Assembly: GCA_013298695.1 (NCBI GenBank)
Contig: JAAFIS010000003.1
Coordinates: forward strand, 124,001 to 188,000
Length of the DNA stretch: 64,000 bases
Source of the DNA: Betaproteobacteria bacterium
Lineage (GTDB): Bacteria > Pseudomonadota > Gammaproteobacteria > Burkholderiales > Casimicrobiaceae
Direction of reading: 5' to 3'
The position numbers and the translations under genes are program-made. This document shows, one piece after another, positions 1 through 64,000 of the stretch; positions within the stretch are counted from its first letter, which is position 1, and each line of letters starts with the position of its first letter. A model generated the notes under the pieces. That model did not search any database. It was not told the DNA's origin and saw only the letters and a program-made list of their open reading frames with translations.

Positions 1-946
1 AGAACGGCTTGCCAGAATGCTTTTGCGCAATAGCGCGAAGCTCTTCATCGAAGCGCTCATTTACTGTCATCGCAGGCCACTGTTTCCACGCGGCAACCTC
101 CGCGTTGGGGACGAAGCCGACCCACGCGCGCTCAGCGTCAGTGCGAATGTCAACGAGCACCGCCTTGCCTTGTTGCCACCATTGAAAGGCGAGTTCGGGT
201 GACACATCGCCCGCGTAACCCTCAGCTGTGCGTGGCGTGTCGTCGTCATGAGCACCTGCATCGTGGCGTTTACCGAGCGTTCTATTTGCAGGCACCGCCT
301 CGTCAATCCGGCGCGGCTTCGGTAAATTTAGTGCGTTCATCAAGGCTACGAATTCGGCACGGGTCTTTCCTGCAAGGCGAGGATTTTGAGCGCGTTCACG
401 TCCAATTGTGCTCTGGGTGTTGCCTTTGTAATCGTGGCCTGGCCAAACGATAGTTTCGCTCGGCAGCGTGAATAGTTTTTCAGTGATGCTTGTGTAGAGC
501 GCGTCGGCTGAGCCCGATTGGAAATCAGTACGACCGCAGCCGTTGATCAAAAGCGTATCTCCGGTAAACGCATGATTCTGCCAAATGAAGCTCATACTCC
601 CTGCCGTATGACCCGGCGTGTGGATTGCACCCAGTGTTTCACCACCAAAAGTAAGCGTGTCGCCGTCTTCAAGTTGACGTGCTGCGGCGTTGATTGCACA
701 ACCCGCAGGCACAGCGACACTCGCGCCCGTGTGTTCGACCATTGCATACGCAGACGTGATGTGATCTGCATGAGCGTGTGTTTCCACGACCCAACGCAGG
801 CGCAGACCATGCTCGCGCAGCACGGCTAAATCGCGATCCATTTGCGTATCGACCGCATCGATGATGAGCGCATCGCGGGTCACCTCATCCGCCAGAATGT
901 AGGTGAACGTGAATGAATCGGGATCAAACAGCTGAATAGGTTGCAT
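1..946 (-). CDS. Persulfide dioxygenase-rhodanese fusion (3' end outside window)
   Basis: An MBL-fold enzyme of the ETHE1/persulfide dioxygenase family, expected to oxidise glutathione persulfide to sulfite with a mononuclear iron in the cytoplasm. Reading the minus strand from the ATG at 946 gives 315 residues without a stop up to the window edge. THAHADH at about 56-62 is the metal motif; HTPGHTAGS (about 109), FTGDTL (about 128) and WPGHDYKGN (about 168) supply the remaining ligands and substrate-site features. From about residue 245 a rhodanese domain begins (VLVDIRTDAER), cut before its active-site cysteine, so the protein is a dioxygenase-sulfurtransferase fusion, a known architecture in Burkholderia. 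A GGAG ribosome site precedes the ATG, and the gene starts 11 nt after the CsoR-like repressor, indicating one operon. The family call is firm; activity is inferred. Confidence 0.9.
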   Translation of the reverse strand, partial: MQPIQLFDPDSFTFTYILADEVTRDALIIDAVDTQMDRDLAVLREHGLRLRWVVETHAHADHITSAYAMVEHTGASVAVPAGCAINAAARQLEDGDTLTFGGETLGAIHTPGHTAGSMSFIWQNHAFTGDTLLINGCGRTDFQSGSADALYTSITEKLFTLPSETIVWPGHDYKGNTQSTIGRERAQNPRLAGKTRAEFVALMNALNLPKPRRIDEAVPANRTLGKRHDAGAHDDDTPRTAEGYAGDVSPELAFQWWQQGKAVLVDIRTDAERAWVGFVPNAEVAAWKQWPAMTVNERFDEELRAIAQKHSGKPF

Positions 947-957
947 CGTGGTCTCCG

Positions 958-1227
958 CTAAACATATCGTGTTAACAAACCTTCTACCTCGCTTTGCTCA
1001 ATTTCTCCGTGCTCTAGCGCGCAACCCAAGAGCGCATAAAACGAACGATCCAACGCCTTCCGCGAGGCTGCGAGCTGCTGCGCCACCGATTCACACGGCG
1101 CACCCTCTTCAATGAGGCGAATCACTGCGCGAACCTGCCCTTCAGCTCGGCGCAGTCGCAGCAATAGTTTCTTCTCTGCAGATGCCGTTAATTCTGTTGG
1201 CGCTGATCGGCGTTTTGATACGGTCAT
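958..1227 (-). CDS. CsoR/RcnR-family repressor, CstR-like thiol sensor
   Basis: A small all-helical DNA-binding repressor of the DUF156 (CsoR/FrmR/CstR) family, 89 residues. The core RRAEGQVRAVIRLIEEG is at about 26-42. The protein has only two cysteines, C45 and C69. Aligned to CsoR, the usual His and second Cys copper ligands are replaced by Ala70 and Gly74, while C69 lies one position before the His site. This argues against copper sensing and fits thiol-based sensing of persulfides, as in CstR. The neighbourhood agrees: the persulfide dioxygenase follows by 11 nt and two sulfur-transport genes are divergent. Family certain; ligand inferred from context and residues. Confidence 0.85.
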   Translation of the reverse strand: MTVSKRRSAPTELTASAEKKLLLRLRRAEGQVRAVIRLIEEGAPCESVAQQLAASRKALDRSFYALLGCALEHGEIEQSEVEGLLTRYV

Positions 1228-1258
1228 GGGTGTAGGGCGGAATTCTTTAGGTTAACAC

Positions 1259-1287
1259 TTGTATTGTATACAGGTAGGGGGTATATT
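1259..1287 (+). promoter_or_regulatory. Promoter with CsoR/CstR-type operator for the sulfur-transport genes
   Basis: A -35-like TTGTAT (1259-1264) and a -10-like TATATT (1282-1287) are 17 bp apart. The spacer and -10 hold an imperfect inverted repeat around 1267-1285 with TATAC on the left, GTATA on the right and a G-rich centre, the layout of CsoR/CstR operators. It lies between the divergent repressor and transporter genes and could control both. Confidence 0.5.
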
Positions 1288-1337
1288 GAATATAAGCTGA
1301 TTCGGTTTACAAAGTATCAAACAAAAGGATGTTCGGT

Positions 1338-1742
1338 ATGCACCCTTACGTCATCTCGCTGATCGGCGGACTGCTGATCGGCATCTCAGTATTCATCATG
1401 GCGCGCGGGCTTGGCCGCGTTACCGGCATTAGCGGCATCGCTGCCAGCGCGCTGGTGGCGCGTGACAGCGGCTGGCGTTGGGCATTTTTACTGGGGCTGT
1501 TGCTCGGAGGCTGGGCGATCTCGTCGCTGCTAAATCTTTCGGCGACGCCCGTAGCAAGTGGTTGGTCCCTGCCGATCGCGGGGTTGCTCGTGGGCTTCGG
1601 AACGGTGCTTGGCAGCGGCTGCACCAGCGGGCATGGCGTTTGTGGGATCGGCCGACTATCGGTGCGCTCGATCGTAGCCACAGTCGTATTCATGGCCGCA
1701 GGCATCGCAACAGTTGCGTTGCTGCGCGCGCTTCAATATTAA
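1338..1742 (+). CDS. YeeE/YedE-family sulfur transporter, first half
   Basis: Inner-membrane protein of 134 residues from the YeeE/YedE (DUF395, sulfur transport) family, likely importing thiosulfate or a related sulfur species. It has four hydrophobic segments and near the C-terminus the signature [17 protein letters not shown], whose cysteines are thought to relay sulfur. The ATG at 1338 is chosen over 1329 because AAAAGGA at 1323-1329 is correctly spaced only for 1338. It is followed after 9 nt by a second family member; such split pairs together equal one full-length YeeE. Divergent from the persulfide-responsive operon. Confidence 0.85.
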
Positions 1743-1751
1743 GGCGCAACG

Positions 1752-2183
1752 ATGAACTCAACAAAAGCAATTGCAATGGCGTTTATCTCTGGACTCATTT
1801 TCGCTGCGGGCTTAGCGCTCGGCGGCATGATGGATCCGGTAAAGGTGCGCGGGTTCCTTGATATTTTTGGGATTCCCGCAGGTCGCTGGGATCCGTCGCT
1901 CGCCTTCGTGATGGGCGGCGCGCTGATCGTCGCCTTTGCTGCGTTTCGTCGCGAATGGATGCGCGCGAAGCCTTGGGCAGGCGGAGTGTTTGAATTCCCG
2001 TCAGCAAAACAAATCGACGCGCGATTGATTCTCGGCGCGGTTTTATTCGGCATGGGCTGGGGGATAGCGGGCTACTGCCCAGGTCCGGCGATTGCAAGCG
2101 GGCTCGTGGGCGGAAGCTCAATCTTGATTTTTCTTGCGGCAATGGTTGTTGGCATGTTGATCGCGAAACGAGTCGCTAAGTGA
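1752..2183 (+). CDS. YeeE/YedE-family sulfur transporter, second half
   Basis: Second half of the split YeeE/YedE transporter, 143 residues, inner membrane. The motif GGMMDPVKVRGFLDI near the N-terminus and WGIAGYCPGPAIASG near residue 105 are typical; the cysteine in GYCPGP corresponds to a conserved functional position. Several hydrophobic helices are visible. It lies 9 nt downstream of the first half and its stop codon overlaps the GTG start of the next small membrane gene, so the three are one transcription unit. Confidence 0.85.
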   Translation: MNSTKAIAMAFISGLIFAAGLALGGMMDPVKVRGFLDIFGIPAGRWDPSLAFVMGGALIVAFAAFRREWMRAKPWAGGVFEFPSAKQIDARLILGAVLFGMGWGIAGYCPGPAIASGLVGGSSILIFLAAMVVGMLIAKRVAK

Positions 2184-2557
2184 GCTTGCAAGAAGTGTCA
2201 ACTCAGCTTGAGCGGCGGATAGAGCGCGACATCGTGCTGGTGCAAGCGATGCGCAATACGATCATGGTGGCAAGCGTGTTGGTATCTGCATCGCTGCTTG
2301 GCGCGATGGCCTTCGTTGGCGCAACTCACGGCTTGGCATCAAGTGAATACCGATTGCTGCGCTACGCGATTGGCGCGCTCGCATTGTTGGCTGTTGCGTT
2401 TTCCTCGGTCGCGCTGGTACGTCTTTCGCGCGCTAGCCGAGATACCGATCATCAAGTCATTGAAGTTCATTGGCGCGCGGCGCACAAGTACGTGATCGTC
2501 GCAGCTGGATCGTTGATCGCTTTTACGTTTGGGGCGTTGTGGGTTTCGCTGGGCTAA
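2180..2557 (+). CDS. Small membrane protein coupled to the sulfur transporter
   Basis: 125 residues, starting at a GTG that overlaps the preceding stop codon (GTGA), so probably translationally coupled. A basic and acidic N-terminal stretch (about 1-28, possibly helical) is followed by three hydrophobic segments at about 29-50, 60-83 and 104-124. There is no cysteine and no motif I can assign; a remote resemblance to DUF599-type proteins is possible but weak. Position implies a role with the YeeE/YedE pair, but the function is unknown. Confidence 0.65.
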   Translation: MSLQEVSTQLERRIERDIVLVQAMRNTIMVASVLVSASLLGAMAFVGATHGLASSEYRLLRYAIGALALLAVAFSSVALVRLSRASRDTDHQVIEVHWRAAHKYVIVAAGSLIAFTFGALWVSLG

Positions 2558-2703
2558 ATCCGCTTGGAAGATTAGCCGACAATACAAATATAAACCCGCA
2601 AATAGAAAGATTAAGGCGTATTTGTCGTGCTAGTCGAAAATACACGAAAAATCGTTTTAGCCCAGATTGAACAGGCGCAACATCGGAACAAGTAATACCG
2701 CAC

Positions 2704-2727
2704 CAAGTTGACGTTAACGTCAACTTG
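2704..2727. promoter_or_regulatory. 24-bp perfect palindrome, predicted LiuR operator of icmF
   Basis: A perfect palindrome with half-site CAAGTTGACGTT, centred between 2715 and 2716. The identical 24 bp occurs upstream of liuA at 56959-56982, next to the liuR gene. TTGACG at 2708-2713 may serve as -35 with TATTTT at 2732-2737 (18-bp spacer), which would place the operator in the spacer as MerR-family activators require. It ends 69 bp before the icmF start codon. Confidence 0.8.
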
Positions 2728-2796
2728 CAGCTATTTTCTGCGACAATGAGTGTTCGCGCTCACGCCCTCATTTCACCTGAGCGCTGGAGCGTTGCC

Positions 2797-5700
2797 ATGT
2801 CCAATCTCGACACCAAACACCTCGTCTACAAACCTGTCAACAAAGTCCGGTTTGTGACGGCCGCTTCGCTCTTCGACGGCCACGATGCCTCGATCAACAT
2901 CATGCGGCGCATCTTGCAAGGCAGCGGTTGCGAAGTGATTCATCTCGGGCACAACCGCAGCGTGAAGGAAGTCGTCGACGCCGCGCTCCAAGAAGACGCG
3001 CATGGCATCGCGCTCTCATCCTATCAAGGTGGGCACGTCGAATATTTCAAATACATGATCGACATGCTGCGCGAAGCGGGCGCGAGCCACATCAAGGTGT
3101 TCGGCGGCGGCGGCGGCGTGATTGTGCCGTCTGAAATTCGTGAACTACACGACTACGGTGTCGCGCGAATCTTCTCACCAGAAGACGGCGCGAAACTTGG
3201 ATTGCAAGGCATGATCAACGAGATGATTCATCTTTGCGATCATGATCTTTCTAAGGTGGTTACGACGAAATCGCAAAGTCAATACACCGCGCTCGCCCGA
3301 GTGATCACTCGCGTCGAATCCGGCGCTTTCTCTGAGAGCGAGCTCAAGGACCTACGCGACCAAGCCGCCAAAGTCACCACACCAACACTCGGCATTACCG
3401 GCACTGGCGGCGCAGGCAAATCATCGCTCACCGACGAGCTCATCCGCCGTTTCCGCATCGATCAAAACGACGCGCTAAAGATTGCGATCATCTCGATTGA
3501 CCCATCGCGCCGGAAATCTGGTGGCGCGTTGCTCGGTGATCGCATTCGCATGAATGCGATCAATCACGATCATATTTACATGCGCTCCCTCGCGACGCGT
3601 GATTCGGGCGGTTCGGAAGTTTCGAAAGCGTTGCCTGACGCGATCGCCGCCTGCAAAGTCCACGGCTTTGATGTGATCTTCGTCGAAACATCGGGCATCG
3701 GCCAAGGCGACGCAGCGATTGTGCCGTTCGTCGATTGCTCGCTCTACGTGATGACGCCCGAATTCGGCGCTGCATCGCAGCTCGAAAAAATCGACATGCT
3801 CGATTTCGCCGATTTTGTTGCGATCAATAAGTTTGACCGCAAAGGCGCACAAGATGCGCTCCGCGATGTGCGCAAACAAGTGCAACGAAACAAAGAAGCG
3901 TGGACCACGTCGCCCGACGAAATGCCCGTATTCGGCACGATGGCCTCGCGCTTCGCCGACGATGGTGTCACCGCGCTCTATCAAGCGATCACGCCCGCAC
4001 TCGTCGCGAAATCAAAAGGCGCTCTTAAACTTGCCCCTGGAAAACTCGCGAAAGTCGCAACGCACGCGTCCTCACAAACGCAAGCCATCGTACCCGCGAA
4101 TCGGGTGCGCTACCTTGCGGAAATTGCTGATACGGTGCGCGGATATCATCGTTGGGCGGATGCGCAGGCGCGTGTGGCGCGAGAGCGACAACAGTTGAAC
4201 GCTACGAAGCGAATGCTCTCTGAGGCCAAGCAATCAAGCCCTGAGGCCGTCGATGCGTTGATCTCAGAAAAAACCCAAGCGCTTGACCCGCGCTCGAAAA
4301 AACTCCTCGACATGTGGCCGCAAACGGTCGCGAGTTATGCAGGGGACGAATACGTCGTAAAAATTCGCGACAAAGAAATTCGCACCCAACTCACCTACAC
4401 CTCGCTCTCAGGTACAAAGATCAAAAAGGTCGCGCTGCCGCGCTACGAAGACGAGGGTGAAATCCTCAAGTGGCAGTTGAAAGAAAACGTACCCGGTAGT
4501 TTTCCATTCACGTCAGGCGTGTTCGCATTCAAACGAGAAAACGAAGACCCGACGCGCATGTTTGCAGGCGAAGGCGATGCGTTCCGCACCAATCGCCGCT
4601 TCAGAAAAGTATCTGAAGGCATGCCTGCGAAACGCTTATCGACCGCGTTCGATAGCGTTACGCTCTACGGTAACGATCCGGCCGTGCGCCCCGACATTTA
4701 CGGCAAAGTCGGCAACAGCGGCGTATCGATTGCAACGCTCGAAGACATGAAAGTGCTCTACGACGGCTTCGATCTGTGCGCGCCGAATACGAGCGTATCG
4801 ATGACGATTAACGGCCCCGCGCCAACGATTCTCGCGTTCTTCATGAACACCGCAATGGATCAGCAGCTCGCGAAATTTAAGAGCGATAACAAACGCGAAC
4901 CGACGGACGACGAACTCGCGAAGATCAAAGCGTGGACATTGGAAAACGTGCGCGGCACGGTGCAAGCCGACATCTTGAAAGAAGATCAAGGCCAAAATAC
5001 TTGCATCTTCTCCACCGAGTTCTCGCTCAAAGTGATGGGCGATATTCAGCAGTATTTTGTACAACACAAAGTGCGCAATTTTTATTCGGTGTCGATTAGC
5101 GGCTATCACATCGCAGAGGCTGGCGCGAATCCGATTTCGCAACTCGCGTTCACACTCTCAAACGGGTTCACCTTCGTTGAAGCCTATCTCGCACGCGGGA
5201 TGCACATTGATGATCTCGCGCCAAATTTGAGCTTCTTCTTCTCAAACGGCATGGATCCTGAATACAGCGTGCTCGGTCGCGTTGCGCGCCGCATTTGGGC
5301 GATCACGATGCGCGAGAAATACGGCGCGAATGAACGTAGCCAAAAACTCAAATATCACATTCAAACCAGTGGCCGCAGTCTGCACGCGCAAGAAATTCAG
5401 TTCAACGATATCCGCACCACGCTGCAAGCTCTGATCGCGGTGTACGACAACTGCAACAGTCTGCACACCAACGCATTCGACGAAGCGATCACCACGCCGA
5501 CCGAAGAATCAGTGCGTCGCGCGATGGCGATCCAGCTCATCATCAACCGCGAATGGGGTCTCGCGAAAAACGAAAACCCGAATCAGGGCGCGTTCATCAT
5601 CGATGAACTCACCGACTTGGTGGAAGAAGCCGTTCTCAAAGAATTCGAAGCGATTTCTGAGCGCGGTGGCGTATTGGGTGCCATGGAAACCGGTTATCAG

Positions 5701-6051
5701 CGCGGCAAGATTCAAGAAGAATCGATGTTCTACGAACACAAAAAACATGACGGCTCGTACCCGATCATCGGCGTCAACACATTCCGCAATCCACACGGAG
5801 ACGCCGTGCAAGAAACGCTAGAACTCGCGCGCTCCACCGACGAAGAAAAGCAAAACCAACTCAAGCGCCTCACCGAATTCCACACAAAACACGCAAGCGC
5901 CGCACCCGTCGCTATCGCCAAACTCAAACAAGTCGCCATCAACGGCGGCAACGTGTTCGCAGAACTCATGGAAGCGGTGAAAGTGTGCTCACTCGGGCAA
6001 ATTACCGATGCGCTGTTTGAGGTGGGTGGGCAGTATCGACGGAGTATGTAG
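2797..6051 (+). CDS. icmF: Fused isobutyryl-CoA mutase (IcmF)
   Basis: Adenosylcobalamin-dependent mutase interconverting isobutyryl-CoA and n-butyryl-CoA, with a built-in G-protein chaperone; family members also act slowly on isovaleryl-CoA/pivalyl-CoA. 1084 residues, normal for the family. The B12-binding domain is first ([10 protein letters not shown] about 25-34, then SSYQGGH). A MeaB-like GTPase follows with Walker [10 protein letters not shown] (about 202-210), [18 protein letters not shown] and NKFDRKG. The C-terminal half is the substrate-binding TIM barrel ([14 protein letters not shown]). The ATG at 2797 is preceded by GGAG at 2786-2789; an in-frame TTG at 2725 lies inside the upstream palindrome and is unlikely to be the start. 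The palindrome matches the one before liuA, so control by LiuR is inferred. An ordinary methylmalonyl-CoA mutase would lack the internal G-domain. Confidence 0.95.
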
Positions 6052-6083
6052 CGAGGCGGATTTAACTGCGCTACTATCGTGAA

Positions 6084-6302
6084 ATGAATACCACCAGGCC
6101 ACTAATGATTGATCCGCTCGCCGTCGACCAAGAACCGACCGACGAGCAACTTGCCGCGATCATGGATGATGTCGCGCGCGTTGCACGAGAAAAACGCGCA
6201 ATTGGCGAAGCGCGATTACAGGAGACGATGCGTGCGGATCACGCCGCCGCACAGGCGCGCATTGTGTATCTGCGAGAACAGTTCAACTTGACGCGACGCT
6301 AG
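6084..6302 (+). CDS. Small hypothetical protein
   Basis: 72 residues, charged, predicted largely helical (from about residue 18, rich in Ala, Arg and Glu). No cysteine, signal peptide or motif is recognised. It begins 33 nt after icmF and its stop lies 28 nt before the lipoprotein start, so it could belong to the same transcript. No clear ribosome site precedes the ATG. Codon use resembles that of neighbours, which is the main support for calling it a gene. Confidence 0.45.
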   Translation: MNTTRPLMIDPLAVDQEPTDEQLAAIMDDVARVAREKRAIGEARLQETMRADHAAAQARIVYLREQFNLTRR

Positions 6303-6330
6303 TTTGTTGCAAACGCTTCGTCCTCGACTC

Positions 6331-6777
6331 ATGGAAAAAATCGGGTTGGCTTTTCGAGTTACGGCTCTGGCGGTTTTCGCGCTGATCCTGACAGCTTGTT
6401 CCCGCCCCGACCCAGAAAAAGCACTGCGCGCTGCGATCTCCGAAATGGAAACCGCGTTCAAAGCGCGCGACACCGCGAAAGTGATGAGTTATCTTGCGGA
6501 TGACTTCGCACGACCGTCTTCGGGTGACATGAACAAACAGGAGGCGCGGCGAACGATGGCAGCGGTATTGCTGACAAACCCAAACATCTACATGAACGTG
6601 ACGATTCGTGACGTGGTGATCACGGGCGATTCTGCGACTGCGAAATTGGTCGTGGTGGCAGGCGGCGGGCAGGGCATTATTCCGGAACGTGCGCAGAGCT
6701 ACGACTTCATGACGCGTTGGCGGCTTGAAGGCGGAAAGTGGCTCGTGTACAGTGCGGATTGGACGGAACTGCTATGA
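6331..6777 (+). CDS. Predicted lipoprotein with NTF2/SnoaL-like fold
   Basis: 148 residues. A signal sequence (MEKIGLAFRVTALAVFALI) ends in a lipobox LTAC, so the cysteine near residue 23 would be lipidated. The mature part begins with a helical region resembling DUF4440/SnoaL-like proteins (AISEMETAFKARDTAKVMSY) and ends in strand-rich sequence with a conserved-looking W near the terminus, which fits a cone-shaped NTF2 fold. The ATG at 6331 is preferred over an upstream TTG because it starts the signal peptide. Ligand unknown. A DUF2214 gene follows after 7 nt. Confidence 0.75.
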   Translation: MEKIGLAFRVTALAVFALILTACSRPDPEKALRAAISEMETAFKARDTAKVMSYLADDFARPSSGDMNKQEARRTMAAVLLTNPNIYMNVTIRDVVITGDSATAKLVVVAGGGQGIIPERAQSYDFMTRWRLEGGKWLVYSADWTELL

Positions 6778-6784
6778 GCGAACA

Positions 6785-7234
6785 ATGAGTCTTGACGCGA
6801 ACCTTGCAATCTTTCACCACTTGCTCGCATTCGGGCTTGTGGGTGTTCTCATGGCTGAATGGGCGGTGTTACGTGGGTCGATTTCGTCAGAAGCTGTGCG
6901 TTTTCTGCCAAAGCTTGACGCAGCGTACGGCATCGCCGCGCTGCTGCTCTTAGTGGTTGGCTACCTGCGCTTGCGCTACGGCATCAAGGGATTCGCGTAC
7001 TACTCAGGCAACCCCGTGTTCTGGTTAAAGATTGCGTTCTTTGCAGCAGCAGGACTCGTCTCAATCGTCCCAACAATTGCATTCATTCGCTGGGGAAGAG
7101 CAACCAAAGCCACAAAAGCTTTGCCGAATCAAGTGCAATGGATCCGCATGAGGAGGCTTGTGGTGATTGAGTTGCACCTGCTTGCGGTCGTGATGATTTT
7201 CGCAGCAGTGATGGCGCGTGGCATTGGGCTCTAG
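6785..7234 (+). CDS. DUF2214 family membrane protein
   Basis: 149-residue integral membrane protein with four hydrophobic helices. IFHHLLAFGLVGVLMAEWAV near the N-terminus and the central YYSGNPVFWLKIAFFAAAG match the DUF2214 family of predicted inner-membrane proteins. The family has no established function; conserved histidines in the first helix might bind a cofactor, which is speculation. It begins 7 nt after the lipoprotein stop and is convergent with the VOC gene. Confidence 0.75.
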   Translation: MSLDANLAIFHHLLAFGLVGVLMAEWAVLRGSISSEAVRFLPKLDAAYGIAALLLLVVGYLRLRYGIKGFAYYSGNPVFWLKIAFFAAAGLVSIVPTIAFIRWGRATKATKALPNQVQWIRMRRLVVIELHLLAVVMIFAAVMARGIGL

Positions 7235-7273
7235 CTGGCGACGACCGAATACTGAAACACTAGCCGCGCGAAG

Positions 7274-7738
7274 CTAACCACCGTACTGCTTCGCCATCCG
7301 CGCCTTAACTTCATCCACGCTCAGCGTTTCGAGATGAGTCGAAATCCCCCAGCGATGACCAAATGGATCTTCGATTTGCCCTGAGCGATCCCCATAAAAC
7401 TGATCTTCTGCCGCCCGCGTAACTTTTGCGCCCGCGGCGACGGCTTGCGCAATCATTGCGTCGCAGTCTGGCGTGTAAATCGTCAAGAAACTCGTGGTGC
7501 CGCCGAGCGTTTTTGGACCGATCACGTTCATCTCGGGAAATTCATCTGACATCATGACGTGTGATTCACCGATCTTTACTTCCGCGTGTGCGATTGAATC
7601 TGGCTCCATATCGAGGCGCATCACTTCAATCGCGTTGAACGCTTTCTTGTAGAACTCAATTGCTGCCGCGCAGCCCTTGATCGTAAGGTAGGGCGTCACT
7701 GTGCTGTAGCCGTCGGGTTTGAAGGGTGCCTTTGCCAT
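7274..7738 (-). CDS. VOC (glyoxalase/PhnB-like) family protein
   Basis: 154-residue protein with the paired beta-alpha-beta-beta-beta modules of the vicinal oxygen chelate fold: TVTPYLTIKGCAAAIEFYKK in the first module and IEDPFGHRWGISTH near the end, typical of PhnB/YdcJ-type members. Such proteins may be dioxygenases, resistance proteins or lyases, and the substrate cannot be read from the sequence. The start at 7738 (MAKAPFKPDG) begins the domain; an upstream in-frame start would add 23 residues unlike the family. Divergent from rlmI, 72 nt apart. Confidence 0.8.
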   Translation of the reverse strand: MAKAPFKPDGYSTVTPYLTIKGCAAAIEFYKKAFNAIEVMRLDMEPDSIAHAEVKIGESHVMMSDEFPEMNVIGPKTLGGTTSFLTIYTPDCDAMIAQAVAAGAKVTRAAEDQFYGDRSGQIEDPFGHRWGISTHLETLSVDEVKARMAKQYGG

Positions 7739-7810
7739 GATTGTGGCCTCACTTGATGAATGAAATCGAAGCGTACACCCGAATAGTTTCACGCGTGCTA
7801 CGCTCACACC

Positions 7811-9034
7811 ATGAAAACAATAAAGTTAAAACCTGGCAAAGAGCGCTCGCTTTTGCGCCGTCATCCGTGGATTTTCGAGAGCGCGATTCATCCGCTCAAC
7901 AACGATGTGCACACGTTGCATTCGCTTCGCTCGGGAGACACGATTCGCATTGAATCGGACGAGGGACGGCCGCTCGCTGTTGCCTCCTTCTCGCCCACGT
8001 CGCAGATTCGCGCGCGCGTGTGGAGTTTTGATACTGAAGCGATCATCGATCATCGTTTCTTCAAAAATGCAATTCGCGCCGCGCTCGCGTGCAGGAAGGC
8101 GCTACCCATTGCGAGTAACGCGTTTCGCGCGGTGCATGGCGAAAGCGATGGTTTGCCTGGTGTGATCGTCGATGTGTACGGCGATACGGCGGTGGTGCAG
8201 ATCACGAGCGCAGGCGCTGAGCGTTGGAAAGACGCGATTGCGCAGGCGATTGTGAGTGAACTCGGCGTTGCGCGAATTTACGAGCGTAGCGACTCATCAG
8301 TGCGCAAACTCGAAGGCTTAGAGCCGCATCAAGGTTGGTTGTATCCCGCGCTAAAAGATGCTGAAACGCGCAGCACGATTGTTTCGTTTGAAGAGCATGG
8401 ATTGAAATACGAAGTTGATGTTGCGAGTGGCCAGAAGACGGGCTTCTATCTAGATCAACGCGAGAATCGTGCGCTCTTTGCCACTGCTATCAAACAATCG
8501 GGTGCGGAGCGCGTGCTCAATTGCTACAGCTACACCGGTGGCTTCACGCTCTCTGCACTTTCGGGCGGCGCAAAACACGTCACTAGTGTTGATTCATCGG
8601 CGCTCGCATTGCAACACGCGGCGCGCCATGTCGAGATCAATGGCTTCGATACATCGCGCGCAGAATTCATCGATGCCGATGTGCCTGCAATCCTTCGGAA
8701 GTATCGAACTGAAGGCGTTATGTTCGATGCTATCGTGCTCGATCCGCCGAAGTTTGCGCCAAGTGCGGCGCATGCGGAACGCGCAGCTCGCGCCTATAAA
8801 GATATCAATCGAGTCGCGTTTCACATCCTGAAGCCCGGCGGTTTATTGTTTACGTTTAGCTGTTCGGGTGGCATCGATCAGGCGCTATTTCAAAAAATCA
8901 TCGCAAGTGCTTCGAGCGAGGCAAACAGCGACGCAACGATCCTTGCGCACGTCGGCGCGACGCACGATCATCCGCACTCACTCGCGTTTCCTGAAGGCGA
9001 ATATCTCAAGGGATTGCTGCTGAGGAAGATGTAG
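7811..9034 (+). CDS. rlmI: 23S rRNA (cytosine-C5) methyltransferase RlmI-like
   Basis: 407 residues, SAM-dependent class I methyltransferase of the RlmI/YccW family, which methylates C1962 of 23S rRNA. The N-terminal PUA domain begins KLKPGKERSLLRRHPWIFES. The catalytic domain shows TGFYLDQRENR, the SAM motif NCYSYTGGFTLSALSGGA, the motif IV VLDPPKFAPS and the cysteine-containing FTFSCSGG, all family features. Length is normal. The next gene follows 8 nt later. A paralogue with a related target cannot be excluded. Confidence 0.88.
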   Translation: MKTIKLKPGKERSLLRRHPWIFESAIHPLNNDVHTLHSLRSGDTIRIESDEGRPLAVASFSPTSQIRARVWSFDTEAIIDHRFFKNAIRAALACRKALPIASNAFRAVHGESDGLPGVIVDVYGDTAVVQITSAGAERWKDAIAQAIVSELGVARIYERSDSSVRKLEGLEPHQGWLYPALKDAETRSTIVSFEEHGLKYEVDVASGQKTGFYLDQRENRALFATAIKQSGAERVLNCYSYTGGFTLSALSGGAKHVTSVDSSALALQHAARHVEINGFDTSRAEFIDADVPAILRKYRTEGVMFDAIVLDPPKFAPSAAHAERAARAYKDINRVAFHILKPGGLLFTFSCSGGIDQALFQKIIASASSEANSDATILAHVGATHDHPHSLAFPEGEYLKGLLLRKM

Positions 9035-9042
9035 ACAAACCC

Positions 9043-9348
9043 ATGAAGCGCGTTGCCAAAGCGTCGAACATCGTCGAAGCCACGTTGTGGATCGACATGC
9101 TCACATCCACCGGCATCGAGGCGAGCGTGCAGCGACAATTTTTGCAAGGCGTGATTGGCGACATACCGCCCGATCAAGCGGCGCTTGAAATTTGGGTGGC
9201 CCATGAAGAGCAGGTTATGCGGGCACGTGAGTTGATCGAGGGCTTGAAACGTACGCCGCAACGACAATGGTTTTGTCAATGCGGTGAGCGAATCGAAGGT
9301 GGCTTTGAGCAGTGTTGGAACTGCGGCGCGTTGATTCCCGGTTTGTAG
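9043..9348 (+). CDS. DUF2007 protein with C-terminal zinc ribbon
   Basis: 101 residues. The first about 70 form a DUF2007 domain (AKASNIVEATLWIDMLTSTG, then Asp-Ile-Pro-Pro and a strand ALEIWVAHEEQ), a small ferredoxin-like fold annotated as putative signal transducing. A zinc ribbon follows with FCQCGERIEG and QCWNCGALIPG, i.e. two Cys-x-Cys/Cys-x-x-Cys knuckles. It lies 8 nt after rlmI, so probably co-transcribed. The function is not known. Its stop codon lies inside the left arm of the 9340-9466 inverted repeat. Confidence 0.75.
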   Translation: MKRVAKASNIVEATLWIDMLTSTGIEASVQRQFLQGVIGDIPPDQAALEIWVAHEEQVMRARELIEGLKRTPQRQWFCQCGERIEGGFEQCWNCGALIPGL

Positions 9349-9466
9349 GCGCGGGCTTGACCGCGCATCGTACGGAAATGCGAGACAAGCGTTTTCAATG
9401 AGATCACAATGTTTGTCTTGATCGCGCGGTGACGCGGTAGCGCGGTCAAGCCCGCGCCTACAAACC
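9340..9466. repeat. Inverted repeat with perfect 27-bp arms
   Basis: The arms 9340-9366 and 9440-9466 are perfect reverse complements over 27 bp (left arm begins GGTTTGTAGGCGCGGGCTTG). They enclose 73 bp that also contain partly complementary GACAAGCG/TTTGTCTTG segments. It lies between a plus-strand and a minus-strand gene and overlaps the stop codon of the DUF2007 gene. It could act as a bidirectional terminator or be a REPIN-like element. Confidence 0.85.
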
Positions 9467-9467
9467 G

Positions 9468-10226
9468 TTACGCATCGCGCACATCAGCAACAGGATTCAC
9501 ACCAAAGTCGGCTCGCGCGAGGTATGCAAGCACACGCGCAGCGCCTGCCTCGGGCGTGAGCAAATGACCATCGCGCTTGTATTCGACAAACGCCTGATGC
9601 GAAGGAAATTTTGTGGGGTCGGTGCTGCGAATGTGCGTTTGCATGTCGGTGTCGATGATGCCGGGGGCGAGCGAACACACTTTCGCGCCGTTCAACACCA
9701 GTTTTTCTTCTTCGGCGACACAGCGCGTGTAGTGATCCATACCTGCTTTCACCGCGCTGTAGATCGATTGCGACGCCATCGCGCGGCGACCATTGCCGCT
9801 GGAAATATTGAGCAGTTTGCGCTCGCCACTCCAGGCCGCCGTTGCGCCTAAAAACGCTGCCGTGAGTTGCAGCACCGATTCAAGGCCGACGCGCAAGGTG
9901 AGCGCGATATCGCTCGCAGAGGCTTCACGTAGCGGCGAGATGTTTGGCAGTACTGCCGCGTTATTGATGAGCGTCACGCTCGCGAATTCATTGGCGTCAC
10001 GCGATGTGAGCCACGCGCGCAGCTGCTCGCATGCAGGCGTACCGTCGGCGAGATCAAACGACCATTGCCCGATTGATGTGCCGTGTTGTTTCGCAAGCGT
10101 ATCGAGCGCTGTGTTCGTATTGCGCGAAATACAAATCAAGTGATGACCGGCGGCGATGAGCTGTTCGGCCATCGCGAGACCCATGCCTCGCGACGCGCCA
10201 GTGAGGATCGTTAAGTGTGTTTTCAT
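9468..10226 (-). CDS. Short-chain dehydrogenase/reductase
   Basis: 252-residue classical SDR oxidoreductase using NAD(P). TGASRGMGLAMAEQL (about 9-23) is the glycine-rich cofactor motif, NNAAVLPN (about 88) the NAG-type motif, and SS followed by YSAVK (about 155) the Ser-Tyr-Lys catalytic set. It resembles benzil reductase/sepiapterin reductase-like members, but the substrate is unknown. It is monocistronic, bounded by repeat elements on both sides (9340-9466 downstream and 10293-10376 upstream). Confidence 0.85.
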   Translation of the reverse strand: MKTHLTILTGASRGMGLAMAEQLIAAGHHLICISRNTNTALDTLAKQHGTSIGQWSFDLADGTPACEQLRAWLTSRDANEFASVTLINNAAVLPNISPLREASASDIALTLRVGLESVLQLTAAFLGATAAWSGERKLLNISSGNGRRAMASQSIYSAVKAGMDHYTRCVAEEEKLVLNGAKVCSLAPGIIDTDMQTHIRSTDPTKFPSHQAFVEYKRDGHLLTPEAGAARVLAYLARADFGVNPVADVRDA

Positions 10227-10292
10227 GCGGCGATGCTAGCGCCACACGTGCCGCGACGATGTATAAGAAGTAATCTAGCTTTACATGCCACA

Positions 10293-10376
10293 GCCCACAT
10301 TGATCGGGCAAAACATGCGTTCATATAATTTACCGATAAATTGAATAATCGAGCTTATCGCCCAATTTAGTTGGGC
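10293..10376. repeat. Paired-palindrome element, copy A
   Basis: Two GCCC-N9-GGGC palindromes, 10293-10309 and 10360-10376, have centres 67 bp apart, joined by a 50-bp AT-rich spacer. The right palindrome extends to a 15-bp stem (10351-10365 with 10371-10385, 5-nt loop; arm GAGCTTATCGCCCAA), strong enough for an RNA hairpin. Located between the TonB receptor end and the SDR start. Confidence 0.8.
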
Positions 10377-10443
10377 GATAAGCTCTTATGTTGCTAGCGC
10401 AAAAAATCTAACTTAGCAGCGACTCAGCTTGATCGGCGCACGA

Positions 10444-12579
10444 TTAAAACGTCAGCTCAACGCCAGCGCGCACGCCACGGCCAGGCAGCGGCGAGAGTTC
10501 GCGCACGGTGCGAATGGATGAAGCGTTGTAACCCAATTCGTTGGTGAGATTCACGAGCTTCACGAACGCGCTTCCATTTATGCGTCCGATTTGAATGTCG
10601 CGGGAGAGCGAGAGATTGACCATCGTGTAGGCCTTCGTCGTGCCATCGCCCGCATCATTTGCGAAGCGCTCAACACTTGGAATACGATCTTGCTTTGCAG
10701 CATGAATCACTTGCCCGCGAAGATGCCAGCCGCTCACGCGATAGCTCGCGGTGAACGTCGCGCGGGTGGGCGCAATGCGAGGTAGCGGCTCATTAGTCAA
10801 ACGATTGGTCGCGCGAACGGTGTCCAGCGAAAGGCCAAGGTCGAGTGTTGAAGAGCCATCAGATTCGCCACCAAACGCCCGCCAATTGGCTTCCCATTCA
10901 GCGCCGTAAAAACGTGCGGGTACGGCGCGGAATTGATAAATGGGAAAGGTCTCGCTGTCTTCAACGAAGTCCTCGCCAGTTGCATCGAGTGACACGAAGT
11001 TTCGGTGGCGCGACGTAAACGCAGTGAACTGTGTTTTGAATGCGCCGCTTTGCCATGCAAGCCCCACATCCAGATGCGTTGATTTTTCTTTCGGCAAACT
11101 TCGATCACCACGTTCGTAGGCCGCAGTCGCAACGTGTACGCCATCGGCGTAGCGCTCAAAGTACGATGGTGCGCGTTCGCTGTAGGACAGATTGCTATGT
11201 AGAGTGAGTGCGTTCGATAGTTTTTGTGTGAGCCCAAACGAACCGCTCAACAAGTTCAAGCGCTTCGAATCGGCTGCGCCAAATCTGGATTCGCCTTCGT
11301 CGTCTAGCACTTCACTTGCTGATACGCGCGAGCGTTCAAACCGTGCGCCAAACGCGACCAGCGAGTTGCCGAAGCGCCCATCCTGTTTCGCAAATATCGC
11401 CGCGTTTGTAGACTTCGTTGGTGGAACGAAGGCCTCTTCGCCGTCAGCTGAGAATCGCGTTGATTCACCGCTGGCACCGATCACACTACGCCATGGCCCG
11501 TATTGTGCGGTCTTGCCCTCGATGCGCCATTCGCGGCCGCGATTTTTAAACACTGTGCCGACTTCGCCCGAGCCTTCAATCTCTTTGTGTTCATAGCGCG
11601 TCTGCGCGAAGTGCGCAGAAAGTAGATTGAAAAATGAGTTGCCGAGTTTTTGCTCGCCCGCAATCATCAATTTATCGCGCTTCAAATCGATCGTCACATC
11701 GGGTTCAACGACCACGCCATACGTGCTGCGATACGTATCAAACGATGCACCGATGAATCCGCCGTTCGCACCCGGCGTAACGCGTGAAAATCCAAACGCA
11801 CCAGAGCTCGCTTCGAGCGCGGAGTTCACGATGCGCTTGGCTTTCTCGCCGTCAGGTTTCGCAAATTCGGGAACGCGCAAATCTTGAGTTTCGCGGCGCG
11901 ATGCATCCGCGTGGAACGTGATTGCGCCGAGCGTTGCATCCGCTCGGATCGCGCCCGTCGCAACTCGCTCCGCGCCGCCAAACTGCGCTTGCAAACCGAA
12001 CGTTGGTGTTCTGAATTCGCTGCGCGGGATGCGATTACTAATTGCGTTGACCACGCCGCCAACTGCGCCGCCGCCGTAGAGCAACGCCGACGGGCCACGA
12101 AGCACTTCGATGCGCTCAATGGAAATCGGATCGATGGGCACTGCATGATCGAAGGACAGAGACGCCGCATCGACCGACGACGCGCCGTTTTCCAACACGC
12201 GAATGCGTTCACCATCAAGACCGCGAATGATCGGTCGTGATGAGTTCGGGCCGAAATAGGTTGATGCAATGCCCGGCAGGCCTGAGAGCGTTTCGCCGAG
12301 CGTGCCGCTCTGGCGTTGCGCGAATTCATCACCAGAGAGAACCGACCATGGCAGTCCCGCCGACGCGCGCTCAAAAGGGTTGCCGGTGACGATGATGGGT
12401 TCTACTCTTTGCGGTGAGCTTGTAGTCTCAGATTTTTGAGGCGTGGGTGTAGTCTGTGCGTTTACTAAGTTAGCCGCGCTTGCAATGGGTAAGGCAATCA
12501 CGATTGCGGACGCAACCGATGTTGCAAGTGATGATTGCCGCAAAGGAAAACGCGGCATAGAGAAAATAATTTGTTTCAT
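10444..12579 (-). CDS. TonB-dependent outer-membrane receptor, ZnuD-like
   Basis: 711 residues with an N-terminal signal region ending near ANLVNAQ, a plug domain (PIIVTGNPF TonB-box region, SRPIIRGLDGERIRVLENG, IEVLRGPSALLYGGGAVGG) and a 22-strand barrel ending in the aromatic terminus GVELTF. The plug and the stretch ERYADGVHVATAAYERGDRS are close to ZnuD-type zinc receptors, so zinc or another metal complex is the likely cargo, although the classification rests on recollected family patterns. Preceded by a His-rich DUF2946-like gene in the same orientation, 136 nt upstream, which supports a metal role. No convincing Zur site was seen. Confidence 0.85.
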   Translation of the reverse strand: MKQIIFSMPRFPLRQSSLATSVASAIVIALPIASAANLVNAQTTPTPQKSETTSSPQRVEPIIVTGNPFERASAGLPWSVLSGDEFAQRQSGTLGETLSGLPGIASTYFGPNSSRPIIRGLDGERIRVLENGASSVDAASLSFDHAVPIDPISIERIEVLRGPSALLYGGGAVGGVVNAISNRIPRSEFRTPTFGLQAQFGGAERVATGAIRADATLGAITFHADASRRETQDLRVPEFAKPDGEKAKRIVNSALEASSGAFGFSRVTPGANGGFIGASFDTYRSTYGVVVEPDVTIDLKRDKLMIAGEQKLGNSFFNLLSAHFAQTRYEHKEIEGSGEVGTVFKNRGREWRIEGKTAQYGPWRSVIGASGESTRFSADGEEAFVPPTKSTNAAIFAKQDGRFGNSLVAFGARFERSRVSASEVLDDEGESRFGAADSKRLNLLSGSFGLTQKLSNALTLHSNLSYSERAPSYFERYADGVHVATAAYERGDRSLPKEKSTHLDVGLAWQSGAFKTQFTAFTSRHRNFVSLDATGEDFVEDSETFPIYQFRAVPARFYGAEWEANWRAFGGESDGSSTLDLGLSLDTVRATNRLTNEPLPRIAPTRATFTASYRVSGWHLRGQVIHAAKQDRIPSVERFANDAGDGTTKAYTMVNLSLSRDIQIGRINGSAFVKLVNLTNELGYNASSIRTVRELSPLPGRGVRAGVELTF

Positions 12580-12715
12580 GGAAATGATGTGCGTAAATAC
12601 TTCGCACGCTGCGATTCGTGGAGCGCAGGGGAAGCAGAAATGAAGAGATGAAACGCGCGTCAGTCGCGTCGCAGATGAGCGAGGCGATTAGCGTTTCGAA
12701 GAAAGTGCGAGCGGT

Positions 12716-13150
12716 TTACGCGCGCGGCGGTGCGCGGGCTTGAGCGCGCGGTGAGCGCGCGACGAGGTCGGCAACGTAAGTACGCGAGACGACGAAGTTG
12801 TCGGGCGTTGGAAGTATGGGCGGTGATGTTGTTCCGAGCAATGCGTTCGCCGCACACACCGCGTCGAAGCGATCACAATCGACGGCAGTTTCGTGGTGAT
12901 GCCATGGGTCATGCGAGACGCCTGCTTGCGGTGAAAGAGGCAACGATGCCCAATTGCTTTCGCTGATGACCCCGCCGTTGGCAACGACGAGCCATGGCTC
13001 CATCGCTTGCAATGCGCGATGCTCTCCATGCGCAGCATGCGCCACACGATGCACGAGCGCGAGGCTTTGCATCACGAGCAAAATCATCGCGAGCGCTGCA
13101 ATGAATGCGGTGCGTGCAGTGTTTTGGCGAATGGAAAAAACGACGTTCAC
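12716..13150 (-). CDS. DUF2946-like His-rich exported protein
   Basis: 144 residues starting at a GTG (alternatives downstream lie inside the hydrophobic segment). A single N-terminal hydrophobic helix (about 15-35, AFIAALAMILLVMQSLALVHRV) is followed by a His- and Cys-containing region (AHAAHGEH, HDPWHHHE, DCDRFDAVC), as in the DUF2946/DUF2946-like proteins found beside metal receptors. The histidine clusters may bind Zn or Cu. It lies upstream of the TonB receptor and is probably co-transcribed. No good ribosome site is visible, so the start is uncertain. Confidence 0.65.
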   Translation of the reverse strand: MNVVFSIRQNTARTAFIAALAMILLVMQSLALVHRVAHAAHGEHRALQAMEPWLVVANGGVISESNWASLPLSPQAGVSHDPWHHHETAVDCDRFDAVCAANALLGTTSPPILPTPDNFVVSRTYVADLVARSPRAQARAPPRA

Positions 13151-13201
13151 ACTAAATAGGGTAACAAACGTGTCAAGTAGCGATCAGCTTTAGAGATTAA
13201 C

Positions 13202-13285
13202 GCCCAGCTTAGGTGGGCGACAAAGGATTAAACGTTGTTTATCAATAGTGAGTAAATACGTCATCCAAGCCCAGTTAAATTGGGC
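13202..13285. repeat. Paired-palindrome element, copy B
   Basis: GCCC-N9-GGGC palindromes at 13202-13218 and 13269-13285, centres 67 bp apart, 50-bp spacer of low GC. It lies between the gamma-carbonic anhydrase end and the start of the DUF2946-like gene, 52 nt upstream of the latter. Confidence 0.8.
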
Positions 13286-13351
13286 GATTAAAGAAAATAC
13301 TGAATAGATTTCTGTCCGGAAAGTGATTCGCAAAAGAAGCCACGCCTTGCC

Positions 13352-13879
13352 TCAGCCGACGCGCTTCAAGCCTTTCGCAAAACGTGCGGCGTTAGCGGTG
13401 TAATGATTCGCGCTCCATTTGAGCCCTTCGATTTGCTCGGGCGACAGCGCCTTCACCGTCTTCGCGGGCGAACCCAAAATCATCGAGCCATCGTCAAACG
13501 TTTTGCCTTCGGTCACCAGCGAACTCGCGCCGACCAAACAGTGTTTTCCGATGACCGCGCGGTTCAACACGATCGCACCGATGCCGACCAAGGAATGATC
13601 GCCAATCGTGCAGCCGTGCAACATCACGAGATGCCCGACGGTCACGCCTTCGCCAATCGTGAGCGGCACGCCGTCATCCGCATGCAACACCGAGTTATCT
13701 TGCACGTTGGAATTTTTACCAATCGTGATTTGCACATTCATGTCGCCACGAATCACAACGCCTGGCCAAATGCTTGCGCCGTCAGCGATGTGAACGTTGC
13801 CGATGACCGTCGCGGAATCAGCCACCCATGCGGTGGGAGAGACAGTCGGCGCAATTCCGTCGAGTTCGTAGAGAGCCAT
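13352..13879 (-). CDS. Gamma-carbonic anhydrase-like protein (YrdA/PaaY type)
   Basis: 175-residue left-handed beta-helix protein of the gamma-class carbonic anhydrase-like family. Hexapeptide repeats run through most of the chain (ADSATVIGNVHIADGASIWP), with the ligand histidines in NSVLHADD (about 69) and GHLVMLHGCTIGD (about 86-98). The C-terminal helix (SPEQIEGLKWSANHYTANA) is usual. These proteins bind zinc or iron; true carbonic anhydrase activity is not certain. Monocistronic between copy B and the ABC cluster. Confidence 0.88.
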   Translation of the reverse strand: MALYELDGIAPTVSPTAWVADSATVIGNVHIADGASIWPGVVIRGDMNVQITIGKNSNVQDNSVLHADDGVPLTIGEGVTVGHLVMLHGCTIGDHSLVGIGAIVLNRAVIGKHCLVGASSLVTEGKTFDDGSMILGSPAKTVKALSPEQIEGLKWSANHYTANAARFAKGLKRVG

Positions 13880-13968
13880 TACATTTTGACGCAGATCACG
13901 CAGATGTCGCAGATTACCGCAGATTCAGGTTCGTAGAGCACAGCGCGCTTTGCGGCGCGTTTGAGCGG

Positions 13969-14772
13969 CTAAGCCAACCAACGCTTCCGCCGACGATAAC
14001 TCTTCACATCGCGAAACGATTTGCGTTCACCCGAAGACACGCCGAGATAAAACTCTTTGACGTCTTCGTTTGTCGCGAGATCACTCGCGGCGCCGTCCAT
14101 CACGACGCGACCGTTTTCTAGGATGTAGCCGTAGTCAGCGTATTTGAGTGCGACGTTGGTGTTTTGCTCCGCGAGCAGAAAGCTTACGCCCTCTTTGGAG
14201 TTGAGATCTTTCACAATCTCAAAAATTTCGGCAACGATTTGCGGCGCGAGTCCCATTGAAGGTTCGTCAAGCAAAATCATCGAAGGTTTCGCCATCAGCG
14301 CGCGACCGACCGCCGTCATTTGCTGCTCGCCGCCGGACGTATAGCCCGATTGCGAGGTTCTGCGCGTTTTCAAGCGTGGGAAGTAGTGATACACCTTTTC
14401 TAAATCGGCTTTGAGCTCTGCGCGCGAAATCCTGCGTGTGTAAGCGCCGGTAAGCAGGTTTTCTTCAACGGTGAGATGCCCGAAACAATGCCGCCCTTCC
14501 ATCACTTGGCACACGCCCATCTTCACCAAATCGTTGGTGGTGAGTTTGTCGGTGCGCTTGCCGTCGAACTCAATCGAGCCTTTAGTGACTTCGCCGCGCT
14601 CGGTGCGCAGCAGGCTCGATATCGCTTTGAGCGTGGTGCTCTTTCCCGCGCCGTTAGCGCCCAGAAGCGCCACGATTTTTCCCTTCGGCACTTCAAGCGA
14701 CACGCCCTTGAGCACAAGAATCACGTGGTCATAAATGACTTCGATGTTGTTGATGGTTAAGTAGGCGCTCAT
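13969..14772 (-). CDS. livF: ABC transporter ATPase, LivF type
   Basis: 267-residue cytoplasmic ATPase of a branched-chain amino-acid/aromatic-type (HAAT) importer. Walker A GANGAGKST (about 39), ABC signature TSGGEQQMTAVGRAL and Walker B MILLDEPSMGL are intact. A basic C-terminal extension (KSYRRRKRWLA) follows the normal end, as in LivF homologues encoded next to acyl-CoA ligases. It is last in the ligase-livG-livH-livM-livK-livF cluster, separated from livK by 337 nt containing hairpins, so it may have a lower or separate expression. Confidence 0.88.
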   Translation of the reverse strand: MSAYLTINNIEVIYDHVILVLKGVSLEVPKGKIVALLGANGAGKSTTLKAISSLLRTERGEVTKGSIEFDGKRTDKLTTNDLVKMGVCQVMEGRHCFGHLTVEENLLTGAYTRRISRAELKADLEKVYHYFPRLKTRRTSQSGYTSGGEQQMTAVGRALMAKPSMILLDEPSMGLAPQIVAEIFEIVKDLNSKEGVSFLLAEQNTNVALKYADYGYILENGRVVMDGAASDLATNEDVKEFYLGVSSGERKSFRDVKSYRRRKRWLA

Positions 14773-14814
14773 GGTGTTTGTCTCTTGATGCGGAGTACTG
14801 ACGCGGGCTCAGGT

Positions 14815-14913
14815 TGTAGGCGACTCCCGGCGAATGCCGGGATCAACGTCGCTTTCGGTTCTCAACAGTGGTTCAGCGCGGTTGATCCCCGCCTTCGCGG
14901 GGACGCGCCTACA
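14815..14913. repeat. Inverted-repeat element between livK and livF
   Basis: TGTAGGCG (14815-14822) and CGCCTACA (14906-14913) are the outer arms. Inside are two GC-rich hairpins, CCCGGCGAATGCCGGG and CCCCGCCTTCGCGGGG, each followed or preceded by GATC-AAC/GTTGATC. This is the layout of common proteobacterial intergenic repeats. The 337-nt gap 14773-15109 contains no gene. Confidence 0.75.
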
Positions 14914-14932
14914 CGCTGAGTCGTTGTTACGT

Positions 14933-14969
14933 GTTGTTCAAAACACAAACGGCTTATGTTTTGAACAAC
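14933..14969. terminator. 13-bp perfect hairpin between livK and livF
   Basis: GTTGTTCAAAACA (14933-14945) and its exact reverse complement (14957-14969) enclose an 11-nt loop. The stem has no U-tract on the minus strand, so it may be a processing or stabilising structure or an operator rather than a classical terminator. Confidence 0.45.
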
Positions 14970-15049
14970 CCTTTCGGTAAAGAAAGAATTGCACCGTGTC
15001 AAGTTTCAGTGCGTCGCGAGCGCGCGTCAGGCGAGGCGCTCGCGGGCGA

Positions 15050-15067
15050 CGTGTACTTGCGTACACG
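15050..15067 (-). other. GNRA-capped hairpin downstream of livK
   Basis: On the minus strand CGTGTAC-GCAA-GTACACG forms a 7-bp stem with a GCAA tetraloop, 43 nt after the livK stop codon. A stable hairpin here could protect the livK transcript, as is common after periplasmic binding-protein genes; this role is inferred. Confidence 0.5.
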
Positions 15068-15109
15068 AGCTCGCGAGCAACGACGCATCACGCGCGCGCA
15101 GCAGCACCC

Positions 15110-16429
15110 CTATCCAGGAAGGCAAGCGGGCGTTATCTTCTTTTCCGCCGCATACTTAGCCGACGACTCCGCGACCATCTTCTGCACCATCGCGCGGTCG
15201 CCCGTTACCCAGTTCGGCGTAACTGCTTTCCACGCTTTGCCGTCCCACACTTGAACCTTCACAGCGCCCGAGCCTTCATGATCTTGGCAGCTAGTCTTGA
15301 TCGTTGGGAACATATTGAGCGCACCGAGTTCGCGTTGACGTTTTTCATCGACGTTGATGTTTTCAAGTCCCCAGCGAATCTGCTCGCCGGTCATCACTTT
15401 GCCCTTGCCGTATTTATTCTGCGCATTGCGGATGCCTTCAATCCAGAGCATTGCTGCCGTTACGCCACGCATGTGGTAGACCGAGCCGATGCGATCTTTG
15501 TCGGACAAGTTACCTTTACCAGCGCCGTAGACTTTCTTTCTGATCTCGTCGATCACTGGATAGTTGCCCGGCGTGTTGAAGGTCATGGTGGTGTAGCCCT
15601 TGGCTGCGTCGCCTGCAGGAATCGTGTCTTCCTCAGAGCCTGCCCACCATACGCCGAGCATCTTCTCGCGCGGGAAACCAACGCGCGCTGCAGTTTTGAT
15701 CGCCACCGCATTCATCACGCCCCAGCCCCACAGAATCACGTAATCAGGGTTTGCTTGGCGAATTTGCAGCCACTGTGAGTTTTGCTCGGTGCCCGGATGT
15801 GGAACGGGAATCTTAATCAACTGAAAGCCGATTGATTTCTCATAGGCTTCGAGCACAGGAAACGGCTCTTTGCCGTACGCAGAATCGTGATACAGATGCA
15901 CGATCTTTTTGCCCTTCAGCTTCTCGATGCCACCTTCTTTGTCGCCGAGATATTTAATCATGCCTGCGGCTTGATTCCAGTAACTCGTGATCAACGGAAA
16001 GACGTATGGAAACACTTGACCGTTGGCAGCATCGGAGCGACCGTAACCCAGCGTCGTCATCGGCACTTTGTCAGTCGGCAAGCGATCAAGAATGCCGTAG
16101 GCAATACCGGTGCCAAGCGGTTCAACGAGCGACGCGCCGCCGCCTTTCTTCTTCAAACGTTCATAGCATTCAACGCCGCGTGTGGCGTTGTATTCGGTTT
16201 CGCACTCTTCCCACGAAATCTTCACGCCGTTGATGCCCCCGTTGGCGTTCACCAGATTGAAGTAATCAATCGCGCCGCCGAAGAAGCCGGAACCGCCTGA
16301 CGCGTAGAGACCGACGCGATAGGAAAGTATCGGGATAAATTGCTCTTGCGCAGATGCAAGCGCGCCAGTGAGCGCCGTGGCTGCTGCCACTGCGGACACG
16401 ATCATCGCTTTCGCGAACTTCAATTTCAT
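15110..16429 (-). CDS. livK: ABC transporter periplasmic substrate-binding protein (LivK type)
   Basis: 439 residues with a signal peptide (MKLKFAKAMIVSAVAAATAL to about residue 27). The mature chain is a type I periplasmic binding protein of the HAAT family (VGLYASGGSGFFGGAIDYFN, then NGVKISWEECETEYN and YVILWGWGVMNAVAIKTAAR). These larger members, encoded with acyl-CoA ligases, often bind aromatic or short carboxylic acids rather than amino acids; the ligand cannot be read from sequence. AAGGAGG before the ATG at 16429 indicates strong translation. 141 nt from livM, with a repeat in the gap. Confidence 0.88.
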   Translation of the reverse strand: MKLKFAKAMIVSAVAAATALTGALASAQEQFIPILSYRVGLYASGGSGFFGGAIDYFNLVNANGGINGVKISWEECETEYNATRGVECYERLKKKGGGASLVEPLGTGIAYGILDRLPTDKVPMTTLGYGRSDAANGQVFPYVFPLITSYWNQAAGMIKYLGDKEGGIEKLKGKKIVHLYHDSAYGKEPFPVLEAYEKSIGFQLIKIPVPHPGTEQNSQWLQIRQANPDYVILWGWGVMNAVAIKTAARVGFPREKMLGVWWAGSEEDTIPAGDAAKGYTTMTFNTPGNYPVIDEIRKKVYGAGKGNLSDKDRIGSVYHMRGVTAAMLWIEGIRNAQNKYGKGKVMTGEQIRWGLENINVDEKRQRELGALNMFPTIKTSCQDHEGSGAVKVQVWDGKAWKAVTPNWVTGDRAMVQKMVAESSAKYAAEKKITPACLPG

Positions 16430-16493
16430 ACATCCTCCTTTTGGACTTAATGAATAACGGACTAAATCGACTTAATCAGCAATGGGTCGCCCC

Positions 16494-16572
16494 TCGCCCT
16501 TTGGGAGAGGGGAGGGGGTGAGGGAGATCGAAGCGAGTTGTTCGCAGCATGCTCTTCAAATTCGCTTCGATC
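16494..16572. repeat. Repeat fragment and 11-bp inverted repeat between livM and livK
   Basis: A half copy of the CCCTCTCCC-type repeat (CGCCCTTTGGGAGAGGGG around 16495) is followed by GATCGAAGCGA (16526-16536) and its reverse complement (16562-16572), which overlaps the livM stop codon. It could terminate or attenuate transcription into livK. Confidence 0.55.
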
Positions 16573-17629
16573 AGTGAGGGAACGGCCAGAGGCGCAACTT
16601 TTCTTTGCCAATCTGCCACAGCCTTGCGAGGCCATGCGGCTCAACAATCAAAAAGAAGATAATGAGCCCACCGAACACCATCAACTCAACATTCGAAGTC
16701 ACGGAATTCGGCAAGCCCGTTACGTGCACGATCATCGACAAAACAATCGGAAGCAACACGATAAACGCTGCGCCGAAGAATGAGCCTAGGATCGACCCTA
16801 GCCCGCCGATGATGACCATGAATAAGATACGGAACGATAAATCCAGGTTGTAGGCTTCCGGCTCAACCGTGCCGACGTAGCAGTAGGCAAACAGCGCTCC
16901 CGCGATGCCGCAATAGAACGAGCTCACCGCGAACGCGGTGAGCTTGGTTTTCATCACCCGAAAACCGATCACCTCGGCCGCGACGTCCATATCGCGCACC
17001 GCCATCCACGAGCGACCGACCGTCGAGCGCACCATGTTTTTCGCAAGCAGCGCCAATACACAAACGATTCCGAGTACGAGCAAGTATTTCTCTTGCGGCG
17101 AATCGAACTTGAAGCCAAGAATTTCGATTTGCTGCGCCGTGATCACGCCAGAGGCGGAGTTATTCGTGAACCACGGCACTTTGGTCAAACACCAGACGAC
17201 GAAGAACTGCGTTGCAAGCGTTGACGCTGCAAGATAGAACCCGCGAATACGCAAACTTGGCAAACCAAATGCAATACCGACCATTGCAGCACAGATGCCA
17301 CCCAAAATGAAAGCGAGGAGTATCGGCATACCGGGCACGCGCAACATGAAGTTGTAGCTTGCGAATGCGCCGACCGCCATGAAGGCCGCGGTACCGAGCG
17401 AAATTTGGCCTGCGTAGCCGGTGAGGATGTTTAGTCCGAGCGCGGCGAGTGAAAAGATCAAAAATGGAATCAAAATCGCCGAGAAGATGTACGGCGTTGC
17501 AACGAACGGAATCACGATGAACGCGATTAATAGGATGGCGAGCATCGCATAGCGATCCTGCGCGATTGGGAAAATCTGCGTGTCGGTGTCGTAGGTCGTT
17601 TTGTATTGACCGGCTTCTCTGTAGATCAC
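16571..17629 (-). CDS. livM: ABC transporter permease, LivM type
   Basis: 352-residue inner-membrane permease of the LivM family with about nine to ten hydrophobic segments. NILTGYAGQISLGTAAFMAVG is the characteristic N-terminal stretch and FRVMKTKLTAFAVSSFYCGI with GGLGSILGSFFGAAF later form the EAA-type loop. It ends with LARLWQIGKEKLRLWPFPH, as usual for this subfamily. It begins one nucleotide after the livH stop, so the two are cotranslated. Confidence 0.9.
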   Translation of the reverse strand: MIYREAGQYKTTYDTDTQIFPIAQDRYAMLAILLIAFIVIPFVATPYIFSAILIPFLIFSLAALGLNILTGYAGQISLGTAAFMAVGAFASYNFMLRVPGMPILLAFILGGICAAMVGIAFGLPSLRIRGFYLAASTLATQFFVVWCLTKVPWFTNNSASGVITAQQIEILGFKFDSPQEKYLLVLGIVCVLALLAKNMVRSTVGRSWMAVRDMDVAAEVIGFRVMKTKLTAFAVSSFYCGIAGALFAYCYVGTVEPEAYNLDLSFRILFMVIIGGLGSILGSFFGAAFIVLLPIVLSMIVHVTGLPNSVTSNVELMVFGGLIIFFLIVEPHGLARLWQIGKEKLRLWPFPH

Positions 17630-17630
17630 G

Positions 17631-18530
17631 CTAAATCCTCCGGATGATTTTCTCGCCGAACAATCCTTCGGGGCGAACTAACAGAAATACAAGCGCGAGC
17701 ACGTAGGGGAACCATCCTTCAATGCCGCCGCCGACATAGGGGCCGATATAGACCTCAGCCAGTTTTTCTGACGCGCCGATGATGAGACCGCCGACGATCG
17801 CGCCAGGCACGGAGGTAAAGCCACCGAGGATTAACACTGGAAGGGCCTTGAGCGCAACGAAAGTCAACGCGAACTGCACGCCATTGCGCGATCCCCAAAG
17901 CAATCCTGCGACAAGAGCAACGAATCCGGCAACGGCCCACACAATCGCCCACACATGTTGCAATGGAATGCCAACAGAGAGCGCCGCTTGATGATCGTCA
18001 GCCACTGCGCGCAGCGCGCGACCCACCTTAGTTTTGTTGAAAAGGATTGCGAGCGCAGCGACGAGGATCGCGCAGATGATCGCAGCGATCACGTCGAACT
18101 GCGAAATCAGCATTCCCGTTTTGTCCATTACGAACTCGATCGGCACATCTTGAATGCCCAGATCAAGCCTGCGAACATTCGACCCCCAAATGAGCTGCGC
18201 GAGCCCCTCAAGGAAAAATGTGAGACCAATCGTCGCCATAAATAGCGTAATGTCGTGTTGATTCACGAGCGGTCGCAATACGATGCGTTCAGTGGCGATG
18301 CCGAGCAGCACCATCACCACCATCGTGATCGGAATCGCGAGCCACAGCGACAATCCGAATTCTTCTTTGAGCCCCACGGTCGTCAAGGCCGCGAAAAAGA
18401 CCATTGCGCCCTGAGCGAAATTGAACACGCCGGAGGCTTTGAAAATCAACACAAAGCCAAGTGCCACCAGCGCATACATCACGCCTGAGAGCAAACCGGC
18501 AATTAAAACTTCGAAGAAAAATTGCATCAA
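17631..18530 (-). CDS. livH: ABC transporter permease, LivH type
   Basis: 299-residue inner-membrane permease of the LivH family. LLSGVMYALVALGFVLIFKA and the following FNFAQGAMV are diagnostic, as is the EAA-like region GGFTSVPGAIVGGLIIGASE. About eight hydrophobic segments are visible. The start overlaps the livG stop by 4 nt (ATGA), which shows translational coupling within the transporter operon. Confidence 0.9.
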   Translation of the reverse strand: MMQFFFEVLIAGLLSGVMYALVALGFVLIFKASGVFNFAQGAMVFFAALTTVGLKEEFGLSLWLAIPITMVVMVLLGIATERIVLRPLVNQHDITLFMATIGLTFFLEGLAQLIWGSNVRRLDLGIQDVPIEFVMDKTGMLISQFDVIAAIICAILVAALAILFNKTKVGRALRAVADDHQAALSVGIPLQHVWAIVWAVAGFVALVAGLLWGSRNGVQFALTFVALKALPVLILGGFTSVPGAIVGGLIIGASEKLAEVYIGPYVGGGIEGWFPYVLALVFLLVRPEGLFGEKIIRRI

Positions 18531-19318
18531 TGCGCTCCCAAATAGGCTTTGATCACTTCCGGATTGCTGCGCACTTCATCCGGCGTACCGTCGCCAATTT
18601 TCTTGCCGTAGTCAAGCACCGCCACGCGATCTGAAATATCCATCACCACGCCCATGTCGTGTTCGATCAAGACGATGGTCGTGCCGAATTGATCGTTGGT
18701 ATCGAGCACGAAGCGACACATGTCTTGCTTCTCTTCGACATTCATACCGGCCATCGGCTCGTCAAGCAAAAGCATTGAGGGTTCGGCCGCTAGAGCGCGG
18801 GCAAGCTCTACGCGTTTTTTTATGCCGTACGGCAAACGCGCGACGGGGGTCTTGCGAACATGTTGGAGTTGCAAAAAGTCGATGATCTCTTCCACGACGC
18901 GACGGTTTTCCATCTCTTCGCGACGCGCGCGACCGATCCAAAGCGCTTGTTCAACAAACGTTGATTTGATTTTGAGGTTGCGACCGGTCATGATGTTGTC
19001 GAGAACGCTCATGCCGGTAAACAGAGCGATGTTTTGAAAGGTACGCGCGATGCCGCTTTTCGCTGCCGCATGCGTATCCATATCTTTGCGCTGCTCACCG
19101 CGATAGGTAATCGTGCCTTCTTGCGGGTGATACACGCCGTTGATCACGTTCAACATCGAGCTTTTGCCCGCGCCGTTCGGGCCAATGATCGCGCGGATCT
19201 CGTGCTCGCGAACATCGAACGAAATATTGGTGAGCGCTTTCACGCCGCCGAATGAGAGCGATACGTTGTCCGCTTTAAGAATCACATCGCCGATTTTTCT
19301 TTGCGCGGAATCGCTCAT
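18527..19318 (-). CDS. livG: ABC transporter ATPase, LivG type
   Basis: 263-residue ATPase, partner of LivF. Walker A GPNGAGKSSMLNVINGVY (about 42), signature region LPYGIKKRVELARALA (LivG-type degenerate LSGGQ), Walker B MLLLDEPMAGM and the switch histidine in LIEHDMGVV are all present. The start overlaps the stop of the acyl-CoA ligase gene by 4 nt. Together with LivHMKF it makes a complete importer. Confidence 0.9.
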   Translation of the reverse strand: MSDSAQRKIGDVILKADNVSLSFGGVKALTNISFDVREHEIRAIIGPNGAGKSSMLNVINGVYHPQEGTITYRGEQRKDMDTHAAAKSGIARTFQNIALFTGMSVLDNIMTGRNLKIKSTFVEQALWIGRARREEMENRRVVEEIIDFLQLQHVRKTPVARLPYGIKKRVELARALAAEPSMLLLDEPMAGMNVEEKQDMCRFVLDTNDQFGTTIVLIEHDMGVVMDISDRVAVLDYGKKIGDGTPDEVRSNPEVIKAYLGAH

Positions 19319-21258
19319 GCGGCCGCCTTCGTCACAGCGGGAAAGCGTTTTGCATCGGCAATCTTGATATCAGCTGCGATGGAGCCAGTGCGACCATCCT
19401 CGAATTTAACTTGCGTTTCGATGTGTTGAACTTGTTTCCCCGTGAACAGTGCATCGACGAGTGGGCCGTACTTCTCTTGAATAAACCCGCGCCGCACTTT
19501 ACGAGTGCGCGTCAATTCGTCATCATCGGGATCAAGCTCTTTATGCAACACGAGGAAGCGTGCAATTTGCGAATTTGAGAGCTCGCCCTCAGTCGCAAGT
19601 TCAGCGTTCGCTTTTTCCACGCAATCGCGAATTAATGAGTACACCTCATCCTTGCCCGCGAGATCGATGTAGCCTGAGTACACAATGTTTTTACGTTCCG
19701 CCCAGTTGCCCACTGCGGTGAGATCGATATTGATGAATGCCATCACGTTGTCTTTGCCGTGACCAAAGCACACCGCTTCTTTGATGTAGGGAAAGAATTT
19801 GAGTTTGTTTTCGATGTAATTCGGCGCGAACATCGCACCCGTTGAAAGGCGGCCCACGTCCTTCGCGCGATCAATGATCTTTAAGTGTCCCTCAGTATCG
19901 AAAACGCCTGCGTCGCCGGTGTGAAAGTAGCCTTCCTTATCAATCGATTCAGCTGTTGCGTCGGGACGTTTGTAATATTCCTTGAGCACCATCGGCCCTC
20001 GCACAAGCACCTCTCCGTTGTCAGCTAGTTTGACTTCGACGCTTGGTGCCGCTTTGCCGACGCTATCGAACTTAATCTGTCGGTCAGGCTGCAGCGTTAC
20101 ATAGGCACAGGTTTCGGTTTGCCCGTAGAGCTGCTTCAAGTTGATGCCGATAGAGCGATAGAAGCGGAATAGGTCGGGGCCAATCGCGGCGCCGGCGGTG
20201 TAGGCCACTCGAATTCGGCTCATGCCAAGCGTGTTTTTCAGCGGTCCGTATACGAGCACGTTGCCCAATGAGTAGAGAAGTCGATCTTTTGCTGCAACTT
20301 CTTCGCCATCGAGAATCTTTGCACCGGAGCGCTTGGCAACCGCCATAAATTTATCGAACAACCAACGCTTGATTCGGCTCGCGTCTTCCATGCGAATCAT
20401 CACATTCGTAAGCAGACCTTCAAATACGCGCGGCGGTGCGAAATAGTAGGTGGGACCTATTTCACGCAAATCGATCATGACGGTATCGCCCGATTCTGGG
20501 CAATTGACGGTGAATCCAGCAACGAGCCACTGCGCATACGAAAACAAGTGATCACCGACCCAAGCCATCGGCAAATACGACAACACGTTATCGGTGGCGA
20601 CCAACTTATCGAACGAAACACCGCCTCGCGCAGCGGTGATGAACGCTTCGTGCGTTTGACACACGCCCTTGGGCTTGCCGGTGGTTCCCGAGGTGTAGAG
20701 CATCACTGAAACGTCCGTCGTTTGACCCGCTTCAACCTGTGAGTCAAACGCGCCGGGATGGCTCTTATCCCAGTTTCGACCGAGCTCACGCAGAGATTCG
20801 AGGCTTTGTAGCCCCGGCGCGCTGTAATTTCTCAGGCCCCTCGGGTCGCTAAAAATGATGTGCGAAACGTGGGAATTTTTTTCGCGCGCTTCGAGCAGCT
20901 TATCGACTTGCTCCTGATCTTCAACAATCGCGAATTTGATCTCAGCGTTGTCGAGCACGTAGGTCATCTCTTCGGCAACCGCGTCTTGATACATCGGCAC
21001 TGCCACGCCGCCCAAACACTGCGCGGACGCGAATGCCATGTATAGCTGAGGACGGTTATCGCCAATGATTGCCAGATTGTCGCCGCGCTTAAAGCCGAGC
21101 GCCGCTAAGCCACACGCCACTTCGCGCACTTCAAGCATCGTTTGCGACCACGACCAGGTTTGCCAAATGCCTAAATATTTTTCGCGCAATGCGGGATCAT
21201 TCGGGCGGCTCGCCGCGTGCGCGCGCAGCAGGCGCGGAAACGTCGTCATCTCAGACAT
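19315..21258 (-). CDS. AMP-dependent acyl-CoA synthetase (long-chain type)
   Basis: 647 residues of the ANL superfamily: ATP-dependent activation of a carboxylic acid to its CoA ester through an acyl-AMP. The P-loop VMLYTSGTTGKPKGV (about 186-200) is clear, followed by YGQTETCAY, the hinge HTGDAGVFDTEGHLKIIDR and a C-terminal lysine-bearing domain. The sequence has the long-chain/FadD15-like pattern (FAPNYIENKLKFFPYIKEA). It is first in the operon with LivGHMKF, so the importer probably brings in its acid substrate, which might be aromatic, cyclic or fatty. AAGGAGG lies 10 nt before the ATG. Confidence 0.88.
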   Translation of the reverse strand: MSEMTTFPRLLRAHAASRPNDPALREKYLGIWQTWSWSQTMLEVREVACGLAALGFKRGDNLAIIGDNRPQLYMAFASAQCLGGVAVPMYQDAVAEEMTYVLDNAEIKFAIVEDQEQVDKLLEAREKNSHVSHIIFSDPRGLRNYSAPGLQSLESLRELGRNWDKSHPGAFDSQVEAGQTTDVSVMLYTSGTTGKPKGVCQTHEAFITAARGGVSFDKLVATDNVLSYLPMAWVGDHLFSYAQWLVAGFTVNCPESGDTVMIDLREIGPTYYFAPPRVFEGLLTNVMIRMEDASRIKRWLFDKFMAVAKRSGAKILDGEEVAAKDRLLYSLGNVLVYGPLKNTLGMSRIRVAYTAGAAIGPDLFRFYRSIGINLKQLYGQTETCAYVTLQPDRQIKFDSVGKAAPSVEVKLADNGEVLVRGPMVLKEYYKRPDATAESIDKEGYFHTGDAGVFDTEGHLKIIDRAKDVGRLSTGAMFAPNYIENKLKFFPYIKEAVCFGHGKDNVMAFINIDLTAVGNWAERKNIVYSGYIDLAGKDEVYSLIRDCVEKANAELATEGELSNSQIARFLVLHKELDPDDDELTRTRKVRRGFIQEKYGPLVDALFTGKQVQHIETQVKFEDGRTGSIAADIKIADAKRFPAVTKAAA

Positions 21259-21594
21259 TGCGCTACATCCTCCTTATTTGCGGTGCATGGTAGCTCTTCA
21301 TGGCCGCAATTCGTTCTTCGACCTCAGCTAGCATGTGCCACGGTCGACGACGCTAAAAACAAACCCGACCCTGCGGTCAGGAATACGCAGTCTAAGTCTT
21401 CTATAAGACTGTTGCCACTAGGGTTTACCAAGGCGCCGTTACGCGCGAAATTGTTCTTAAAACTATTTGACCGTATCGCCTGATGCGCTGGGAGAAGCGG
21501 AGTTTCGGGGAATCATCAAGAGTTTCTGTCAACGTTCGTATCGCCCAGTAAAATCGGGGTTGTCAAGAAATAGCTGTGTCCCACACACCACGCA
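21259..21594. other. Divergent intergenic region with hairpin and degenerate paired element
   Basis: 336 nt with no gene. It must hold the promoters of the ligase-liv operon (minus) and birA (plus). AGTCTT-CTAT-AAGACT at 21395-21410 is a small hairpin. A degenerate member of the paired-palindrome family is present: GCCC-N9-GGGG at 21543-21559, with TATCGCCTGAT at 21474-21484 on its left, the same left motif as the degenerate copy at 35179. No promoter could be assigned with confidence. Confidence 0.5.
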
Positions 21595-22410
21595 ATGAGC
21601 TCTTCACCGTTTTCAACCGAGCATCTACAGCAAGTTGATTCGACCAATGCCGAGCTTTTGCGTCGAGCGGCATCGCACTCTATTCACGCACTCGCCGTCA
21701 CCGCAGACGTGCAATTGGCGGGGCGCGGGCAGCGCGGGCGTCGCTGGCATGCTGCGCCCGGTGACGCATTGTTGTTGAGTGTCGGTTGGGAGTTCGCGCC
21801 AAGCGTACGGCTGGATGGACTCAGCCTCGCGGTCGGCGTTGCAGTCGCACGCGCGGCCGCACCGTTTTCTCAGCAAAGAATCACCTTGAAATGGCCCAAT
21901 GATTTGCTGGTTGACGATCAAGCAAAGCTTGCTGGAATTTTGGTGGAAACGGTTAACGGATTTGCCGACAAACGCGCGGCGGTCATCGGCATCGGCGTTA
22001 ATGTGCGACCGCCGCTTTCCCCCGACTTCCCGGCCCCTACAGGGCACTCCGCATTAGCTGCGCTTCCTGCTGCTGCGCTGGTGTCGTCGCTGCTCCCGCG
22101 CGTAGCCGATGGCGCGCCGATCATCATCAGCGCGCTCAAACAATCCATCCTCGCCGAACTCTCCAGCGTGCTTCCGGAGTTTGCTGCGCACGGCTTTTCC
22201 GCGTTTCGCGACGAGTGGTGGTCACGCCGCGCCTATGCTTCGGTGGCGGTGCAGCTTACGTCGCTCGATGTCTCGCCCGCGCTCTCGCAAACCATGAACA
22301 GCATCAGCGGGCGGCTGCACGATCTTGACCCAAACGGCGCATTGATCATCAACGACGGACGCTCATTGCATACACTTCACTCTGGTTTACTTTCGATGCG
22401 GCCTGCTTGA
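21595..22410 (+). CDS. birA: Biotin--[acetyl-CoA-carboxylase] ligase
   Basis: 271-residue biotin protein ligase of the short type without an N-terminal DNA-binding domain. It activates biotin as biotinyl-AMP and attaches it to carboxylase carrier domains; the LiuD subunit in this window is one expected target. The biotinyl-AMP loop GRGQRGRRWHA (about 43-53), KWPNDLLVDDQAKLAGILVE (about 100-119) and GIGVNV are diagnostic. The C-terminal small SH3-like domain is present. It heads birA-coaX-SPOR, a gene order common in betaproteobacteria. Confidence 0.92.
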   Translation: MSSSPFSTEHLQQVDSTNAELLRRAASHSIHALAVTADVQLAGRGQRGRRWHAAPGDALLLSVGWEFAPSVRLDGLSLAVGVAVARAAAPFSQQRITLKWPNDLLVDDQAKLAGILVETVNGFADKRAAVIGIGVNVRPPLSPDFPAPTGHSALAALPAAALVSSLLPRVADGAPIIISALKQSILAELSSVLPEFAAHGFSAFRDEWWSRRAYASVAVQLTSLDVSPALSQTMNSISGRLHDLDPNGALIINDGRSLHTLHSGLLSMRPA

Positions 22411-22452
22411 TGTACTGAGTCGCGATTTTTTTCTTTCAGCCAGTCATAGCCC

Positions 22453-23202
22453 ATGCTTGCACTCGACGTCGGGAATACGCGCTTGAAATGGGCGGCATTT
22501 GAAGGCGATCACATCGTCCACCGCGGCGCAATGTTTATCGCCGAACTCGATCAATTTTTGGATCGCGCCCGCGTCGCGGCTTTCGCGCCGAAAATGATCG
22601 CTGGCAGTCATGTCGCCAACGCCGTAACGCGCAAAAAAATCGAAGAGCAACTTGCATCGATTGGCCACGACGTAGGCTGGATTGAATCTAGCCAAAGCGC
22701 GTGCGGCGTGTGGAATGGCTATGAAGAGCCTTCGCGTTTGGGTACTGATCGCTGGGCGGCCTTGGTCGCCGCGTGGCGGCGATCGCTCGCGCCCTGCCTC
22801 GTGGTCAGCGCGGGCACCGCACTCACCATTGATCAACTCGATGAGCGAGGCACGTTTTTGGGCGGCGCAATTGTTGCGGGATACCACGCGATGCTCGGCG
22901 GGCTGGCCGGGAATACCGCTGCACTCTCGGTTGATGCCGGTGAATGGTCGGTGCAACCGACCAACACGCGCGATGCGCTCGCGACCGGCGCGATCGATGC
23001 GATGGTCGGCGCGATTGAGCAAAGTCACGAGCGATTTGCGCGCCGCTTGGCCGAGCGCGGTGTGGCGCAAGTGCCCAAAGTCGTGTTGACCGGCGGCAGC
23101 GCGTATCGCTTGCTAATTCATATGCGTACAGAGGCAACCGTGATTGAAACACTCGCGCTGGAAGGCGTTCGCCTGCTAGCAATAAACGAAGGTCACGAAT
23201 GA
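22453..23202 (+). CDS. coaX: Type III pantothenate kinase
   Basis: 249 residues; phosphorylates pantothenate, the first step of CoA synthesis. The N-terminal phosphate motif LALDVGNTRLKWAAFEGD (about 2-19) and the central GTDRWAALVAAW and VVSAGTALTIDQL motifs mark the CoaX family of the ASKHA fold. GGAIVAGYHAMLGGLAGNTA is the dimer/substrate loop. Its stop overlaps the start of the SPOR gene by 4 nt. Confidence 0.92.
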   Translation: MLALDVGNTRLKWAAFEGDHIVHRGAMFIAELDQFLDRARVAAFAPKMIAGSHVANAVTRKKIEEQLASIGHDVGWIESSQSACGVWNGYEEPSRLGTDRWAALVAAWRRSLAPCLVVSAGTALTIDQLDERGTFLGGAIVAGYHAMLGGLAGNTAALSVDAGEWSVQPTNTRDALATGAIDAMVGAIEQSHERFARRLAERGVAQVPKVVLTGGSAYRLLIHMRTEATVIETLALEGVRLLAINEGHE

Positions 23203-23858
23203 AAAAAATCGTGCTCACTTTGTTAATCGCGAACCTCGTCGTTTTTGGCTATGGCTACTATCGCTACACCACTGCCAATGCGTCGCCCGACAGCGAACGG
23301 CTAAAGCCAATCAACGCCGAAGGCGTTCGCGTGCTCACCAGCCAGCAATACGCGAAACTCGGGCCGGCCAAAGTCGCTCAGCTCACGCTCGCTTGCGCTG
23401 AATGGGGCCCCTTCAACGACGCCGAACTGACCAAAGCAAAGGCGTTACTCGAACCGCTCGCCCTTGGCAAAACGTTGAACCAGCGTCGCGTTGATATCAC
23501 CGCAGAACACTGGGTATACATCCCCTCAAAACCAAACAAATCGGCCGCTGAGCGCGCGCTCTCAGAATTGAGTCGGTTAGGCGTCACCGATGCCGCGGTC
23601 GTGAGCGAATCCGGCCCGTGGCAATGGTCGATTTCGCTTGGCGTGTTCCGCACCCGTTCGGGCGCTGACAAACGCTTCGAAGAGGTACGCACCAAGGGCG
23701 TAAAAACCGCCACCTATCGCGCGCGCGAACAAACTGTTGCCGCCACTTCGATTGTGTTGCGCGAACCGGCGCAGGCAACGCTTGCAAAAATAGAAGAGTT
23801 CAAGACGCAGCTCGTTGGCAGCACGGTGGTCACCGGCGCCTGCCCAGAGAATCGCTGA
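23199..23858 (+). CDS. SPOR-domain protein
   Basis: 219 residues with an N-terminal membrane anchor (VLTLLIANLVVFGYGYYRY, about 4-22) and a periplasmic part. The section from about 105 to 180 (HWVYIPSKPNKSAAERALSE and WSISLGVFRTRSGADKRFEE) has the repeated beta-alpha-beta layout of SPOR domains, which bind denuded peptidoglycan at the septum. Its place after birA-coaX is conserved in betaproteobacteria. Overlaps coaX and the next gene by a few bases, so one operon. Confidence 0.75.
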   Translation: MKKIVLTLLIANLVVFGYGYYRYTTANASPDSERLKPINAEGVRVLTSQQYAKLGPAKVAQLTLACAEWGPFNDAELTKAKALLEPLALGKTLNQRRVDITAEHWVYIPSKPNKSAAERALSELSRLGVTDAAVVSESGPWQWSISLGVFRTRSGADKRFEEVRTKGVKTATYRAREQTVAATSIVLREPAQATLAKIEEFKTQLVGSTVVTGACPENR

Positions 23859-24343
23859 TGACAGCCTCCATCGAGCCCGTTCGCACGCCAGAGGCGCTCG
23901 AACATGTGCGAACGCTGATGCGTCACTACAACGCGTTTCTTGGGAAGCTCGGCGTCGATTTGTGCTTCCAGGATTTCAATCTCGAACTCGAAGCACTGCC
24001 AGGCAAATACGTGTTGCCACTCGGCGAACTTTGGCTAGCGCGCGACGCATTCGGAAACGCGCTCGGCTGTATCGCGGTGAAGCCGCTCGGCGACAACACA
24101 ACATGCGAGATGAAACGCTTGTGGGTTGAAGACGCCGCGAAGGGCACCGGAATTGGCCGCACACTTGCCATCACGTCGATCGATTTCGCGCGAAAGGTTG
24201 GCTATCAAGCGATGAAGCTCGACACGCTGCGCAATCGCATGCCCGCCGCCATCGCGCTCTACGAATCACTCGGTTTCGTTGAAACCGAAGCCTACGTGCA
24301 CAACCCGGAATGTGACGTGCTTTACATGAAACTTGCGCTCTAA
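23858..24343 (+). CDS. GNAT-family N-acetyltransferase
   Basis: 161 residues with the GNAT fold: strand LWLARDAFGNALGCIAVKPL, motif A RLWVEDAAKGTGIGRTLAI (acetyl-CoA pyrophosphate loop at about 89-107) and motif B MPAAIALYESLGFVE. The substrate is unknown. The ATG overlaps the SPOR gene stop (TGATG), so it is the last gene of the birA operon before the paired-palindrome element at 24370. Confidence 0.85.
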   Translation: MTASIEPVRTPEALEHVRTLMRHYNAFLGKLGVDLCFQDFNLELEALPGKYVLPLGELWLARDAFGNALGCIAVKPLGDNTTCEMKRLWVEDAAKGTGIGRTLAITSIDFARKVGYQAMKLDTLRNRMPAAIALYESLGFVETEAYVHNPECDVLYMKLAL

Positions 24344-24369
24344 ATTGTTAGACAACTCTCGATATAAAC

Positions 24370-24453
24370 GCCCGATATTATTGGGCGATACGTTGTATAT
24401 GTGAAATATTCAACTTAACATGTAAATTGCCGTATCGCCCAATTAAATTGGCC
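24370..24453. repeat. Paired-palindrome element, copy C
   Basis: GCCC-N9-GGGC at 24370-24386 and GCCC-N9-GGCC at 24437-24453, centres 67 bp apart with a 50-bp AT-rich spacer. The inner flanks are also complementary (ATTGGGCGATACG with CGTATCGCCCAAT), so the whole can fold as one 13-bp-stem hairpin. Lies between two plus-strand genes. Confidence 0.8.
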
Positions 24454-24486
24454 GATAGTCGCTAAAGCCTAAAGACTGTTTTCATC

Positions 24487-24822
24487 ATGAATTCATTCGC
24501 CACATTGCCCAAACCGCCCTATTGCGCAGTCATTTTTTCCAGCCAGCGAACACCCAGTGACGACCGTTACGGCGACATGGCAGAGCGCATGGTCGAACTC
24601 GCGCAAGACCAAGAAGGCTACCTCGGCATCGAATCCGCGCGCGACGCCAACGGCTTCGGCATCACCGTGTCGTACTGGCGCGACGAAGCCTGCATCGCCC
24701 AATGGAAAGCCAACGCCGAACACAAAGTCGCGCAAGAAAACGGCCATTCGCGTTGGTACGAACGCTTCGAGATTCGCATCGCGAAAGTGGAGCGTGCGTA
24801 CGGGAAACCACAAAGCGTATAA
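24487..24822 (+). CDS. Antibiotic biosynthesis monooxygenase (ABM) domain protein
   Basis: 111 residues with the dimeric alpha-beta barrel of the ABM/heme-degrading monooxygenase-like family: YGDMAERMVELAQDQEGYLG, then ITVSYWRDEACIAQWKANAE with H at NAEHKVAQ and WYERFEIRIAKVERAYG at the end. Many such proteins act on quinones or are cofactor-free monooxygenases; the substrate is not evident. It stands alone between the copy C element and a CTCTCCC-type repeat. Confidence 0.8.
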   Translation: MNSFATLPKPPYCAVIFSSQRTPSDDRYGDMAERMVELAQDQEGYLGIESARDANGFGITVSYWRDEACIAQWKANAEHKVAQENGHSRWYERFEIRIAKVERAYGKPQSV

Positions 24823-24846
24823 CGAGCGTATCGCAGGGTGTATCCA

Positions 24847-25023
24847 CCTCTCCCTCTGGGAGAGGTCGCAGCGAAGCTGCGGGTGAGGGAAAACAGCGGC
24901 CGCTCAATGAGTTGAGTCGGCGCGACAGCGAACGACGACTGCGTTGAACCCCAAATGCTCCGTAGCGGAACCGCCGGTAACCCTCACCCAACCCTGCGCA
25001 TCGACCTCTCCCAAAGGGAGAGG
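24847..25023. repeat. Compound inverted repeat of the CCTCTCCC type
   Basis: CCTCTCCC-TCT-GGGAGAGG (24847-24865) then a GCAGCGAAGCTGC hairpin and GGGTGAGGG, with the mirror arrangement CCCTCACCC to CCTCTCCCAAAGGGAGAGG ending at 25023. A second copy is at 35031-35156 and a fragment at 16494. Common intergenic repeat type in proteobacteria. Confidence 0.8.
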
Positions 25024-25135
25024 AAGAAATTCGCGCTTCGGGCCTATCCGAACGAGGTGCGATAGGATCACACCCTACGTTCGATCAACAAAAAAAATCA
25101 GGTCGCAACGCGTAGCTCGGATTCTCGTGTCCGAG

Positions 25136-25582
25136 CTACACGGCATCGGCTCGTGTTTTCTTCGCCGATTTCGCAAGCAATCCGGGCAACGAATCCGCAC
25201 GTGCTTTAGCTCTGCGCTGACGCTCTTTTCGCCGACACGATAAACATCGAACCGCTGTCGCCGCAAGATCCCCCTTCACGACTTCGTAAAACCACTTCTG
25301 TTGCGTCGCTCGCCAAATTTCTTCAGCGCCGCAATCGCGACACGTGAACGGCTTATCCACGTAGTAGAACGGCGGATACGAATAGCTGTTCAGCAATCCC
25401 AACCCGGCATGGTTCGCTGCAATCGCACCCCTCGGCCAATTCTCTGTAAGTGAATCGGGATCAATCCATTCAACAGCTGAATTGCTTTTCTTTCGACGCG
25501 CAACAATTTGCGCGCGTCGCTGTTTGCCACTTTTTAAGGCGGCTTTTCGCTCTTTGAACTTTGTAGGAACACGCGCGCCCAC
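25136..25582 (-). CDS. Zinc-ribbon protein encoded with rtcB
   Basis: 148 residues, very basic at both ends (KFKERKAALKSGKQRRAQ, KERQRRAKARAD). The centre contains a zinc ribbon, YVDKPFTCRDCGAEEIWRAT (about 74-93) and AVRCLSCRRKERQR, of the zf-trcl/probable zinc-binding type. The basic flanks suggest nucleic-acid binding, which is inference. It starts 3 nt after the rtcB stop, so it is very probably cotranslated with the RNA ligase. Confidence 0.75.
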   Translation of the reverse strand: MGARVPTKFKERKAALKSGKQRRAQIVARRKKSNSAVEWIDPDSLTENWPRGAIAANHAGLGLLNSYSYPPFYYVDKPFTCRDCGAEEIWRATQQKWFYEVVKGDLAATAVRCLSCRRKERQRRAKARADSLPGLLAKSAKKTRADAV

Positions 25583-25585
25583 GAA

Positions 25586-26803
25586 CTACCCCTTCACACA
25601 AACCACCTGTTTCAACATGTACACCACGTCCACCAAATCCCGCTGCGCTTCCATCACGGCATCGATATCTTTGTACGCCATCGGAATTTCGTCGATCACG
25701 TCTTCATCTTTTCGACATTCCACGCCTTCGGTCGCTTTGATGTGATCGGCGAGTGTGAAGCGCTTTTTCGCTTGCGTACGACTCATCACACGACCTGCGC
25801 CGTGGCTGCAACTATTAAAGCTCTCGGGATTGCCTTTTCCGCGCACGATGTAGCTTTTCGCGCCCATCGAACCAGGAATGATCCCGAGTTCCCCGCGCTT
25901 CGCGCTCACCGCGCCCTTACGCGTAACGAACACATCTTCACCGAAATGCGTTTCGCGGCTCACGTAGTTGTGATGACAGTTCACCGCTTCGAGATGCGTC
26001 TCAAACGGTTTCGCGATCACCAGCTTCATCGCTGCAATCACGCGCTGCATCATTACTTCGCGATTTAACTTAGCAAACTGCTGCGCCCAGCTCACGCCGC
26101 GCACGTAGTCGCCGAAATACTTCGAGCCTTCCTCGAAATAGGCCAAATCTTTGTCCGGCAAATTCATGTTGTTCTTGATCGCTTCTTCACGAGCGCGCTC
26201 AATGTAGAGCGTATCAATTGCGTTGCCCACGCCGCGCGAACCCGAATGCAACATGATCCACACCGATTGCTTTTCATCGAGACAAATCTCAATGAAATGG
26301 TTGCCCGTTCCAAGCGTTCCCAAATGCTTTCGGTTGTTCGTGTTCTTCAAGCGTGGCTCAATCTCGGTGATCTCATCGAACCCATCGACGAGCGTCGCCC
26401 ACGCAGCATCGGCTTCATCCGGCGGCGTATCCCACGCGCCGGGATCGCGCTTCCCGCGCTGTGCAACGCGACCATGCGGCACTGCGCGCTCAATCGCACT
26501 ACGAAGCGGCAACAAGTTATCCGGCAAATCACTGGCAACCAGCGTCGTCTTGCAAGCAATCATTCCGCAACCAATATCAACGCCCACCGCCGCAGGAATG
26601 ATCGCACGCAAGGTCGGTATCACCGACCCGACGGTTGCACCAATCCCCAAATGCACATCAGGCATCGCCGCAATGTGCTTAAACACAATCTGCAACTTCG
26701 ACGCATTGATCAATTGCTTACGAGCGTCGTCCTCCACAGGCACGCCCTTCGTCCACATTTTGATCGGGACGTTTTCGGTCTGGACTTCGTTGTAGTTTTT
26801 CAT
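25586..26803 (-). CDS. rtcB: RNA-splicing ligase RtcB
   Basis: 405 residues, GTP- and Mn-dependent ligase joining 2',3'-cyclic phosphate or 3'-phosphate ends to 5'-OH RNA. The metal ligands are visible in GVDIGCGM (about 74), GTGNHFIEI, MLHSGSRGVG and NCHHNYVSRE; the guanylated histidine lies in SCSHGAGRVMSR (about 330). Length is normal and no damage is seen. The usual sigma-54 activator gene rtcR is present only as a remnant divergent from it (28432-29068), so regulation must differ from the E. coli scheme. Confidence 0.95.
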   Translation of the reverse strand: MKNYNEVQTENVPIKMWTKGVPVEDDARKQLINASKLQIVFKHIAAMPDVHLGIGATVGSVIPTLRAIIPAAVGVDIGCGMIACKTTLVASDLPDNLLPLRSAIERAVPHGRVAQRGKRDPGAWDTPPDEADAAWATLVDGFDEITEIEPRLKNTNNRKHLGTLGTGNHFIEICLDEKQSVWIMLHSGSRGVGNAIDTLYIERAREEAIKNNMNLPDKDLAYFEEGSKYFGDYVRGVSWAQQFAKLNREVMMQRVIAAMKLVIAKPFETHLEAVNCHHNYVSRETHFGEDVFVTRKGAVSAKRGELGIIPGSMGAKSYIVRGKGNPESFNSCSHGAGRVMSRTQAKKRFTLADHIKATEGVECRKDEDVIDEIPMAYKDIDAVMEAQRDLVDVVYMLKQVVCVKG

Positions 26804-26911
26804 TTCATCGAACCGCGGGCGTTTGGTATGCCTATTTTTTGAAGCTCAATCAACATCAGGCGTGTGCAAGCGGACAATATCATCCGTTACCTAACGCAGC
26901 GGGATTGACAC

Positions 26912-28435
26912 ATGAGTAAACCAGACAAGAAACGCAGAAAGTCTAATCGTCGTGAATCGGTGCACTCCCCACTGTCTTCGCATAAGCGAGTCGGCAGCGC
27001 TCTTGTGTCACCAGCTAGTGCGTTAGAGAAATTGCATTTGACATCATGGCGCGACGATCACGCGCCAGAGATGCTCTGGGCTTTCCTCTTGGCTAGCGCG
27101 TTAGAAAGAGCCGATTACCTTCAGCTGTTTCGTAAGCTTGTGATTTGGTGTAAAGACAACATTAGTGAAGCTCTTGGTGATACCAAAGAAGCAGGGGTTT
27201 GGAAACAGCCGGATGTGATTCCAGACCACACGCGACTGGCCGCTCTGAGCATTGAAGAGTTAAGGCAATTCCTTGAACCGATAGTGCACTCGTCAAAAGC
27301 CTTAGAAGCGCTCACGCCACTCTGCGCACTCCAGTGCGTTCCGGGTATTGATCGGTGGCGAATTGCTTTGGGGATCAACTCGACCGAAATCGAATGGGAT
27401 CGCCTTGCTGACGCAGTGATTCCGATGCTTGATCATCAATCGGAGGTATCGACCGACGTCCGGTGGTTGAAGCTCGTCACCTGTATTGCGGGGGGAAAGT
27501 TGCGTTTCCCTGAGTCTATGCGTACGCATGCGGAGGAAATTTTGTTCTTCCCGGATAGGGGCGATCTTAGAAGCGTTCGTCCGTCCATTCGAGCAGGTGA
27601 AATGCGAATGCGACGTGAGTCGCCCGGCGAATGGATAAAGAAGTTCTGGGACACTTGCTATCGCGGAACTGCATGTCTAGATCCGACATCGCGAGACGAT
27701 TATCCTGCGAGTGACGTTGGGTCGCTTAACTTAGAGGATATTTTGAATGCTCGCCTCGCCCTGACGCACGTGTTTCATGAGATGTCGACCGCGACGCCAA
27801 ACGCAAAACTCGATGGCATCATTGGAATGGGGCTCTACGCGCTATCGCTACTGCACGAGATGAAGTGGTGTCGCTCCGATGGACTTGCGTCCGGTCGGTT
27901 CATTCTGCGTTCGCTCTGCGAAGTGCTGATCACAGCGAAATATCTCGGTGCGCAGAACGACCCGCAACTTTGGCTCACGTGGAGACGATTCGGAAACGGA
28001 CAATCAAAGCTTGCCTACTTGCACGCTGAACGGCATACAGATGGGGTGCCCGAGTTCATCGAAATAGATGCGCTTGAAGCTATTGCGAACGACGACAAGT
28101 GGATGGAATTTCAAGACATTGAAACTGGACATTGGCAAAAATCGAACTTGCGCGAAATGGCGCAAAAGTCCGACTCAAAGGACGTTTACGATAAGTACTA
28201 TCAGTGGACTTCAACGTTCGTACACGGCCATTGGTGCGCGACCCGGGACATCAACTTCATCACGTGCCGAAATCCATTGCATCGGCTGCATCGAATACCG
28301 CGATTGGTTCATCGTGGCTCGGCGTCGGCACTAAAAGACGCTATTGAGCTATCAAACCTGGTGCTGAAGGAAGTTGAGGTTGCGCTAACCCTAGGTGAAA
28401 ACTCGGTGCCTCGTATAAGCATGCAAAGCGAATGA
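26912..28435 (+). CDS. Unrecognised 507-residue protein inserted in the rtc locus
   Basis: 507 residues, soluble. The N-terminus is basic (SKPDKKRRKSNRRESVHS); the middle holds Trp-rich helical sequence and the last third has GRFILRSLCEVLITAKYLGA followed later by YDKYYQWTSTFVHGHW. These two stretches resemble DUF5677-type proteins (a helical domain with a conserved His-Gly near the end), but I hold this loosely. Codon use and base composition are somewhat less GC-rich than in neighbours. It sits exactly where the first two thirds of rtcR should be, which suggests acquisition by insertion-deletion. Function unknown. Confidence 0.75.
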   Translation: MSKPDKKRRKSNRRESVHSPLSSHKRVGSALVSPASALEKLHLTSWRDDHAPEMLWAFLLASALERADYLQLFRKLVIWCKDNISEALGDTKEAGVWKQPDVIPDHTRLAALSIEELRQFLEPIVHSSKALEALTPLCALQCVPGIDRWRIALGINSTEIEWDRLADAVIPMLDHQSEVSTDVRWLKLVTCIAGGKLRFPESMRTHAEEILFFPDRGDLRSVRPSIRAGEMRMRRESPGEWIKKFWDTCYRGTACLDPTSRDDYPASDVGSLNLEDILNARLALTHVFHEMSTATPNAKLDGIIGMGLYALSLLHEMKWCRSDGLASGRFILRSLCEVLITAKYLGAQNDPQLWLTWRRFGNGQSKLAYLHAERHTDGVPEFIEIDALEAIANDDKWMEFQDIETGHWQKSNLREMAQKSDSKDVYDKYYQWTSTFVHGHWCATRDINFITCRNPLHRLHRIPRLVHRGSASALKDAIELSNLVLKEVEVALTLGENSVPRISMQSE

Positions 28436-29068
28436 GCGAATCGACAAAAACGCGCGAACTATCTGACGCCGTCGCGCGCGGGGCGTTTTCGCGAGGACCT
28501 GTTCGCGCGAATCAATTTGTGGAGTTACACGCTACCCGGGCTCGCGGAGCGCCGCGAAGATATTGAGCCCAATATTGACTATCTTTTGTCGTTAACGCCC
28601 AAATACATTGGGCAACAAGCGCGATTTAATGTAGAAGCGAAAAAGCAATACATGGCGTTTTCATCTTCGGAAGACGGGGCGTGGACGGGGAATTTTCGCG
28701 ATCTTTCCGCGAGCGTGACGCGCATGGCCACACTCGCCGAAGGCGGGCGGATCACAGAAGCCGTCGTTGCCGCAGAAATCGAGCGCCTGAGATGGTTGTG
28801 GGCGAAAGCAAATCTCAGCGCGCGAACGAGCGAAATCGATTTGAGCGTGTATCTTGATGAGGCAGCGCTCGGCGCGCTAGATCGCTTCGATCAGTTGCAA
28901 CTCGAAGCCGTGATTCGCGTGTGCCAACAAAGCCGCACGTTATCGGATGCGGGTCGCAAACTCTTCAACGTATCGCGCAACGAGCGCAGTGAAGTCAATG
29001 ATGCAGATCGGCTGCGCAAGTATTTAGCGCGGTTTGGATTGACGTTTGGCGCCTTCGTCGACTGCTAG
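28432..29068 (+). pseudogene. rtcR: rtcR remnant: 3' part of the sigma-54 activator, frameshifted
   Basis: From about 28453 one frame reads RELSDAVARGAF and, after a shift, REDLFARINLWSYTLPGLAE and on to 29068, which matches the AAA+ end and C-terminus of RtcR (GNFRDLSASVTRMATLA follows). The shift is explained by one extra T in TTTT at 28486-28489. Everything upstream (the CARF-like sensor domain, Walker A/B and GAFTGA) is missing and replaced by the 507-residue gene. No function is expected; a short helix-turn-helix protein could still be made from internal starts. Confidence 0.85.
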
Positions 29069-29164
29069 TCGCGCTTTGTCGCAATCCGTCGTTCAAGGGG
29101 TGACAAGCCTCTGTAAACTTCTTGGCAAACAAGATAACGGCGGTGTTTCATCCAAAGGAAAAAC

Positions 29165-29674
29165 GTGAAACGAATGAGTCCTCTCCTCGCTTTAATCGCT
29201 GCGGTTTCTCTTTCCGCACTTACTCACGCACAACCCTCAAGCGAAGCCAAGCAACTCGCGCTGGAAGTTGTTGAGCTTTCGATGAGCGATACCCTAATGC
29301 AAGGCATGCGCCAATCGTCGGGCTCCATGGTCGCTCAGCTGCAAAAGCAGTTTGCGAACATGAAGTTGAATGCAAAGCAGCAAGAAATCATGCAGAAAAG
29401 CATGACCGAGTTTATGGACGACATGCTCGGTCCCGAGTACATGGGTAAATTGCGCGTCGGCATGGTCGACGCATTTGCGGAAACGTATTCGGTTGAAGAG
29501 TTGCGCGGCATCCGTGATTTTTATCGTTCGCCCGCTGGCATCGCGTTCATCCAAAAATCGCCACAGGCTATGACAAAAGCCATGCCCGCGATGCAGGGTG
29601 CGCTTGAGCCCATGATGGCGCGAATGAGAGAGCGTTCGGAGAAGTTGGCGAAAGACTTGGAAGCCGCAAAGTAG
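29165..29674 (+). CDS. DUF2059 exported protein
   Basis: 169 residues with a signal peptide (MSPLLALIAAVSLSALTHAQ). The C-terminal part ETYSVEELRGIRDFYRSPAG (about 100-119) followed by KSPQAMTKAMP is the DUF2059 signature; the family is periplasmic and of unknown function. The GTG at 29165 is chosen because AAAGGAA lies 6-7 nt upstream; an ATG three codons later is too far. The tatD gene follows after 21 nt. Confidence 0.85.
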   Translation: MKRMSPLLALIAAVSLSALTHAQPSSEAKQLALEVVELSMSDTLMQGMRQSSGSMVAQLQKQFANMKLNAKQQEIMQKSMTEFMDDMLGPEYMGKLRVGMVDAFAETYSVEELRGIRDFYRSPAGIAFIQKSPQAMTKAMPAMQGALEPMMARMRERSEKLAKDLEAAK

Positions 29675-29695
29675 CGAATCGTTTGAAGAGTCGCG

Positions 29696-30475
29696 ATGTG
29701 GATCGACAGCCATTGCCATCTTGACGCGCCAGAGTTCGATGCGGATCGTGATGACGTCGTCTCTCGTGCGCGCGAGGCGGGTGTGGAAGCAATCATCAAC
29801 TTACCGGGGCATATCGATCATTTCGCGCAAGCAAAACTAACCCGCGAACGCTACGGCTGTATCACGGGTTTCGGCATTCATCCGATGTGGATCGCGGGGC
29901 CGGGCGGCGTGTCGGCGCGTGAACACATCGCGGTGCTTCGCGACTGGGTAGAGCGCGAAAAGCCTGATTTGATCGGCGAAATCGGGCTCGATTTTTTCAT
30001 TCCGAATTTCAATCAGGCGGAACAAGAATGGTTCTACGTTGAGCAACTAAAAATCGCGCGCGATTTCGATTTGCCGGTGTCGCTGCATGTGCGCCGCTCG
30101 CAAGATCATCTGCTCAAACATCTGCGCCGCATCAAAGTGCGAGGCGGTTTCGCGCATGCGTTTAACGGCAGTCAGCAACAAGCCGAAGCATTCGTGAAGC
30201 TCGGATTTTGTTTGGGCTTTGGCGGCACGGCGACCTTCCCGCAGGCCAACAATGTGCGGCGACTGCTGCGTGATGTGCCGTTAGAGAACATCGTTGTCGA
30301 AACCGACGCACCCGATATTCCGCCAAGCTTTCTCGGCACGATGGGCTCACGCGCGCGTAACGCGCCTGAGCATGTGGCGCGGATTGGTGCGATGCTAGCG
30401 GAGGCAAGAGGAATGAGCGTGGAGGCGTTTGCGGAAGTTACGACTTCAAACGTACGCCGTAATTTTCGAGCCTAA
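29696..30475 (+). CDS. tatD: TatD-family metal-dependent hydrolase (DNase-like)
   Basis: 259-residue TIM-barrel hydrolase. DSHCHLDAPEF at the N-terminus and GEIGLDFFIPN (about 97), LHVRRS and FAHAFNGS supply histidine, glutamate and aspartate metal ligands; the closing VVETDAPDIPPSFLG is the family pattern. TatD proteins are 3'-5' exonucleases or related phosphoesterases. A decayed second copy of its last third is found at 33846-34105, with a DUF1289 gene downstream in both places. Confidence 0.88.
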   Translation: MWIDSHCHLDAPEFDADRDDVVSRAREAGVEAIINLPGHIDHFAQAKLTRERYGCITGFGIHPMWIAGPGGVSAREHIAVLRDWVEREKPDLIGEIGLDFFIPNFNQAEQEWFYVEQLKIARDFDLPVSLHVRRSQDHLLKHLRRIKVRGGFAHAFNGSQQQAEAFVKLGFCLGFGGTATFPQANNVRRLLRDVPLENIVVETDAPDIPPSFLGTMGSRARNAPEHVARIGAMLAEARGMSVEAFAEVTTSNVRRNFRA

Positions 30476-30489
30476 GCCACACTCGGCCT

Positions 30490-30855
30490 TTACGTCTTGT
30501 TGCGGTCGACTTTAACTCGCAGCTCTAAGTCTCCGCTGGAAACCGTCAATGGTGCGTTCGGTGTGAACATAAATGCTGGCGATAGCTCCCCGCTTTCTGT
30601 TTTGAGGAAAACGATAAGCTGCATCTCACCCGCACTCACGCTGCGGATCACGGCGCTCAGCTCAACCCTGTTCTCCCCGGAAGTCTTAAACGAGACAGGT
30701 TCACTCTCCAACATCATCAAGCTCGGAGCCGCGATGGTTTGCCCGCTGCGCGACACCTCAAATGAGACAACGTAAAAGTTAGTTGCGCTCGCTACGACTG
30801 ACGCGAAGGCAGCAAGGGCGATAAAAAAAGCGCGATACAGAATTCTCGTTCGCAT
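30490..30855 (-). CDS. Hypothetical exported protein
   Basis: 121 residues with a signal peptide (RAFFIALAAFASVVASA, about 8-24) and a mature part rich in beta-strand pattern (FYVVSFEVSRSGQTIAAPSL, VELSAVIRSVSAGEMQLIVF). No cysteine or catalytic motif. The start at 30855 is supported by AAGGA six nt upstream. Convergent with tatD (14 nt) and divergent from DUF1289. I do not recognise a family. Confidence 0.6.
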   Translation of the reverse strand: MRTRILYRAFFIALAAFASVVASATNFYVVSFEVSRSGQTIAAPSLMMLESEPVSFKTSGENRVELSAVIRSVSAGEMQLIVFLKTESGELSPAFMFTPNAPLTVSSGDLELRVKVDRNKT

Positions 30856-30952
30856 AACAGTCCTTGAGCGGGTTTGAAAGAGACGCACGATGCTCTAGCA
30901 ATGACTGCCGATCATGCCAAGAGGTTTCGTCCCAGCCTGAGATAATCCAAAA

Positions 30953-31156
30953 ATGCCCGCAACATTTCAAACTATCGAATCCCCCTGCGAAAAAATCTGC
31001 GTGATCGATCCCGACACGAACATCCGCGTCGGTTGCAATCGCACCTTGGATGAGATTGCGCAGTGGGCGAGTTTTTCGCATGCCGAGCGCCGCGCGATCA
31101 TGGCGGCGCTGCCAAGTCGGTCGGACGACGATGGCATCCAGGAGAAGTCTGCCTAA
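30953..31156 (+). CDS. DUF1289 protein, copy 1 (one cysteine lost)
   Basis: 67 residues of the DUF1289 family (Fe-S or zinc motif SPC-x3-C ... C-x2-C-RT). The sequence ESPCEKIC (C12, C16) and VGCNRTLDEIAQW (C28) is present, but the usual fourth cysteine is Arg25. The second copy at 34813 has Cys25 here; a single base (CGC versus TGC) makes the difference. The two genes are near-identical over about 170 bp. The metal site may be impaired. Confidence 0.8.
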   Translation: MPATFQTIESPCEKICVIDPDTNIRVGCNRTLDEIAQWASFSHAERRAIMAALPSRSDDDGIQEKSA

Positions 31157-31303
31157 TGCGGTCGCCTAGGGCCGAAAATTTTGCTTCTGTATTTACAACA
31201 AATTCGCGGGTAGCTCTATAAAGTACGGATAGGATCGCTATTTGGCACTTTTTCGAAAAATTGCGTCATGGGTTGATAAGCCCAATAAATCGGCGTTCTG
31301 AAC

Positions 31304-33376
31304 GTGGTGCTGGAGATTGAAGTGCGGTGTTTGAATCAACGATTTCTAAGCGCGCTTTCGGTGCGGAATTTATTCTGTGGGCGTGTCAAAGTGGAACTAC
31401 ACGCAGTTGGTACGGTGTGTATGTTTCTCGTGCTAGCTGCGCTCACGCAAACGGCAGCGCTCGCTCAACCGGCCGCACCGCCGCCTTCGCCTAAATCCGC
31501 CGCTGACATTTCAGTAGCAGATTTTTTTCGCTTACCGCGTTACGCGCAAATGTCCATATCGCCCGATGGAAAACATTTGGCTGCAATTGCGCCGGTCAAT
31601 GGCCGCGATGCGCTCGCGGTGATTGCTCTTGAAAACCGAAGCGCAACGGTAGTTGCGAATTTCAGCAGAACCGACGTCGGTGAGTTTCTTTGGCTAGATA
31701 ACACGCGGCTTTTCTTTCGCACGGTGAATCGTCAGCTTGACACCGGCACGCCGCAGTATCTCGCGAGTTTTGCGGTGGATATTGATGGCAAAAATTCGCG
31801 CAATCTTTCGCCAGATCGTCGTCGCATTCGCGTACTGAGCACCACTCGCGATGGCTCTGGCGATTTGATCATCGGTATGTTCGCAGAGAGTCGCTCAACG
31901 GAGGGCGTGTATCGACTCGATACCCGAACGGGCCGTACGAAAATACTCACGCATAAAAATCCAGGTGATGTCACGGCATGGGCACTCGATCGCAGTCTCG
32001 TGCCCCGCGCTGCACTTCGCTTAGAGCCACGCGAATCACCCAACAAGTTACGTAGACAAACTTTATGGTTTCGCGATAAAGCCGATGACGAATGGCAACA
32101 AATTGCGGCAACGGATGATGAAAATGCGGTCATTCGACCTATCGCGTTCGACGCTGATGGCGAAACCCTAATCGTCGCGACGCGAGCGGGAAAAGATCGC
32201 ACTGCGCTCTATAAATTCGATCCAAAAAAGCAAACACTGGGTGAATTACTCATCGCTCATCCGTGGCTTGATGTTTCGGGCGGGCTGATTCGCTCGCAAG
32301 GCGCGGGCGAGGTGCTGGGTGTTCGCTACAGTGACGATATGCCCCGAACGCAGTGGTTTAGTCAACGCTACGCAGAGTTGCAAGCGGCGGTCGACAAAGC
32401 GCTTCCGAATACTGCGAATACGATTACGCCTGCGGAAGAGGGAGCCAAACATCTGGTCGTATTTTCGCAATCAGCCACTGATGCTGGTGCCTATTTTCTA
32501 TTTGACGTTAATCCGCGAACGCTCGAGAAAATCGGGGCGACGCGCGAGTGGTTGCCGCCTTCTTTGATGGCGGAGCGGCGATTTGTGATGTACACCGCGC
32601 GCGATGGGCTCAAAATTCCTGCGTGGCTCACGTTGCCGCGCGGCGTTGACGCGAAACAGTTACCGCTGATCGTTCACGTTCACGGCGGTCCGTGGGTACG
32701 TAGTTTTCATGGCGTTCAATGGGGGCGGGCGCCCACCGCACAGTTCTTCGCGTCGCGCGGGTATGCGGTACTTGAGCCCGAACCGCGCGGCTCTCTCGGC
32801 TTCGGCGCAAAGCACTATCGCGCGAGCTTCAAGCAATGGGGGCTCGCGATGCAAGATGACATCACCGATGGCGCGCTGCATTTGGTGAAAGAAGGCATCG
32901 TCGATAAAGCGCGTATGGGTTTGTTTGGCGGTAGCTACGGTGGCTACGCGGTGTTGCAAGGCTTGGTGAAAGATCCCGAATTGTGGGCTGCGGGCAGTGC
33001 GTTTATCGCAGTGACCGATCTTGAATTGCTGCAATCGGTGACGTGGTCTGACACCGCGCGATTGACCGATTACTTCGAAACCGATTTCAAGCGCCGCGTT
33101 GGTGATCGCGACGCGGATCGCGCGCAATTCGATGCGACATCGCCCGCGAAAAACGCGTCAAAGATTCGTGCGCCGCTGATGCTAACGATGGGTGCACAAG
33201 ATGAGCGCGTCCCCATCATTCATGGCACAACGATGCGAGACGCGATGGAAAAAGCGGGTAAGTCCATCGAATATCACGTGTACGTCGACGAAGGACATGG
33301 CTTCAATGCGAACGAAAACATCGTGGATTTTTACGCGCGAAACGAACGTTTTTTTGCGAAGCATTTACGCAAGTAA
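31304..33376 (+). CDS. S9-family peptidase (prolyl oligopeptidase-like), exported
   Basis: 690 residues as read from the GTG at 31304. Hydrophobic CMFLVLAALTQTAALAQPAA (about 39-58) is probably the signal peptide, so the true start may be the ATG at 31421 or a nearby codon; no ribosome site decides. A beta-propeller begins with AQMSISPDGKHLAAIAPVNG. The C-terminal alpha/beta-hydrolase domain carries the serine in GLFGGSYGGYAVLQG (about 544), the aspartate in GAQDERVPI and the histidine in VDEGHGFN. It would cleave short peptides in the periplasm. Confidence 0.85.
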   Translation: MVLEIEVRCLNQRFLSALSVRNLFCGRVKVELHAVGTVCMFLVLAALTQTAALAQPAAPPPSPKSAADISVADFFRLPRYAQMSISPDGKHLAAIAPVNGRDALAVIALENRSATVVANFSRTDVGEFLWLDNTRLFFRTVNRQLDTGTPQYLASFAVDIDGKNSRNLSPDRRRIRVLSTTRDGSGDLIIGMFAESRSTEGVYRLDTRTGRTKILTHKNPGDVTAWALDRSLVPRAALRLEPRESPNKLRRQTLWFRDKADDEWQQIAATDDENAVIRPIAFDADGETLIVATRAGKDRTALYKFDPKKQTLGELLIAHPWLDVSGGLIRSQGAGEVLGVRYSDDMPRTQWFSQRYAELQAAVDKALPNTANTITPAEEGAKHLVVFSQSATDAGAYFLFDVNPRTLEKIGATREWLPPSLMAERRFVMYTARDGLKIPAWLTLPRGVDAKQLPLIVHVHGGPWVRSFHGVQWGRAPTAQFFASRGYAVLEPEPRGSLGFGAKHYRASFKQWGLAMQDDITDGALHLVKEGIVDKARMGLFGGSYGGYAVLQGLVKDPELWAAGSAFIAVTDLELLQSVTWSDTARLTDYFETDFKRRVGDRDADRAQFDATSPAKNASKIRAPLMLTMGAQDERVPIIHGTTMRDAMEKAGKSIEYHVYVDEGHGFNANENIVDFYARNERFFAKHLRK

Positions 33377-33845
33377 AAGCGATACGTGAACCGAATAAAC
33401 CCGCGATCAGCCGAATCACCCCAGCGAAAGCACGGCTAAGTCTCTTCGCGAAAGACCTTTCGCGCCGACAAGGGCGTTGCGCTTGGGGCAATTCGTTGGC
33501 AAAACTTCGTTCGCCGCGCTAGTGGTTGGTCTAACGGCATACGGCTCAGATAGATCATCGGCGGAGCACCCGACAGGCAGCCGACTATTTCGTCGGTTGC
33601 GCCAATACTATCGAGTGGTGAGCTCGGTTTCGTGAGCGGTGCGTTTGTCAATGATTTTTCGTCACCGTTTCTCGTAACACCGAAACTTGCGACCCACGTT
33701 GATGCGCAACGCAACGTAATCATTCATCTGAACACGTTCGCGGATTCGAACAGCCATAGCGGCGAATTGCGCAGAGCGAACTTCATGTGGCTGGCGCTAA
33801 CAACGGGCTTTTAGCGGGCGCAGTGAACCCGACGCGCGAGATAAC

Positions 33846-34105
33846 GAACGTTATCGAAAAAGACACACCTGATACTCCAACAAGTTTTCTAGGCGCGATG
33901 GGCTCACAGGCGCGTAACGCTGCGATGCTGGCGGAGCTATTGATCCGGCAATGTTTTGTTTGAACTACTCCCGTTCGTGGTGAGCTTGTCGAACCATGAA
34001 CGCGCTTCACACATATTGTTGCGGGACCAATAAGTGAGATTAGTGTGGAGGCGTTCGCTGAGGTGACAACGGGGAATGTACGGCGGGCACTAAGTCGGTA
34101 ACAGT
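33846..34105 (+). pseudogene. tatD remnant (second copy), interrupted
   Basis: 33849-33945 reads NVIEKDTPDTPTSFLGAMG and on to ARNAAMLAEL, and 34044-34103 reads ISVEAFAEVTTGNVRRAL; both align to the C-terminus of the intact TatD at 29696. Segments between them are disrupted by about 100 bp including a GTTCG..CGAAC repeat at 33973-33994. The DUF1289 copy 2 lies downstream, as copy 1 does behind intact tatD. Confidence 0.8.
33971..34003. repeat. Short inverted repeat of the GTTCG-GAGCTTGTCGAAC type
   Basis: GTTCGTGGTGAGCTTGTCGAAC (22 bp, positions 33973-33994) is an imperfect inverted repeat of a kind widespread in bacterial genomes. A degenerate relative lies at about 34138-34164. It lies inside the tatD remnant and is a likely cause of the disruption. 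Confidence 0.6.
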
Positions 34106-34202
34106 ATCGTTTTGTCGCTCGCGCTCTTCTGCTCCCCGTTCGCGAAGAGCTTGTCGAGTTAGGAATCCGAGTTGCAACCAGTTCGAATATGGAAAGAGTT
34201 GC

Positions 34203-34700
34203 TCAGCAGAGCCAGGTGATTACGCCCGCCCCGTTTTTCGCCGCTTCCAGATAGAAAGAAAACACTGTTTGGTAGTTTTCGATCAAGTAATCGAGCGCTT
34301 CGCTCTGATCACGAACCCAAATTACTTCGGGATAAATGTCAAGGCGCTTCATCGCATCAGGGTCAAAACGAGATCGCAGTGTCTTCTCGTCGAGCGTCGT
34401 TAAAGCCTCAGCGATTTGCTTCACTTGCTCTGGATAGACAAATCGCGCAGCACCAAATCCAACGTCGCCACCGATTTCTTGCCCACCCAGGATCGCCCAA
34501 GCCAATGGCGGCTCGCCGCCTTCTGATTTACCGGTAAGTAAGTAGTGCAAACCGTGCCACGCCTTATCGATGTCGACTGAGTTTTCTAGCTCACCATCAC
34601 CATCTTCCGGGTACAAGTAACTCTCAATCAAATCCGGTGATTCAACGAGTTCGCGTTGTGCGGTTGGGCTTAACGCAACAAAGCAAGCGACCATTCCCAT
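34203..34700 (-). CDS. DUF1877 family protein
   Basis: 165 residues of the DUF1877 (YfbM-like) family. MGMVACFVALSPTAQRELVE opens the domain; KAWHGLHYLLTGKSEGGEPP (about 49-68), the GGQEIG stretch and VSRFDPDAM-type middle follow, ending with FSFYLEAAKNGAGVITWLC. The ATG at 34700 is chosen for AAAGGA upstream; six extra residues in an upstream frame lack support. The family is small, cytoplasmic and of unknown function. Its position between the tatD remnant and DUF1289 copy 2 mirrors the minus-strand gene at 30490, but the proteins are unrelated. Confidence 0.85.
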   Translation of the reverse strand: MGMVACFVALSPTAQRELVESPDLIESYLYPEDGDGELENSVDIDKAWHGLHYLLTGKSEGGEPPLAWAILGGQEIGGDVGFGAARFVYPEQVKQIAEALTTLDEKTLRSRFDPDAMKRLDIYPEVIWVRDQSEALDYLIENYQTVFSFYLEAAKNGAGVITWLC

Positions 34701-34812
34701 ACATATTCCTTTGCGCATATCGTACGATTAGTGTCATGAATATATCCGTCGATGTTGTGCTGGCTAACGACAGTTCTGTATCTCGGTTGCGTCGGACTGA
34801 GATAATCACGAC

Positions 34813-34998
34813 ATGCCCGCCACCTTCCAACCCATCGAATCCCCCTGCGAAAAAATCTGTGTTATCGACCCGGATACGAACATCTGCGTCGGTTGCAATC
34901 GCACTTTGGATGAGATTGCGCAGTGGGCGAGTTATTCGCATGCCGAGCGCCGCGCGATCATGGCGGCGTTGCCGGGGCGGGGCGGGGTGGTGAGCTGA
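34813..34998 (+). CDS. DUF1289 protein, copy 2 (all four cysteines)
   Basis: 61 residues, near-identical to copy 1 at 30953 in the first 50 or so. All four cysteines of the family motif are present (C12, C16, C25, C28; SPCEKICVIDPDTNICVGCN), so this is the better candidate for the working copy. The C-terminus differs from copy 1. It is followed by a CCTCTCCC repeat at 35031. Confidence 0.85.
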   Translation: MPATFQPIESPCEKICVIDPDTNICVGCNRTLDEIAQWASYSHAERRAIMAALPGRGGVVS

Positions 34999-35030
34999 GT
35001 GATGCGCAGCGGTTCGCGTAGATCCGGTAT

Positions 35031-35156
35031 CTCTCCCCTTGGGAGAGGTCAACGCGAAGCGTTGGGTGAGGGTGCTTCGCTGAGAGAATTCTGCGTAATT
35101 TCGTTTGAGTGTTTCCCTCAGTCGGCCTAACGGCCGACCTCTCCCAGAGGGAGAGG
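35031..35156. repeat. Compound inverted repeat of the CCTCTCCC type, second copy
   Basis: CTCTCCCCTTGGGAGAGG at the left, GGGTGAGGG, and at the right CCCTCAG, CGGCCTAACGGCCG and CCTCTCCC-AGA-GGGAGAGG (35138-35156). Same family as 24847-25023; here it lies between convergent DUF1289 and radical-SAM genes. Confidence 0.8.
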
Positions 35157-35178
35157 AGACGATGGTAGCGTTGCGCGT

Positions 35179-35265
35179 TATCGCCTGATCAAAGCAGGGG
35201 TTCGGCGATAAATGCGCTTACTCAATAAACAGTAAATATGTATTAATCACCCAATTCATTCGGGC
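35179..35265. repeat. Degenerate paired-palindrome element
   Basis: ACCC-N9-GGGC at 35249-35265 with an AT-rich stretch on its left and TTATCGCC (35178-35185)...GGCGATAA (35204-35211) beyond. It resembles the paired-palindrome family but the left part is rearranged and the spacing differs, so membership is tentative. Confidence 0.45.
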
Positions 35266-35279
35266 ACGCATGCTAAGTT

Positions 35280-36839
35280 CTATTTGCTTTCTATCGACGA
35301 TTCCAAATGCCGCCTCTGCCGCGCAGGCGTCGCACGTTGTGCGTTCACTGGGAAGTGATCGCCTACCGTCAAACCACGATGCATGAACGATAGCCGTCCT
35401 TTTGAGCCGCTTTTTTGATAGTCGGCGAGGATTGCTGCTTGCGCAGTTTGCTCCGGTTCACCGCCTTGTTCGACGAGCCAGCGATAGACCAAATCGAAGA
35501 GTCGTTCGAGCGCGATTTGATGCGTTGCACCCGTTTCTGCGAAGATCCAATCGGCTAGCGCGAGGAAGCGCTCGAACGCGGAGGTTGGCAATTCGCGCAG
35601 CACGAGCGGCAGCGTGTTCGGAAAGCGGCCGCTATTGCCGATCAAATCCCAGAATCGCGCAAAGCGATTGATGCGTTGCAGATCAGCGAAGTTGAGTTCG
35701 TTATTGGAAAGAATGTTGTACGGTGCGTCCGGGTTGTAGCGCATCGCAAAATTTTCGGTGTGACGAATGATGGGCGTACCGCGCAATCGCTTCAACACGC
35801 CGACTTGAATTTCATGCGGTCCGAGTCGCGCAAGTGTGTCAAAGCCCTCGCCAAAACTCGCAAACGTTTCTCCCGGCAAGCCCGCGATCAAATCAACATG
35901 CATGTGGGCATTTGAGTTTTCATGAAGCCAACGAATATTGTCTTTCGCTTTATCGTTGTTCTGTTTGCGAGAAATGTGGGCTTGCACATCCACATTCCAC
36001 GTTTGAATGCCGATTTCAAATTGCAGCGTGCCTGCTGGAAACTTGGCAATTGTTGCCTTCAATTTCTCCGGCAAATGATCGGGCACGAGTTCGAAGTGTG
36101 CGAAGCAGGGATCGTCGGGTTTCGCCTCGATGCGTTCGAGGAAAAAATCGAGGATCGCGAGTGACACTTTGATGTTTAAATTGAACGTGCGATCAACGAA
36201 CTTGAACGTGCGCGCACCGCGATCGTAGAGCTTCGCCATCTCAGCGAGGAAGCGCTCGGTGTTAAACGGCACAGCCGTTTTATCGAGTGCGCTCAAACAA
36301 AATTCGCATTTGAACGGACAACCGCGCGAGGCCTCGACATACAAATTTCGCTTCGCGATGTCTTCGTCGGTGTAGTACTCGTACGGCAATTTAGTTTGAT
36401 CGAGGTCAGGTTCTTCGCCAACATGCACTTTCATTAGCGGACGTGGGCCGTGAATCAGCGCGCGAATGAGCTTGTTAAACGTCACATCGCCCGGCCCGGT
36501 GATCACGTAATCGGCGAGGGAACAAACACGTTGTTCGGGAATCTCAAAACTCACCTCGGGGCCACCAATCACGACTTTAATCTGAGGCGCGACGGCTTTC
36601 AGCATCGCAATTAGTTTGGTCGTCTCGTCCACGTTCCAGATGTACACGCCGAACGTCACCACACGCGGATTCTCAGCAAGAATTTGCTCAACAAGCGCCT
36701 CGGTTTTCGTGCCAATCACGAATTCCGCGATCTTTGCGTCTGCTCGCAATTCATCATCGAGGTTGGCGAACAAATAGCGAATGCCGAGCGAGGCGTGCGC
36801 ATATCGGGCGTTGAGCGTGGAGAGAACGACGGAAGGCAT
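35280..36839 (-). CDS. B12-binding-domain radical SAM protein (DUF4080 type)
   Basis: 519 residues. The N-terminal half has a cobalamin-binding-like Rossmann domain (VVLSTLNARYAHASLGIRYL, VVIGGPEVSFE); the radical SAM cluster motif is RGCPFKCEFCLSALD (about 171-185), with three cysteines C-x3-C-x2-C. The C-terminal DUF4080 part is complete. Such proteins are iron-sulfur SAM enzymes of unknown substrate; methyl transfer to an unreactive carbon is typical for the B12 class. Monocistronic, convergent with DUF1289 copy 2. Confidence 0.85.
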   Translation of the reverse strand: MPSVVLSTLNARYAHASLGIRYLFANLDDELRADAKIAEFVIGTKTEALVEQILAENPRVVTFGVYIWNVDETTKLIAMLKAVAPQIKVVIGGPEVSFEIPEQRVCSLADYVITGPGDVTFNKLIRALIHGPRPLMKVHVGEEPDLDQTKLPYEYYTDEDIAKRNLYVEASRGCPFKCEFCLSALDKTAVPFNTERFLAEMAKLYDRGARTFKFVDRTFNLNIKVSLAILDFFLERIEAKPDDPCFAHFELVPDHLPEKLKATIAKFPAGTLQFEIGIQTWNVDVQAHISRKQNNDKAKDNIRWLHENSNAHMHVDLIAGLPGETFASFGEGFDTLARLGPHEIQVGVLKRLRGTPIIRHTENFAMRYNPDAPYNILSNNELNFADLQRINRFARFWDLIGNSGRFPNTLPLVLRELPTSAFERFLALADWIFAETGATHQIALERLFDLVYRWLVEQGGEPEQTAQAAILADYQKSGSKGRLSFMHRGLTVGDHFPVNAQRATPARQRRHLESSIESK

Positions 36840-36938
36840 AGTTCAATTATCGGCGATTGGTTACAACTGCTTACAAGCGAAATGATTTGAGGCAGTTCCA
36901 CGTCCACCTTTCGCTGCCGTTTTCGTTACATTCTCAAC

Positions 36939-37928
36939 ATGAAAAAAAGCATTCTGATTCTTGTCGCCGTGGCTGCACTTGTATCTACTCAATCCGCCGC
37001 TGCCGCGCCGCAAGTGATCGACACAGAACTCAAAGACAGCTCACGTGATCGAGCGATTCCGATAAAAGTGCGCGTCCCAGACGGTGACAAAAAAGCGCCG
37101 CTGGTGATTTTCTCGCACGGTCTTGGCGGATCGCGTGAAGGCGGTAAAGCATGGGGTGAATACTGGTCGGCCAACGGCTATTTGGTCGTGCATTTGCAGC
37201 ATCTCGGTAGCGATGAGGCGATTTGGCGCGGCGATGAAAGTGAACGCCCTAAAGATCGTTTGCAGCGAGCGATGCAACCCGAGCAGCTCATCGGACGCAC
37301 CGACGACGTGAGATTCCTAATTAGTGAAATAGAGCGCCAGCAGAAAGACGGCGCGAAAAACTGGATGGCACGCGCCGATCTTTCTCGAATCGCGATGACG
37401 GGCCACAGCTACGGCGCGCACACTACGAGTGGACTGGCGGGGCAGCGCTACCCAGGGGCGGTAAAAACTCTCGCCGATCCTCGGATCAAAGCGTTCATTG
37501 CGTTTAGTCCAAACGCAACAGGCTTAGAACGAACCATGCCTGATCGTTACGGATCGATGAGTGTGCCTTTCCTGTCGATCACCGGCACTAGAGACGGAGA
37601 CCCGCTGAGCAAAAATCCTTACTCGCGTGATGCTGCAGAAAAGCGCACTAAGGTGTACGAATATCAGCCTGCAGGCGACAAATATTTGTTTGTGCTCAAC
37701 GGCGCGGATCACATGGTTTTTAACGGCGACGCCAATGGCAGTCGCGCCGAGATGCCGCACCTGAAAGAAATCCCCAAGTCAGCTGCGCCAAGAATTTTTG
37801 ACGCCGTGCAAGTTTCAACGCTCAAGTTCCTTGATAGCTATCTTCGCGATGATGCAAAAGCCAAAGCGTGGCTCAACACGGAAGCTGCTCAATTCTTCGC
37901 TAGCGCAGGCGAGTGGAAAACCAAATAG
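36939..37928 (+). CDS. Secreted alpha/beta hydrolase (PAF-acetylhydrolase/dienelactone hydrolase-like)
   Basis: 329 residues with a signal peptide (SILILVAVAALVSTQSAAAA, about 4-23). The oxyanion region APLVIFSHGLGGSREGGKAW, the nucleophile elbow MTGHSYGAHTTSG (about 150) and the histidine in LNGADHMVFNG indicate an alpha/beta hydrolase, close to platelet-activating-factor acetylhydrolase-type proteins. Ester substrate unknown. Divergent from the radical SAM gene, 99 nt apart. Confidence 0.82.
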   Translation: MKKSILILVAVAALVSTQSAAAAPQVIDTELKDSSRDRAIPIKVRVPDGDKKAPLVIFSHGLGGSREGGKAWGEYWSANGYLVVHLQHLGSDEAIWRGDESERPKDRLQRAMQPEQLIGRTDDVRFLISEIERQQKDGAKNWMARADLSRIAMTGHSYGAHTTSGLAGQRYPGAVKTLADPRIKAFIAFSPNATGLERTMPDRYGSMSVPFLSITGTRDGDPLSKNPYSRDAAEKRTKVYEYQPAGDKYLFVLNGADHMVFNGDANGSRAEMPHLKEIPKSAAPRIFDAVQVSTLKFLDSYLRDDAKAKAWLNTEAAQFFASAGEWKTK

Positions 37929-37931
37929 TCG

Positions 37932-38831
37932 CTACGTGGAAGCAAGTGCGAACCGGATTTGATCGGTAGCCAAGCGCGTTTGCGCTTCTGCCAGAGAAAT
38001 CACGTTCTCACGATACTCGCGCGACGCACCCGCTAAGTACGGCAGACGAATTCGCAATAAAAAGTCAGCGTCTTTCGCTTCTGCATTAATGATTTCGCGA
38101 CGCTCTGCATCGCGACGCAACCATTCTGCGCGCGCATAACTTGGCTCATCTTCTTTCCATGCCGAAACATCAACCGCAACGACACGAGTCGCACCGAGCC
38201 GTCGCGCGATTTGAATTGGCACCGGAGACAGCGTATCGCCGTCTTCGTAGTCAATACCGGCAATCGTGGTCGGCAAAAAATACTCGGGTAGCGATGCCGA
38301 AGCGCGCACCGCTGCGCCGACGTTGCCTGCAGTAAATGCGGCGAGTTTGCGTTCTTTGACATTGGCTGCAACCGCTGCAAAGGCACGCGGCAAGTCTTCA
38401 ATGCGCGCAATCGAAATGTTTTCGTTTAGCGTGTTCTGCATCGCACGCCCGATGAAACGGTTTGGGCGAAATACCGCAGGGTCGACAACCTCGCGCAGGC
38501 CAAGATTGAGCGCGAGCGACTCCACCCGCGCTGCGGGAATGCGCGCCGCGTAAAGCGCCCCAACGATCGCACCTGCGCTTGCGCCAACAATGAGCGCGGG
38601 CTCTATGGAGTTTGCCTCGAGCACTTTGAGCACGCCAACGTGCGCGAAACCGCGTGGCCCCCCGCTGCCGAGCACCAGCGCTGTTCGTGGCTTGCCTTCG
38701 GGCCAGCGAATCGGAACTTCGCGCGGTGTGTCTTGATCGTCGTAGCCCGATCCGAATTCAGCACAACCGCCCGAAAGCAACGGCAGCGCCAAGCCACCAC
38801 CGATTAGCGAGAGTGCGTTTCTGCGTTTCAC
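37932..38831 (-). CDS. Patatin-like phospholipase, lipoprotein
   Basis: 299 residues. The N-terminus RRNALSLIGGGLALPLLSGGC is a lipoprotein signal with Cys at about 23. The patatin domain follows with GSGGPRGFAHVGVLKVLE (oxyanion glycine loop), GASAGAIVGALYA (Ser in G-x-S-x-G, about 80) and DYEDGDTLSPVP (Asp in the DG motif, about 197). It belongs to the RssA-like lysophospholipase group. It starts one nucleotide after the hemH stop, so likely cotranscribed with ferrochelatase. Confidence 0.85.
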   Translation of the reverse strand: MKRRNALSLIGGGLALPLLSGGCAEFGSGYDDQDTPREVPIRWPEGKPRTALVLGSGGPRGFAHVGVLKVLEANSIEPALIVGASAGAIVGALYAARIPAARVESLALNLGLREVVDPAVFRPNRFIGRAMQNTLNENISIARIEDLPRAFAAVAANVKERKLAAFTAGNVGAAVRASASLPEYFLPTTIAGIDYEDGDTLSPVPIQIARRLGATRVVAVDVSAWKEDEPSYARAEWLRRDAERREIINAEAKDADFLLRIRLPYLAGASREYRENVISLAEAQTRLATDQIRFALAST

Positions 38832-38832
38832 A

Positions 38833-39948
38833 TTAGTTCACCGCACCGAGCGATTTTGCTCGGGTCGATTGCTGCTCGAGTTCGGCCGCGGTCGGTGGCG
38901 CGTTCAACCATCCCTGCAGATTCCGCATGGCAAGAGCTCCCAGCGCTTTGATCAGCAGTGGATTGTCATTTAGCGCCGGAATGTAGCGATACTCAGATCC
39001 ACCTGCATGCAGGAAAGTCTCTTTTCCTTCTTCCGCCATCTCCTCAAGCGTTTCAAGACAGTCCGCCGGAAAACCTGGGCAAATCACGTCAAGTTTCTTG
39101 ACGCCCTGCGTGGGCAGAGACTTCAACATATCGTCGGTGTAGGGCTTCAACCATTCAGCGCGGCCAAACCGAGATTGGAACGTGTGAACCCACTGATCTG
39201 CCTTCAATCCTAGTGCTTCAGCCAAAAGCCGCGACGTTTTTTGGCACATGCAATGATAGGGGTCGCCCTTCATGAGCGTAAATTTCGGCACGCCATGAAA
39301 ACTCATCATGAATTTGTCGGGCCGGCCGTGTTTCTGCCAATACGCAGAGACGTGTTTCGCAAGCGCATCAATGTAGTTTGGATCGTCATGCCACGATTGA
39401 ATCGTGCGAACTGCGGGTTGAAAGCGTTCGCGTTTCATCAAATCAAAAACGACGTCGCACGCAGTCGCCGTCGTGCTGCCCGCGTACTGTGGATACATCG
39501 GAAGGACTAGCAGACGATCACAGTTTTGTGATTTGAGCTTCTCCCAGGCGCTCGCAATCGACGGATTCCCGTAGCGCATACCGACTTCGATTTTCACTAG
39601 GTCGCTCGGCAAACCCATCGCTTTCAACTGCTCGCCAAGATACCCGCGCAGATACTGCGCTTGTCGATTGGTCCAAACCAGAAGCGGAGATCCCTCCGGT
39701 GTCCAAACGGTCGCATATTTTTTTGCGCTCTTTGCAGGACGCGTCCGCAAAATGATGCCGTGGAGAATTAGTTTCCACAATAGCGGCGGAATTTCAACGA
39801 CGCGACGATCACTCAGAAATTCTGCGAGATAGCGGCGCACCGCAGAAGTCGTTGGCTCATCGGGCGTACCGAGATTAGTGAACAAAATACCGATTCGCGG
39901 CTGGCGACCGTGAGCGGGGGTAGGTGGACTAGAAGAAACGTTTGCCAT
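38833..39948 (-). CDS. hemH: Ferrochelatase
   Basis: 371 residues; inserts Fe(II) into protoporphyrin IX, the last step of haem synthesis. RIGILFTNLGTPDEPTTSAV at the N-terminus, FLSDRRVVEIPPLLW, FSFHGVPKF-type histidine region (FMMSFHGVPKFTL), HTFQSRFGRAEWLKPYTDD and VICPGFPADCLETLEE are family landmarks. Length is at the upper bacterial range because of the N-terminal extension. The patatin gene follows directly. Confidence 0.93.
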   Translation of the reverse strand: MANVSSSPPTPAHGRQPRIGILFTNLGTPDEPTTSAVRRYLAEFLSDRRVVEIPPLLWKLILHGIILRTRPAKSAKKYATVWTPEGSPLLVWTNRQAQYLRGYLGEQLKAMGLPSDLVKIEVGMRYGNPSIASAWEKLKSQNCDRLLVLPMYPQYAGSTTATACDVVFDLMKRERFQPAVRTIQSWHDDPNYIDALAKHVSAYWQKHGRPDKFMMSFHGVPKFTLMKGDPYHCMCQKTSRLLAEALGLKADQWVHTFQSRFGRAEWLKPYTDDMLKSLPTQGVKKLDVICPGFPADCLETLEEMAEEGKETFLHAGGSEYRYIPALNDNPLLIKALGALAMRNLQGWLNAPPTAAELEQQSTRAKSLGAVN

Positions 39949-40038
39949 TTAACAACCTGGAAAATCAATGACAATGATAGTGTGAAAGACGAACAAGGTT
40001 CATCACAACGTATCTCGTGACCAGAAAATCAAATTTTT

Positions 40039-40149
40039 GTCATTGCGAGCGAAGCGAAACAACCCAGAAATCAATCACCGTCCGGTGAATCGACTTCGCA
40101 CTCTGCCGCTATGGGTTGCCGCGCTTCACTTCGCACCACTCGCAATGAC
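40039..40149. repeat. Inverted repeat with GTCATTGCGAG ends
   Basis: GTCATTGCGAG (40039-40049) and CTCGCAATGAC (40139-40149) are reverse complements, with internal GAAGCG/CGCTTC and AACCCA/TGGGTT matches. This 111-bp element is of a widespread bacterial repeat type. It lies between hemH (minus) and hrcA (minus). Confidence 0.75.
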
Positions 40150-40180
40150 CAATCACTCGCAAGCGTTGCAACGATACGCG

Positions 40181-41203
40181 CTACGATTCCCCCAACTCCC
40201 GTTGCATCGCCGAAGAGAGCAGTTTCGCGGTGAGATCAACGATTGGAATCACGCGGTCGTAGGCCATGCGCGTCGGGCCGATAACCCCCAAGGTGCCAAT
40301 AATTTGCCCGTTCACTTGATAGGGCGCCGTTACCATCGACAACTCATCAAGTGGCACGACTTGTGATTCGCCGCCGATAAAAATTTGCACACCTTCTGCG
40401 CGGTTGGCCTGATCAAATAAATGCAGTAGCTGGGTGCGCTGCTCAAACAAATCGAACAGCCGCCGCACGGTCGTCATGTTGCTGCCGATATCGCTGGATT
40501 GCAGCAAATTACGCTCGCCAGAAATGACCATCGGTTCGCTGTTCGACACTGCGTCTGCGCTCGCCTCGACAGCGACGGTCATTAGCGAAACCATGTCTTC
40601 GCGCAGCCGCTTTAGCTCGTCGGTAAGTCGCAGTTTGACCTGATCGAATGGAAGTCCGGCAAAGTGCTCATTGAAAAAGTTAGCGGCTTCGATGAGCTGT
40701 GATTGAGTGAACGCGCGCTCAGTGCTCAAGATTCGGTTCTGCACGTCACCATCAGCCGAGACGAGTACCATCAAAACGCGTCGTTCGGAAATGCGAACGA
40801 ATTCAACGTGGCGGAACGATGGCGCTTTTTTCGGCGCAGCCACAACGCCTGCGAACGAAGAGAGCTCTGAAAGCATTCGCGCAGCTGCGCTGATGAGCTC
40901 TTGCGGCTGCTGTCCTTTGATGTTTGCGGCCGCCTCGCGCATTTCGATCTGCGCAAGGGGCTGCGTCACCATCAAGGTATCAACAAAAAAACGGTAACCG
41001 CGCGGTGTTGGGATTCGACCTGCTGACGTGTGCGGACTGGCAATAAAGCCTGCCTCTTCAAGATCAGCCATAACGTTGCGAATCGTCGCGGGTGACAAAT
41101 CTAATCCGGACTGTTTCGATAGCGTGCGCGAACCCACAGGTTCGCCATCGGCGATGTAGCGCTCAACTAAGGTTCTGAGAAGAATTTGTGCGCGTTCGTC
41201 CAT
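40181..41203 (-). CDS. hrcA: Heat-inducible transcription repressor HrcA
   Basis: 340 residues. The N-terminal winged helix DERAQILLRTLVERYIADGEPVGSRTLSK (in segments) and ATIRNVMADLEEAGFIASPH bind CIRCE operators of groE/dnaK. The C-terminal part with PYQVNGQIIGTLGVIGPTRM and YDRVIPIVDLTAK is the GAF-like/insert domain. The ATG at 41203 (MDERAQ) is preferred over an upstream in-frame ATG. No CIRCE element is visible in the window, so its targets lie elsewhere. Divergent from nadK. Confidence 0.92.
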   Translation of the reverse strand: MDERAQILLRTLVERYIADGEPVGSRTLSKQSGLDLSPATIRNVMADLEEAGFIASPHTSAGRIPTPRGYRFFVDTLMVTQPLAQIEMREAAANIKGQQPQELISAAARMLSELSSFAGVVAAPKKAPSFRHVEFVRISERRVLMVLVSADGDVQNRILSTERAFTQSQLIEAANFFNEHFAGLPFDQVKLRLTDELKRLREDMVSLMTVAVEASADAVSNSEPMVISGERNLLQSSDIGSNMTTVRRLFDLFEQRTQLLHLFDQANRAEGVQIFIGGESQVVPLDELSMVTAPYQVNGQIIGTLGVIGPTRMAYDRVIPIVDLTAKLLSSAMQRELGES

Positions 41204-41264
41204 AGAGCACTGCATTGTAAGAAACCATCAGCTTCGAGTGAAACCGCTGTGATTAAATCCATTC

Positions 41265-42194
41265 ATGCCGCAGCGCTCACAACAACACTATCCACCGCTC
41301 TCGCCCTGTCCTGTAGCGATTGCGGCGCGACCGTCGCCGCGCGAGGGCGCTCAGGTGCGCGATATGCGAGAGCCTGTCGAGCGATTGGCAAGAATCCTAA
41401 AAGCTCAAGGCTACAGGGCGATAATCGAAGAAAATACAGCAATCGATATCAAAAATAAATCGATTGATCGCCTTGACTCTAAGGGCATCGGGGAACAATG
41501 CGGATTGGTGATTGCCATCGGCGGCGACGGCACACTGATCTCTGTTGCACGACAGCTCGCGATGTACGACGTTCCGATTGTGGGCGTGAATCAAGGGCGG
41601 CTGGGTTTTTTAACCGATCTTTCGCTCGCCAACGTTGAAGATTCGATTCCTCGAATTTTGCGCGGCGAATATCGTGAGCAAAAACGTTCGTTGCTTTCGG
41701 CCTCGGTTGAAGCGGGCGTGCATCACCTCGCTATGAACGATGTCGTTGTCAATCGCGGGGGCGCAACTACGCTCGTTGATCTAGAAATTTCGCTCAATGA
41801 TCGTTTCGCTTACGGCTTCCGCGCAGACGGCGTGATCGTTTCCACGGCGACAGGTTCAACCGCCTACGCGCTTTCCGCAGGCGGCTCGATCATTGCACCG
41901 TCGGTCAATGCGTTCACCATCGTGCCGATTGCGCCACACGCACTCACCAATCGCCCCATCGTCGTCGCTGATGATTCGGAAATTCGCATCACCGTCGCCC
42001 GCGCACGCGAAGCGATTGCAAGTATCGACGGCCATCACTACATTCCGCTTAAGGAAGGCGACGCTGTGACCTTGAAACGCGCTGACGAACGCGTGCGCCT
42101 CTGGCATCCGCTCGATTACGACTACTACCACACGCTGCGCGAAAAATTGGGTTGGACTGAGACGCCCGAAGGTCTTGCCGTTTCAAAAAAATAA
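41265..42194 (+). CDS. nadK: NAD kinase
   Basis: 309 residues. IGGDGTLISVARQLAMYDVP (about 84-103) is the catalytic GGDG motif, GVNQGRLGFLTDLS, AMNDVVVNRGG and TATGSTAYALSAGGS are the further NAD/ATP motifs. The first 30 residues are Pro- and Arg-rich and less conserved, so the start could be slightly further in. Divergent from hrcA and 15 nt upstream of recN, a gene order frequent in betaproteobacteria. Confidence 0.92.
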   Translation: MPQRSQQHYPPLSPCPVAIAARPSPREGAQVRDMREPVERLARILKAQGYRAIIEENTAIDIKNKSIDRLDSKGIGEQCGLVIAIGGDGTLISVARQLAMYDVPIVGVNQGRLGFLTDLSLANVEDSIPRILRGEYREQKRSLLSASVEAGVHHLAMNDVVVNRGGATTLVDLEISLNDRFAYGFRADGVIVSTATGSTAYALSAGGSIIAPSVNAFTIVPIAPHALTNRPIVVADDSEIRITVARAREAIASIDGHHYIPLKEGDAVTLKRADERVRLWHPLDYDYYHTLREKLGWTETPEGLAVSKK

Positions 42195-42209
42195 CTCAAT
42201 CGCTCGACT

Positions 42210-43874
42210 GTGCTCCGCCAACTCTCCATTCGTAACTTCGTTTTAATTGATCGTCTCGATATCGAGTTTGATCGCGGCATGATCGCGCTCACGGGCGAAA
42301 CGGGTGCGGGAAAATCGATCGTGCTCGATGCGCTCGGTCTGGCGCTCGGAGCCCGTGCGGATAGCGGCAGCGTGCGCGTCGGTGAAAAACAAGCTGACAT
42401 CACCGCCGAATTTGATCTGGCAAAAAACAAAGCCGCGCGAGCATGGCTTGCCGCACAAGATGAGCCTGACGCGGAAAATGTTGTGCTGCGTCGCGTGATT
42501 GATGCCGCTGGGAAATCGCGCGCATTGATTAATGGCCGCCCCGCGTCGGTCGCTGAACTGCGTGATCTCGGCGCTCTTCTGCTCGAACTTCATGCGCAAC
42601 ACGAGCATCAAGCGCTGATGAAAAGCGCAACACAGCGCGATTTACTGGACCGTTACGCGGGCGCCCTGAACGAAGCGAGCGCAGTCCGAGTGGCGCATCA
42701 AGCGAGCGTTGCCGCACGTCGCGCGCTCATCGAAGCGAAGAACGCCTCCGAGGTGATCGCGCGCGAACGCGCTGTTCTCGAAGCTGAGGTGAAAGAGCTG
42801 CGTGAAGCGAAACCGAACGCAGAAGAATGGACCGCGCTGTCGCAAGAGCAATCGCGGTTGAGTCACGCGAAGGAGCTATTGCAAACGGCCGAAGCCGCTC
42901 GCGCTGCGCTGGTCGATGATGATGGACTTGCAGAAAAACTTGCACAACTTGCATCGTCGCTCGCGCACGCCGAACGAATCGACCCGGGGCTAGCTGAAGC
43001 ACGTCAGCTTATCGAATCCGCCAATGTTCAACTCGACGAAGCCACCCAGTCGCTACGCACGTACATCGGAAAACTCAATCTCGACCCACAGCGATTGCAA
43101 GAAACGGAATCACGCGTATCCGCGCTCTTCACGCTCGCACGCAAAGTGCGCGTTCGACCCGAGGCATTGCAAACGCATTGGGAAACAACGGAGACTAAGC
43201 TCAGTGAGTTGAAAGCATCTCAAGACATCGCGGCGCTGGAGAAAGCTGCGGAAGTGGCAGATCGTGAACTTGAAAGCTCAGCCAAAGCACTCACAACAAA
43301 ACGCGAAGCTGCTGCGAAAAAACTCAATAAATCAGTGACCGCTGAGCTACCTGATCTTGCGATGGTGAATGCTTCATTTGCCGCGCAGCTGACGCCGTTG
43401 ACTTCGATTGAATCGACCGGCGCAGAATCCATCGAATTCGTATTCCGTTCGCACGCGAGTTTGCCGTTTGCGCCGCTTGCAAAGGTTGCCTCGGGCGGCG
43501 AGCTGGCACGACTTTCTCTCGCGATTCTCGTCGTATGCGGTGACGCGGCTTCGGTGCCAACGCTTGTGTTCGATGAAGTCGATGTCGGGGTTGGCGGGAA
43601 GGTCGCCGCGCAAGTGGGTCGAAAACTACAAACGCTCGCGAACGAAACATCAGCTCGACAAATTCTTTGCGTCACGCACATGCCGCAAGTCGCAGCACAT
43701 GCTGATCATCATTTCACGGTGTCGCGCGATAACAGCACGAGTCCGACAACGTCAGTGAACGCGCTCGACAAGAAAGCCCGTGTCGCAGAAGTGGCGCGGA
43801 TGCTCGGCGGGCATGAAGTGGGATCGGCGACGGAGAAGCTTGCGAAAGAATTGATTGCGTTGTCGGGGCGATAG
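42210..43874 (+). CDS. recN: DNA repair protein RecN
   Basis: 554-residue SMC-like ATPase that holds broken DNA ends. GETGAGKSIVLDALGLALG (about 28-46) is Walker A, LLELHAQHEHQALM the Q-loop region, the middle about 150-350 is coiled coil, and KVASGGELARLSLAILVV with TLVFDEVDVGVGG are the signature and Walker B. ILCVTHMPQVAAHADHHFTV is the closing motif. The GTG start at 42210 follows nadK by 15 nt. Convergent with liuE. Confidence 0.93.
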   Translation: MLRQLSIRNFVLIDRLDIEFDRGMIALTGETGAGKSIVLDALGLALGARADSGSVRVGEKQADITAEFDLAKNKAARAWLAAQDEPDAENVVLRRVIDAAGKSRALINGRPASVAELRDLGALLLELHAQHEHQALMKSATQRDLLDRYAGALNEASAVRVAHQASVAARRALIEAKNASEVIARERAVLEAEVKELREAKPNAEEWTALSQEQSRLSHAKELLQTAEAARAALVDDDGLAEKLAQLASSLAHAERIDPGLAEARQLIESANVQLDEATQSLRTYIGKLNLDPQRLQETESRVSALFTLARKVRVRPEALQTHWETTETKLSELKASQDIAALEKAAEVADRELESSAKALTTKREAAAKKLNKSVTAELPDLAMVNASFAAQLTPLTSIESTGAESIEFVFRSHASLPFAPLAKVASGGELARLSLAILVVCGDAASVPTLVFDEVDVGVGGKVAAQVGRKLQTLANETSARQILCVTHMPQVAAHADHHFTVSRDNSTSPTTSVNALDKKARVAEVARMLGGHEVGSATEKLAKELIALSGR

Positions 43875-43883
43875 AAAAATCCG

Positions 43884-44795
43884 CTAAGCGTTCGCTCGTT
43901 TCGCCGCCAGCGCCCGACTCACCCGCGAATGCGGCGCACGCCCAAGCGCATGGGAAATAAACTCGCCCGCCGCACACACTTTTTCAAGATCAATCCCAGT
44001 TTCAATGCCCATGCCGTGCAGCATGTAGAGCACGTCTTCCGTCGATACATTACCCGTCGCACCCTTTGCGTACGGACAACCGCCTAACCCTGCGACCGAC
44101 GTATCGAAGGTCGAAACGCCTAACTCTAAACACACAAGAATGTTCGCAAGCGCTTGGCCATACGTGTCATGAAAGTGGCCTGAGATTTGGGCAAGCGGAT
44201 ACCTCTTCGCAGCAGCTTCGAACACCGCCCGTGTATGTGCTGGCGTGCCAACGCCAATCGTGTCAGCAATACCAATGTCGTCGCAGCCGAGTTCTGCAAA
44301 TCGTTCGACGCAATCGACGACCGCTGAAATGGGTACGTCGCCTTGATATGGACATCCAAGCGCGCACGACACAGCGGCACGCAATCGAACATTGTTTGCC
44401 TTCGCCGCTTCCGCCACCGGACGAAAACGCTCGATGCTTTCCGCAATCGAACAATTAATGTTCTTCTGCGAAAACGCTTCAGATGCCGCGCCAAAAATCA
44501 CGACTTCGTCCGCCTTTGCTGCAAGCGCGCCCTCGAAGCCCTTCATATTTGGTGTGAGCGCCGAATAAATCACACCAGATTTGCGCGCGATGCCGCCAAA
44601 TACTTCCGCGCTCGTCGCCATCTGTGGCACCCATTTTGGCGACACAAACGAACCCGATTCAACGTTATGAAATCCGGCATCGCTCAATCGATTGATGAGT
44701 TCAATCTTTACGCTCGCAGGGATTTCCTGCTTCTCGTTCTGCAAGCCATCGCGCGGCCCGACTTCGACGATGTTGACGTGTTTGGGGTAGTTCAT
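43884..44795 (-). CDS. liuE: Hydroxymethylglutaryl-CoA lyase
   Basis: 303 residues; cleaves 3-hydroxy-3-methylglutaryl-CoA to acetoacetate and acetyl-CoA, the last step of leucine breakdown. NIVEVGPRDGLQNEKQEIPA (about 9-28) has the catalytic Arg-Asp, the metal histidines are in SGHFHDTYGQALAN, and the catalytic cysteine in GGCPYAKGATGNVSTED (about 240). Length is normal. Last gene of the liuB-C-D unit, 14 nt after the GhrA-like gene; convergent with recN. Confidence 0.93.
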   Translation of the reverse strand: MNYPKHVNIVEVGPRDGLQNEKQEIPASVKIELINRLSDAGFHNVESGSFVSPKWVPQMATSAEVFGGIARKSGVIYSALTPNMKGFEGALAAKADEVVIFGAASEAFSQKNINCSIAESIERFRPVAEAAKANNVRLRAAVSCALGCPYQGDVPISAVVDCVERFAELGCDDIGIADTIGVGTPAHTRAVFEAAAKRYPLAQISGHFHDTYGQALANILVCLELGVSTFDTSVAGLGGCPYAKGATGNVSTEDVLYMLHGMGIETGIDLEKVCAAGEFISHALGRAPHSRVSRALAAKRANA

Positions 44796-44809
44796 GACTC
44801 GTGATTTTC

Positions 44810-45745
44810 CTAGTATCCGATGCTGCGATCAACAACGCCAGAAACAGCCTCGCCACGCTCCATCCGTTCAATCTTTTCAACAATTTGCGCGCAGGCATCT
44901 CGAATCGGCGTGGTCGCGGCGATATGTGGCGTCACGATCACATTCGGATGCGTCCATAACGCGTTGTCTTTCGGTAACGGTTCCGCGTCGAACACATCCA
45001 GCAACGCGCCATCGAGTTGACCGCTTTGCAGCGCCGCAAGCACGTCGGCTTCGATCATGTGCGCACCACGACCAGCGTTAATCAGGAATGCGCCGCGAGG
45101 CAATGCAGAAAGAGTTTTCGCGTTGATGATCCCTCGCGTGGACTCGGTGAGTGGCAGCATGCAAACGAGCACATTCGTTCCTCGTAGAAACCTGTCGAAT
45201 TCGCTTTCACCAGAGAAACATCTAACGTTGGAAACATCGTGCCGTGATTTTGACCAACCCCGAACCGCATAGCCAAACGCCGCAATTTTCTTCGCAACGT
45301 GGCCGCCCATTTCGCCAAGACCCATCACGCCCACGACAGGTCGTTGCAGGTTCGCGCGGTCTTCATGCTGCTGCCACATGCGTTCACGCTGCTGCGCGCC
45401 GTATACGCGCATGTGCCGATGATGGTGGATCACGCCATAAAGCGCGTACTCGGCCATCTGCTGCGCCATGCCCGCGTCCTCCAGTCGAATGATCGGAATG
45501 TGGGCGGGAACGCTTGCCATCGAGAGGATCGCATCGACCCCGGCACCATAATTAATCGACCCTTTTAATTGGGCGTTAATCTCGAAAAGCGCCCTTGGCG
45601 GTTTCCACACAATTGCGTAGTCCGCCCCAATTGCGTTGGGCCATGAATCGTAAAGCCATTCAGGTTTTAGGCGACGCAATTCATCGATGATGGCGGGAAC
45701 GACATCGATGCCGGTGGATTGAACGACGATGCGCAGCGCGCTCAC
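44810..45745 (-). CDS. GhrA-like 2-hydroxyacid dehydrogenase
   Basis: 311 residues of the D-isomer-specific 2-hydroxyacid dehydrogenase family, close to glyoxylate/hydroxypyruvate reductase A. DYAIVWKPP and SINYGAGVDAIL in the N-terminal part, the NAD motif GVMGLGEMGGHVAKKIAAFG (about 137-156), RGAHMIEADVLAALQSG and TPHIAATTPIRDA with the acid-base histidine are clear. It overlaps liuD by 4 nt and precedes liuE by 14 nt, so it is embedded in the leucine genes, though no reductase of this type is known in that pathway. A paired palindrome (45558-45641) lies within the coding sequence. Confidence 0.88.
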   Translation of the reverse strand: MSALRIVVQSTGIDVVPAIIDELRRLKPEWLYDSWPNAIGADYAIVWKPPRALFEINAQLKGSINYGAGVDAILSMASVPAHIPIIRLEDAGMAQQMAEYALYGVIHHHRHMRVYGAQQRERMWQQHEDRANLQRPVVGVMGLGEMGGHVAKKIAAFGYAVRGWSKSRHDVSNVRCFSGESEFDRFLRGTNVLVCMLPLTESTRGIINAKTLSALPRGAFLINAGRGAHMIEADVLAALQSGQLDGALLDVFDAEPLPKDNALWTHPNVIVTPHIAATTPIRDACAQIVEKIERMERGEAVSGVVDRSIGY

Positions 45746-47724
45746 GTCGCTTCCAGCGCAACCAATTCCGCGCCTTCTTTCACTTGCTCTTTCGCGGTGA
45801 AATACACGGCTTCCACTTTGCCTTCAAACGGCGCAACAATCGTGTGCTCCATCTTCATTGCTTCCATGATGATGAGCGCTTGACCTTTCGTGACTTTGTC
45901 GCCCGCCTTCACCAGCACGCTCACCACGGAGCCGGGCATTGGCGCGGTGAGGTGACCCGCGTGTGCTTCGTCGGCGTGCGGCGGTGCGTAGGGATCGATA
46001 GCGCTGAACTCGTAGCGCTCGCCGTGCATAAGCACGAGGCGCTGCAAGCCGTGCTGTAACACGCGGGCCTTGAGTTGTTCGGTACCGAGCGTCAAGGTGA
46101 TTGATTCGCCGTCAATATCTGCCGCCGCGCATTGTGCGCCGTCGGGTAAGGTGAGCATGTAACCCGCACCTTGCGCGACGATACCGACAACGAATGGTTG
46201 CTCGCCTTGCGTGTAACGAAACGTAATGGGTTGATTGGTTTGCCCCAACCAGAAGCCACTCGCGCGTGCCCACGGCGACGGGTCGTTCGCGTTTGCGGTG
46301 CGAATGTTGTTGAGTTCAACGAGTGCGCATGCAGCAAGTGCCGCATCGGTTGGCGCTGGCAACGGAGGCAGCAGCGCATCATGATGACGCGCGATGAATC
46401 CTGTATCAATTTCCGCAGCAACAAACGCAGAATGACGCGCTGTTCGTTGCAAGAACTCAACGTTGTTTGAGAAGCCCATCACTGCGTATTCGTCAAGCGC
46501 ATCGGCGAGTCGCGTGAGCGCTTGCGCGCGCGTTGCGCCGTGCACAATGAGCTTGGCGATCATCGGGTCGTAGTTCGGCGTAATTTCATCGCCTTCGCGG
46601 ACGCCCGTGTCAATGCGAACGCTACGGGTGGGCACGCGAAGTTTTTCGATTTTCCCAATCGCGGGCAAAAATTGATTACGCGGATTCTCGGCGTAAATGC
46701 GCGCTTCGAAGGCGTGCCCGTTGATAGTGAGCTCGTCTTGCAGTCTAGGTAGACGCTCGCCACTGGCGACGCGCAGTTGCCACTCCACGAGATCGAGCCC
46801 AGTGATCGCTTCGGTCACCGGATGTTCGACTTGTAGCCGCGTGTTCATCTCCATGAAATAGAAACGGCCCGACGTCGTGAAATCATGTTCGGCAATGAAT
46901 TCCACCGTGCCTGCGCCAACGTAGTTCACCGCTTTCGCGGCAGCAACCGCTGCTTCGCCCATTTGCTTGCGACGCTCGGGCGACATACCAGGTGCAGGCG
47001 CTTCTTCAATCACTTTTTGATGACGGCGTTGCAGCGAACAATCGCGTTCAAACAAATACACACAGTTGCCCTGCGTATCGCCGAACACTTGAATTTCAAT
47101 GTGGCGCGGTCGCTGCAAATAGCGCTCAATCAACACATTGTCATCGCCAAACGAATTTTTTGCTTCGCGTTTCGCGGAAGCGAGCGCCGCAGCGAAATCC
47201 GCTTCGCTCTCGGCAACTTTCATTCCTTTACCGCCACCGCCCGCGCTCGCTTTAATGAGCACAGGAAACCCAATGCGCTTTGCTTCTTTCGCGAGCAAGG
47301 TCTCGTTTTGATCGGCGCCGTGATAGCCCGGAACAAGCGGTACCTGCGCTTTCTCCATCAGACGTTTCGATTCGGCTTTGAGACCCATCGCCTCAATGGC
47401 TTCCGGCGGCGGACCTATGAAAACGATGCCCACAGCGCTGCATTGCCGTGCGAAATCTTCGTTCTCTGAGAGAAAACCGTACCCCGGATGAATCGCCTGC
47501 GCCCCCGTTTTTTTTGCGACTTCGAGAATCTTCTCACCGCGCAAATATGAATCTTTCGGCGCTGCGCCGCCAATGTGATGCGCTTCGTCACACGCGGCTA
47601 CATGCATCGCATCACGATCCGCATCGGAGTAAACGGCAACAGTGTGTATGCCCATGCGACGCGCAGTGCGGGCGACTCGCACAGCAATTTCTCCGCGGTT
47701 AGCAATGAGAATTTTTGAAAACAT
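45742..47724 (-). CDS. liuD: Methylcrotonyl-CoA carboxylase biotin-containing subunit
   Basis: 660 residues. N-terminal biotin carboxylase: KILIANRGEIAVRVARTARR, the ATP-grasp glycine loop KASAGGGGKGMKVAESE (about 158), FLEMNTRLQVEHPVTE (FMEMNTRLQVEH). C-terminal biotinyl domain with EAMKMEHTIVAPFEGKV (Lys in MKM biotinylated by BirA). With LiuB it carboxylates 3-methylcrotonyl-CoA. The start at 47724 begins the conserved FSKILIANRG; 17 further residues upstream would overlap liuC. The gene order liuB-liuC-liuD is standard. Confidence 0.94.
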   Translation of the reverse strand: MFSKILIANRGEIAVRVARTARRMGIHTVAVYSDADRDAMHVAACDEAHHIGGAAPKDSYLRGEKILEVAKKTGAQAIHPGYGFLSENEDFARQCSAVGIVFIGPPPEAIEAMGLKAESKRLMEKAQVPLVPGYHGADQNETLLAKEAKRIGFPVLIKASAGGGGKGMKVAESEADFAAALASAKREAKNSFGDDNVLIERYLQRPRHIEIQVFGDTQGNCVYLFERDCSLQRRHQKVIEEAPAPGMSPERRKQMGEAAVAAAKAVNYVGAGTVEFIAEHDFTTSGRFYFMEMNTRLQVEHPVTEAITGLDLVEWQLRVASGERLPRLQDELTINGHAFEARIYAENPRNQFLPAIGKIEKLRVPTRSVRIDTGVREGDEITPNYDPMIAKLIVHGATRAQALTRLADALDEYAVMGFSNNVEFLQRTARHSAFVAAEIDTGFIARHHDALLPPLPAPTDAALAACALVELNNIRTANANDPSPWARASGFWLGQTNQPITFRYTQGEQPFVVGIVAQGAGYMLTLPDGAQCAAADIDGESITLTLGTEQLKARVLQHGLQRLVLMHGERYEFSAIDPYAPPHADEAHAGHLTAPMPGSVVSVLVKAGDKVTKGQALIIMEAMKMEHTIVAPFEGKVEAVYFTAKEQVKEGAELVALEAT

Positions 47725-47728
47725 CGCG

Positions 47729-48517
47729 CTACTCCTTCGCCCAACCCGGTTTCCGCCGCTGCAGGAACGCGCCAATGCCTTCTTTCGCTTCTGGCGAAGT
47801 GCGTATCTGAGCGATGCGCTCGACGGTGTCTTCGATCAATTCATCGTCAATCGGTTTTTGCGAGACGGCTTGAATCAAGTTTTTCGCCGATTCGATAGCT
47901 TTTGGTCCGTTGCCTAGCAAACTGGTGCACCAGTGGGCGATTTGTTCGTCCATGGATTCGACGCTTGGAGCGAGCTCGTTCAATAACCCGATGCGAAACG
48001 CCTCAGAACTACTAAATCGCTCGGCGGTAAGAAAGTATCGCCGCGCGTTATTTGCGCCAATCGCTTCGATCACGTAAGGCGAAATCACCGCAGGGATAAT
48101 GCCGAGCCTCACCTCTGACAACGCGAAAAACGCATCAGAGGTGCCGATAGCTAAATCAGCTGCTGCGATCACGCCCACACCACCGCCAAACGCGTTGCCT
48201 TGGACGCGAGCAATCACCGGTTTTGGGCATGCATAAATCGCGTTTAGCATCAGCGCTAGTTCCCCCGCGTCTTCACGATTCTTGTCTTCGTCGTACTCGG
48301 CTGCGCGCTGCATCCAGTTCAAATCTGCGCCAGCGCAGAACGACTTTCCCTCCGCGCCGAGAATAATGACCCGGACGGAATCATCTTGCCCTAGATCGCG
48401 AAACGCTTCAATCACTTCGCGGATCATCGCTTCGTCGAACGCGTTGTGAACTTGTGGTCGATTGAAAGCGACGAGAACGACGCCGCGTTCATCGCGCTCT
48501 ATTTTTATGGTTTGCAT
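47729..48517 (-). CDS. liuC: Methylglutaconyl-CoA hydratase
   Basis: 262 residues of the enoyl-CoA hydratase/crotonase family. VLVAFNRPQVHNAFDEAMIR at the N-terminus, SFCAGADLNWMQRAAEYDED (about 60-79, the oxyanion loop and a LiuC-type methionine/glutamine) and GNAFGGGVGVIAAADLAIG are present. Gene position between liuB and liuD and the NWMQ stretch identify it as the 3-methylglutaconyl-CoA hydratase rather than a general enoyl-CoA hydratase. Gaps to both neighbours are under 5 nt. Confidence 0.92.
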   Translation of the reverse strand: MQTIKIERDERGVVLVAFNRPQVHNAFDEAMIREVIEAFRDLGQDDSVRVIILGAEGKSFCAGADLNWMQRAAEYDEDKNREDAGELALMLNAIYACPKPVIARVQGNAFGGGVGVIAAADLAIGTSDAFFALSEVRLGIIPAVISPYVIEAIGANNARRYFLTAERFSSSEAFRIGLLNELAPSVESMDEQIAHWCTSLLGNGPKAIESAKNLIQAVSQKPIDDELIEDTVERIAQIRTSPEAKEGIGAFLQRRKPGWAKE

Positions 48518-48519
48518 GG

Positions 48520-50127
48520 CTACATCCTAAACACGCCAAAGCGCGTCTCTTCAATCGGGGCGTTCAAACTGGCTGCGAGACCGAGCGCGAGCACGCGCCG
48601 CGTGTCAGCGGGATCGATGATGCCGTCGTCCCAAAGTCGCGCAGTCGCGTAATAAGGGTGGCCTTCGTGCTCGTATTGCGCGCGAATTGGTTGCTTGAAG
48701 GCTTCTTCTTCGTCTTTGCTCCATGCGCCACCTTTAGTTTCGATACCGTCGCGTTTCACCGTCGCGAGAACACTCGCGGCTTGTTCGCCGCCCATCACAC
48801 TGATGCGCGCGTTCGGCCACATCCACAAGAAGCGCGGCGAGTAGGCGCGGCCACACATGCCGTAGTTACCCGCACCGAAGCTGCCGCCGATGATGACGGT
48901 GAACTTTGGAACGTTGGCGCACGCAACAGCCGTCACCATCTTCGCACCGTTTCGCGCGATACCTTCGTTTTCATATCTGCGACCGACCATAAAACCCGTG
49001 ATGTTCTGCAAAAACACCAGTGGTATTTTTCGTTGGCAGCAAAGCTCGATGAAGTGCGCACCCTTGAGCGCAGATTCCGAAAACAACACGCCGTTGTTCG
49101 CAATGATCCCGACAGGCATGCCTTCGATATGTGCAAAACCGCAGACCAAGGTCGTTCCATAACGCGCTTTGAACTCGTCGAATTCGCTGCCATCGACAAT
49201 GCGCGCGATGATTTCGCGAACGTCGAAAGGCTTGCGTGTATCGACAGGAATCACGCCATAAACTTCTTTCGGATCGTACGCAGGCGCGCGAGATTCCTTT
49301 AACGTCAGCTCAGCGCGTTTCGTCGCCCCCAAATTCGAGACGATTTGCCGCGCGATGCCTAGTGCATGCGAATCGTTCTGCGCGAGATGATCAGCAACGC
49401 CGGAGAGTCGTGTATGCACATCGCCACCGCCCAAGTCCTCCGCGCTTACCACTTCACCTGTGGCGGCTTTCACCAGCGGTGGCCCCGCCAGAAATATCGT
49501 GCCCTGATCCTTCACGATGATCGATTCGTCGCTCATCGCCGGTACATATGCGCCGCCTGCCGTGCAGGATCCCATCACCGCCGCAATTTGCGCGATACCC
49601 TTCGCGCTCATGTTGGCTTGGTTGTAAAAGATGCGACCGAAGTGATCGCGATCAGGGAACACTTCGTCTTGATTCGGCAGGTTCGCACCACCGGAATCAA
49701 CAAGGTAGATGCACGGCAAACGATTTTGCTCGGCGATTTCCTGCGCGCGAAGATGTTTCTTCACTGTCATTGGAAAGTAAGTGCCGCCCTTCACTGTTGC
49801 ATCGTTGGCAACGATCACGCATTCGCGTCCGCTCACGCGACCGATGCCCGTGATGATGCCTGCGCCAGGCGCTGCGTTGTCGTAGAGGTCGTGCGCAGCA
49901 AGCGGGGAGAACTCTAAAAATGGTGAGCCAACGTCGAGCAAGCCTTGCACGCGATCCCGTGGGAGTAATTTGCCACGAGCAACATGCTTCGCGCGAGTCG
50001 CTTCGCCGCCGCCGAGTGCCGCTGTCGCATGTTTTGCTTCGAGGTCATTAACGAGGGCCTGCATTGCGTCTCGCGACGCGATCACGGATGGATCGCGCGG
50101 GTTAATTTTTGTTTCTAGTTTCGGCAT
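48520..50127 (-). CDS. liuB: Methylcrotonyl-CoA carboxylase carboxyltransferase subunit
   Basis: 535 residues of the acyl-CoA carboxylase beta-subunit family. [20 protein letters not shown] (about 50-69), the crotonase-type oxyanion loops [20 protein letters not shown] and [16 protein letters not shown], and the acyl pocket [20 protein letters not shown] are typical of LiuB. Size fits the beta subunit that takes CO2 from carboxybiotin of LiuD to 3-methylcrotonyl-CoA. Confidence 0.94.
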
Positions 50128-50131
50128 GGTT

Positions 50132-50740
50132 CTAGTATTTCCAAGCGCCTTCAGTGAGCCACTTTTCCATCATCGGTAAACGGTCAGCGCCCCAGAAAGG
50201 TTCGCCATCAACGATGAAGTAAGGTGATCCAAATACTTTCTTTGCGATCGCCGCCTCAACTTCCGTTTTGAGTTGCGCCTTGATTTCGTCACTTTGCGAG
50301 GCGGCAGTGATTTCGCTTTCGTCGTATCCGAGCGTCGACGCGAGGTCTGCAATCACATCAAATTTTCCGATATCGCGATCATCGCGAAAAAACGCGCGAT
50401 AGAGCTCAAGCGCAAGCGTTTTCGCATGCGCCGGATTCTTTTGATGCATCCAAAGCACCGCGCGGCAGCTATTTTGTGTGGCGATCGGAAACGTTTTCGG
50501 CGGGTTGTACGGGATGCCGTAGTACGCTGCGCTGCGCTTGAAATCCATGAGCGAGTAGTCGCCTTTGAACGCGTGTGACGTAAGCGGTTGGCCGCCCGTA
50601 ACTTTGAAGATGGCGCCAAGCAAAATCGGATGCCAGTTAATTTCGCGACCCACGCGCATGCCGAGCGTTTCGATTTGCTCCGCAGCGAGGTAGCCGTAGG
50701 GCGAGGAAAAGTCGAAGTAAAAGTCGATGGGGGATTTCAT
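50132..50740 (-). CDS. DsbA-family thiol oxidoreductase-like (2-hydroxychromene-2-carboxylate isomerase type)
   Basis: 202 residues with a DsbA-like thioredoxin fold. [20 protein letters not shown] (about 4-23) has the Ser-Pro-Tyr active site of HCCA isomerase-like GST kappa relatives in place of a Cys pair. [20 protein letters not shown] near the C-terminus is the cis-proline loop. It could use glutathione; the substrate is unknown. The start at 50740 is right because the upstream in-frame extension is encoded by a repeat element. It precedes liuB by 4 nt, so it heads the liuB-C-D-E transcript. Confidence 0.8.
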
Positions 50741-50764
50741 GCGGAAATTTGTGGTTATTTTTCT

Positions 50765-50867
50765 GTCATTCCCGCAAAGGCGGGAACCTATGTGTGCGTA
50801 ACGAATTGCTTCGAGCAAGCTCTTCGCTCATGTAGTGATGGATTCCCGCCATCGACGGAATGGCGGA
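50765..50867. repeat. ATTCCCGC-type inverted repeat
   Basis: GTCATTCCCGCAAAGGCGGG at the left and GGATTCCCGCC...GGAATGGCGG at the right. A member of the family seen at 53313-53417, less perfect here. It separates the HCCA-isomerase-like gene from the acyl-CoA dehydrogenase gene and no LiuR palindrome is present in this gap. Confidence 0.65.
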
Positions 50868-50892
50868 GCGTGTGAAAGTGAAAGCATGAAAC

Positions 50893-52044
50893 TCACAACG
50901 CATGATGCGCTCCAGTCGCCAATCCGCGCCCAATCAAAATTTTTTGAATGTCGCTAGTGCCTTCGTAAATCTGACATACCCGCACATCGCGGTAAATGCG
51001 CTCGACAGGAAAGTCCGAAACGTAGCCATATCCACCGTGAATCTGGATCGCGTCTGAACACACCCGCTCCGCCATTTCACTGGCGAATAGTTTCGCCATC
51101 GCGGCTTGCGTGAGGCACGGTTGCCCCGCGTCTTTCAAACTTGCGGCGTGATGAATAAGTTGTCGTGCGGCTTCAATCTGTGTGGCCATGTCGGCCAATT
51201 TGAACTGCACGGCTTGATGCTCGAAAATCGGCTTGGCGAACGCTTCACGATCCTTCGCGTACGCGAGCGCGGCCTCGAACGCTGCGCGCGCCATGCCGAC
51301 TGATTGTGCGGCGATGCCGATGCGTCCGCCCTCTAAACCGCCTAGCGCGATCTTGTAGCCCTCGCCTTCTTCGCCGAGTCGTAGTGATGCGGGAATGCGG
51401 CAATTCTCAAACAGAATCTGTGCGGTGTCGCTCGAATGCTGTCCGAGTTTCTCTTCGATGCGCGCGACGATGTAGCCTGGTGTTTTTGTCGGCACGAGAA
51501 ACGCGCTGATGCCTTTCTTGCCTGCGGCTTTATCGGTCACCGCCATCACGATAGCGACATCGGCATTCTTGCCGGAGGTGATGAATTGCTTCACGCCGTT
51601 CAATACGTAGTGATCGCCGTCTTTCACCGCAGTCGTGCGCAAACCCGATGCATCGGAGCCGACATGCGGCTCTGTTAAACAAAACGCGCCGAGCATGGCG
51701 CCTTTCGCCAGCGGCACAAGCCAATCGCGTTTCTGTTGCTCATTCGCGTAGCTCATCATGATCGAGCACACTGGGCAATTGTTCACTGAGATCACGGTTG
51801 AAACGCCGCCGTCACCCGCCGCGATTTCTTCGAGAATGATCGCGAGCGACACGTAATCCATACCCGCACCGCCGTATTGATCGGGCACCGCGATGCCGTA
51901 GCAACCAAGCTCTGCGAGGCCCTTCAATTCACTCGCAGGAAATGTATGCGCTTTGTCCCACGCCGCAGCTTTCGGCGTGATTTGCTCTTGCACGTAGGCG
52001 CGCACGCTATCGCGCACCATCCGTTGTTCTTCAGTTAACCACAT
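50893..52044 (-). CDS. Acyl-CoA dehydrogenase
   Basis: 383 residues, FAD-dependent. YGIAVPDQYGGAGMDYVSLA (about 49-68), AFCLTEPHVGSDASGLRTTA (about 120) and IQIHGGYGYVSDFPVERIYR, with the catalytic glutamate in VCQIYEGTSDIQK near the C-terminus, mark the short/branched-chain family (butyryl-, isobutyryl- or 2-methylbutyryl-CoA dehydrogenase). Location in a branched-chain locus favours a short branched substrate. It lies 18 nt after the rhodanese gene. Confidence 0.88.
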   Translation of the reverse strand: MWLTEEQRMVRDSVRAYVQEQITPKAAAWDKAHTFPASELKGLAELGCYGIAVPDQYGGAGMDYVSLAIILEEIAAGDGGVSTVISVNNCPVCSIMMSYANEQQKRDWLVPLAKGAMLGAFCLTEPHVGSDASGLRTTAVKDGDHYVLNGVKQFITSGKNADVAIVMAVTDKAAGKKGISAFLVPTKTPGYIVARIEEKLGQHSSDTAQILFENCRIPASLRLGEEGEGYKIALGGLEGGRIGIAAQSVGMARAAFEAALAYAKDREAFAKPIFEHQAVQFKLADMATQIEAARQLIHHAASLKDAGQPCLTQAAMAKLFASEMAERVCSDAIQIHGGYGYVSDFPVERIYRDVRVCQIYEGTSDIQKILIGRGLATGAHHAL

Positions 52045-52062
52045 AGAGAATCACTTCAATGT

Positions 52063-52464
52063 TCACGATTTGGGCGGCTTTTGCTCGACCTTTTCAATCG
52101 GCATCCCCGCATCTTTCCAAGCGACAAATCCCCCCGCCATGTGAGCCACTTTATCGAGCCCCATCTCTTGAAACATTTTTGCTTCAAGCGCGGAACGCCA
52201 TGCGCCGCCGCAGTAGAGCACGAAGCGCTTATCTGTCGCGTAAATTGGTTTGTGATATGGGCTTTCGGGATCAATCCAGAATTCGTTCATTCCGCGCGGC
52301 GAATGAAATGCGCCGGGAATTTTTCCTTCGCGCCAAAGTTCGCGCACATCACGAATGTCGACGATCACGGTATTGGGGTCGTCCATCGCAGCGCGCGTTT
52401 CTTCGAGTGAGAGCGTCACAATTTCTTTTTCTGCCGCATGCACCCGATCCATCGCGCGACCCAT
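52063..52464 (-). CDS. Single-domain rhodanese-like protein
   Basis: 133 residues. VTLSLEETRAAMDDPNTVIV and IRDVRELWREGKIPGAFHSP lead to the active-site loop VLYCGGAWRSALEAKMFQEM with the catalytic cysteine (about 83-102), and GGFVAWKDAGMPIEKVEQ closes the domain. It transfers sulfane sulfur; the acceptor is not known. The ATG at 52464 is chosen because AAAGG lies 6 nt upstream; a longer reading frame to 52533 would run into the paired-palindrome element. It precedes the acyl-CoA dehydrogenase gene by 18 nt. Confidence 0.85.
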   Translation of the reverse strand: MGRAMDRVHAAEKEIVTLSLEETRAAMDDPNTVIVDIRDVRELWREGKIPGAFHSPRGMNEFWIDPESPYHKPIYATDKRFVLYCGGAWRSALEAKMFQEMGLDKVAHMAGGFVAWKDAGMPIEKVEQKPPKS

Positions 52465-52514
52465 AGCGAACCTTTCAACAAAGCGATACTCAACAGCTAA
52501 ATTTACTTCTCTGT

Positions 52515-52598
52515 GCCAAATCTTGCTGGGCAATAACGAAAACTATTTAGCTTTTCAATAAACATAAAAAATCAGCGCGTCGCCCGCATAAACCGGGC
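52515..52598. repeat. Paired-palindrome element, copy G
   Basis: GCCA-N9-GGGC at 52515-52531 and GCCC-N9-GGGC at 52582-52598, centres 67 bp apart, 50-bp AT-rich spacer. Lies upstream of the rhodanese gene and downstream of the SDR gene. Confidence 0.75.
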
Positions 52599-52632
52599 GA
52601 TAACGAACAAAGTCCATTAGTGATTTCACGGG

Positions 52633-53307
52633 TTACCACGGGATCGAAGCGCCCGTGTTGTCATAAAAACCGCCGTGCAAATCGCTCGCTTTTTCGATCA
52701 CGTGGCGCATACCCGCAACGCTCTCGGTTGGTGTGAGGGTGGCCGATGGCCCGCCCATATCGGTGCGCACCCAGCCAGGATGCAACGCCATCACGCGCAC
52801 ACCGCGTTTGCCGAGTTCGAGCGACGCGGCTTTCACCACAGCATTTAACGCCGCTTTGCTCGCCCGATAAGCAATGCCAGACGCTGAACTCATGGTGGCA
52901 ATCGAGCCCATGCGCGACGAGAGAAACACCATCGCGCCGCGCGATTTCGCGACGCTATCGGCAAATGCCATGGTGAGCCGCAGCGGGCCGAGCACGTTGG
53001 TTCGCATCACCAGATCGAAGTCCTCGGTGGGCATGTCGGTGAGGCCGTCGCTCCTCGGTCCATACACACCCGCATTGCAAATCATCACGTCAATCGGTTC
53101 CGCGGCGAGCTTCTTTGCGAGTGCGTCAATTGATGAAGCGGTCGACGTATCGAGCGCTTCGATGCGCACGCCCATGCGACGCAATTCAGTGGCTTCTGCG
53201 GGACGACGACAGGTTGCGATCACATCAAAACCGTCGCCCGCATACTGTTTAGCGAACTCAAGTCCGAGACCGCGATTCGCGCCGAGGATTAATACTGTTT
53301 TTGCCAT
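52633..53307 (-). CDS. Short-chain dehydrogenase/reductase
   Basis: 224-residue SDR. VLILGANRGLGLEFAKQYAG (about 5-24) is the cofactor motif, VMICNAGVYGPR (about 76) the NAG motif and SSRMGSIATMSSASGIAYRASK holds Ser-Tyr-Lys. It resembles C-factor-type SDRs with unknown substrate. The start at 53307 is chosen because the 11 residues upstream are encoded by the 53313-53417 repeat. Confidence 0.85.
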   Translation of the reverse strand: MAKTVLILGANRGLGLEFAKQYAGDGFDVIATCRRPAEATELRRMGVRIEALDTSTASSIDALAKKLAAEPIDVMICNAGVYGPRSDGLTDMPTEDFDLVMRTNVLGPLRLTMAFADSVAKSRGAMVFLSSRMGSIATMSSASGIAYRASKAALNAVVKAASLELGKRGVRVMALHPGWVRTDMGGPSATLTPTESVAGMRHVIEKASDLHGGFYDNTGASIPW

Positions 53308-53312
53308 TTTTC

Positions 53313-53417
53313 CGTCATTCCCGCGCAGGCGGGAATCCATCCTTCAGTAACTATTCATCATTGTTCTAAAGAGTGAAGCTCGCTGCGCCATGGATTCCCG
53401 CCTGCGCGGGAATGACG
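53313..53417. repeat. Inverted repeat with perfect 28-bp arms (ATTCCCGC type)
   Basis: 53313-53340 and 53390-53417 are perfect reverse complements over 28 bp; each arm itself contains ATTCCCGC...GCGGGAAT. The centre is 49 bp. It lies between the SDR and thiolase genes. Same family as 50765-50867. Confidence 0.85.
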
Positions 53418-53442
53418 ACGCGTGGAGATCACGCAGAACTCA

Positions 53443-54621
53443 TCAAAGCATCTCTATCGCCATAGCGATCCCCTCACCACCACCAATACACAGCGCTGCC
53501 ACACCCTTTTTGCCGCCCGTCTTCTTAAGCCCGCCCATGAGCGTCACCAAAATCCGCGCGCCAGATGCGCCAATCGGATGACCCAGCGCACACGCGCCGC
53601 CGTGGATATTCACTTTGTCATGCGGAATATCGAACTCTTTCATCGCAGCCATCGTCACGACGGCAAACGCTTCGTTGATCTCGAACAAATCGACCGATTT
53701 CGAATCCCATCCCGTTTTCGCAAACACTTTTTTGATCGCGCCTGCCGGGGCAGTGGTGAACCACTCGGGCTCTTGACTGTATTCCGCATGCGCCACGATT
53801 TTTGCGAGCGGTTTCAAACCAAGCGCTTCCGCTTTTGATTGCTTCATTAACACAAGTGCGGCAGCACCATCGGAAATGCTCGATGCGTTCGCGGCAGTGA
53901 TCGTGCCTTCTTTGATAAACGCAGGCTTGAGTGACGGGATCTTGTCAAGCTTGGCCTTCGGTGGTTGCTCGTCGATTTCAATGATCGTGTCGCCGGCTCT
54001 ACCTTTGACGGTCACCGGTGCGACCTCCCATTTGAAGGCTCCGCTCTTGGTGGCCTCTTGCGCGCGTTGCGTTGACGCGATCGCGAATGCGTCTTGCGCT
54101 TCGCGAGTGAAGGTGTATTTCTTCGCGCAGTTTTCCGCGTGCACGCCCATCGCCTTGTGATCGTACGCATCTTCGAGGCCGTCGATCGCCATGTGATCGA
54201 CCATCGTTACCGCGCCGTAGCGATACCCTTTGCGCGAATTTGGCAACATGTGCGGCGCATTGGTCATCGATTCCATGCCGCCTGCGACGATCACTTCGCG
54301 CGAACCTGCGACGAGCGCATCGTGCGCAAGCTGCACGGCTTTCATACCCGAGCCGCACATTTTTGTAATGGTGAGAGCACCGGTGCCTTTTGACAAACCT
54401 GCTTTCAACGTCGCTTGACGCGCAGGCGCCTGACCTTGTCCCGCGATCAAACAATTTCCAAGGATCACCTCGTCGACCTGTTCGGGTTTTACGCCCGCTC
54501 GCTCAATGGCTGCTTTCACTGCAACAGCGCCCAAATCTGAAGCGGTGAGCGAGGAAAAATCACCGAGCATTCCGCCCATGGGCGTGCGGGTGGCGCTAAC
54601 GATAACGACGGGGTCTGACAT
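53443..54621 (-). CDS. Acetyl-CoA acetyltransferase (thiolase)
   Basis: 392 residues. PVVIVSATRTPMGGMLGDFS opens the domain; the acylated cysteine is in TKMCGSGMKAVQLAHDALV (about 89), HGGACALGHPIGASGARILV (about 345) has the histidine and CIGGGEGIAMAIE the second cysteine. It interconverts acetoacetyl-CoA and acetyl-CoA, the logical outlet for acetoacetate formed by LiuE after activation. The start at 54621 (MSDPVVI) is chosen because the 14 residues upstream are not conserved. Confidence 0.9.
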   Translation of the reverse strand: MSDPVVIVSATRTPMGGMLGDFSSLTASDLGAVAVKAAIERAGVKPEQVDEVILGNCLIAGQGQAPARQATLKAGLSKGTGALTITKMCGSGMKAVQLAHDALVAGSREVIVAGGMESMTNAPHMLPNSRKGYRYGAVTMVDHMAIDGLEDAYDHKAMGVHAENCAKKYTFTREAQDAFAIASTQRAQEATKSGAFKWEVAPVTVKGRAGDTIIEIDEQPPKAKLDKIPSLKPAFIKEGTITAANASSISDGAAALVLMKQSKAEALGLKPLAKIVAHAEYSQEPEWFTTAPAGAIKKVFAKTGWDSKSVDLFEINEAFAVVTMAAMKEFDIPHDKVNIHGGACALGHPIGASGARILVTLMGGLKKTGGKKGVAALCIGGGEGIAMAIEML

Positions 54622-54750
54622 GTCTATCTCCAGATTGAAATTCGAAAGGTTTTGTTTTTGCAACAGATTACGCCGATGAACACAGATGACGTCGAATTAC
54701 TTCTCCTCGAAATCTGCGCTTATGCATGTACGTCTTCGACCAAAAGTCTC

Positions 54751-55080
54751 TTAGGTTCGCGATCGCACTAACCATCGGCTCCATTGTGACGCAAAAGCGC
54801 CCGCGACGCCGCCGATGATCGTCGCCAAGAAAATCCCGCGAATGGAGAGAGGCGACGCCGTGAGTGCCAAGGCGAATGCTGACGCGCCGAGCAATATTTG
54901 CAACAGCATTTTCCCGCGAACTGACCACGGTTTTTGCTCAATTGCAACCGCCATGCCGAACCACGCGAGCACTGCTCCAAGCCACACCACAACCATGCCG
55001 ATGCGCGGCGCGACCGCAAACGCAAACATGCCTGCAATCGCAAGAAAAAACCCAAACAACATTACCGCATTTCTACTCAC
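54751..55080 (-). CDS. Small hydrophobic membrane protein coupled to carbonic anhydrase
   Basis: 109 residues, four hydrophobic segments (about 7-25, 30-46, 57-78, 84-100) and almost no polar regions. It starts at a GTG that overlaps the stop of the beta-carbonic anhydrase (GTGA), so translation is coupled. I do not recognise the family. Association with bicarbonate metabolism is only positional. Confidence 0.65.
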   Translation of the reverse strand: MSRNAVMLFGFFLAIAGMFAFAVAPRIGMVVVWLGAVLAWFGMAVAIEQKPWSVRGKMLLQILLGASAFALALTASPLSIRGIFLATIIGGVAGAFASQWSRWLVRSRT

Positions 55081-55754
55081 GCAACCATCCCTACGCCGTC
55101 ACGCGTTTCAATTGCAGCGAAAGCGCGCCGCATTCGCTTGTTTACATCTTCGCTACCACCGAGTTCCAGGCCGAGGCTGCGCAGCAAGCCATCTTCAATG
55201 CCATAAACCCAGCCGTGTAGCGTGAGCGATTGCTGCCGCGCCCAAGCGTCACGAACGACCGTGGTACGCGCGATGTTCATCACTTGCTCGGCAACGTGCA
55301 GCTCACACAATTTGCGCAGCTTTGACTCGCGATCTGCAAGCTGATCCAAGCTCGCGCGATGCTTTTCTAAGGTGTCGCGCACATGTTGTAACCAGTTATC
55401 CGAAATGCCGAGCCGCGCACCATCCAGCGCCGCTGCAATGCCGCTGCAACCGTAATGGCCACACAAAATCACATGCTTCACTTTCAGCACTTCCACTGCG
55501 AAGTGAAGCACCGATAAACAGTTCAAGTCGGTATGCACCACCACGTTGGCAACGTTTCGGTGAACAAAAATTTCACCCGGAGGTAAGCCGATGATTTGGT
55601 TAGCCGGGACTCGCGAATCGGAGCAACCAATCCACAAATATTCCGGGCTTTGTTGATGCCTGAGCTTCTCGAAAAAATCAGGCTCGTCGTGCAATACATT
55701 CTCAACCCAAGTGCGGTTGTTGACGAAGAGATGTTCTAGGGAATTTGAGGCCAC
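55077..55754 (-). CDS. can: Beta-carbonic anhydrase
   Basis: 225 residues. The zinc ligands and catalytic dyad are in LWIGCSDSRVPANQI (Cys42 region) and HVILCGHYGCSGIAAALDGA (His and Cys about 98-101); the loop IFVHRNVANVV follows. Interconverts CO2 and bicarbonate in the cytoplasm. The gene begins 3 nt after liuA, so it is cotranscribed with isovaleryl-CoA dehydrogenase; bicarbonate is a substrate of the LiuB/LiuD carboxylase. Confidence 0.93.
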   Translation of the reverse strand: MASNSLEHLFVNNRTWVENVLHDEPDFFEKLRHQQSPEYLWIGCSDSRVPANQIIGLPPGEIFVHRNVANVVVHTDLNCLSVLHFAVEVLKVKHVILCGHYGCSGIAAALDGARLGISDNWLQHVRDTLEKHRASLDQLADRESKLRKLCELHVAEQVMNIARTTVVRDAWARQQSLTLHGWVYGIEDGLLRSLGLELGGSEDVNKRMRRAFAAIETRDGVGMVA

Positions 55755-55757
55755 GCG

Positions 55758-56921
55758 TCATTTTGTCTCATTGAACAGTTCGCGCCCGATCAACATTCGG
55801 CGCACTTCGCTCGTTCCCGCCCCGATTTCATAGAGTTTCGCGTCGCGCCAGATACGACCTGTAGGATATTCATTGATGTAGCCATTGCCACCGAGCGCTT
55901 GGATCGCCTCACCTGCCATCCAAGTCGCTTTTTCAGCGCAGTAAAGGATTACGCCAGCAGCGTCTTTGCGCGTAACCTCGCCGCGATCACAGGCTTGCGC
56001 AACGGCATACAGATAGGCGCGCGCGGCGGAATACACTGAATACATGTCGGCCAGCTTGCCTTGCATCAATTGAAATTCACCAATCGATTGATTGAACTGC
56101 TTTCGCTCGTGAACGTACGGAATCACCACGTCTAAACACGCCGCCATGAGGCCAACCGATCCTCCGGCCAGCACCGCGCGCTCGTAATCGAGCCCGCTCA
56201 TCAAAATGTTCACGCCTTTGCCCGGCTCGCGCATCACGTTTTCAACCGGCACTTCACAATCCTGAAACACGAGTTCGCAAGTGTTCGATCCGCGCATCCC
56301 GAGCTTGTCTAACTTCTGCGCGGTGGAGAAACCTTTAAATCCTTTTTCGATGATGAAGGCGGTGATGCCGCGCGGCCCAAGGTTCATGTCCGTCTTCGCG
56401 TAGACAACGAGCGTGTCCGCATCGGGCCCGTTGGTGATCCACATTTTGTTGCCGTTTAAGACGTAATGATCGCCCTTCAAATCAGCCCGAAGCCGCATAG
56501 AAACGACGTCTGAGCCCGAACCTGGTTCACTCATCGCGAGCGCGCCAACATGCTCACCTGAGATCAATTTGGGCAAGTATTTTTTCTTTTGTGCATCGTT
56601 CGCGTTAATCTTTAGCTGGTTTACGCACAAATTCGAATGCGCTCCATAACTTAAACCGACGGCGCCGGAAGCTCGCGAAATCTCTTCCATCGCTACGCAG
56701 TGCGCGAGATAACCCATGCCCGCGCCGCCGTATTCCTCTGGCACGGTGATGCCCAAAATCCCAAGGTCGCCCATCTTTTTCCATAAGTCCATCGGGAATT
56801 GATTGACGCGATCAATCTCGGCTGCGCGCGGCGCGATCTCGGCTGCGGCGAACGCCGCGATCGAGTCGCAAAGCATTTCGATGTCTTCGCCGAGGTTGAA
56901 CTTGAGCTGTGGAAATTGCAT
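55758..56921 (-). CDS. liuA: Isovaleryl-CoA dehydrogenase
   Basis: 387 residues, FAD enzyme oxidising isovaleryl-CoA to 3-methylcrotonyl-CoA. [20 protein letters not shown] and [20 protein letters not shown] are acyl-CoA dehydrogenase landmarks. The glutamate of isovaleryl-CoA dehydrogenases is in [13 protein letters not shown] (about 245), and the C-terminal position used in other family members is Gly in [12 protein letters not shown], both specific for this enzyme. The ATG at 56921 has GGGG upstream; it follows liuR and the LiuR-type promoter at 56948-56982. Confidence 0.93.
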
Positions 56922-56947
56922 GACAAACCCCAAAAATCGGTCGGTAA

Positions 56948-56978
56948 ATTGTAGCGCTCAAGTTGACGTTAACGTCAA
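56948..56978 (-). promoter_or_regulatory. liuA promoter with 19-bp spacer
   Basis: On the minus strand TTGACG (complement of 56973-56978) and TACAAT (complement of 56948-56953) are separated by exactly 19 bp, longer than the normal 17. An elongated spacer with the operator inside is the hallmark of MerR-family-controlled promoters. Confidence 0.8.
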
Positions 56979-56982
56979 CTTG
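56959..56982. promoter_or_regulatory. 24-bp perfect palindrome, predicted LiuR operator of liuA
   Basis: Identical in all 24 bases to 2704-2727 (half-site CAAGTTGACGTT). It covers the -35 box and most of the spacer of the liuA promoter and lies between liuR and liuA. The palindrome is close to known LiuR-type motifs built on an ACGTTAACGT core. Confidence 0.85.
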
Positions 56983-57023
56983 GCGGCCCTGATCGAAACC
57001 GAAATGTCGGCGCAGCCTAAGCG

Positions 57024-57437
57024 TTAGACGCTCTTCAATCGTCGCTTGCAATCTTTCATGATGCCATCGATTTCTTCGAGTACGACGTCGATATCTTCCC
57101 GCTGAAGTTCGAGCGTAGCACGGCGCTTCTCTAAGCTTTCTAGGAACTTGAGCAACTGTGAGCGTTCACTCTTGTCGGCGTCGTAGAGATCAAGAATTTC
57201 GGCGATTTCCGCCAAGCTCATGCCCAAACGCTTTCCACGAAGCACGAGTTTCAGACGCACGCGCTCGCGCTGGCCATACACCCGGCGTGTGCCTTTGCGT
57301 GTCGGCGACAAAAGGCCATGGTCTTCGTAAAACCGAATCGCGCGAGTCGTGAGCGCGAATTCGTCAGCAAGATCGGAGATCGTGAACGTCTCGCTTTTGG
57401 CGGCGGGCTCGTTGTTTTTGTTCGCGTCGGTGCTCAT
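57024..57437 (-). CDS. liuR: MerR-family regulator LiuR
   Basis: 137 residues. The N-terminal winged helix TISDLADEFALTTRAIRFYE (about 19-38) and RRVYGQRERVRLKLVLRGKR are typical, followed by a coiled-coil dimerisation region (RSQLLKFLESLEKRRATLEL). LiuR controls leucine/isovalerate catabolism in proteobacteria, and here the gene lies directly upstream of liuA on the same strand. No own palindrome is seen upstream of its start. Confidence 0.9.
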   Translation of the reverse strand: MSTDANKNNEPAAKSETFTISDLADEFALTTRAIRFYEDHGLLSPTRKGTRRVYGQRERVRLKLVLRGKRLGMSLAEIAEILDLYDADKSERSQLLKFLESLEKRRATLELQREDIDVVLEEIDGIMKDCKRRLKSV

Positions 57438-57531
57438 CAGCGCAGTGTAGCGGGCGGGGTTTTGGATCGAGGGTTGCCTCAGTACGTAGCTAAAGAAGCG
57501 AACTCATTTCGAAACAACTTGAACGTAAAAA

Positions 57532-57615
57532 GTCCAGTTCAAAGAGGCGAAGAAAGAAAATCACACAATTACTGATAAACACTAGAAATACTCGCCTACC
57601 CCAATTAAAACGGGC
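57532..57615. repeat. Paired-palindrome element, copy H (degenerate)
   Basis: GTCC-N9-AGGC at 57532-57548 and CCCC-N9-GGGC at 57599-57615, centres 67 bp apart, 50-bp AT-rich spacer. It lies upstream of liuR and downstream of the DUF4337 gene. Confidence 0.6.
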
Positions 57616-57637
57616 GAAACGCAGTTGAGCTGTACAA

Positions 57638-58216
57638 CTAGACGTGCATCAATGCCAATACGCCAACGATCACGCCGAGCCCAGCGATGCCGTACATCGC
57701 GTACTCCATCCAGCGTAATTTGGTGAGCAGCGCAATCGCCGCGAGCGCGATTGCAATTTGCAGCGCGGTGGTTGCCTGCGCCCAACGATGATGCTGATGC
57801 ATTTGCTCGTCGCTCTTCTTGTCCCAATCCTTCGATTCGGCTTCGAATTTCTCAGCCTCCTTCTTGATTTCAGCTTTCTCGATTTTGTAGCGCTTGATTT
57901 CGTCTTCGTAAAACTTTTTGCGATCTGCAGGTGCGAGCTCAACTGCGAGTTCGCTCAAATTCTGTTTGCTACTTTTTGATTGGTAGTAATTCCACTGATT
58001 CGAGGCTTCAGTTTTCTTGATCGCCGCGTTGTTTTTGAAAAGCCCCGCGTTGGCTTGCGTTGCGCCGCCCTGATACGCGAAGAGCGCGCCGACCGTCGCG
58101 ATGATCGCCGTGATTACAGCGATCGAGCCTGCGTGAGATTTCACTTCGCCATGCTGCGCCGCATGTTCCAGCTCATGATCGTGGGGGCCGTGTACGTGAA
58201 ATCCGCCGCCTGACAT
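57638..58216 (-). CDS. DUF4337 membrane protein
   Basis: 192 residues. The N-terminus is His-rich (FHVHGPHDHELEHAAQHGEV); a transmembrane helix (AVITAIIATVGALFAYQ) is followed by a charged helical, coiled-coil-like stretch (IKRYKIEKAEIKKEAEKFEA) and two further membrane segments at the C-terminus. This is the DUF4337 layout, function unknown. The ATG at 58216 begins the typical MSGGGF; further residues upstream are not family-like. Divergent from the MBL gene. Confidence 0.8.
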   Translation of the reverse strand: MSGGGFHVHGPHDHELEHAAQHGEVKSHAGSIAVITAIIATVGALFAYQGGATQANAGLFKNNAAIKKTEASNQWNYYQSKSSKQNLSELAVELAPADRKKFYEDEIKRYKIEKAEIKKEAEKFEAESKDWDKKSDEQMHQHHRWAQATTALQIAIALAAIALLTKLRWMEYAMYGIAGLGVIVGVLALMHV

Positions 58217-58315
58217 AGTGTTCTCCCGAATGTTTTTGTGGTGCCGCATTTTGCATCACGCTGCTTTCGACCCTTGGCGGCGATCGACGACGAAGCTTCG
58301 TCTACCATTCTGCGC

Positions 58316-59362
58316 ATGCAAACCGCACTCACTTTTCCCCACGCAGAGCCGCCCGTCGCAGGCGCATCGATTGAACTCGCCCCCGGTGTGCACTGGATTC
58401 GCATGCCGCTGCCATTCGCGCTCGATCACATCAATTTGTGGTTGATCGAAGAAGAAGGCGGTTGGACCGTTGTGGATACCGGTTTCGGTGTGGAAGCAAC
58501 CCGCGCGATTTGGGAGCAGCACTTCGTTGGCACGATGAAGGGCTTGCCGCTCAAGCGCATCGTCTGCACCCACTATCACCCCGATCATCTGGGCAATGCG
58601 CAGTGGCTCGCCGAGCGATTCGCCACGAGCGAAGGCCCGCTGATTCCCGAGATGAGCTTGCTCGAACTCGTCACCGCGCATGCAGTTGCAGGCGGCACCG
58701 GCGCGCATCAAAAATCAGCGCTCGCCGGTTTTTTCCGCTCGCACGGTTTGACCGAAGAGCAAATCGAAGTCACCGCCAATCGCGGCAACACGTACAGCGG
58801 CGGCGTGCCCACCCGCCCAACGACTTGCCAGCGCATTTTCCCCGGTGACACGATAGAAATCGGCGGCAAGTTGTGGAGCACCATTGTCGGCCACGGTCAC
58901 ACGCCGGAGCACTTGAGTTTTTATTGCGAAGAGTTGAGAGTGCTGATCAGCGGCGACATGCTGCTCCCGAAAATTTCAACGAACGTGAATGTGTGGCCAG
59001 TCACCGCGCTCTCCGATCCGGTCGGCGAATACGTGAATTCGTTGCAAGCGTATAAGTATTGTGAAGACGACACGCTCGTGTTGCCTTCGCACGGCTTGCC
59101 GTTTCGCGGAATCAAAGCGCGCGTTGAAGCGCTCGAAACGCATCACGAAACGCGCATGAATGAGCTCTACCTCGCGGTGTCAGAAACAGCGAAAACCGCA
59201 GCGGAATTGATCCCAACGCTGTTCCGCCGTCAGCTTGATAATCATCAATTGTTTTTCGCGATTGCTGAGGCCGTAGCCCACGTGAACCACGGTTGGCGCG
59301 TGGGGCGGTTGTCACGAACGGTTGGCGAAGATGGAAAGGTACGTTTTTCGCTTGTGGCCTAA
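58316..59362 (+). CDS. MBL-fold metallo-hydrolase
   Basis: 348 residues. VCTHYHPDHLGNAQWLAERF (about 84-103) is the H-x-H-x-D-H motif, GHGHTPEHLSFYCEELRVLI has the next histidine and SGDMLLPKI the aspartate. The C-terminal extension (HVNHGWRVGRLSRTVGEDGK) is the winged-helix-like tail of BLACT/lactonase-type members. Substrate unknown; thioesterase or lactonase activity is possible. The ATG at 58316 begins the domain. Confidence 0.85.
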   Translation: MQTALTFPHAEPPVAGASIELAPGVHWIRMPLPFALDHINLWLIEEEGGWTVVDTGFGVEATRAIWEQHFVGTMKGLPLKRIVCTHYHPDHLGNAQWLAERFATSEGPLIPEMSLLELVTAHAVAGGTGAHQKSALAGFFRSHGLTEEQIEVTANRGNTYSGGVPTRPTTCQRIFPGDTIEIGGKLWSTIVGHGHTPEHLSFYCEELRVLISGDMLLPKISTNVNVWPVTALSDPVGEYVNSLQAYKYCEDDTLVLPSHGLPFRGIKARVEALETHHETRMNELYLAVSETAKTAAELIPTLFRRQLDNHQLFFAIAEAVAHVNHGWRVGRLSRTVGEDGKVRFSLVA

Positions 59363-59520
59363 AAGTCTTGGCCTGAACAAAACCTATTTTTCAGCGCGGT
59401 TTCGCGCATCACAACACTGGACTAACGCGTGGTAGGGAGCACAAGGTGTAAACACTCTATCGAAAGCGTCCAACTGCCGCGGATGCAGTGGCGGCGGCAA
59501 ACCGATCGTCGCGCGCCAGA

Positions 59521-61134
59521 ATGAATCGCCCGCTAGACACTGCCGACGTTGAGCGCGCACATGCGCTCTGGGTGGTCATCGCCAGCGTGGTGATCGGTTA
59601 CGCCGTCGTTCGTACCGCCGCAGTCACCGAAGATGCATTCATCACGTTTCGGATGATCGACAACGCGGTCAACGGTCACGGATTGGTGTGGAAAATTGGC
59701 GAACGCGTGCAGACGTACACCCATCCGCTATGGGCGCTCTTGTTGCTCGTCGGCGCATCGATCACAGGCGAGGTGTATCACACGGCACTTTCGCTCGCGC
59801 TCGCGCTCACGCTTGTCACTGTTGGCTTGATCGCGCGCTTTTCCGCAGGACGTATCACCATGCTGTGGACCGTCACGGCGCTCCTGTTTTCCGAAGCGTT
59901 TATTGAATATTCGAGCGCATCGCTGGAAAACGCGCTTGCGCATGCACTGGTCGTCGCCGCCCTCGTCGCCTGGAAATTTTTGCCCCAACGGCCGCTATGG
60001 TTTGCAGTCTGCGCAGGGCTTTTGGCCATCACGCGGCATGATCTCGGCGTTCTCGTGGCGCCAGCGCTCTTGGCGACATTTCTGCGCTTGCACGGCACAC
60101 CGCGCTTGCAGTTTGCAGTGGTGACTGTGTTGCCGCTCGCGCTATGGAGTGCGTTTGCAGTAATTTATTACGGCAGCCCGTGGCCGAACAGCGCGTACGC
60201 CAAACTCAACAACGGCATGACGCTGGCGGAATCTTTCCACGCCTCCATGCCGTACTTTCGTGATCTCGCGAAATACGACGCCGTGACCGCGCTAGTGATC
60301 GTCGTCGCCTGTGTGCGCGGGCTTATGCAAGCGAGCTGGGGGATGCGGCTGCCCGCGCTCGGTCTCGCGCTCTATCTCGTCTATCTCGGCGTCGCCGGGG
60401 GCGACTACATGGGCGGCCGCTTGTTCTCGACGCCGTTTGTGATGGCGATCACGATGCTCGCGTTCTCAGTGAGACTACGCTGGTGGGCCACGGCACCGAT
60501 CTGGTTTACCGTCACCATCGCGCTCGGATTGCAGCGCGGTTGGCTTGTGCGCGATGTGTATCCACATGCCGAACCGCGCAAACTTAGTCAACATGCCTGG
60601 ATATACCCGCACAGCGGTTGGCTTGTCGCGAAAAAAGATGCTGATTTCAACGGCATGCCGTGGGCGCAACAAGGTGCCGCTGCGAAACGCGAGGGCCATC
60701 GCATTGTCGTCAAGTGTGCGGTAGGTTTATACGGCTTCACTGCGGGGCCGAGTGTCGATATCGTCGATCCGCTCGCGCTCACCGACAACTTTCTATCCCG
60801 ACTACCACCGAAAAAACCATCGTATCCGGGCCACTATGAGCGCGCACTTCCACCGGGATATCTTGAGAGCAGAACGTCGGGCACTAACAGGTTGGCCGAT
60901 CCTTCGTTAGCGAGGCTGTATTCACTCACTCAAACAATCGCTCGCGCGCCGCTTTTTGACCGCGAGCGATTGGATGCAATCTGGGCGATCAACACGGGAG
61001 AAGCGCGCCGACTCGTGCGCGCCGCGAACTACGATCCGAACGCGATTATTTTACCGGGTTATCCGGTTGAATCGCGCGAGGTGGTTGCGTGTCTCGGCCG
61101 ACTTGATCCGCTATTTACCGCGCGAATTAAGTGA
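59521..61134 (+). CDS. Membrane glycosyltransferase-like protein (AftB-like)
   Basis: 537 residues, with about ten membrane helices in the first 340 residues and a soluble C-terminal part. EDAFITFRMIDNAVNGHGLV then WKIGERVQTYTHPLWALLLL near the N-terminus, with an aspartate right after a helix, is the GT-C glycosyltransferase pattern resembling actinobacterial arabinofuranosyltransferase AftB. The donor would be a lipid-linked sugar; substrate unknown. The start is uncertain (a GTG at 59488 would add 11 residues); no ribosome site decides. Confidence 0.7.
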   Translation: MNRPLDTADVERAHALWVVIASVVIGYAVVRTAAVTEDAFITFRMIDNAVNGHGLVWKIGERVQTYTHPLWALLLLVGASITGEVYHTALSLALALTLVTVGLIARFSAGRITMLWTVTALLFSEAFIEYSSASLENALAHALVVAALVAWKFLPQRPLWFAVCAGLLAITRHDLGVLVAPALLATFLRLHGTPRLQFAVVTVLPLALWSAFAVIYYGSPWPNSAYAKLNNGMTLAESFHASMPYFRDLAKYDAVTALVIVVACVRGLMQASWGMRLPALGLALYLVYLGVAGGDYMGGRLFSTPFVMAITMLAFSVRLRWWATAPIWFTVTIALGLQRGWLVRDVYPHAEPRKLSQHAWIYPHSGWLVAKKDADFNGMPWAQQGAAAKREGHRIVVKCAVGLYGFTAGPSVDIVDPLALTDNFLSRLPPKKPSYPGHYERALPPGYLESRTSGTNRLADPSLARLYSLTQTIARAPLFDRERLDAIWAINTGEARRLVRAANYDPNAIILPGYPVESREVVACLGRLDPLFTARIK

Positions 61135-61148
61135 GTGGTTAATCATTG

Positions 61149-61619
61149 TCATTCGAGATGCGCGCGGAGCATCCACGCCATTTTTTCGTGCGTTTCCATC
61201 AAACCCGTTAGGAAATCCGTCGTCCCTTCGTCGCCGACGTCGTCAACAATTTCTTCGTCTTTGCGCAATTGCTGAATGATCGACTCATGCGCCGCGAGTA
61301 GTGACTCGATCTTCGCTTTTGCGGAATTCGCATCCCCCGCGTTGTCTTTGATGCGCTTAGCTTTCGCGTAAGCGCCGACGCTTGAATCGGGCTCTCCTCC
61401 AAGCGCACGAATGCGCTCGGCGACATCATCGAGCATTTCATCGAGCGCTTCGTATTGATCCTCGAAAAACTTGTGCAGCGCGTGGAAGTTCGGACCCGTC
61501 ACATTCCAATGTGCGCCGCGCGTAGCGATGTAGAGCGCTACTTCGTCCGCAAGCAGCGGCTGTAACACTTTGATCACCGTGCTGCGGGTTTTGTCAGTCA
61601 GTCCGATATTGGGTTTCAT
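61149..61619 (-). CDS. dps: Dps-family ferritin-like protein
   Basis: 156 residues forming the four-helix bundle of Dps. HWNVTGPNFHALHKFFEDQY (about 40-59) then EALDEMLDDVAERIRALGGE holds His, Asp and Glu of the ferroxidase site. It oxidises Fe(II) with H2O2 and shields DNA. AAAGGA lies before the ATG. It is 94 nt from katG on the same strand, downstream of it; both act against peroxide stress. Confidence 0.9.
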   Translation of the reverse strand: MKPNIGLTDKTRSTVIKVLQPLLADEVALYIATRGAHWNVTGPNFHALHKFFEDQYEALDEMLDDVAERIRALGGEPDSSVGAYAKAKRIKDNAGDANSAKAKIESLLAAHESIIQQLRKDEEIVDDVGDEGTTDFLTGLMETHEKMAWMLRAHLE

Positions 61620-61713
61620 GATTGATCCTTTTTTTCATCCAGGAGGAGTTACAAATTTACACCGTGCACGACCATTGCGCTGCCCGGGTTTATTCGAAGC
61701 AGCTTGTCTGCCT

Positions 61714-64000
<2,287 letters not shown>

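Follow-up and report, generated by a model that had tools for sequence, protein, structure and literature searches.

The paired GCCC-N9-GGGC palindromes of this DNA are part of a larger, two-fold symmetric element of ~120–140 bp. The window examined here is the whole 64,000-bp stretch G000:C16:124001-188000, where G000 denotes the genome to which it belongs (4.08 Mb, 22 contigs). Comparison with other genomes of the same genus indicates that the element has a fixed geometry, is preferred as a whole dyad, is evenly spaced with genic copies filling gaps, keeps its position between near relatives, is gained or lost without insertion, switches the dialect of its arms, and is missing from one apparently new region. 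We propose, with a probability of roughly 45%, that a dedicated DNA-binding complex of dyad symmetry recognises the elements and marks or organises the chromosome at intervals.

Geometry of the dyad element

An earlier note on this DNA, made from the window alone, had reported five loci with palindrome centres 67 bp apart and at least six perfect palindromes within them. Both counts hold: the distance is exactly 67 bp in 5/5 loci, and six of the eight perfect GCCC-N9-GGGC palindromes in the window (0.87 expected) fall there. A perfect copy at 19166-19182 lies within an ORF (18527-19318, minus strand) and outside any element, close to the one chance match expected. With at most one mismatch per palindrome, 67 bp was the commonest distance below 300 bp in the window (6 pairs; the next, 129 bp, had 2). 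Under the same rule, 860,781 bases of G000 contained 29 pairs at 67 bp and also variants at 66 bp (6 pairs) and 68 bp (3 pairs); no other spacing up to 150 bp had more than three. Allowing up to three mismatches, the pair pattern matched 369 times genome-wide, and the reversed pattern 15 times.

The symmetry extends well beyond the palindromes, to a dyad of ~122–137 bp. In the dyad logo, conservation reaches ~61–68 bp on each side of a TCGA centre, and the order from the outside in is an outer AACAGCTTTT, the arm palindrome, an AT block and the TCGA centre, followed by the mirror image. The outer part, AACAGCTTT(T), lies ~50–61 bp from the centre, with conserved AGCTTT blocks ~55 bp out. The arm of G000, GCCCAATTNAATTGGGC, is centred 33.5 bp from the dyad centre, an A/T block occupies 11–15 bp, and the central sequence is TTATCGATAA. 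The spacer between the palindromes, previously described as not conserved, holds the AT blocks and the TCGA-centred dyad. The total information amounts to 46 bits in G000, 40 in G002, 78 in G005 and 90 in G012, whereas 12–14 bits would suffice to locate that many sites.

The whole dyad is strongly preferred, and half-elements are rare on their own. Among 509 matches to a half-model in samples from four species, 416 matched a full element in register, 85 matched one at a shift and 8 lay away from any; when apparent single halves were recounted, most proved to be the same full element matched again at a shift. Full elements with one poor half (score below 0) numbered 11/88 on contig C1 of G000, 5/77 in G002, 1/57 in G005 and 1/33 in G012.

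The window contains 12 elements (Table 1), scored at 26–78 bits with a profile trained only on contig C1, outside the window. The degenerate relatives noted earlier at 21474-21559 and 35179-35265 are true members, but five loci plus two relatives understates the total. The intergenic location assigned to the element does not hold for all copies: three lie within predicted coding sequence.

Table 1. Dyad elements of the window (window coordinates; bit scores from the C1-trained profile, threshold 10.8)
Element	Dyad	Arms	Bits	Setting and comparison
2575..2696	2635/2636		26.0	weakest of the 12; partial nhmmer match, 12.2 bits
10274..10395	10334/10335	10293-10309, 10360-10376	71.0	both arms perfect; intergenic, between two minus-strand genes
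13183..13304	13243/13244	13202-13218, 13269-13285	68.3	kept in orthologous G002 spacer
21457..21578	21517/21518		34.6	degenerate relative of earlier note; kept in G002
24351..24472	24411/24412	24370-24386, 24437-24453	78.3	kept in G002
28578..28699	28638		32.4	in predicted gene (28517-29068 +); G002 orthologue: element 3 bp off expected dyad, no gap
31194..31315	31254/31255		35.8	intergenic by script gene calls
35163..35284	35223/35224		27.7	degenerate relative of earlier note
41384..41505	41444		40.1	in NAD kinase gene (41364-42194 +; Pfam NAD_kinase); G002 orthologue: element 3 bp off, no gap
45539..45660	45599		43.5	in 2-hydroxyacid dehydrogenase gene (44810-45745 -; Pfam 2-Hacid_dh_C); G002 orthologue: 1 bp off, no gap
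52496..52617	52556/52557	52515-52531, 52582-52598	55.3	kept in G002
57513..57634	57573/57574	57532-57548, 57599-57615	57.6	kept in G002

Spacing and placement on the chromosome

Final counts were made with cross-validated profiles because self-trained profiles flatter weak matches, and the profiles were symmetric and of fixed width because growing nhmmer alignments inflated the model to 653 columns. The threshold exceeded the top score of the reversed sequence by 0.5 bit; for a symmetric profile, reversal and complementation are one and the same control, and with the threshold above it, zero control matches follow by construction. Over the 280,781 bases of C16 from the window start onward, the profile trained on C1 found 61 elements, or one per 4.6 kb, and the converse training found 85 in 400,000 bases. 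An nhmmer profile at 12 bits or more gave 174 matches in 860,781 bases of G000 and none in the same bases reversed.

The elements are spaced about twice as evenly as chance in four species (coefficient of variation, CV, of 0.42–0.62 versus about 0.96), in G005 only when a single 105-kb gap is set aside. The CV was 0.49 on C16 and 0.53 in the converse test, versus 0.98 for random placement. The largest gap on the C16 stretch was 8.7 kb (21 kb expected), and neighbours less than 2 kb apart numbered 10 and 7 in the two tests (21 and 29 expected). Placing elements at random within intergenic spacers gave a CV of 0.82–0.94, versus 0.45–0.61 observed at thresholds of 12 and 18 bits; at 25 bits one G000 stretch out of three failed to show significant evenness. 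G002 carries 77 elements in 400 kb (CV by halves 0.53 and 0.62), and contig C15 of G012 carries 25 in 280 kb (CV 0.42). For the 57 elements found in 800 kb of G005, the CV was 0.50 without the 105-kb gap and 0.99 with it; the second half gave 0.47, and the first 0.42 or 1.36 depending on whether the gap was left out or kept.

Placement relative to genes was assessed with gene calls from a simple codon-usage script rather than a standard annotation. By these calls, the 174 profile matches in G000 comprised 47 in predicted genes, 73 between tandem genes, 30 between convergent genes, 18 between divergent genes and 6 at stretch ends. Among spacers of 130–600 bp, an element was present in 20/27 convergent, 53/137 tandem and 10/56 divergent ones (convergent versus divergent, p = 1e-6), often just 3' of a stop codon (median 18 bp). 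This distribution does not fit the simple two-site operator that had been suggested: the copies number in the hundreds, are evenly spaced, and are scarce between divergent genes while enriched between convergent ones.

Genes are depleted of elements, with 33/150 lying well inside a gene versus 74% of random positions. The in-gene copies (17 on C1 and 16 on C16) sit in larger gaps and have more distant neighbours than random genic positions (gap and distance p of 0.009 and 0.0003 on C1, and of 0.002 and 0.001 on C16). They fill gaps between the intergenic elements, as if needed there.

The exceptional gap in G005 (G005:C1:110311-215434) spans 105 kb of ordinary G+C content (62.5%) without any element. 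Nine of the 10 long ORFs tested in it had Pfam matches, which include TraC, a TraG/TraD-type coupling protein, a Tn3 transposase, two helicases, a DNA methylase, DUF6079, a subtilase and an aminotransferase. To judge from these matches, the region appears to have been acquired and to serve conjugation and defence.

Distribution, arm dialects and persistence among relatives

By profile and pattern searches, the element is abundant in 15/17 genomes of one genus and was not found elsewhere as a family. Model R1 detected it in 16/17 genus genomes and in 0/28 others; the R1 tallies, counted on both strands, are lower bounds and reach at least 77 in 12 genus genomes. R1 understates G003, G007 and G012, where it missed most sites because their arms follow other dialects. 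A pattern demanding only the centre and outer parts, which can find only sites that keep both, recovered 168, 212 and 169 sites in these three genomes, bringing the element-rich genomes to 15. Overall it gave 2–212 sites in 15/17 genus genomes, none in G008 or G016, and one site in total across 43 genomes of other genera; the reversed control gave 1–2 matches in 7/60 genomes. G008 keeps few elements (three strong places), and the scarcity or lack of elements in G008 and G016 implies that the system is dispensable. These two genomes are the smallest of the genus (2.5–2.6 Mb) and also have no Y1_Tnp matches; genome reduction may have removed several systems from them at once.

An exact scan for GCCC arms with a TCGA centre across 84,980 species, a set from which records near the window's genome may be absent, returned 27 stretches. 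By profile, 16 of them, from four metagenome-assembled genomes named as Burkholderiales, Betaproteobacteria or Proteobacteria bacterium (JANXNO01, JAAFJI01, JAPUER01 and JAFEDD01), are members. Judged by eye, seven more resemble CRISPR arrays from unrelated bacteria, which mimic the pair pattern because repeat plus spacer measures 67 bp, and four look like chance. Outside the genus, GCCC pairs at 67 bp exceeded the reversed control in G036 (8 versus 0), G037 (20 versus 4) and G025 (16 versus 5); neither R1 nor the centre-plus-outer pattern matched in these three genomes.

Between species, the arms switch dialect genome-wide while the centre and outer parts stay. The arms of G012 and G007 are of the CGAC..GTCG type rather than GCCC..GGGC, those of G013 of the CGCATCCATGACGGGC type and those of G010 of the GCCTTATGAAATAAGGC type. 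Retention of the centre and outer parts emerges from the profile in G012; in G007, G010 and G013 it is partly built in, because the sites were fetched by a pattern that demands these parts. Many of the listed G010 sites have TTGA/TCAA at the centre.

Positions persist between near relatives while the sequence diverges, with weaker retention at greater distance. Against G002 (median protein identity 82%), the element is kept in 6/7 orthologous spacers and gained in 0/20 spacers without one; against G005 (69%), the corresponding counts are 2/9 and 0/11. Across six pairs of orthologous intergenic sequences, identity is 27% in columns outside the motif, close to what chance would give, and 45% in motif columns, with one-base shifts disallowed. 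The earlier note had proposed to look for an excess at 67 bp and for retention at orthologous sites; both were found, and retention was clear in G002 and weak in G005, which is more distant. The G002 orthologues of the three genes with dyads at 28638, 41444 and 45599 carry elements whose dyads lie no more than 3 bp from the position expected. When three genic elements were aligned with element-free orthologues, there were no gaps across the site (7/7 alignments gap-free in all), which implies that the element was gained or lost by substitution in these cases.

Candidate functions and comparison with known systems

The earlier note had inferred a structural or protein-recognised constraint. A genome-wide element with fixed geometry is real, and reading by protein is likelier than chance. 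The fixed ~120-bp two-fold arrangement and the concerted switch of one module point to a complex that recognises specific sequences and in which one or more DNA-binding domains evolve, and even spacing together with gap filling points to a chromosome-wide role or a drive process. In the reading that we favour, the complex would cover ~120–140 bp of a high-information site. A module whose specificity changes between species would read the arms at ±33.5 bp, and conserved parts would read or bend the TCGA centre, the AT blocks and the outer sequence. One complex per ~5–14 kb would mark or anchor the chromosome and leave few stretches of DNA far from a site, possibly by bridging DNA, insulating it topologically or attaching it to machinery of the cell. 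We infer protein readout, wrapping of the DNA and an architectural role in this scheme. More specifically, and more tentatively, the element may act as a chromosome ruler, in which a dedicated nucleoprotein complex would wrap or clamp the ~137-bp dyad every 5–14 kb and the sites would switch dialect together as the specificity of the reader shifts.

No reader protein was found among the candidate families examined (ParB/Noc, RAYT and gyrase). A ParB/Noc reading was rejected: in the 15 genus genomes searched (all but G015 and G016), no additional ParB-type protein tracks the elements. One ParB-type match is present in 11/15, including G008, and the extra matches in G004, G011, G013 and G014 do not follow the elements. 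The only Y1_Tnp match of G000 (locus L038:153-674, contig C1) is a RAYT-like transposase; it adjoins a 343-aa ORF that we take to resemble an IS110-type transposase.

The main rival is molecular drive of the uptake-sequence kind, which we regard as unlikely: cells would preferentially import (or package) DNA carrying the element, and recombination would spread it without any structural role. According to PMC7811141, the uptake sequences of Haemophilus and Neisseria are relatively even and are under-represented in new segments and coding sequence, and drive likewise predicts that sites are evenly spaced, arise in situ, form dialects and are missing from new DNA; a paper that it cites names dialects in its title. 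The traits present here include even spacing, depletion in genes, dialects and over-representation, and the element-free conjugative region, a single case, would correspond to absence from new DNA. The competence gene comEC is found in 17/17 genus genomes, but it does not discriminate because it also occurs in G008 and G016. Against this reading stands the strong preference for the whole ~120-bp dyad, with 8/509 half-model matches lying outside full elements, whereas the uptake sequences known so far are short and work singly. Our first reading, that the elements are preferred wrapping or cleavage sites of DNA gyrase (a type II topoisomerase), like BIMEs or the strong gyrase site of phage Mu, now seems improbable. 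The E. coli gyrase motif spans 130 bp and is symmetric about a 4-bp stagger (PMC6379681), which the present dyad matches with its TCGA centre, and the bias towards 3' ends and convergent genes also fits. The Mu site (AF083977) ranked 161 of 36,582 places with the A+T/G+C profile of G000, the dyad being best within 5 bp, but 327th to 18,861st with seven other profiles. Phase-only p values for Mu were 0.007–0.2 with all-position, no-centre and flank masks and 0.23–0.42 with the centre only; together with the low ranks they give gyrase weak support. In the flanks (18–66 bp) the period peaks at 7.25–7.5 bp rather than 10.75 bp, and a peak at 9.75–10 bp appears only over 0–68 bp. The arms are A+T-rich in G000 and G+C-rich in G012, and the arms of G012 have switched although its GyrA shares 97% identity with that of G005 over the C-terminal domain; this near-constancy of GyrA and the weak Mu test are why we lowered the gyrase reading. 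GyrA is also present and conserved in G008 and G016, despite their few or no elements.

Two further readings appear very improbable; of these, a REPIN and a two-hairpin RNA had been raised in the earlier note. One is a REPIN or other miniature mobile element, whose two inverted hairpins would be moved by a RAYT or similar transposase. Two inverted palindromes at a fixed distance in hundreds of copies would suit such an element, as would the occurrence of Y1_Tnp proteins in 15/15 element-rich genus genomes and in neither G008 nor G016. However, the Y1_Tnp proteins compared, one per genome from seven genomes with further copies of G007, G009, G010 and others left out, belong to unrelated clades (24–53% identity), and G005 and G011 share a dialect while differing in Y1_Tnp clade. 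A consistent RAYT was not seen in this comparison, three genic copies came or went without insertion, the spacing is even rather than random, and the orthologous intergenic pairs are dissimilar outside the motif. By eye, the consensus sequences of G000, G002, G005 and G012 have no GTAG/CGTC tag beside the palindrome; within the G013 arm itself there is a GACG, which reads CGTC on the opposite strand. Hairpin covariation is slight or nil. Inner pairs in the 67-bp G000 set match at 0.434, versus 0.434 under independence, and z ranges overall from −0.6 to 2.2 in G002, G005 and G012, whereas a wider, less well aligned G000 set lies 2–3 points above shuffles (z 2.1–3.7). The lack of excess pairing in the 67-bp set argues against the other reading, a two-hairpin RNA or bidirectional terminator acting in transcripts, which has in its favour the position close 3' of stop codons, the enrichment between convergent genes and the long perfect hairpins formed by some arms (for example, within 10349-10385). 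No Rfam family matched in the window at gathering scores, and an RNA or terminator would leave the even spacing and the in-gene copies unexplained.

If the preferred reading of a chromosome-marking complex is right, the element would offer a tangible way to study how the chromosome of a bacterium can be divided at regular intervals; a ruler of the kind suggested above would be a sequence-addressed counterpart of regularly placed insulators, and the arm dialects would amount to a natural experiment in co-evolution between one reader and hundreds of sites. If the element is instead an uptake signal, it is a two-fold symmetric one far larger than those we are aware of, and we know of no uptake signals in this bacterial group. 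Searches of open-access papers revealed no bacterial element that combines these traits.

Several known systems share part of the set. The parS/Noc and matS sites are likewise dispersed palindromic sites that organise the chromosome, and ParB/Noc specificity can diverge, but those sites are single and short. The gyrase motif, BIME-2 and the strong Mu site resemble the element in their ~130-bp extent, their symmetry about 4 bp and their intergenic 3' bias (PMC6379681); the element differs in its strong arm readout, its GyrA-independent dialects, the lack of 10.75-bp phasing and its even spacing. REP/REPIN-RAYT systems, as presented in PMC3733652, also consist of paired inverted palindromes in many, mostly intergenic copies, whereas the present element shows no tag in the four-species consensus, no conserved RAYT among the proteins compared and no insertion, and is evenly spaced. 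The USS and DUS of Pasteurellaceae and Neisseriaceae share its many and fairly even copies, scarcity in genes and new DNA, and species dialects. Unlike these short sequences, the present element is a dyad of 120–137 bp, preferred whole, built of separate conserved and variable modules and placed 5–14 kb apart.
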